A stretch of 21,553 bases of DNA from a virus: IMG/VR virus record IMGVR_UViG_3300036770_002751, positions 1 through 21,553 of that record; one strand, given 5' to 3'. Positions 1-21,553 of this stretch are shown one piece after another. Under the pieces are notes generated by a model. That model did not search any database, had not been told where the DNA came from, and was given only the letters and a program-made list of their open reading frames with translations. How positions within the stretch are numbered: the first letter of the stretch is position 1; every line of letters begins with the position of its first letter. The position numbers and the translations under genes were made by a program.

Positions 1-1
1 T

Positions 2-982
2 CACGATTATTTTGAATTATTTTATAAAAATGTATTCTTTCCAACTTTAAAGGAAAAGAATATCAAAACAATTATTCATATGGGAGATTGTTTTGATAAT
101 AGAAAATCTATAGATTTTAAAGCATTGGAGTGGTCTAAACGTGTTGTGTTTGACCCTGCTGCTGAAATGGGAATAAACATACATTTGGTGACAGGAAACC
201 ATGATGTATATTTTAAGAATACCAATAGTGTTAATTCTCCAGGACTTCTCCTTCAAACTTATTCTAATGTGAAGACTTATAGTGAACCGACTGAAGTTAA
301 TATTGGTGGATTGAAGATTTTATTTTTACCGTGGATTAATCAAGAAAATGAGGAAAAAACTTTTAAACTTATTGAAAAGACGACTAGCAAATGTGCGATG
401 GGGCACCTTGAATGTCAAGGATTTAGAGTTAATCGACAACTCATCATGGAGCACGGTTTGGAGAGCAAACTATTTGACAAGTTCGATAGGGTCTACTCGG
501 GACACTATCACACTCGATCAAATAATGGAAAAGTCTTCTACCTAGGCAATCCTTATGAAATGTATTGGACTGATGTGAATGACACTCGTGGTTTCCATAT
601 TTTTGATACGGAAACATTAGAGCACACTCCAATCAACAATCCTTATAAATTATTCTATAACATTTATTATGAAGATACTCCTTATCAATTATTTGACCCA
701 ACCGAATATGAGAACAAAATCGTAAAAGTTATTGTTCGTAAAAAATCTAAACCAAAAGATTTTGAAAAATTTATTGATAAACTTTATAAAATAGGAGTAC
801 AAGATCTCAAAATTGTAGAAAATTTTAATGTACAAGAAAATGAAGATTTTGAAATTACTGAAGAAGAAAATACCATGTCAATTTTAAATCGTTACATTGA
901 TGAATCCGAATTTGAATTTGACAAAAATGTTATCAAAGATATTTTTCAAGATCTCTATAGACAAGCTTGCGAGGTAGAGTAA
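2..982 (+). CDS. 47: gp47, recombination endonuclease subunit (Mre11/SbcD-like), 5' partial
   Basis: Metallophosphoesterase subunit of the gp46/gp47 (Rad50/Mre11-type) nuclease, which resects DNA ends for recombination-dependent replication and helps degrade host DNA. The reading frame is open from base 2, so the true start and the first metal-binding motif (DxH) lie upstream of the window; the ATG at 80 is internal. Visible motifs are HMGDCFD (second metal motif, GDxxD type), GNHDVYF (GNHD motif) and SGHYHTR (GHxH motif). About 326 residues are present. The stop is directly followed by the next ATG at 983 with no gap, and gp46 follows that gene, so the three probably share a transcript. The assignment rests on the motif order and the adjacent gp46. 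Confidence 0.93.
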   Translation, partial: HDYFELFYKNVFFPTLKEKNIKTIIHMGDCFDNRKSIDFKALEWSKRVVFDPAAEMGINIHLVTGNHDVYFKNTNSVNSPGLLLQTYSNVKTYSEPTEVNIGGLKILFLPWINQENEEKTFKLIEKTTSKCAMGHLECQGFRVNRQLIMEHGLESKLFDKFDRVYSGHYHTRSNNGKVFYLGNPYEMYWTDVNDTRGFHIFDTETLEHTPINNPYKLFYNIYYEDTPYQLFDPTEYENKIVKVIVRKKSKPKDFEKFIDKLYKIGVQDLKIVENFNVQENEDFEITEEENTMSILNRYIDESEFEFDKNVIKDIFQDLYRQACEVE

Positions 983-1258
983 ATGTTTCTTCTCACTCTC
1001 AAAGATAGAAAAGACGACGGTGCTTATGCTGTTCAAGACCAATATGGGCATAAAGTTTTATTTCTATTTGAGGAAGAAGATGACGCTACTCGATATGCAT
1101 TAATGATTGAAGATCAAGAAGAGCAAGAAATGGATATTGTTGAAGTTGATGATGAACTTGCTATAAAGACCTGCAAACTTTATAATTATAAGTATGCAGT
1201 GATTACTCCTGAAGATATTGTAATTCCTCCTAAAAATGATAGTATTTCAAAAGATTAG
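983..1258 (+). CDS. DUF3110-like small protein between gp47 and gp46
   Basis: A 91-residue acidic protein. The segment around residues 23-45 (hydrophobic strand, then FEEEDDATRYALMIEDQ) and the later IVEVD and IVIPP stretches resemble DUF3110, a small family known mainly from cyanobacteria with the pattern VVLMFE.EDDA.RYA and a terminal VPPE. Function is unknown; the fold is predicted alpha/beta and cytosolic, with no signal peptide or membrane segment. It starts directly after the gp47 stop and its last 23 nt overlap the start of gp46, so it is translationally coupled to the nuclease subunits. The family match is by recall of the pattern, not by search. A host-derived gene or a nuclease accessory factor are both possible. 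Confidence 0.68.
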   Translation: MFLLTLKDRKDDGAYAVQDQYGHKVLFLFEEEDDATRYALMIEDQEEQEMDIVEVDDELAIKTCKLYNYKYAVITPEDIVIPPKNDSISKD

Positions 1259-2951
1259 ATATAAAAACTTTCTTTCATCCGGAAATCAATTTACTGAAAT
1301 TGATTTCCAAAAAAATCATACAAACCTCATAGTTGGAACAAATGGTGCAGGAAAGTCAACTATGTTGGATGCTCTTACTTTTGTTCTCTTTAATAAAAGT
1401 TTCAGAGGAATTACAAAACCTCAACTTGTAAATAGTGTAAATGAAAAAGATTGTGTAGTTGAAATTGAATTTAAGACCAACAATAAAGAATATTTGATTC
1501 GTCGTGGAATTAAACCAAATATATTTGATATTGAAGTAAATGGAGTTCTTCTTCATAAGGAATCTGATGATCGTGCTAATCAAAAAATCTTAGAAGAAAA
1601 TATTCTTAAAGTAAATTATAAATCTTTTACACAAATTGTTATTCTTGGTAGTAGCAATTTTGTTCCCTTTATGCAACTCACTTCTTCAAATCGCCGTGAA
1701 GTGATTGAAGATCTTTTGGATATTAGAGTCTTTTCTGCAATGGGATCTATAGTTAAAGAAAAGATCAAAGGACAAAAAGAAGAAATTAGATCTTTAAATT
1801 TAAGAAAGGATAATCTTAGTGATAAGATTGATATGCAAGAGAGGTTTATTGAGGAACTTGAGAATCGTGGAAATGCCAATATAAATGCCAATAAAGAAAA
1901 AATTGCCAATTTAGACAAAGAAATTGGCGTTTATATGATTCAGAATTCAAGTATTGAAGAAGAAATAATTAAGTATACGAAGGAACAAGAAGAGGTTGTT
2001 GGTGCTGGCGATAAGTTAGTAAAACTAAACAATCTTAGAGGTAAAATCTCCCAGAAAGTATCTGTCATTACGAAAGAGCATAAGTTTTTCACTGAGAATA
2101 CGGTATGCCCCACTTGCACTCAGACAATTGAGGAAGAGTTTCGGTTAAATAGAATTACAGATGCTCAAAATAAAGCAAAGGAACTTAAGGATGGTTATGA
2201 AGAACTTGAACAAACAATAAAGTTCGAACAAGAAAGAGAGCGTCAATTTATTGCTTTATCCAAGGAGATTACTAAATTAACGCATGGCATTTCTCAAAAT
2301 AATACTAGGATTTCCCTCAACCAGAGACAAATCCGAGATCTTGAACATGAAATTCAAACAATTGCCGAGAATCTTGCAAACCGAAATACTGAACATGAGA
2401 AGTTAGAAGAATTTAAGGAAAATCTCCAACAGACAATTGAAGATCTCTCAGATAAAAAACAACAAATCGTCCATTACGATTTTGCCTACTCCTTACTTAA
2501 GGATGATGGTGTAAAAACGAAGATCATTAAAAAGTATCTTCCGTTCATAAATCAGCAGGTGAATCGTTATCTTCAAATGATGGATTTTTATATTAACTTT
2601 TATCTTGATGAAGAATTTAACGAAACAATTAAATCTCCAATTCATGAAAATTTTTCATATTCATCTTTTTCTGAAGGTGAGAAAATGAGGGTAGATTTGG
2701 CTCTTCTCTTTACTTGGAGAGAAGTTGCTAAATTAAAAAATTCTGCAAATACTAATCTACTGATTATGGATGAGGTATTTGATTCTTCTCTTGATGGTTT
2801 TGGTACTGAAGAGTTTCTTAAGATCATTCGTTATGTGATTAAGGATGCTAATATTTTTGTGATCTCTCATAAAACTGGACTAGAGGACAAATTCGAAAGT
2901 GTCACAAGATTTGACAAGCGTAATGGATTCTCATATAAAGTAGAATCATAA
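1236..2951 (+). CDS. 46: gp46, recombination endonuclease ATPase subunit (Rad50/SbcC-like)
   Basis: ABC-type ATPase of the gp46/gp47 nuclease. At 571 residues it is close to the T4 protein. Residues 35-42 are the Walker A motif (GTNGAGKST context). A long charged coiled coil runs from about residue 180 to 440, interrupted by a zinc hook C291-P-T-C294, which dimerises Rad50-type proteins. The ABC signature SFSEGEKMR lies near residue 479, and Walker B NLLIMDE has its aspartate and glutamate at 512-513, followed by a D-loop (SSLD). All catalytic motifs are present, so the gene looks intact. Its ATG is inside the 3' end of the preceding gene. It ends 12 nt before a possible small basic ORF, and a strong terminator lies about 110 nt downstream. 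Confidence 0.95.
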   Translation: MIVFQKIRYKNFLSSGNQFTEIDFQKNHTNLIVGTNGAGKSTMLDALTFVLFNKSFRGITKPQLVNSVNEKDCVVEIEFKTNNKEYLIRRGIKPNIFDIEVNGVLLHKESDDRANQKILEENILKVNYKSFTQIVILGSSNFVPFMQLTSSNRREVIEDLLDIRVFSAMGSIVKEKIKGQKEEIRSLNLRKDNLSDKIDMQERFIEELENRGNANINANKEKIANLDKEIGVYMIQNSSIEEEIIKYTKEQEEVVGAGDKLVKLNNLRGKISQKVSVITKEHKFFTENTVCPTCTQTIEEEFRLNRITDAQNKAKELKDGYEELEQTIKFEQERERQFIALSKEITKLTHGISQNNTRISLNQRQIRDLEHEIQTIAENLANRNTEHEKLEEFKENLQQTIEDLSDKKQQIVHYDFAYSLLKDDGVKTKIIKKYLPFINQQVNRYLQMMDFYINFYLDEEFNETIKSPIHENFSYSSFSEGEKMRVDLALLFTWREVAKLKNSANTNLLIMDEVFDSSLDGFGTEEFLKIIRYVIKDANIFVISHKTGLEDKFESVTRFDKRNGFSYKVES

Positions 2952-2963
2952 ACAAACAGAACA

Positions 2964-3107
2964 ATGCAAGTCCCCAATCGCTACCATCACTCCAAAAAGG
3001 ATCAGAAGCGGAAACTAAAACCGCAAGCACTCCGACAAGCAAAGGCAAGACGCCAAGCACTCAAGAAGCGCCTCTCACGGGGCGCTTCTTATTTTATAAA
3101 TATCTAA
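2964..3107 (+). CDS. Possible 47-residue highly basic protein
   Basis: An ATG at 2964 opens a 47-codon frame ending at a TAA at 3105-3107. The product is strongly basic (Lys, Arg and Gln rich, with a short internal repeat around RQAL) and would be expected to bind nucleic acid. Support: the frame covers the whole otherwise empty gap after gp46, and its first 40 codons are clearly more GC-rich than the flanking genes. Against: there is no good ribosome binding site, and the last ten codons run through the terminator hairpin at 3063-3090 and the late promoter at 3095. It could be a genuine small gene whose tail overlaps a terminator, or a chance frame. No family was recognised. Confidence 0.45.
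   Translation: MQVPNRYHHSKKDQKRKLKPQALRQAKARRQALKKRLSRGASYFINI
3063..3095 (+). terminator. Rho-independent terminator after gp46
   Basis: A 12-bp stem: arm 3063-3074 (AAGAAGCGCCTC) pairs with 3079-3090 (GGGGCGCTTCTT), with one G-T wobble and a TCAC tetraloop, followed by ATTTTAT. It would end transcription of the gp47-gp46 unit just before the late promoter at 3095. Confidence 0.85.
3095..3102 (+). promoter_or_regulatory. Late promoter (TATAAATA)
   Basis: Exact match to the T4-type late -10 octamer TATAAATA, recognised in T4 by the phage sigma factor gp55 with gp33 and the gp45 clamp. It sits just after a terminator and 20 nt before the ATG at 3123, so it should drive the 168-residue gene late in infection. 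Confidence 0.75.
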
Positions 3108-3122
3108 AAAGTATTTGTAGCA

Positions 3123-3629
3123 ATGGCAAAGGAAAAAGATAGAACAGAAGTTGGAATTACTGGAAAACCAGTTCCAAAACCAGGAAGTGCAAAAAAGCAA
3201 TATGAGTTGGAAAAGAAAAGAAGAATGAGAAAGCATCTTGGTAAGAATGTTGGTGGAACTCAGTATAGTTCTGATGTAAATCCTTATTTCAATCCTCGTT
3301 CAGTTCGTGAGGAAGTTCTTTCATATCTTCTTGATGAAGGTTTTGCATCTGATGAGAAATCCGCAGAAGCAATCATGGGTGCTATGAGTGAAGCATGGAT
3401 TGAGAGTATTGTTGAAGCAGAAGGGGATGTAAATCCTGCAGTTGGTGGTAAACCAATAATGGTTGGTAATAAACCATTATCTTTAACTAAAAGAGAATTC
3501 AAGTGGACTCAAAAAATGGGAGAATTGAGGAGAACTGATCCAAAAAAATATGGTGAAGTTAAATCTCTTATGGGTCCACATGGATGGAAACAACCACCTG
3601 CAGGTATGAAACTTCCTAACTGGTTGTGA
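3123..3629 (+). CDS. Late-type hypothetical protein with the EGFA/MSEAW domain
   Basis: A 168-residue soluble protein of unknown function. Residues 1-45 are basic and lysine-rich. Residues about 60-96 form a compact helical segment with the pattern LLDEGFAS...AEAIMGAMSEAWIESIVE. The same pattern recurs in the protein at 6882-7844, so the two share a domain. The C-terminal part is rich in Gly, Pro and Trp and ends in LPNWL. The gene is bracketed by an exact late promoter and its own terminator, which suggests a late, possibly virion-associated product. Its stop codon begins a 20-nt element repeated after the 6882-7844 gene. There is no recognisable enzymatic motif; a structural or assembly role is inference only. 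Confidence 0.8.
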   Translation: MAKEKDRTEVGITGKPVPKPGSAKKQYELEKKRRMRKHLGKNVGGTQYSSDVNPYFNPRSVREEVLSYLLDEGFASDEKSAEAIMGAMSEAWIESIVEAEGDVNPAVGGKPIMVGNKPLSLTKREFKWTQKMGELRRTDPKKYGEVKSLMGPHGWKQPPAGMKLPNWL

Positions 3630-3646
3630 AACCACTTTTCAAACTG
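3627..3646 (+). repeat. 20-nt 3' element, copy 1
   Basis: TGAAACCACTTTTCAAACTG starts at the stop codon of the preceding gene and ends 6 nt before a terminator stem. The copy at 7842-7861 matches at 19 of 20 positions, also starts at a stop codon, and has the same 6-nt spacing to its terminator. Confidence 0.7.
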
Positions 3647-3652
3647 GTACAC

Positions 3653-3679
3653 AAGAGGGTTTCACCACCCTCTTTTTTT
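3653..3679 (+). terminator. Rho-independent terminator after the 168-residue gene
   Basis: Stem 3653-3660 (AAGAGGGT) pairs with 3667-3674 (ACCCTCTT) around a 6-nt loop, followed by a run of T to 3679. Confidence 0.88.
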
Positions 3680-3690
3680 GTATAAACTTG

Positions 3691-3698
3691 TATAAATA
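3691..3698 (+). promoter_or_regulatory. Late promoter (TATAAATA) of the first GIY-YIG gene
   Basis: An exact late octamer 12 nt after the terminator T-run and 29 nt before the ATG at 3728. It gives the endonuclease gene its own late transcription start. Confidence 0.75.
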
Positions 3699-3727
3699 AT
3701 AGTGTGGAGTAAAAAGAGTGTGCCCTA

Positions 3728-4468
3728 ATGAAAAATACTTATTATACTTATGCTTGGTTGAGAGAAGATATGACGCCTTATTATGTGGGAAAAGGTATTC
3801 GTAATCGGGCATATTGTCCGCATAGAAGAGGTGATACTTATATGTCTCCTCCACCAAGAGAAAGAGTTTTGTTTTTAAAGAAAAACTTGACGGAGTTTGA
3901 TGCTTATAAACACGAAAATTATATTATTAGTATTTTAGGTTTAAAAAGTGAAGGCGGTATATTAATCAATATGTCTTATGGTGGCGAAGGAAGTTCTGGT
4001 AGAGTTTTAAGTGAAGAAACCAAAGATAAAATAAGACAAAAAAATAAAAATAAAAAACTAACAGAAGAACAAAAAGAATTAATTTCCAAACAAGTATCTC
4101 AAAGAAGATGGTGGAACAACGGTGAAGTAGATAAGCACACTATTGAATGTCCTGGTGATGGTTGGGTTCTTGGGAGATTATATTCAAGGAAATTAAGTGA
4201 AGATGAAATAGAAAATCTTAGAAAAATAAACACAGGAAAATATGTAAGTGAAGAAACTAGGCAGAAACAAAGTATTTTAAGAAAGGGTAAAAAACTTACG
4301 GATGAGCATAAGAGAAAAATAGGTCAAGCATCTAAAAAATTGGGTCTTGTTCCACCTTCTGCGGCAGGAAAAAAATGGTGGAATGATGGAGTTTTTCAAA
4401 AATTATGTTTTGAGTGTCCTGGTGAGGGGTGGGTTCTAGGTAGGTGTCCAGTTGTAAAAGTGTCCTAA
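3728..4468 (+). CDS. GIY-YIG homing endonuclease
   Basis: A free-standing homing endonuclease that would cut a target DNA site and promote copying of its own gene into phages lacking it. The N-terminal catalytic domain (about residues 1-95) carries YYTYAWL for the GIY half and PYYVGKG for the YIG half, then a conserved arginine (R25 or R28), and a glutamate in the KHENYII segment that fits the catalytic Glu. The rest is a lysine-rich DNA-binding region: NUMOD3-like segments (for example LSEETKDKIRQKNKNK, VSEETRQKQSILRKGKK) alternate with two copies of a WW-N-G...ECPG-GWVLGR module near residues 133-158 and 217-241. At 246 residues it looks complete. It has its own late promoter and lies between a terminator and the CobT-like gene's leader, as expected for an inserted mobile gene. 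Confidence 0.9.
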   Translation: MKNTYYTYAWLREDMTPYYVGKGIRNRAYCPHRRGDTYMSPPPRERVLFLKKNLTEFDAYKHENYIISILGLKSEGGILINMSYGGEGSSGRVLSEETKDKIRQKNKNKKLTEEQKELISKQVSQRRWWNNGEVDKHTIECPGDGWVLGRLYSRKLSEDEIENLRKINTGKYVSEETRQKQSILRKGKKLTDEHKRKIGQASKKLGLVPPSAAGKKWWNDGVFQKLCFECPGEGWVLGRCPVVKVS

Positions 4469-4490
4469 TCGGGGGTGTGTGGAGTTATAT

Positions 4491-4505
4491 GGGTAGTATG
4501 ATAAT
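4491..4505 (+). promoter_or_regulatory. Possible sigma-70 -10 region upstream of the CobT-like gene
   Basis: GGGTAGTATGATAAT contains TATGAT and GATAAT, and resembles the GGGTATAAT found before the genes at 7937 and 16547. No convincing -35 hexamer is seen at the right distance, possibly because the endonuclease gene now occupies the upstream side. Tentative. Confidence 0.4.
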
Positions 4506-4525
4506 CACATATCACAAAACCGCAA

Positions 4526-6673
4526 ATGACCGTCAATTACGAAATTAAAGGAATGCTCGCCAAACTTCTGGCGGAAGAAGATATTGTAGTTGAGCATAAA
4601 AAGGTAGAGACCGCTTGCTTTAATGTCCATACTCGTGTTCTTACGCTTCCTATGTGGAAGGCAAGTAGCACAGTTGTAGATCTTCTTGTAGCACACGAAG
4701 TTGGGCATTCAAGAGAAACCCCCGATATTGACTGGACACAAGACTACAAAGTCCCGCCGCAGTTTGTGAATGTGGTGGAGGATGCTCGTATTGAGAAACT
4801 GATGAAGCGTCGTTATGCTGGTCTCGCCAAGACCTTCTATAACGGTTATAAGGAACTTGTTGATGACGACTTCTTTCAAATCAAAGATGATAATGTAGAA
4901 ACTTATAATCTTGCCGACCGTGCAAACCTGTGGTTCAAGGTTGGTAATTATGTAGATATTCCTGTTGAACCTGGTGAAGAGACTGAAATCATCAATCTGA
5001 TTGCCGATACTGAGACCTTTGCCGATGTTCTGATTGCCGCAGAGGCACTCTACAAGTATTGTAAGCAAAAGCAACAGGAAGAAACTAAGACTCCTATGGA
5101 TAATCTGGAGTCTCAGGATAGTGGTGCGAGTCAGCAACCTGCCTCTGATTTTTCTGATCAGCAGGAGGGTGAAAACGACCAACCTGAGTCCGAATCTTCT
5201 GATGGTGCTCCTTCTTCTGATGAGAATTCTCAACAGCAACAACAACCCACAAATGAGGGTGTCGAGAAGGATGAAGAACCTGAAGTCAAAACGATGGACT
5301 CTCTGGAAGAAGCACTGAAAGAACTTGTCAATCACGATGGATATGAGAATGTCTATCTTGAATTGCCTCAACTTGACCTGAATAAAGTCATTGTCCCAAA
5401 TGAAGAAATTCATTCTAATTGCAAGCAATATTGGAAAAATTATGTTGAGGAACAAGGATGGAAATATGAGGATATTTTTGCTGCAGTTGATAAAAAGTTT
5501 GCCGAGTTTAAGCGTTCTGCTCAAAAGGAAGTCAACTATCTTGTGAAAGAGTTTGAATGTCGTAAGGCAGCAGATTCTTATGCTCGTGCTACAACTTCTC
5601 GCACTGGCGTTCTCGACTGCTCTAAACTTCATACCTACAAATATAATGAAGATTTGTTTAAGAAAGTAACTACACTTTCTGATGGCAAAAACCATGGACT
5701 GGTTTTTATTCTTGATTGGTCTGGATCTATGTCAAATGTGATGGAAGATACCATCAAGCAACTTTTTAATCTTGTGTGGTTTTGTAAAAAGGTTTCTATT
5801 CCTTTTGAGGTTTATGCCTTTACTTCTGATTATCCTCTAGTGAAGTATGATGAGAATGGTAAAGCAAATATGCGTCAACTTTCTTACGAAAAGAAAGATG
5901 GACTTATTCAGGTTGGTGAATGGTTCTCTTTGATGAACCTTCTTACTAGTAAAGTGAATGGAAAAACTCTTGAAGAGCAAATGAAAAATGTATTTCGTCT
6001 TGCAGTTTCTTTTGCTTATAATTCCCACTGTTATTACAGCACTCCTCCAGGTTTGACTCTTTCTGGAACTCCCTTGAATGAATCGCTGATTGCTCTGCAT
6101 CAAATTCTTCCTAAATTTCAGAAAGAAAACAAACTTCAAAAGGTTCAGTGTGTTGTTTTAACTGATGGTGAGGGATGCCTTCTTAAATATCATCATGAAG
6201 TTCAACGCCGATGGGAAGAAGAACCTTATATGGGAACTGCACATATTGGACAAAATGCCTTTATTCGGGATCGTAAGACTGGAATGACTTACTCTTGTGA
6301 TGGGGAATATCATGATTTTACTGATGTTCTTCTTCGTAATTTGAGGGATAAGTTTACTGACATCAACTTTATTGGTATTCGTGTTCTTGAGTCTCGTGAT
6401 GCTGGACATTTTATTCGCCGTTACTATGGGTATTATGGTGATGAATATGATAAGGTGATGAATTCCTGGAAGAAAGAAAAGGCATTTACCATCAAGAAGT
6501 CTGGATATCATTCTTATTTTGGTCTTTCTGCAAATTCTCTTTCACAGGAATCCGAATTCACTGTTGCAGAGGATGCTACAAAAGCACAGATTAAATCTGC
6601 CTTTGCTAAGAGTCTTAAAACTAAAAAAATGAATAAGAAAATTTTGGGTGAATTTGTAAAGTTGGTAGCATGA
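4526..6673 (+). CDS. CobT-like von Willebrand A protein with N-terminal HExxH motif
   Basis: A 715-residue soluble protein. The N-terminal domain has a zinc-protease-type motif H57-E-V-G-H61, followed by VVEDARIE at about 83-90, whose glutamates could be the third ligand. Residues about 190-265 are a low-complexity acidic and glutamine-rich linker (EESSDG, QQQQQ). The C-terminal von Willebrand A domain has a MIDAS signature D397-W-S-G-S401 and a later TDGEG with D547. An acidic linker followed by a MIDAS domain is the layout of CobT, the partner of CobS in cobaltochelatase, and a CobS-like ATPase follows at 7937. Known MoxR-type ATPase/VWA pairs load metals or remodel proteins. Whether this acts in cobalamin synthesis, as a protease or as a chaperone cannot be told from sequence. 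Its stop overlaps the next ATG by 4 nt. Confidence 0.82.
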   Translation: MTVNYEIKGMLAKLLAEEDIVVEHKKVETACFNVHTRVLTLPMWKASSTVVDLLVAHEVGHSRETPDIDWTQDYKVPPQFVNVVEDARIEKLMKRRYAGLAKTFYNGYKELVDDDFFQIKDDNVETYNLADRANLWFKVGNYVDIPVEPGEETEIINLIADTETFADVLIAAEALYKYCKQKQQEETKTPMDNLESQDSGASQQPASDFSDQQEGENDQPESESSDGAPSSDENSQQQQQPTNEGVEKDEEPEVKTMDSLEEALKELVNHDGYENVYLELPQLDLNKVIVPNEEIHSNCKQYWKNYVEEQGWKYEDIFAAVDKKFAEFKRSAQKEVNYLVKEFECRKAADSYARATTSRTGVLDCSKLHTYKYNEDLFKKVTTLSDGKNHGLVFILDWSGSMSNVMEDTIKQLFNLVWFCKKVSIPFEVYAFTSDYPLVKYDENGKANMRQLSYEKKDGLIQVGEWFSLMNLLTSKVNGKTLEEQMKNVFRLAVSFAYNSHCYYSTPPGLTLSGTPLNESLIALHQILPKFQKENKLQKVQCVVLTDGEGCLLKYHHEVQRRWEEEPYMGTAHIGQNAFIRDRKTGMTYSCDGEYHDFTDVLLRNLRDKFTDINFIGIRVLESRDAGHFIRRYYGYYGDEYDKVMNSWKKEKAFTIKKSGYHSYFGLSANSLSQESEFTVAEDATKAQIKSAFAKSLKTKKMNKKILGEFVKLVA

Positions 6674-6855
6674 TAAATATTATAGATCACTTTTTTAAGG
6701 TAATGAGTAGATTCTTAGATCTTCTAAATTTAGAGCAAGTATCTGAACCAGTTGCTGAACCAGTTGCTGAACCAGTTTCTGAACCAGTTGCTGAACCAGT
6801 TGCTGAACCAGTTTCCGTAAAAACTTCAACTACTAAAAAATATACTAAAAGATAA
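6670..6855 (+). CDS. Small EPVA-repeat protein
   Basis: A 61-residue frame overlapping the end of the CobT-like gene by ATGA. Residues about 1-22 are hydrophobic and helical (IIDHFFKVM, FLDLLNL). Residues 26-49 are six tandem tetrapeptides of the form E-P-V-A or E-P-V-S, and the tail is basic (TTKKYTKR). A rigid Pro/Glu/Val spacer between a hydrophobic end and a basic end would suit a tether or linker, but no function is known. An internal ATG at 6703 preceded by AAGG is an alternative start and would suit a variant late promoter GATAAATA at 6672-6679. The repeat copy number is likely to vary between relatives. Confidence 0.6.
   Translation: MINIIDHFFKVMSRFLDLLNLEQVSEPVAEPVAEPVSEPVAEPVAEPVSVKTSTTKKYTKR
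6745..6816 (+). repeat. Six 12-bp tandem repeats (two 36-bp blocks)
   Basis: Units of GAACCAGTTGCT, in frame, arranged as A-A-S then A-A-S. The third unit ends TCT and the sixth ends TCC, so the higher-order period is 36 bp. They encode E-P-V-A/S repeats. Confidence 0.9.
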
Positions 6856-6858
6856 ATA
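6851..6858 (+). promoter_or_regulatory. Variant late promoter (GATAAATA)
   Basis: One mismatch to TATAAATA, 23 nt before the ATG at 6882. The spacing is like that of the exact octamer before the related gene at 3123. Confidence 0.45.
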
Positions 6859-6881
6859 AAATTATAATAAAAAGAAAAAAA

Positions 6882-7844
6882 ATGAATACACAACAAGTAT
6901 CCGATTTAAGACTTCTTTATAATGCAGTTTATGATGAAAATCTTAGAGAGCAATCAGAAGAGTATAATAATACTATTTTCGATGAGGACATAGTAGAAGT
7001 TGCAACCGAATACTTTTATACTTATGGACTCAATGAAGATGGTATTGATATTCTGATTGAAAAGGTTGGTCTTGATAATTTTGTTGAATTTGTTTATAGT
7101 CTTTCTGAAGATCTTACAGTTCTTACTGAAGCGAGAGCAGCGAAGAAAAGAACTGGTGGAAAGTCTTATGAAGAAGTAAAAGCAGAAATTGATAGAAAAG
7201 AAGCAGCAAAGAAAGCAGCAAAAAAGAAAGCATCTGAAGCAGCACAAGAAAGAACTGAAACTGAGAAAAAAGAACCAGAATCAAAAGGTGCTGATACGGA
7301 AGCAAAGGCACAACAACCAAAGAAAAGACCAATTCGTGATGCGATTGCAAGACAAGTTCTTGCTGGTATGGAGCGTCATCGTAAAGCAATGGAACTTGCC
7401 AGAGAAACTGGTAAAACAGTTGCAAAGGCAGCAGCAGTAACTCATGAGGCAGGTCGTCGTGCAGGTGAGCATGTTAAGAAGCATGGATTAAAGTCTCTTG
7501 CTAATGAAGAATTTGATAACTTTGATGTTATTCTAGAGCACCTGGTCGCAGAAGGTTATGCCGATACTAATCAAGCAGCACTTGCTATTATGGCAAATAT
7601 GAGTGAAGAGTGGAAGCAGAGTATCGTTGAAGGTGGTGTTGGTTTTACTATTCCAAGTAGAATTGATGATTTTAACAATAGAAGAGATGAGTTAAAAAAT
7701 CGTTATAAGCAAGATGTTAGTCCAAGAATTCCTGGACCTGGTGGTGGTGGTCAATATGGAGAACCACCTGCAACTAAAGCGACTGGTGTGAGACTTGCTA
7801 GAGGAACTTCAAGTTCAAACAGAGGAAAAGAAAATAAGGCTTGA
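6882..7844 (+). CDS. Late-type hypothetical protein with the EGYA/MSEEW domain
   Basis: A 320-residue protein of unknown function. Residues 1-85 are acidic and aromatic. Residues about 85-195 are a charged Lys/Ala/Glu-rich helical stretch that probably forms a coiled coil. Around residues 210-250 lies LEHLVAEGYADTNQAALAIM with MSEEWKQSIVE after it, matching the domain in the 3123-3629 product. The C-terminus is Gly/Pro-rich, ending in a serine-rich basic tail. It resembles virion-associated or scaffold-like proteins of T4-like cyanophages in general character, but this is inference. A variant late promoter precedes it, and the same 20-nt 3' element plus terminator seen after the 168-residue gene follows it. 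It separates the CobT-like and CobS-like genes. Confidence 0.8.
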   Translation: MNTQQVSDLRLLYNAVYDENLREQSEEYNNTIFDEDIVEVATEYFYTYGLNEDGIDILIEKVGLDNFVEFVYSLSEDLTVLTEARAAKKRTGGKSYEEVKAEIDRKEAAKKAAKKKASEAAQERTETEKKEPESKGADTEAKAQQPKKRPIRDAIARQVLAGMERHRKAMELARETGKTVAKAAAVTHEAGRRAGEHVKKHGLKSLANEEFDNFDVILEHLVAEGYADTNQAALAIMANMSEEWKQSIVEGGVGFTIPSRIDDFNNRRDELKNRYKQDVSPRIPGPGGGGQYGEPPATKATGVRLARGTSSSNRGKENKA

Positions 7845-7861
7845 AACCACTTTCCAAACTG
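7842..7861 (+). repeat. 20-nt 3' element, copy 2
   Basis: TGAAACCACTTTCCAAACTG starts at the TGA stop of the preceding gene, 6 nt before the terminator stem. It differs from copy 1 at 3627-3646 by one base. Confidence 0.7.
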
Positions 7862-7867
7862 TCCACT

Positions 7868-7891
7868 GGGCACCGACAGGTGCCCTTTTTT
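7868..7891 (+). terminator. Rho-independent terminator before the CobS-like gene
   Basis: Stem 7868-7874 (GGGCACC) pairs with 7879-7885 (GGTGCCC) around GACA, followed by six T. Confidence 0.9.
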
Positions 7892-7902
7892 GTGGGTATA
7901 AT
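7873..7902 (+). promoter_or_regulatory. Sigma-70-like promoter of the CobS-like gene
   Basis: Perfect -10 TATAAT at 7897-7902, preceded by GGG. The best -35 candidate is CCGACA at 7873-7878, 18 nt upstream and inside the terminator hairpin, matching TTGACA at 4 of 6 positions. The ATG is 35 nt downstream. Confidence 0.6.
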
Positions 7903-7936
7903 ATGAGAGTTCAAAACAAAACCACCTAACTACATC

Positions 7937-9064
7937 ATGCCTCGTAAAATTTCTGTGACTGACGAACAACTCATCTCCGATCTTAAATCTCTGTTTGGTA
8001 CAGAGTTCTCTGCTGGTGATGTTCGTGGTTATTGTGCTTCTAAGGGCATTTCTTATCCCACTGTTACTAGTCGCCTTGAACCTTTTAAGACTGCTCGTGG
8101 TCGTTGGAATCTTGAAGTGACGCAAGAGCGTGTTGAAGAAATTGAGCGTTCGTATCAAGCACCTGCAGTTCTTCCTGTAGTAGAACAAAACCTCATTCCC
8201 GATAAAGATGATACCTTCGTCAAGTTTGGTAACTTTAATGATATTAAAAAAATTATTCAGTCCAATCTTTTTTATCCGACATTCATTACGGGTCTTTCGG
8301 GTAATGGTAAAACGTTCAGTGTGGAGCAAGCGTGTGCTCAACTTAAGCGTGAATTGATTCGTGTCAACATCACGATTGAGACTGATGAAGACGACCTTAT
8401 CGGGGGTTTTCGTCTTGTGAATGGTGAAACTCTTTGGCACAACGGGCCTGTCATTGAGGCATTGGAGCGAGGAGCAATCTTGCTTCTTGACGAAATCGAC
8501 CTCGCTAGCAACAAAATTTTGTGTCTCCAATCCATCCTTGAAGGCAAAGGTGTCTTCCTGAAAAAGATTGGCAAGTTTGTAAAACCTGCTTCTGGTTTCA
8601 ATGTGATTGCCACTGCCAACACCAAAGGTAAGGGTAGTGATGATGGGCGCTTCATCGGCACCAATGTTCTGAATGAGGCATTCCTGGAGCGTTTTCCTGT
8701 GACCTTTGAGCAGTCTTATCCTGCTCCTGCCACCGAGCAGAAGATCCTTGAGGGGGTTGCTCTGGACTTGGGTGTGGAAGACCGCGACTTTTGCAAACGT
8801 CTTTGTGATTGGTCGGACGTGATCCGTAAGACGTTCTACGATGGTGGTATTGAGGAAATCATCAGCACCCGCCGTCTGGTGCATATTATCCGCGCTTATA
8901 GTATCTTCAAGGATAAAGCAAAAGCACTTCAAGTTTGTATTAATCGGTTTGATGATGAGACCAAGCAAGCATTTATGGAACTCTACGATAAAATTGATGT
9001 GGATTTCAAAATGCCTGAAGGTGAGTATGTAACTTACGATCTTGACGAGCAGCAAGCAAACTGA
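7937..9064 (+). CDS. cobS: CobS-like AAA+ ATPase (MoxR type)
   Basis: A 375-residue AAA+ ATPase resembling CobS, the ATPase subunit of aerobic cobaltochelatase, a known cyanophage gene. Residues 1-70 form a helical, possibly DNA- or protein-binding domain. The ATPase core has Walker A G119-LSGNGKT126, Walker B ILLLDEID at 181-188, sensor-1-like ATANT, and LNEAFLERF as arginine-finger region. CobS normally acts with CobT and CobN; a CobT-like protein lies at 4526-6673 but no CobN-sized gene is in this window. It has its own promoter just after a terminator. The second half (about 8400-8870) is visibly more GC-rich (about 50% or more in lines sampled) than the rest of the window, which fits acquisition from another source. 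A role in protein remodelling other than cobalt insertion is possible. Confidence 0.88.
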   Translation: MPRKISVTDEQLISDLKSLFGTEFSAGDVRGYCASKGISYPTVTSRLEPFKTARGRWNLEVTQERVEEIERSYQAPAVLPVVEQNLIPDKDDTFVKFGNFNDIKKIIQSNLFYPTFITGLSGNGKTFSVEQACAQLKRELIRVNITIETDEDDLIGGFRLVNGETLWHNGPVIEALERGAILLLDEIDLASNKILCLQSILEGKGVFLKKIGKFVKPASGFNVIATANTKGKGSDDGRFIGTNVLNEAFLERFPVTFEQSYPAPATEQKILEGVALDLGVEDRDFCKRLCDWSDVIRKTFYDGGIEEIISTRRLVHIIRAYSIFKDKAKALQVCINRFDDETKQAFMELYDKIDVDFKMPEGEYVTYDLDEQQAN

Positions 9065-9073
9065 TAGAATATA

Positions 9074-9096
9074 AGGAGATAAAACTATCTTTTTTC
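9074..9096 (+). terminator. Weak hairpin with T-rich tail
   Basis: AGATA at 9077-9081 pairs with TATCT at 9086-9090 around AAAC, extendable by wobble pairs, followed by a T run. It is AT-rich and so a weak terminator or attenuator at best. Confidence 0.35.
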
Positions 9097-9109
9097 TTTC
9101 CTTTTTATT

Positions 9110-9553
9110 ATGGACGACTACATTTATTCAGATACAAATTATCAAGTAAACTTTAATACTGAAGATTTTATTACCAGTATTGAAGACACATCGTTTAAAA
9201 CCGAAACTGCATCATCACTAATGAGTGTTACTAAACCTACTAATCATCTCTGGAAATATAATGAAGATAAAATTCTCAAAGATGTTGAAGATTATGTGAC
9301 CAGTACATATCATGGTCATTATTGTGGCGATGAAGAAGGTTATGCTGATATTCAAACAATTGATCTGATGGCAGCAAAGAAACTGGCAGCAGGTTTTTGT
9401 CAAGCAAATATCCTAAAGTATGGTTCTCGTTATGGGGATAAGGACGGACGTAATAAGCGTGATTTGATGAAAGTCATTCACTATGCTATGCTACTGCTTC
9501 ACTTTGACAAACATTATTCTCGCAAAGATAATGGACTGACCGAATTCCGCTGA
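9110..9553 (+). CDS. Hypothetical protein, possibly DUF3310-like
   Basis: A 147-residue soluble protein. The N-terminal 70 residues are acidic and unlike anything recognised. The C-terminal part, LMAAKKLAAGFCQANILKYG followed by RYGDKDGRNKRDLMKVIHYAMLLL, resembles DUF3310, a phage family with the pattern GNxxKYxxRxGxKxxxxxDLxKAxWYL that includes T7 gp1.7-like proteins linked to nucleotide metabolism. The resemblance is partial and by eye. It lies 45 nt after the CobS-like gene and ends just before gp45, so it is probably co-transcribed with the clamp. The upstream leader contains an AAGGAG-type purine run at 9073-9078, which is too far from the ATG to be its ribosome binding site. Confidence 0.75.
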   Translation: MDDYIYSDTNYQVNFNTEDFITSIEDTSFKTETASSLMSVTKPTNHLWKYNEDKILKDVEDYVTSTYHGHYCGDEEGYADIQTIDLMAAKKLAAGFCQANILKYGSRYGDKDGRNKRDLMKVIHYAMLLLHFDKHYSRKDNGLTEFR

Positions 9554-9576
9554 TTATGAAAATTCAAAACAAAACT

Positions 9577-10242
9577 ATGAAACTTTCTGACAACACCCTG
9601 ACTATTCTTAAGAACTTTGCTGGTATTAACAACTCTATTCTTGTAAAGAAAGGAAACAAACTTCGCACTATTTCTGTCGCAAAAAACATTCTGGCAGAGG
9701 CAGATATTACTGAAGAGTTTCCTCGTGATTTTGCCATTTATGATCTGAATCAATTTCTAAATGGTCTGAGTCTTCATAATGATCCTGATTTGGATTTTAA
9801 AGAAGATTCTTATCTAAGTATCAAAGAAGGTAAGCGACGTGTAAAGTATTTCTTTGCAGATCCTAATGTGATTATTTCTCCTCCAGAGAAAGAGATCAAT
9901 CTTCCTTCTAAAGATGTTTGTTTTCAGTTGGATAGCACTTCTTTGGAAAAACTGGTGAAGGCTGCAGCAGTTTATCAACTCCCTGATCTCTCTGCTATCG
10001 GTGAAGCGGGTGTTATTAAATTGGTGGTACGCGATAAGAAAAATGACACTTCTAATGAATATGCTATTGTTGTTGGTGAAACTGATTCTGAATTTACGTT
10101 CAACTTTAAAGTTGAAAACATTAAGATCATTCCTGGATCCTATGATGTGGTTGTGTCAGAAAAATTACTGTCACAGTTCACGAATTCCAAGTACAATCTG
10201 AAGTATTATATTGCCTTGGAACCAGACTCTTCCTTTAACTGA
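9577..10242 (+). CDS. 45: gp45, DNA polymerase sliding clamp
   Basis: Trimeric sliding clamp that tethers gp43 to DNA and, in T4, also activates late transcription. Clear T4 gp45 landmarks are MKLSDNTLTILKNFAGIN at the start, AIYDLNQFLNGLSL, a FADP segment, and a C-terminal IALEPDSS like T4's VALEADS. The length is about 221 residues, close to T4's 228. The ATG at 9577 is chosen because it aligns with the T4 N-terminus; an in-frame ATG at 9556 would add seven residues. Neither start has a clear ribosome binding site. The stop overlaps the next start (TGATG), so downstream translation is probably coupled. Confidence 0.94.
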   Translation: MKLSDNTLTILKNFAGINNSILVKKGNKLRTISVAKNILAEADITEEFPRDFAIYDLNQFLNGLSLHNDPDLDFKEDSYLSIKEGKRRVKYFFADPNVIISPPEKEINLPSKDVCFQLDSTSLEKLVKAAAVYQLPDLSAIGEAGVIKLVVRDKKNDTSNEYAIVVGETDSEFTFNFKVENIKIIPGSYDVVVSEKLLSQFTNSKYNLKYYIALEPDSSFN

Positions 10243-10673
10243 TGGATTTTCTTCTTTATCTTTCTCCCCAAGGAATGGAGATCTATAATATGATCTCCAA
10301 AAAAATTCGGGTAGTTGAAAATGCGCCAATATGTCGAAAACATGACATATTTGGTTGGTATGACAATCGATCAAAAACTATAATATTTTGTACTGATAGG
10401 ATTCTTTCAAAACCAAATCCTCATTACAATTTTAATATGGTTTTATTTCACGAATCTGTTCATGTTGCTCAGGCATGTAAACAAAATATGAGAGAAATTA
10501 AAGCATTAGGAATTTCTCCATCTATAATGAGTCTTTCTGAAAATTTGGAAAAAGATTTAAAGATTTCAGTAAAGAACTTTGGTTCCTCTATTGTTAATAT
10601 GGAAAGAGAGGCATTTTGGATGGAAACTAAACCAGATAAAGTAAGATATGTAGTTCAAAAGTATTGCTTCTAA
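10242..10673 (+). CDS. Hypothetical mini-protein with HExxH zinc-protease-like motif
   Basis: A 143-residue protein directly coupled to gp45 (TGATG overlap). It contains FHESVHVAQ, an HExxH zinc-binding motif, and a later NMEREAFWME stretch whose glutamate is at a plausible distance for the third ligand, giving a compact gluzincin-like metalloprotease pattern. There is no signal peptide or membrane segment, so it would act in the cytosol. Its substrate is unknown; it might process a phage or host protein. HExxH also arises by chance, so protease activity is inference. The 3' end overlaps the next gene's start by one base. Confidence 0.75.
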   Translation: MDFLLYLSPQGMEIYNMISKKIRVVENAPICRKHDIFGWYDNRSKTIIFCTDRILSKPNPHYNFNMVLFHESVHVAQACKQNMREIKALGISPSIMSLSENLEKDLKISVKNFGSSIVNMEREAFWMETKPDKVRYVVQKYCF

Positions 10674-11191
10674 TGAACATCTTCGTAACTTCTCCCTGGC
10701 CTGCTGAGAGCGCCATTTGCCTGCCCGACAAGCATATTGTCAAGATGCCCCTAGAGTGCTGTCAAATGCTCTCTATTGTTGCCTCTGACAAGTGGGGGCA
10801 TGGGTACGGTACTCTTCCTAAGGCAGATGGAACCCCATACAAGACCGAGAAAGGAGCATTCCGCAATCATCCTTGCACCAAGTGGGCACTGGAGAGCATC
10901 CATAATGCCTACTGGTTAATTAAGTGGGGACTAAACTTGTCAGATGAATATTGCCTGCGGTATAATAAAACTCACTCATGTTATAAGACTCTTGTGGATG
11001 CATATTACTTGTTTCCCAAAGGTAAGATTACAGAAGTGACTCCATTTGCTCGTGCTATGCCTGAGGAGTGGAAGTTTGACGACACTATTGATACATTTGA
11101 AGCATACAAAAGGTACATCGCATCCAAACCTTGGGTGTCTGAAAACTATCTTCGTATGCCGTCAAGGCGACCTTCTTGGTTAGATAAATAA
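10673..11191 (+). CDS. Conserved phage-type hypothetical protein (MNIFVTSPxP...DKHIVKM family)
   Basis: A 172-residue protein starting MNIFVTSPWP, with DKHIVKMPLECCQML near residues 18-33, then NHPCTKWALES and a C-terminal MPSRRPSWL. I recognise this as a pattern widespread in phage proteins (short N-terminal strand, DK-x-VVKM-x-LE helix, NHPC-x-W-x-RES helix) but know of no established function. The ATG at 10673 is preferred over a TTG at 10664 because it follows the previous stop with one base of overlap. The 5' half is markedly GC-rich compared with neighbours (33 of 60 bases in 10681-10740), which suggests a different origin. No membrane or signal features are seen. Confidence 0.75.
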   Translation: MNIFVTSPWPAESAICLPDKHIVKMPLECCQMLSIVASDKWGHGYGTLPKADGTPYKTEKGAFRNHPCTKWALESIHNAYWLIKWGLNLSDEYCLRYNKTHSCYKTLVDAYYLFPKGKITEVTPFARAMPEEWKFDDTIDTFEAYKRYIASKPWVSENYLRMPSRRPSWLDK

Positions 11192-11200
11192 TGGTGCCTG

Positions 11201-11267
11201 GTTTGTTCGCACTTTTCAGGTGGGAGAGTAAAAATGCTCTCCCTTATAAATAGTAATGCGAACAAAC
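11201..11267 (+). promoter_or_regulatory. Nested inverted repeats around the late promoter of the second GIY-YIG gene
   Basis: Outer arms GTTTGTTCGCA (11201-11211) and TGCGAACAAAC (11257-11267) are perfect 11-bp complements. Inside is a 9-bp hairpin, 11222-11230 with 11235-11243 (GGGAGAG...CTCTCCC), loop AAAA. Read-through RNA could form the full structure; RNA begun at the enclosed late promoter could not. Confidence 0.75.
11245..11252 (+). promoter_or_regulatory. Late promoter (TATAAATA) of the second GIY-YIG gene
   Basis: Exact late octamer between the inner hairpin and the outer right arm. The expected start is near 11258, upstream of the ATG at 11280. Confidence 0.75.
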
Positions 11268-11279
11268 AACAGAGCAGAA

Positions 11280-11849
11280 ATGTATTACACTTACGCCTAT
11301 TTGCGTGAAGATGGAACTCCCTACTATATTGGTAAAGGTAAAGGAGACCGTGCATATAGAAAAGTTGGAAAACCTTGTGCTACTCCAAAAGATAAAAGTA
11401 AAATAATACAACTCAAAACAAATCTTACAGAAGAAGAAGCATTCAATCACGAAAGGTATATGATTTTTATTATTGGTAGGAAAGATTTGGGAACTGGTAT
11501 TTTATTAAACAAATCTGATGGTGGCGAAGGTAGAAGTGGATATATTCCAACAGAAGAACTAAAAAGAAATCAAAGTGAAAAAATGAAGGGGGAAAATAAT
11601 CCTCTCTATGGTAAAAGAGGTAAAGATAGTCCTCGTTATGGTAAAAAGCATACGCAAGAAACAAAGGATAAAATAAGAAATTCTTTAAAAGGAAAATCTT
11701 TTTTTAAAACACACACAGAAGAAACAAAACAAAAATTAAGTAAATTAAGAAAGGGTGAAAATAACCCTTTTTATGGAAAAAAACACACGGAAGAAACGAA
11801 GCAAAAAATGAAGGAGGCAGCAAAACGAAGAAAAGAAAAAGGTTCTTGA
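11280..11849 (+). CDS. GIY-YIG homing endonuclease
   Basis: A free-standing homing endonuclease of 189 residues. The catalytic domain opens with YYTYAYL (GIY half) and PYYIGKGKGDRAY (YIG half plus the conserved arginine), and has NHERYMIFIIG containing the likely catalytic glutamate. The C-terminal half is a run of NUMOD3-type DNA-binding repeats, for example GENNPLYGKRGKDSPRYGKK and THEET-like helices repeated three times. The ATG at 11280 is chosen because the late promoter at 11245 would start RNA at about 11258, downstream of the ATG at 11256; the protein also aligns there with the first GIY-YIG protein. It is inserted between gp45-linked genes and gp44 with an HNH-type gene immediately downstream. 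Confidence 0.9.
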   Translation: MYYTYAYLREDGTPYYIGKGKGDRAYRKVGKPCATPKDKSKIIQLKTNLTEEEAFNHERYMIFIIGRKDLGTGILLNKSDGGEGRSGYIPTEELKRNQSEKMKGENNPLYGKRGKDSPRYGKKHTQETKDKIRNSLKGKSFFKTHTEETKQKLSKLRKGENNPFYGKKHTEETKQKMKEAAKRRKEKGS

Positions 11850-11894
11850 TTTTCGCTGATTGTCGTGCTAAACTAAACCTGATTGGATTTTATT

Positions 11895-12245
11895 ATGAAC
11901 AGAAAAACCGCTAAAAAACTTTTAGCAAATGTGAATTATAGTCAAGGAAGAAATAGGGTGAATAAAAGACCCGTTAAAGAAATCTTACTGACGGAAGAAA
12001 CACTAATACAAAAATATGAAGAGCAAGATGGTAAATGCTATTGGAGCGGACTAAATTTAGATGAAAATTTCAACTACATTAAACATCATCCATTTGCTAT
12101 AAGTGTTGAAAGATTGGATAATTCAAAAGGATACACTTATGAAAATACAGTTTTAACGCGGAGGTTGTTTAATCTTGGGAGAATGGCATTTCCCGAAAGT
12201 GAGTTTAAAAATGTAATTGAAACCTTATCCAAAGAATTTTCGTAA
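11895..12245 (+). CDS. HNH-type endonuclease
   Basis: A 116-residue protein with the layout of a small HNH-type (beta-beta-alpha metal) nuclease: CYWSGL near residue 48, a histidine pair KHHPFAISVERLDNSKGYT corresponding to the H and the D/N positions, and YENTVLTRRLFNLGR supplying the conserved Asn. Only one Cys of the usual zinc knuckle is visible, so the metal-binding details are uncertain. The ATG at 11895 is preferred over a TTG at 11883; there is no good ribosome binding site. It lies 45 nt after the GIY-YIG gene and 4 nt before gp44, a typical position for a free-standing homing endonuclease beside the gene it targets. Confidence 0.75.
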   Translation: MNRKTAKKLLANVNYSQGRNRVNKRPVKEILLTEETLIQKYEEQDGKCYWSGLNLDENFNYIKHHPFAISVERLDNSKGYTYENTVLTRRLFNLGRMAFPESEFKNVIETLSKEFS

Positions 12246-12249
12246 TATT

Positions 12250-13194
12250 ATGGCAAGTGAATTTCTTCTTACTGAAAAATACCGTCCTCAAGTAATTGAG
12301 GATTGTATTCTTCCCGATGATACTAAAAAAACATTTAAGGAGTTTGTAGATAAGGGGGAGATTCCAAACCTTCTTCTCGCCGGACCTCCTGGTATTGGTA
12401 AAACCACAATTGCAAAGGCACTATGTAACGAATTAGGAGCAGATTATTATGTCATCAACGGATCCGACGAAGGACGTTTCTTGGATACTGTACGGAACCA
12501 AGCAAAGAACTTCGCTTCGACCGTCTCACTTACGGGATCTTCTAAACACAAAGTCATCATCATCGATGAGGCGGATAACACAGGCAACGACGTTCAACTC
12601 CTACTACGGGCGAATATTGAGGCATTTTATAACAACTGCCGATTCATCTTCACCTGCAACTACAAGAACAAGATCATCGAACCCCTCCACTCACGATGTG
12701 CCGTCATCGACTTCACAATTAAGGGAAAGCAAAAAGCACAACTTGCAGGAAGTTTCTTTAAACGACTTCAACAAATCTTGGATGCGGAAAAAATTGAGTA
12801 TGATCAAAAAGTCGTTGCGGAACTGGTATCAAAACATTTCCCTGATTTCAGAAGAGTTCTAAATGAAATTCAAAGGTATTCTACGGGTGGTAAAATTGAC
12901 TCTGGTATCCTTGCAACTTTCTCTGATGTATCTGTAAATGAACTTATCAAATCACTCAAAGACAAAAATTTCACAGAAGTTCGTAAGTGGGTGGTCTCCA
13001 ACCTTGACAACGATGCTCCTGTTCTACTTCGCAGGATTTATGACGCCTGTTATGATTGCCTTACACCCCAATCTATCCCTGCTGCCGTTCTTGTTATTGC
13101 TAAGTATCAATACCAATGTGCATTCGTGGCTGACCAGGAAATAAATCTTATTGCTGCTCTTACTGAAATTATGTGTGAATGTGAATTTCGATGA
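12250..13194 (+). CDS. 44: gp44, clamp loader large subunit
   Basis: AAA+ ATPase of the gp44/gp62 clamp loader, which opens gp45 and places it on primer-template DNA. At 314 residues it matches T4 gp44 in size. Motifs are TEKYRPQ near the N-terminus, Walker A G45-PPGIGKT52, the Walker B box IIIDEAD ending at 109, the sensor region FTCNY, and the SRC motif at 148-150. The ATG at 12250 is chosen because the protein starts MASEFLLTEKYRP; an in-frame ATG upstream lies inside the HNH gene. Bases about 12450-12720 use C-ending and rare codons (ATC, AAC, CGG, CTA) and are about 46% GC versus about 36% on either side, although the frame is intact. Confidence 0.95.
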   Translation: MASEFLLTEKYRPQVIEDCILPDDTKKTFKEFVDKGEIPNLLLAGPPGIGKTTIAKALCNELGADYYVINGSDEGRFLDTVRNQAKNFASTVSLTGSSKHKVIIIDEADNTGNDVQLLLRANIEAFYNNCRFIFTCNYKNKIIEPLHSRCAVIDFTIKGKQKAQLAGSFFKRLQQILDAEKIEYDQKVVAELVSKHFPDFRRVLNEIQRYSTGGKIDSGILATFSDVSVNELIKSLKDKNFTEVRKWVVSNLDNDAPVLLRRIYDACYDCLTPQSIPAAVLVIAKYQYQCAFVADQEINLIAALTEIMCECEFR

Positions 13195-13397
13195 ACCCTT
13201 ATAAAATTGATTATAAATCCTTAAAGGAGAATCCAGTCAAAACAACTCCTGAGAATGTCAAAGAAGCGAACGAAGGTCTCTTTCGTGCTAAAATGACTCT
13301 TCCTGCTGCCGCAAAACATTGTGGTATGACGCAGAAAGAAATGAAACTTACCTTTTTTGAGTACCTTAAGTACAACAAACCTGATTATGAACTCTAA
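13191..13397 (+). CDS. Small hypothetical protein
   Basis: A 68-residue protein overlapping the gp44 stop by ATGA. Residues about 30-60 (LFRAKMTLPAAAKHCGMTQK) have a pattern suggestive of a helix-turn-helix, with AAAKHCGMT in the position of the turn and recognition helix. The rest is charged and soluble. No family was recognised. Its position between the clamp-loader genes suggests a small accessory or DNA-binding factor, but that is inference. Confidence 0.75.
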   Translation: MNPYKIDYKSLKENPVKTTPENVKEANEGLFRAKMTLPAAAKHCGMTQKEMKLTFFEYLKYNKPDYEL

Positions 13398-13977
13398 TTT
13401 TTCTAAACTCCAACCAAAGCAAAAGTATCGTGTTGAAACCTATTGTAGGATTGCTTTCAATGGTTTGAAAGCAAATGTTGATGAGTGGTTTACTAACAGA
13501 AATTGTAAGGATACAGTTCGCGCAATCACTCATTCATTCTATAATACAGTACATTCTCTTTCAGTTCCTTCTGGTTTAATTAGTGTCAAAGCAGTAGAAA
13601 AGAAAAAACAAGAACCTGAATGGGCTCTTTGTAAAGATCATTGTTATTCTCCTCAATTTATTGGTAGAATGATTATGGATAATTCTGATAAGTATTTGAA
13701 TGATTATGATCTTTATCGTGAATTATTCATTATGGCATGTACTACAATTATTGTTACTCCAGAAGAAAATAGAAGTCTTTCATTCTTAACTTCCAACAGG
13801 GACAATGATTTTAAGATTTATGCTCATACTGATAAGAAGTATCAGCATTTAAACATTCACTTATTGGAAAAGACGAATGGATCAAAATGGTATATGAAAG
13901 ATATGAAACCTGCTAGTAATTATATTGAAACTCCAAAAGAACTTATTGAATATGAAACTCAGTTTTTAGTGGTATGA
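13387..13977 (+). CDS. Hypothetical protein of unknown function
   Basis: A 196-residue soluble protein with no recognised domain. The ATG at 13387 is used because the longer frame starts with TTG at 13357; the gene overlaps its upstream neighbour by 11 nt and its downstream neighbour by 4 nt (ATGA), so it belongs to the gp44-to-regA transcript. The N-terminal part has conserved-looking aromatic and histidine residues (THSFYNTVHSLSVPSG) and the centre has CKDHCYSP; the two closely spaced cysteines with histidines could bind metal, but this is speculation. There is no signal peptide or membrane segment. Confidence 0.75.
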   Translation: MNSNFSKLQPKQKYRVETYCRIAFNGLKANVDEWFTNRNCKDTVRAITHSFYNTVHSLSVPSGLISVKAVEKKKQEPEWALCKDHCYSPQFIGRMIMDNSDKYLNDYDLYRELFIMACTTIIVTPEENRSLSFLTSNRDNDFKIYAHTDKKYQHLNIHLLEKTNGSKWYMKDMKPASNYIETPKELIEYETQFLVV

Positions 13978-15038
13978 GTTTATTATCTGAAAAGGATGCG
14001 ATATGGGCAGCAGATCAATTTATTGACTATTATTCAAAATTTAATAGAATTGATGATTATTTGAGGTATGTAAAACGGAGTAGAATGTCTAGTTCTTCTG
14101 GAAAATTATTTGGTCCAGAAGATGAAATGTTCTCTGATTTTAGTATTAACCCAAATGATATGTCATTTACAATTCATGAGGTTGATACCAGTTCTAAACC
14201 AAAATCAAAGTATAATCAGGAGTTATACTCTGAAATTTTGAACATAACTGCTTCAAATGCAATTGAAGAAGCAATTCCAGGAAGAACAATTAAGTGGATT
14301 GTTACTGAGGACACTACAGAAAAAATTATTGGTGTAGTTCGTTTTGGTTCCCCGACAATTAATTCAAAACCAAGAAATGATTACTTTGGAGAGGTATTAC
14401 CATTATCTAAAATTAATCATGAGTTTGTGATGGGTTTTAATATTGTTCCTGTGCAACCATTTGGATATAATTATCTTGGTGGAAAACTTCTTGCTCTTCT
14501 GGCATCCTCAAATGAACTCAAAAGACAATTTGATACAAAGTATGGAACTGATCTTCAATACTTTGAAACAACTTCATTATACGGTACAACAAAAGGAGTA
14601 TCCATGTATGATGGTCTTAAACCTTATATTCGACATATAGGAGATACTGAAAGTAATTTTCTTCCATTATTTCATGATGATTATTTTCGTGAAATGTTTT
14701 GGTGGTTTAATAATAATGCCAATGGTGGGGAAAGATTAATCTCTGCAGATAAATCTTCTAAGAAGTTAAAGATTCAAACTAAGATGATTTCAATCATCAT
14801 AAAGTCTCTTCAAGATGCTACAAAGTTACATGAGTTCAAACAATGTATTGAACATGCAAAATCATTAACTGAGAAAAAGAGATATTATATGTCTAAGTTT
14901 GGTTATGAACCTCAAGAAGTAATTGAATGGTGGAAGATCAAGGCAACACGAAGGTACAATAAGTTGCTTCAGGACAACAAACTTAGAAGTGAACTGGAGT
15001 TATGGAAACCTGGAAATGATCTAGAAATTATTAGATAA
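13974..15038 (+). CDS. DruA/DUF4338-like protein
   Basis: A 354-residue soluble protein. Residues about 100-225 resemble DUF4338, the family of DruA from the Druantia anti-phage system: GRTIKWIVTEDTTEKIIG, then FGSP, a PxxPFGYNYLGGKLLALL segment, a KYGTDLQYFETTSLYG stretch, and SMYDGLKPYIRHIGDT. In DUF4338 proteins the equivalent order is GR-LRYLV, LLGA-GF, LPWV-VPNLASH, YGY-P-LLETF and TCYRAANW-LG-T. The C-terminal 130 residues are charged and helical. The role of DUF4338 proteins is poorly understood; here the gene is coupled to its neighbours and lies between the two clamp-loader genes. The match is by memory of the pattern, without search, so the function is open. Confidence 0.7.
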   Translation: MSLLSEKDAIWAADQFIDYYSKFNRIDDYLRYVKRSRMSSSSGKLFGPEDEMFSDFSINPNDMSFTIHEVDTSSKPKSKYNQELYSEILNITASNAIEEAIPGRTIKWIVTEDTTEKIIGVVRFGSPTINSKPRNDYFGEVLPLSKINHEFVMGFNIVPVQPFGYNYLGGKLLALLASSNELKRQFDTKYGTDLQYFETTSLYGTTKGVSMYDGLKPYIRHIGDTESNFLPLFHDDYFREMFWWFNNNANGGERLISADKSSKKLKIQTKMISIIIKSLQDATKLHEFKQCIEHAKSLTEKKRYYMSKFGYEPQEVIEWWKIKATRRYNKLLQDNKLRSELELWKPGNDLEIIR

Positions 15039-15039
15039 T

Positions 15040-15420
15040 ATGGAACTAAAAGATTGGTTGAATAGTATTAATCAGACAAAACAACACCTGATTGACGAAG
15101 ACCCTTCACTTGAGAAGGAGTATGCACCTTATATCATCAATCGGTGTTTTTCAGGACATATCGATTCGATTATGTATGCAAATGAAATGAATCGTTATCA
15201 TTTCCTTCCAAAGAAAATGCAATATGATTTTTTGCTAAATAGTCTGAGGAAAAAGAAGAGATTTTCTCCCTGGATCCGTCAAGATAAAATCAAAGACCTT
15301 GATTATGTCAAACGTTATTATGGTTATAGTAATGAGAAGGCAAAACAAGCTTTGAGGATTCTTACTAAAGAACAACTAACATTTATTAAATCGAAATTTG
15401 AAACTGGAGGAACAAAATGA
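15040..15420 (+). CDS. 62: gp62, clamp loader small subunit
   Basis: The non-ATPase subunit of the clamp loader. The 126-residue protein starts MELKDWLNSINQTKQHL, with INRCFSGHIDSIMYANEMN and LRKKKRFSPWIR, segments typical of the shortened cyanophage gp62 (T4's is 187 residues). It is an all-helical protein with no catalytic motif. It follows the DruA-like gene with a one-base gap and overlaps regA by ATGA. In T4, genes 45, 44, 62 and regA are adjacent; here several genes are inserted between 45 and 44 and between 44 and 62. That order supports the assignment. Confidence 0.88.
   Translation: MELKDWLNSINQTKQHLIDEDPSLEKEYAPYIINRCFSGHIDSIMYANEMNRYHFLPKKMQYDFLLNSLRKKKRFSPWIRQDKIKDLDYVKRYYGYSNEKAKQALRILTKEQLTFIKSKFETGGTK
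15406..15410 (+). promoter_or_regulatory. Ribosome binding site of regA
   Basis: GGAGG, six bases before the ATG at 15417. It is a strong site in a region where most genes lack one, and it fixes the regA start. Confidence 0.75.
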
Positions 15421-15857
15421 GTGTCGTTCAAGAACCTGAAGTGAAGTGGACGCCCGACCAAATGGTTGAAGTGATTCTCAACGAACCTGATGATTTTCTT
15501 AAGGTTCGTGAGACTTTGACCCGTATCGGAGTTGCTTCAAGAAAGGAAAAGAAAATCTATCAGTCTTGCCATATTCTACACAAGCAAGGTAGATATTATC
15601 TCGTTCACTTTAAGGAACTGTTTGCTCTTGATGGCAAACATGCAAACCTTACTGTGAATGATGTTCAGCGCCGCAATCGTATTGCCCAACTTCTTGCTGA
15701 TTGGGGATTAATTACTATTGTCGATCTTACCAAAATTCAAGACATTGCTCCTTTGAATCAAATCAAAGTCCTTGCTTATAAGGACAAAGGAGATTGGATT
15801 CTGGAAACCAAGTATAATATTGGTTCTAAAAAGAAAAAGGTAGAGGATGCCGAATGA
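15417..15857 (+). CDS. regA: RegA, translational repressor of early genes
   Basis: An RNA-binding repressor that competes with ribosomes at the start sites of early phage messages. The 146-residue protein contains DDFLKVRETLTRIGVASRKEK and QSCHILHKQGRYYLVHFKE, close to T4 RegA (PEDFLKVKETLTRMG; YQSCHILQKKGLYYIVHFKE), and later LLADWGL. T4's is 122 residues; this one has about 15 extra at the N-terminus and a lysine-rich tail. A GGAGG site precedes the ATG, which overlaps the gp62 stop, so gp62 and regA are coupled. A strong terminator starts 6 nt after the stop and ends this gene group. Confidence 0.95.
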   Translation: MSVVQEPEVKWTPDQMVEVILNEPDDFLKVRETLTRIGVASRKEKKIYQSCHILHKQGRYYLVHFKELFALDGKHANLTVNDVQRRNRIAQLLADWGLITIVDLTKIQDIAPLNQIKVLAYKDKGDWILETKYNIGSKKKKVEDAE

Positions 15858-15862
15858 TAAAG

Positions 15863-15887
15863 AGCGGGTTTTACACCCGCTTTTTTT
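15863..15887 (+). terminator. Rho-independent terminator after regA
   Basis: Stem 15863-15869 (AGCGGGT) pairs with 15875-15881 (ACCCGCT), loop TTTAC, followed by a T run to 15887. Confidence 0.92.
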
Positions 15888-15898
15888 GTAAGAAGTAT

Positions 15899-15904
15899 TA
15901 TAAT
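15899..15904 (+). promoter_or_regulatory. Possible sigma-70 -10 element upstream of hsp20
   Basis: TATAAT 12 nt after the terminator T-run, as at two other terminator-promoter junctions in this window. No good -35 hexamer lies 16-18 nt upstream, so support is limited. The ATG of hsp20 is 60 nt downstream. Confidence 0.35.
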
Positions 15905-15950
15905 TATATACGGACGCCGAAAGGGTCTACAAAACACAAACTCGCTTTTA

Positions 15951-15956
15951 AAGGAG
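15951..15956 (+). promoter_or_regulatory. Ribosome binding site of hsp20
   Basis: AAGGAG eight bases before the ATG at 15965. It decides the start against a longer frame that begins at 15854 and runs through the terminator. Confidence 0.8.
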
Positions 15957-15964
15957 CTACTATA

Positions 15965-16399
15965 ATGACTAACCTCACAAGGTACACTGCTGCAGATCTT
16001 CCTGCCTTAATGGAGAGGATTACTCGCAATAGCATTGGAATGGACGATTATTTGGATCGTATTTTTAATTTACACGAATCTTCGACAAATTATCCACCAT
16101 ATAATTTGATTCAAATAAATAATGTTGAATCTCATTTAGAACTTGCACTTGCTGGATTCAAAAAAGGAGAAGTAAATGTATACACAGAGTATGGAAAACT
16201 TTTTGTCGAAGGACAAAAGGCAGATTCCGAATCGGATAGGACGTTTATCCACAAGGGAGTGGCTAGCAGAAGTTTTAAACGAGCGTGGACTCTATCCGAC
16301 GACACAGAAGTACGCGAAGTCACATTTGAAGACGGACTTTTACGGATCGTACTTGGGAAAATAGTTCCAGAGCATCATGCTCGTAAGGATTATCTCTAA
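15965..16399 (+). CDS. hsp20: Hsp20/IbpA-like small heat shock protein
   Basis: A 144-residue small chaperone that binds unfolding proteins and prevents aggregation without ATP. The alpha-crystallin domain spans about residues 45-135: PYNLIQINN, LELALAGFKKGEVNVYTEYG, FIHKGVASRSFKRAWTLSDD (the IbpA HKGIA.R.F motif), and DGLLRIVLGKIVPEHHARK with the L-x-I-x-L and IPE-type end. The start at 15965 has an AAGGAG site; the longer frame from 15854 would cross the regA terminator. Hsp20 between regA and gp43 is a recurrent cyanophage arrangement. It probably stabilises host or phage proteins during infection under light or heat stress. Confidence 0.93.
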   Translation: MTNLTRYTAADLPALMERITRNSIGMDDYLDRIFNLHESSTNYPPYNLIQINNVESHLELALAGFKKGEVNVYTEYGKLFVEGQKADSESDRTFIHKGVASRSFKRAWTLSDDTEVREVTFEDGLLRIVLGKIVPEHHARKDYL

Positions 16400-16471
16400 A
16401 TAATAATACCTGATTTGACCACAATCTATCAGAAAGAATTGTCTATATAGTTTGTATCGTCGGCGCAGACG

Positions 16472-16515
16472 GGGGAGGTAACTGGCACAATCCAGTTGAC
16501 ACCTCCTCTTTTTTT
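16472..16515 (+). terminator. Bulged terminator hairpin after hsp20
   Basis: Outer stem GGAGGT (16474-16479) pairs with ACCTCC (16501-16506), inner stem AACTGG (16480-16485) pairs with CCAGTT (16492-16497), with a GAC bulge and a 6-nt loop. A T run follows at 16509-16515. Confidence 0.85.
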
Positions 16516-16524
16516 GGGTATAAT
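16496..16524 (+). promoter_or_regulatory. Consensus sigma-70 promoter of the gp43 gene group
   Basis: TTGACA at 16496-16501 and TATAAT at 16519-16524 with exactly 17 nt between them: both hexamers are perfect. The -35 lies in the descending arm and bulge of the terminator hairpin and the spacer contains its T run. RNA should start near 16531, almost at the AAGGAG site of the next gene. Confidence 0.9.
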
Positions 16525-16546
16525 GAGTTGAAGGAGAAACTAAAAA

Positions 16547-16876
16547 ATGTCAGTCAAACTTGCACTACTAAAAACAGGTGAAACCATTATTTGTGATGTA
16601 AAAGAATTGGTTTCCGAAGAAAAAGTTTGTGGATACATCTTCAAAAATCCATACAAGGTCTTAACTGAAAGAAGCATATTGTTATCGGAGGAATCTGAAT
16701 ATGATGCTAAGATTCAAGTTTCTTTGACACCTTGGATTTTACTTACTGGAGATGAGAAAATGCTTATAGCAACAGACTGGGTTGTAACTTTGGTAAATCC
16801 GATTGAATCACTTAAACAAATGTATGAGGAAAAGGTAAATGGAAAAATCAATCAAATGTCTCTTACTGAAAATTGA
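16547..16876 (+). CDS. Hypothetical protein, first of two tandem paralogues before gp43
   Basis: A 109-residue soluble protein with alternating beta-strand-like segments: SVKLALLKTGETIICDVKEL, KNPYKVL, SLTPWILL and ATDWVVTLVNPIESLKQMYEEKV. The order of a GE-type turn in the first hairpin, a P-W-x-x-L strand and a final strand ending in NP suggests a small beta-barrel, perhaps Sm-like, but I cannot confirm this. It is the first gene after the consensus promoter and has AAGGAG at 16531-16536. The next gene, overlapping by 38 nt, is a shorter relative. Proteins of this kind are common just upstream of gp43 in T4-like cyanophages. Function is unknown. Confidence 0.85.
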   Translation: MSVKLALLKTGETIICDVKELVSEEKVCGYIFKNPYKVLTERSILLSEESEYDAKIQVSLTPWILLTGDEKMLIATDWVVTLVNPIESLKQMYEEKVNGKINQMSLTEN

Positions 16877-17093
16877 TAATGTAATTGTGACCGAAATTAT
16901 TGAGGTTGCATCTGAACTTGGAGAACCAGATTGCAAACTGATTAATCCATTTAAGATTGATGTTGAAGGAAATTTAACTCCTTGGCCAGATGTTACTGAT
17001 CAAAGAGAAATGATGATTCATTCTGATAGCATACTTACTATCGTAGATCCCAAAGAAGAAATTATTGAAAAGTATCTTGAATTAACTACCTGA
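16839..17093 (+). CDS. Hypothetical protein, second tandem paralogue before gp43
   Basis: An 84-residue protein that aligns with the product of the preceding gene: SIKCLLLKIDNVIVTEIIEV with SVKLALLKTGETIICDVKEL, INPFKI with KNPYKV, NLTPWPDVT with SLTPWILLT, and SILTIVDPKEEIIEKYLE with WVVTLVNPIESLKQMYEE. About 15 residues in the middle are missing relative to the first copy. Its start lies 38 nt inside the upstream gene and its stop overlaps the gp43 start (TGATG), so all three are translated from one message. It is probably a diverged tandem duplicate; whether the two form a heteromer is unknown. Confidence 0.82.
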   Translation: MEKSIKCLLLKIDNVIVTEIIEVASELGEPDCKLINPFKIDVEGNLTPWPDVTDQREMMIHSDSILTIVDPKEEIIEKYLELTT

Positions 17094-19594
17094 TGAGATT
17101 CTACACAAATGTGCAAATGGTCGGGGACCACTTCTTGGTTCGTGGTTATGAAAGTGGTAAACACTTTATGACCCGTGAGAAGTTTGACCCGACTCTTTTT
17201 GTCCCCTCTAATAAAAAAACCAAATATCAAACTCTAGAAGGTGAATATGTCGAATCAGTTCAACCAGGATCCGTTAGAGACTGTCGTGAATTCATTAAAA
17301 GATATGAGGGTGTAGAAAACTTTAAAATCTACGGAAATACTGGATATATCTATCAATACATTTCTGAAAATTATCCCGAAGAAGAACTTAAGTTTGATAT
17401 TAATAAGATTAAAGTAACTACGATTGATATTGAGGTTGCATCTGAAAATGGATTCCCTGATGTAGAATCTGCAGCAGAAGAAGTTCTCTTGATTACTGTT
17501 CAAGATTATTCTTCAAAACAGATTCATACTTGGGGAAAGGGTGTATTTCAAAATAACCAAAAAAATGTTTCGTATCGTTCTTTTTCTACTGAATATGATC
17601 TCTTAAATGATTTTATTCATTGGTGGATGATTGAAACAAATACTCCAGAAGTTGTAACTGGATGGAATAGCAAATTGTATGATATTCCATATCTTGTTCG
17701 CCGTATTGATCGTGTTCTGGGTGAAAAACTGATGAAACGTTTGTCACCTTGGGGTTTGGTGACCGAAGATGAAACTTACATCTCTGGGCGCAAACATCTT
17801 TGTTATGATATTGGTGGAATCTCTCAGTTAGACTATCTTGATCTTTATAAGAAGTTTACTTACAAAGCACAGGAGTCTTATCGACTTGATTACATCGCAA
17901 GTGTGGAGTTAGGCCAGAAAAAACTAGACCACTCTGAGTTTGATACTTTTAAAGACTTTTATACAAAGGGTTGGCAGAAGTTTGTAGAATACAACATCAA
18001 GGACGTAGAACTTGTTGACCGTTTGGAAGACAAGATGAAACTAATTGAACTTGCTCTTACGATGGCATATGATGCTAAGGCAAACTATGAGGATGTATTT
18101 TCTCAAGTTCGCATGTGGGATACAATCATTTACAACTATCTCAAGAAGAGAAATATTGTAATTCCTCCCAAAGAAAAGTCTGAAAAAGATTCAAAATATG
18201 CAGGTGCTTATGTTAAAGAACCCGTACCTGGAATGTATGATTGGGTTGTCAACTTTGACTTAAACTCTCTATATCCTCATTTGATTATGCAGTTTAATGT
18301 AAGTCCAGAAACTCTTGTTGAGGAAAAACATCCAACGGTAACTGTTGATAAAATTCTCAATCAAGAAATTACATTTGAACTTTACAAAGATTATGCTGTC
18401 TGTGCTAATGGGGCAATGTATCGCAAAGATGTGCGTGGATTTCTTCCAGAACTAATGGATAAGATCTACAAAGATCGCACGATTTATAAAAAGAAAATGC
18501 TTGCTGCTAAGCAAGAATATGAAAAGAAAAAAACTAAGGAATTAGAAAAAGAGATTGCCAGATGTAATAATATTCAGATGGCAAGAAAGATTCAACTTAA
18601 CTCTGCTTATGGTGCCATTGGTAATCAGTATTTTCGTTATTACAAATTAGCAAATGCTGAAGCAATTACACTTTCAGGACAGGTTGCAATTCGCTGGATT
18701 GAAAATAAACTCAATCAATATCTTAACAAAATTCTAAAAACGGATAGTGAAGATTATGTTATTGCTTCAGATACCGATTCTGTTTATCTTAATATGGGTC
18801 CTTTGGTTGAATGTATATACAAAGGAAGAGAGAAAACTACTGAAGGCATTGTTTCGTTCCTTGATAAGGTCTGTAAGGTGGAACTTGAAAAGTATATTGA
18901 AGGTTGCTACAAAGAATTGGCTGAGTATGTGAATGCCTATGATCAAAAGATGCAGATGAAGCGTGAGAATATTGCCGAGCGTGGAATCTGGACTGCTAAG
19001 AAACGATACATTCTCAATGTATGGGATAGTGAGGGTGTTCGATATGAAGAACCTAAACTAAAAATGATGGGTATTGAAGCAGTTAAATCTTCTACTCCAG
19101 CACCGTGCCGTCAAATGATTAAAGATGGTTTGAAGTTGATGATGAGTGGCACTGAAGATGATGTGATTAACTTCATTGATAAATGTCGGTCAGAATTCAA
19201 AAAACTTCCACCAGAGCAAATTGCTTTCCCAAGAACTGCTTCTGATGTGCGTAAGTATCAATCATCCTCTACAATCTATGCTCATAAAACTCCGATTCAT
19301 ATTCGTGGAGCACTTCTTTTTAATCATTATATAAAGGAGAAAAAACTCACTAATAAGTATTCTTTGATTGGTAATGGTGAAAAAATTAAGTTTATATACT
19401 TGAAAAAACCGAATATCATTCAAGAGAATATTATTTCATTTATTCAAGACTTTCCAAAAGAACTTAGTCTTGACAAATACATTGATTATGACCTACAATT
19501 TGAAAAGAGTTTTGTAGAACCTTTAAAGTCCATTCTTGATTCAATTGGATGGAAAACTGAACATACTGTAAATTTAGAATCATTTTTTAACTAA
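17093..19594 (+). CDS. 43: gp43, family B DNA polymerase
   Basis: The replicative polymerase with 3'-5' proofreading. At 833 residues it is slightly shorter than T4's 898 and is unbroken. Exonuclease motifs: TIDIEV with D112 and E114, NSKLYDIPYL (Exo II), and YNIKDVELVDRLE (Exo III). Polymerase motifs: FDLNSLYPHL with D389 (motif A), KIQLNSAYGAIGN around N503 (motif B), and ASDTDSVY with D560 and D562 (motif C), then a KKRYILN-type segment. The C-terminus ends SFFN, a plausible clamp-binding tail. It is coupled to the preceding gene and overlaps the next ATG by one base. It works with gp45, gp44/62 and gp41 from this window. Confidence 0.97.
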   Translation: MRFYTNVQMVGDHFLVRGYESGKHFMTREKFDPTLFVPSNKKTKYQTLEGEYVESVQPGSVRDCREFIKRYEGVENFKIYGNTGYIYQYISENYPEEELKFDINKIKVTTIDIEVASENGFPDVESAAEEVLLITVQDYSSKQIHTWGKGVFQNNQKNVSYRSFSTEYDLLNDFIHWWMIETNTPEVVTGWNSKLYDIPYLVRRIDRVLGEKLMKRLSPWGLVTEDETYISGRKHLCYDIGGISQLDYLDLYKKFTYKAQESYRLDYIASVELGQKKLDHSEFDTFKDFYTKGWQKFVEYNIKDVELVDRLEDKMKLIELALTMAYDAKANYEDVFSQVRMWDTIIYNYLKKRNIVIPPKEKSEKDSKYAGAYVKEPVPGMYDWVVNFDLNSLYPHLIMQFNVSPETLVEEKHPTVTVDKILNQEITFELYKDYAVCANGAMYRKDVRGFLPELMDKIYKDRTIYKKKMLAAKQEYEKKKTKELEKEIARCNNIQMARKIQLNSAYGAIGNQYFRYYKLANAEAITLSGQVAIRWIENKLNQYLNKILKTDSEDYVIASDTDSVYLNMGPLVECIYKGREKTTEGIVSFLDKVCKVELEKYIEGCYKELAEYVNAYDQKMQMKRENIAERGIWTAKKRYILNVWDSEGVRYEEPKLKMMGIEAVKSSTPAPCRQMIKDGLKLMMSGTEDDVINFIDKCRSEFKKLPPEQIAFPRTASDVRKYQSSSTIYAHKTPIHIRGALLFNHYIKEKKLTNKYSLIGNGEKIKFIYLKKPNIIQENIISFIQDFPKELSLDKYIDYDLQFEKSFVEPLKSILDSIGWKTEHTVNLESFFN

Positions 19595-19758
19595 TGGACT
19601 TACCTATTAATGATGAAGAATTGAAAACAATTGTCAATGCCATGTATTTGGGGGGAGATACTGCACTTTATCAAAAACTTAAACTTGTAAAAGAACTTAG
19701 GGAACAAAATTTACCCTATAAAAAAATTCTCCGTGAAGAATATGGGATGGTGGCATGA
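19594..19758 (+). CDS. 54-residue protein, first of two tiny tandem paralogues
   Basis: An ATG overlapping the gp43 stop (TAATG) opens a 54-residue frame ending at 19758. The product begins MDLPINDEELKTIVNAM and continues with helical, lysine-rich sequence including LYQKLKLVKEL. The start of the next ORF has the same LPIND-x-EL-x-x-I pattern, so the two are related. The overlap with gp43 and the next ATG (ATGA) shows it is packed as a real gene. It could be a small polymerase- or UvsX-associated peptide; no function is known. Confidence 0.75.
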   Translation: MDLPINDEELKTIVNAMYLGGDTALYQKLKLVKELREQNLPYKKILREEYGMVA

Positions 19759-19895
19759 TAAAACTTCCTATAAATGATCAAGAATTGGAATCAATTATTT
19801 TATTATTAAAGAATTCTAATCCTACTTTACACGCCAAACTTTGGGCATATAAATTAAATTACTTGAATAAGAAAAAAAATAATGGACTTTCTTAA
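19755..19895 (+). CDS. 46-residue protein, second tiny tandem paralogue
   Basis: It overlaps the previous ORF by ATGA and the uvsX start by 14 nt. The product begins [18 protein letters not shown] and includes [18 protein letters not shown]. It aligns with the preceding protein through LPIND-x-EL-x-x-I, then L-x-x-KL-x-x-x-KL. It is likely a two-helix peptide with a basic end. Back-to-back overlaps at both ends support it as coding. Function is unknown. Confidence 0.68.
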
Positions 19896-20889
19896 AGATA
19901 TTGTAAAAGAAATTGGTGATGACTATACTAAAATAGCATCGGATATTGATGAGACTGAGAGTTATGTTGACACAGGTTCGTACATTCTTAATGCACTGGT
20001 TTCAGGTAGCATATTTGGTGGTGTATCTGGGAATAAGATTACTGCTATTGCTGGAGAGTCTTCTACTGGAAAAACTTTCTTCAGCATCGCCGTTGTTAAG
20101 AATTTTCTCGATAATCATCCCGATGGTTATTGTCTCTACTTTGATACTGAGGCTGCCATTACAAAATCCCTCTTGGAAAGTCGTGGCATCGACACATCAA
20201 GGGTTGTCGTGGTTAATGTTGTCACCGTAGAAGAGTTTCGCACTAAAGCACTTAAGGCGGTTGATCTTTATATGAAAAAACCAGAAGGAGAGCGCAATCC
20301 TTGTATGTTTGTGCTAGACTCTTTGGGAATGCTTTCTACCAGTAAGGAAATTACCGATGCTTTAAATGAAAAAGAAGTTCGTGATATGACTAAATCACAA
20401 CTTATCAAAGGCGCTTTCCGAATGCTCACTCTTAAACTGGGGCAGGCAAATATTCCTATGATTGTGACAAATCATACTTATGATGTGATTGGATCTTATG
20501 TTCCTACTAAAGAAATGGGTGGTGGTAGTGGTCTTAAGTACGCCGCTTCTACTATCATTTATCTCAGCAAGAAAAAAGAGAAAGATGGAACAGAAATCGT
20601 TGGAAACATTATTAAGGCAAAGACTCATAAATCACGTTTGAGTAAGGAAAACCAAGATGTGGAGATTCGTCTTTTTTATGATGAACGCGGTCTTGATCGA
20701 TATTATGGTCTTCTCGAACTTGGTGAAGAGGCAGGAATGTGGAAGAATGTTGCTGGTAGATATGAAATCAATGGAAAGAAAATCTATGGAAAGGAAATTC
20801 TGAAAAACCCTGAGCAGTATTTTACAGAAGAAGTAATGCAGCAACTTGATGCTGCCGCGAAACAACAATTCTCTTATGGAACGAATTGA
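19882..20889 (+). CDS. uvsX: UvsX, RecA-like recombinase
   Basis: A strand-exchange protein that forms filaments on single-stranded DNA, pairs homologous duplexes and starts recombination-dependent replication. The 335-residue protein (T4 391) begins [16 protein letters not shown]. Walker A is GESSTGKT at 58-65, followed by [11 protein letters not shown], and Walker B-like [10 protein letters not shown]. The MIVTNHTY and [11 protein letters not shown] segments match the L1/L2 DNA-binding region of the family. The ATG at 19882 is 14 nt inside the preceding small ORF. The stop overlaps the start of gp41, so recombinase and helicase are coupled. Confidence 0.95.
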
Positions 20890-21553
20890 GACTACAATTC
20901 TCAGAAATTTAATATACAATGAAGATTATTCCCGCAAAGTCATTCCTTTCATACAACCAGATTATTTTGAGAGCAAATCCGAAAAAGTCATTTTTGAGGA
21001 GATTGTTCAATTCATTGTCAAATATGGTTCAGCAATCACTATCGAAGCACTCAATATTGAGGTAGAAAATCGCACAGATTTAACTGAAGAGCAAGTAAAA
21101 GAAGTCAGAGAAATCAATAAGTCTCTGAATGATTCTCCCGTAGAAAAGCAATGGTTACTTGACACTACCGAAAAGTGGTGTCGTGACCGTGCCATCTATT
21201 TGGCACTTATGGAATCAATCCACATTGCAGATGGCAATAATGAAAAGAAAAATCGTGATGCGATTCCTAGCATTCTTTCTGATGCTCTTGCTGTAAGTTT
21301 TGACAATAATATTGGTCACGATTACTTACAAAATTATGAAGAGCGTTATGAGTTTTATCACAGAAAAGAAGACAAGATTGAATTTGATCTTGATTATTTT
21401 AATAAAATTACAAAAGGTGGTCTACCCAATAAGACTCTCAATATCGCTCTTGCTGGTACGGGTGTCGGAAAAAGTCTCTTTATGTGCCATGTTGCTTCTT
21501 CCGTCCTACTGCAAGGCAGGAACGTTCTCTACATCACTCTTGAAATGGCGGAG
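20876..21553 (+). CDS. 41: gp41, replicative DNA helicase (DnaB-like), 3' partial
   Basis: A hexameric helicase that unwinds the fork and works with primase. The ATG at 20876 lies 14 nt inside the end of uvsX and opens a frame that runs unbroken to the window edge (226 residues, about half of the protein). The N-terminal helical domain begins [18 protein letters not shown], and the ATPase core starts with [20 protein letters not shown], then Walker A G194-TGVGKS200 and [10 protein letters not shown], the typical DnaB helicase motif. T4 gene order (43, then uvsX, 40, 41) supports the assignment. Confidence 0.93.

Follow-up and report, generated by a model that had tools for sequence, protein, structure and literature searches.

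A free-standing GIY-YIG endonuclease gene appears to have entered a cyanophage promoter at an exact point without disabling it. Comparison with related viral sequences makes it likely that a homing cassette lies between an intrinsic terminator and the -10 box of the promoter of a CobT-like gene, that this gene keeps a promoter rebuilt around a second dyad at the cassette's right end, and that the block spreads with co-conversion. The window analysed here is the whole 21,553-nt virus record IMGVR_UViG_3300036770_002751 (positions 1 to 21,553). Named from translations, PHROG and Pfam matches and annotated relatives, its genes include gp47, gp46, a variable small gene, the GIY-YIG gene, the CobT-like gene (PHROG 459), a CobS-like gene, a clamp, a clamp loader, a DNA polymerase and UvsX, a content that fits a T4-like cyanophage. 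The closest named relative found was Synechococcus phage S-SRM01, and Rfam and tRNA scans of the window returned no matches. We refer to CobT loci with the endonuclease as filled and to endonuclease-free ones as empty, and L-numbers denote compared loci or contig stretches. The relevant features are as follows.

3631..3648, + strand: left dyad (ACCACTTTTCAAACTGGT), candidate upstream promoter element of the interrupted unit, its centre 41 nt before the TATAAA at 3681-3686
3653-3674, + strand: hairpin of an intrinsic terminator with a T-run to 3679, between the left dyad and the former -10; the same hairpin occurs in empty relatives
3681..3686, + strand: TATAAA at the left -10 position, a remnant or fused -10; the T-run-GTATAAACTTGTATAAATAATAG junction is conserved in filled relatives
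3691..3698, + strand: T4-type late promoter consensus TATAAATA, 5' of the endonuclease gene and conserved at the cassette start
3728..4468, + strand: free-standing GIY-YIG homing endonuclease gene (predicted), 246 aa, with NUMOD3 motifs
4447..4464, + strand: right dyad inside the last endonuclease codons, putative rebuilt upstream element of the CobT promoter
4491-4505, + strand: GGGTAGTATGATAAT, containing the CobT promoter -10
4497..4502, + strand: TATGAT, the -10 box of the CobT promoter; distance to the dyad centre 41 nt, no nested terminator
4526..6673, + strand: CobT-like gene, PHROG 459 'peptidase'; its 5' ~210-270 nt belong to the filled-type allele
7846..7902, + strand: uninterrupted unit 5' of the CobS-like gene (dyad 7846-7863, terminator 7868-7885 plus T-run, TATAAT 7897-7902)

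An earlier note, made from this sequence alone, had located the terminator, its T-run, the late-promoter consensus, the endonuclease ORF and GGGTAGTATGATAAT correctly, and had read them as a terminator-promoter unit split by the endonuclease cassette. It compared the locus with two places where GGGTATAAT follows a terminator T-run within a few bases, and exact copies do occur only there (7894-7902 and 16516-16524). With one mismatch allowed, the motif has 7 matches in the window against a shuffle mean of 3.7, which is not beyond chance, and we rejected it as the defining motif: the GGG is not conserved, and relatives have a T-run followed by G-TATRAT. The unit at 16472-16524 is of another build, a perfect TTGACA-17-TATAAT overlapping its own terminator; here the -35 overlaps the terminator hairpin containing AACTGGCACAATCCAGTT, a different nesting of terminator and promoter.

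Relatives without the endonuclease preserve the uninterrupted joint. In S-SRM01 the same terminator is followed directly by GTATGAT. When the joint was defined as at least four T residues and then a -10-like hexamer within 4 nt, it was found at CobT in 61 of 68 empty loci (from IMG/VR and phages, each with 60 nt or more of upstream sequence) as against 0 of 35 filled loci. The uninterrupted terminator and -10 that the earlier note had predicted for such relatives are thus present, although of its proposed GGGTATxAT joint only the direct contact between T-run and -10 survives, and not the GGG. Among 81 loci (80 IMG/VR relatives found via CobT, and S-SRM01), a GIY-like gene ended no more than 400 nt from CobT in 10, and 71 had none there. 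The breakpoint itself is visible where the empty allele L291 is compared with the filled locus L108: identity begins at the first base of the -10 and runs for 52 nt, with 0 nt shared immediately before it, which places the block exactly between T-run and -10, as had been proposed. When a T-run fused to a filled-type right flank served as the search pattern, four contig stretches were returned (L288, L289, L290 and L291), all at CobT and without an endonuclease at the joint. L054/L288 (L288 being the contig of L054), L289 and L290/L291 are accordingly endonuclease-free alleles with a filled-type right flank; L054 has GIY-like fragments farther upstream, and alleles of the L291 type could be losses via GTATAA repeats.

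On the left side, the T-run-GTATAAACTTGTATAAATAATAG junction is exactly conserved in 17 stretches, and the TATAAA at 3681-3686 could still serve as an early -10. The left dyad and terminator are absent or of another form in eight filled loci (L117, L120, L121, L126, L132, L133, L102 and L159), whose different upstream sequence means that the left junction is not always with this unit. At L102, L117, L120, L121, L126 and L159, the cassette start (TATAAATAATAG or TATAAATATTAG) abuts the T-runs of unrelated terminators, and these joints look as if guided by T-run and TATAA microhomology. The variable genes that precede the two units in the window (3123-3629, 5' of CobT, and 6882-7844, 5' of CobS) are homologous over a short stretch, roughly residues 65-100 of the 3123-3629 product, which also precedes the joint in many relatives.

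Intact units have a common architecture: an 18-bp dyad with the core CASTT-N4-AASYG lies upstream of an intrinsic terminator, which occupies the spacer, and a -10 follows at 40-42 nt from the dyad centre. The three window dyads (3631-3648, 4447-4464 and 7846-7863) give six strand matches at up to one mismatch, a number reached by 0 of 100 shuffles. Upstream of CobT, the centre lies 40-42 nt from the -10 in 77/77 listed loci. With loci having under about 90-95 nt upstream left out and identical spacers counted once, the dyad is carried by 43/43 distinct empty spacers (distance 40 in 6, 41 in 23 and 42 in 14) and by 23/23 distinct filled spacers (41 in 20 and 40 in 3), and all ten core letters are present in 40/43 and 23/23, respectively. 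The same search of Markov null or shuffled sequence reached the full score in 5 of 10,500 cases, and the full score together with that spacing in 0 of 10,500. Scanning viral contigs for the dyad alone, with no -10 in the query, yielded at least 92 distinct sites; among the sites listed, 64 have a -10 at 40-42 nt (48 at exactly 41), and many have a hairpin in the spacer, often with a T-run.

The S-SRM01 genome holds 21 forward and one reverse dyad/-10 pairs, compared with 0-4 in five random genomes, and 15 pairs fall in its 50-100 kb piece, which is rich in small ORFs. At 13 of the 21 forward sites the beginning of the dyad is followed at 77-84 nt by a CDS start, and at 16 of them an upstream stop codon lies -12 to +25 nt from the dyad start, set distances that point to promoter geometry. 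The dyad centre would then lie near -53 from the transcription start, a position suiting a dimeric activator, and we infer such a protein as the dyad binder; judged from the types of gene that follow, these would be early promoters. In S-SRM01 the annotated CobT start overlaps the -10 (L001 4859-4886, S-SRM01 146674-146701), and since the homologous ATG lies 27 nt downstream, that annotation is probably too long.

The missing -35 of the CobT promoter, which the earlier note had explained by the insertion, has another reading. A TTGACA-like hexamer 16-18 nt before the -10 was found neither in the window (2 of 6 positions matching) nor in the empty units (best match 1-4 of 6, mostly 2-3). We therefore reject a split -35, and its absence from the window is normal for this promoter class. 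Whether the class extends to all cyanomyoviruses is doubtful, as a scan of the Syn9 genome gave four pairs by the full dyad motif and few by the half-site, with degenerate copies, which indicates that it is not uniform among them. Doron and colleagues reportedly described, in 2016, a non-T4 upstream regulatory element of Syn9 early genes; such an element would resemble the dyad in lying upstream of early genes of T4-like cyanophages, but the dyad sites of Syn9 itself are few and degenerate. The accessible parts of the cyanophage transcription literature that we searched (PMC3037559, PMC6359870, PMC5780444, PMC8776855, PMC5082946, PMC10976474, PMC5931967 and PMC10448857) hold no description of the dyad element; Doron et al. 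2016 stands outside this comparison.

In filled alleles, a right dyad overlaps the stop codon of the endonuclease gene or falls within its final codons, at a distance of 40-41 nt to the -10, and the reading phase of the dyad varies among endonuclease genes. The window gene ends in RCPVVKVS; the L094 endonuclease, 92% identical to it (tblastn), ends in RVQFKNCPSGDA with the dyad in another phase, and the L113 and L018 endonucleases encode the dyad as other peptides, so it is the DNA that is conserved. The promoter had been thought to be left split, a view at odds with this second dyad at the native distance in all 23 distinct filled spacers. What the filled spacers have lost is the nested hairpin: their mean folding energy is -4.9 vs -12.0 kcal/mol in empty spacers, and a T-run of at least five occurs in 0/23 of them vs 29/43 of the empty ones. 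These comparisons suggest a spacer in which the promoter is rebuilt and the nested terminator is gone, and the neighbouring CobT gene probably remains expressed, though without the stop signal that preceded it. The change in CobT timing that the earlier note envisaged is plausible on this arrangement, with the terminator lost and a late-promoter consensus upstream. T4-type late promoters are recognised by gp55. Over the window, TATAAATA has three matches against a mean of 1.75, not beyond chance, and all three lie just upstream of genes.

We considered whether the dyad belongs specifically to the endonuclease and rejected this, as most of the 21 forward sites in S-SRM01 lie beside non-endonuclease genes. 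Among 13 other GIY-like genes, a dyad promoter was found near the stop in two (L138 and L307, the latter a CobT locus), and it is therefore no general feature of these nucleases. A NUMOD3 gene (L090 1291-1993) and an HNH endonuclease gene of S-SRM01 (L089 48536-49073) have dyad promoters immediately 3'. Homing genes may use the dyad-promoter slot at other loci too. The window has a second GIY-YIG/NUMOD3 gene (11256-11849), with TATAAATA ahead of it at 11245-11252 and no dyad at its 3' end.

The identity of the endonuclease was assessed from its predicted structure and sequence. In VIA-align, Z scores of 6.0-6.8 were obtained only to GIY-YIG chains, over residues 1-82, and the next row scored 2.1; R27, E63 and N81 (the catalytic Arg, Glu and Asn) are invariant in 8 rows. 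The protein matches the PHROG 314 homing endonuclease (3.7e-15), its Pfam match is to NUMOD3 only, and Foldseek alone, run with the whole, low-confidence model (mean pLDDT 50.3), returned no match with E up to 0.001. These results are consistent with a GIY-YIG homing endonuclease whose fold is supported in the N-terminal ~82 residues only.

Wherever the sequence continues far enough downstream, endonuclease relatives of at least 52% identity are immediately followed by CobT (the L131 and L159 sequences end before the expected CobT start). This holds at L120-L125, L132 and L133, though CobT is only 42-44% identical there, and at L094, L102 and L103 the endonuclease is 86-92% identical to that of the window and CobT just 57-68%. 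On a CobT tree of 96 rows, 28 of them filled, presence and absence change at least 19 times, a count without direction of gain or loss; this was a quick tree with the first 100 residues left out, identical CobT rows counted once and long branches for L130, L105, L103 and L094, and the codon set and tree do not include L132 and L133, whose annotated ATG is shifted. In each of the sister pairs L077/L079, L099/L019 and L100/L033, one member has the endonuclease and the other lacks it. Compared in 30-nt bins, the paired CobT genes show 53-87% identity in the first ~210-270 nt, rising to 90-100% thereafter. Within the main clade, identity over the first 60 nt of CobT is 0.76 between filled loci, 0.62 between filled and empty and 0.85 between empty loci, and beyond about nt 300 it is equal across filled and empty comparisons.

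The endonuclease hence travels together with the -10, the leader and the 5' ~210-270 nt of CobT, and the right half of the joint is often donor DNA. The earlier note's picture of two halves flanking the cassette accordingly stands for the T-run/-10 position, but often not for the right half as the recipient's own old half. Empty and filled alleles in close relatives, scattered presence and a co-converted flank, for which we tested as marks of a free-standing homing element, were all found. Scattered presence with a replaced CobT 5' tract is, on the sequences compared, the expected trace of free-standing homing with co-conversion, and the cut site probably lies inside that tract. A more distant GIY-YIG lineage (L018, L071 and L075) occupies the same site, and its ORF end carries the dyad too; the left junction there has an intact left -10, a second terminator and TATAAATA, and the lineage is apparently an independent invasion of the site.

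Three other explanations were weighed. The cassette might merely have split a terminator-promoter unit, leaving CobT with a crippled, -35-less promoter and changed timing. An insertion point exactly between T-run and -10, a terminator no longer beside CobT and a late-promoter consensus inside the block would all fit; however, intact units have no -35 either, and drift would not give a dyad again at 40-41 nt, in varying phases, in every distinct filled spacer, and we regard such a simple split as unlikely. On the sequence comparison, the geometry that the earlier note described is right, and it is the mechanism that would change, to a promoter rebuilt by the cassette with the terminator left behind.

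Nor do we give much credence to the dyad being a termination-linked RNA element, or a binding site or operator of the endonuclease, in place of a promoter element. It does adjoin terminators in most intact units, and T4 endonucleases bind operators near their own promoters (cf. I-TevI autorepression, PMC2988022), but the dyad keeps its fixed distance to the -10 even where the terminator is gone, and its forward S-SRM01 sites, mostly with non-endonuclease neighbours, include the endonuclease-free CobT site. That filled and empty alleles are old vertical lineages without homing is very improbable: filled CobT 5' ends do form a distinct allele group, but the number of changes on the CobT tree and the filled and empty sisters that are nearly identical beyond nt ~270 and diverged only before it led us to reject vertical inheritance.

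The reading we favour, a homing cassette that rebuilds the promoter it enters, draws on features visible in the sequences (both alleles, the exact junction, the fixed spacing, the loss of the terminator, the scatter and the replaced CobT 5' end). A free-standing GIY-YIG cassette would occupy the terminator/-10 joint of the dyad-type promoter driving the CobT-like gene, bringing a late promoter of its own on the left and, on the right, a substitute dyad within its final codons. CobT would retain a dyad promoter of native geometry, and the insulating terminator would now precede the endonuclease gene. The block that moves between phages by homing with co-conversion would comprise the endonuclease, the rebuilt promoter and the first ~70-90 CobT codons, with the enzyme presumed to cut in the replaced 5' part of CobT. 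Late read-through may add late CobT expression, and a dimeric activator would bind the dyad.

Several T4 systems are comparable, as described in a review of the mobile elements of T4 (PMC2988022). There, seg and mob genes displaced promoters when they inserted, endonuclease coding regions contain promoters that serve the genes downstream (for example, the gene 32 promoter within segG), and such embedded promoters are held to favour retention of the endonuclease (PMC2988022). The principle of a downstream promoter inside a homing endonuclease gene is thus already known from T4. Like the cyanophage cassette, segG next to gene 32 and other seg and mob genes are free-standing homing endonuclease genes at intergenic sites (PMC2988022). 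In segG, however, the downstream promoter lies in the ORF, whereas here only the dyad does and the -10 is outside; a further difference is that the cyanophage empty alleles give the exact insertion point inside a terminator-nested promoter, and the terminator is left behind upstream. T4 mobE (nrdA/nrdB) likewise sits between two genes with the downstream-gene promoter at its 3' side, but it is described as depending on upstream promoters and has an internal terminator (PMC2988022), whereas in the cyanophage case a late-promoter consensus marks the left end of the cassette itself. The F-CphI/psbA intron system of cyanophage S-PM2 also involves a free-standing cyanomyovirus endonuclease with a neighbour-gene target; it differs in endonuclease family (Endo VII motif), in locus and in involving an intron, not a promoter (PMC5931967, PMC6083498). 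As far as our searches show, the novelties are the exact allele pairs, the terminator-nested dyad promoter of fixed spacing and the reconstruction of that promoter in differing reading phases.

More speculatively, it is possible, if rather doubtful, that in many cyanomyoviruses the terminator-nested dyad promoter is a safe slot and the spare-dyad cassette a reversible early/late switch. If so, a cassette with a spare dyad could enter and leave the T-run/-10 joint with the promoter undestroyed, and an insulated early gene would also become read through from a late promoter. The natural empty and filled pairs indicate how a selfish gene may settle in a compact viral genome while the adjacent gene is left active, and point to a constraint at the DNA level, within coding sequence, that overrides the protein frame. 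The promoter architecture (a dyad, a nested terminator and a -10 at fixed distance) is widespread in cyanophage contigs, where standard -35/-10 scans miss such promoters, and the protein that would read the dyad can now be sought directly.

Follow-up and report, generated by a model that had tools for sequence, protein, structure and literature searches.

A probable mobile, modular RNA leader accompanying selfish nuclease genes in T4-like cyanophages

In T4, the homing endonuclease genes I-TevI, I-TevII and I-TevIII are preceded by an RNA fold that masks the ribosome-binding site on transcripts coming from upstream and that encloses a late promoter (PMC2988022, PMC3014915). In the leader of I-TevI, located in the td intron, the structure cannot form on the late RNA (PMC2988022, PMC3014915), and the leader described here is predicted to behave likewise. 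I-TevI differs, however, in being intron-borne with one hairpin described. It also lacks a late promoter just ahead of where the structure begins and an alternative local helix, both of which are predicted here. The genes Aeh1 mobE (HNH) and T4 segB (GIY-YIG) are free-standing and combine an RBS-hiding hairpin with a late promoter (PMC2988022), as is predicted here. Those are single cases, whereas the present leader forms a family across GIY-YIG, HNH, NUMOD3 and TnpB genes, and it goes beyond them in having the alternative helices P1a and P1b and two late-promoter boxes. The first-pass annotation of this locus had offered it as an independent example of such control on a free-standing gene; since mobE and segB are both free-standing and hairpin-gated, it is not new in that respect (PMC2988022, PMC3014915). 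The leaders of T4 lysozyme (e) and soc are similar in that the long RNA folds and is silent while the late RNA lacks the 5' strand (PMC3014915), but these are host-type phage genes which are not mobile and have another structure. The cyanophage structured RNAs manA, wcaG and PhotoRC-II are conserved and were likewise found by comparison (PMC2864571), but they involve other genes and other structures.

The window, meaning the whole stretch of DNA that was analysed, is 21,553 nucleotides long (IMG/VR record IMGVR_UViG_3300036770_002751). Its second GIY-YIG gene (11280-11849), on the + strand like all leader features given below, encodes a 189 aa homing endonuclease with NUMOD3 motifs, as identified from Pfam (NUMOD3, 2e-26), PHROG (homing endonuclease, 1e-17) and relatives. 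The original ORF call began at 11256. This ATG is excluded, being upstream of the RNA start predicted at 11258. The true gene start is most likely 11280, since the relatives begin with MYYTYAYLRED at this position. The annotated start of a GIY-YIG gene in Synechococcus phage S-SRM01 (QPX48040.1; L304:3792) falls within its leader, and the true start of that gene is probably ~60 nt downstream of the annotated one.

Bases 11183-11280 probably constitute a mobile, modular RNA leader that accompanies selfish nuclease genes, with the nuclease being translated mainly from its own late promoter. The elements noticed in the first-pass annotation are present as described. These are an outer inverted repeat of 11 bp with 100% complementarity (11201-11211/11257-11267), an inner hairpin with a 9 bp stem (11222-11230/11235-11243) and the late-promoter box TATAAATA (11245-11252). 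The folding check that it proposed gives -36.2 kcal/mol for the 111-nt stretch compared to -21.2 +/- 3.1 for shuffles (z -4.86), and 0 of 200 shuffles are as stable. The TATAAATA box by itself is not unusual, with three copies in the window and as many in 30 of 100 shuffles; its weight comes from its position and conservation.

Three features had been overlooked. The first is a second late-promoter-like box, GATAAATA (P_up, 11183-11190), at the 5' end of the mobile cassette. Its predicted RNA start is 11196, which is the first base of the structure. The second is a CCTG...CAGG helix (P1a, 11196-11201/11216-11221), in which the 5' strand GCCTGG pairs locally with TCAGGT, a partner supported by RNAalifold, strand permutation and the IMG/VR pattern described below. 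The third is the pairing of the same 5' strand with the SD side (P1b). The SD side is located at 11268-11276, contains CAG-A-GCA with a bulged A, and has 11195-11200 as its closed-state partner according to the fold and the covariation. The outer 5' arm (11201-11211) lies inside the P1a loop and is complementary at 11/11 positions to the outer 3' arm (11257-11267), which forms the 5' end of the RNA predicted to start at 11258 from the inner promoter (P_in). The GC-rich inner hairpin (P2, 11222-11243) is supported by fold and covariation. It is terminator-like in most relatives; in the window its T tract, TTATAAAT, is weak. The SD of the window gene (GAG) is also weak. The additional helix, the pseudoknot-type alternative pairing and the terminator-like hairpin of this leader have no counterpart in the I-TevI model.

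Because a nucleotide search (blastn) with the region retrieved no record that spans 80% of its length, relatives were sought by protein and pattern searches. Most upstream regions of the 80 nearest IMG/VR relatives show this architecture, with widely differing stem sequences. Scanning every ATAAATA in 304 loci gave ~115 leaders, 71 of which are non-redundant and located upstream of GIY-YIG relatives. The window leader belongs to class I, which has the order TAAATA, N5, P1a 5' strand, arm, P1a 3' strand, P2, TATAAATA, N5, 3' arm, SD and ATG. The TATAAATA box is present in 53 of the 57 parsed leaders. The upstream TAAATA is found at exactly -11 to -6 before the first base of the structure in 53/57 class I leaders, compared to a background of 0.001 per position. 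P_up and P_in are each 5 nt ahead of a purine start, with P_up being the weaker promoter match (N[A/C]TAAATA). Some leaders were parsed by rules that demanded a T before the purine start, which makes the +1/-1 base statistics for P_up circular; TAAATA was outside the parse rules. P2 is followed by at least 5 T in 8 bases in 36/57 class I leaders.

Leaders were also collected from IMG/VR with a DNA pattern that named only the two boxes and CCTG...CAGG, leaving the arms, P2 and the gene free. This pattern returned at least 119 stretches, compared to 2 with a scrambled partner, and the compensated pattern GCTTR...YAAGC returned at least 120. The scans gave 170 distinct leaders (98 and 72), every one with matching outer arms. 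The cognate outer duplex reaches -15 kcal/mol or lower in 98/98 and 72/72 leaders, compared to 15% and 33% for non-cognate duplexes. Since the leader can be recognised without reference to the protein, it could be used to find new mobile nuclease genes.

The ORFs behind the pattern-found leaders are mostly nucleases, with GIY-YIG or HNH motifs in 132/157. Among the remaining ORFs are NUMOD3 proteins, further HNH types and two TnpB proteins. A single homing-endonuclease PHROG is matched by 44 of the 57 complete ORFs in the first set. One TnpB (L359:3851-5151) matches OrfB_IS605 (2.5e-25) and the Cas12f1-like TNB domain (1.2e-27); the other (L414:5144-6340) is recognised by sequence only. The presence of a homing-endonuclease leader in front of TnpB suggests that the phage handles an RNA-guided nuclease like a homing endonuclease. 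The comparison shows, at the level of sequence, that the leader is common to the unrelated GIY-YIG, HNH, NUMOD3 and TnpB nuclease families. This suggests a shared solution for silencing homing endonucleases until late. A similar leader, with stems rewritten yet matching, precedes well over a hundred other nuclease genes. A handful of T4 anecdotes is thereby extended to a family of more than 100 distinct leaders in aquatic phage contigs and two cultured cyanophages.

For the window's insertion site, S-SRM01 shows the empty arrangement. A pyrimidine-dimer glycosylase-type gene is interrupted at its 3' end by the homing cassette. The left side of the cassette (11140-11191) holds a recoded C-terminus of this upstream gene, and its right side holds a remnant of the old 3' end, AAACCTGATTGGAT. 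The right junction, CGTGCTAAACTAAACCTGATTGGATTTTATT (11850-11897), carries the remnant of the interrupted 3' end (..KPDWI), as identified from the S-SRM01 empty site and from sister cassettes. The P_up box is absent from the S-SRM01 empty site, and the comparison with this site indicates that the upstream TAAATA belongs to the cassette. A nearly identical leader recurs elsewhere, at a site preceding a gp59-like gene, where it is combined with either of two GIY-YIG ORFs; therefore, leader and ORF are exchangeable. A small HNH/endonuclease VII-type ORF (11898-12245) is located directly after the GIY-YIG gene. Sister cassettes have other ORFs in this position, which suggests that the site is a hot spot.

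With a covariance model (R1), six leaders were detected in Synechococcus phage S-SRM01, and phage B23 has two clear matches. The six S-SRM01 leaders have six different arm sequences before six different ORFs, all nuclease-like by annotation or sequence motif, and this cultured phage is thus a directly testable system. The computed arm pairings in S-SRM01 are mostly orthogonal, each arm pairing mostly with its own mRNA. In T4, R1 finds nothing significant (best E 0.047), so homology by descent to the T4 leaders, not being detected by this model, is rejected. With stricter filters, R1 has no match in Syn9, S-PM2, Syn1, S-CAM1, DSL-LC02, ACG-2014h or ACG-2014f, and Sf-CH5 has a class II leader only. 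Marine isolates therefore do not generally carry the class I leader. Searches of Rfam 15, group I introns included, with the leader stretch (by E-value) and with six loci gave no match at gathering score, and an origin as a known Rfam element or a piece of a group I intron is rejected. The leaders form a large family in T4-like cyanophages which is undescribed in the open-licence papers searched.

The first-pass annotation had named compensatory changes in relatives as the test of its proposal, with their absence counting against it. Covariation in the arms is massive. In the 57 class I leaders, uncorrected for relatedness, cognate outer arms are separated from permuted ones by z 23.3 (0/2000), and strand permutation of P1a gives z 9.8 with controls of 0.1 and -1.9. 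On a plain unconstrained MAFFT alignment, RNAalifold recovers both P1a and P2, and all nine predicted pairs show compensatory changes. The SD-side helix conserves its bulged A and covaries base by base. CCT occurs with AGAG(C/T)A, CTT with AAAGCA, TCT with AGAATA and CTC with GAAGCA. An ungapped test of this helix reached only z 2.8 because of the bulged A and was replaced by base-pair tables. In the 170 leaders found without reference to arms, SD or gene, two columns could be tested. Base +1 is associated with C/T at p 1e-24 and base +3 with G/A at p 5e-37 (Fisher, uncorrected for relatedness). A single 5' strand (11196-11200) is thus kept complementary to two partners that exclude each other, namely 11217-11221 and the SD side at ~11270-11276.

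The proposed T4-like gate is supported by this covariation and by the SD, which is predicted to open on RNA from 11258. The late promoter in the window is located between the two arms of the structure, as in a T4-type gate. On read-through RNA the SD has a computed unpaired value of 0.17, compared to 0.31 on P_up RNA and 0.69 on P_in RNA, and the SD is computed to be more open on P_in RNA in 54/57 relatives; the folding programs ignore proteins and co-transcriptional kinetics. Read-through RNA would fold 11195-11211 onto the 3' arm and the SD (11257-11276), which would close the start. The P_in RNA (from 11258) would lack the 5' half and hence be open. By analogy to I-TevI, segB and mobE, the gate would make the nuclease late and keep it off upstream transcripts. 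P2 and its T tract would end part of the upstream RNA ahead of the gene. The T tract is weak in the window's own clade, so termination at P2 is doubtful there. The late RNA made from P_up would have the first base of the structure as its 5' end. In a short P_up RNA, P1a would sequester the 5' strand and leave the arm in the loop, and the strand stored in this way could act as antisense either in cis or in trans. The first-pass annotation had counted a late start ahead of the hairpins against the gate. Such a start may be real, as the sequence has the TAAATA box at its fixed spot before the structure in 53/57 leaders, and late transcription may hence yield the structured RNA as well.

The leader could instead be a plain cis hairpin of the T4 type, which is a credible possibility although not the favored one. 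Only early and middle read-through would then matter, and the upstream TAAATA would be a stop codon and the 5' boundary of the cassette. This mechanism is known for I-TevI, segB and mobE (PMC2988022), and SD sequestration is computed on the read-through RNA. In 19/49 leaders the TAA of TAAATA is the stop codon of the upstream ORF, and the box overlaps the upstream stop in the window as well. However, TAAATA is kept at the same distance in 17/20 leaders with an earlier upstream stop, and a role as a stop codon only is rejected. P1a is conserved even though the outer pairing is by far the stronger of the two in 57/57 leaders (means of -6.7 kcal/mol for P1a and -22.7 kcal/mol for the outer pairing), and P1a would therefore be useless in full-length RNA except transiently. 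Neither the fixed-distance upstream box nor the conserved P1a fits a plain gate.

Since P1a is the weaker pairing in every leader, it should survive only where the 3' arm is missing from the RNA, as in a P_up RNA ending at P2. This is consistent with a more tentative explanation, in which a 50-60-nt P_up RNA, with P1a holding the arm in its loop and P2 as terminator, acts in trans as antisense on the P_in mRNA. The covariation of P1a, the fixed spacing of P_up to the purine start (53/57), the run of at least 4 T before TATAAATA in 127/170 pattern-found leaders and the six mostly orthogonal arm sequences in S-SRM01 point in this direction. However, the terminator is weak in the window's clade and class II leaders have no conserved P_up. 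The orthogonality may merely reflect separate cassette arrivals, and one non-cognate arm pair in S-SRM01 reaches -19.8 kcal/mol. A small antisense RNA is a reasonable but unproven suggestion from these sequences. It is possible, if doubtful, that each selfish nuclease carries a private antisense RNA gene, consisting of a late promoter and a ~55-nt hairpin RNA ending at P2. The loop and 5' strand of this RNA would be complementary to the first ~20 nt and the SD of the nuclease mRNA made from the second late promoter 62 nt downstream, and the same sequence would close the start in cis on read-through RNA. If this is true, resident copies could, through their RNA, shut off further copies of the same nuclease in co-infection, whether incoming or surplus, and leave other nucleases unaffected.

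G.U pairs outnumber A.C pairs by 26 to 4 in one set of leaders and by 25 to 0 in a further 113 distinct arm pairs, an asymmetry confined to the transcribed strand. The tolerance of G.U but not A.C shows that selection is on the transcript and that the pairing acts in RNA. I-TevI does bind an operator over its own late promoter (PMC2988022), but it is very improbable that the inverted repeats here are a DNA element, whether a recombination site or a dyad bound by the endonuclease or some other protein, since this asymmetry largely refutes a DNA palindrome or protein site and the arms have many sequences with no common motif (46 distinct core 10-mers). A leader peptide in P2 (ATG or GTG in the loop) is rejected, as it is not conserved on inspection.

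Nine leaders in the set (L043, L053, L059, L076, L103, L162, L178, L014 and L047:3229) are assigned to class II. These have a single large hairpin with the arm in its loop, followed by a T tract and ATAAATA, and no upstream box at a fixed position. The arm in the loop of the hairpin, GTGGGCAGCAACT...AGTTGCGTAAGTCCCAC, pairs with the SD region after the late promoter. The layout is pseudoknot-type with a common sequence core, and class II possibly represents a second RNA family.

The class I leader is not found before the first GIY-YIG gene of the window (3728-4468), where the fold is weakly better than shuffles (z -1.56). This gene has TATAAATA ahead of it at 3691-3698. The region 3640-3728 also contains a terminator-like hairpin, GAGGGTTTCACCACCCTC, followed by T7, and a short GGTACAC/GTGTGCC pairing adjoins the ATG.
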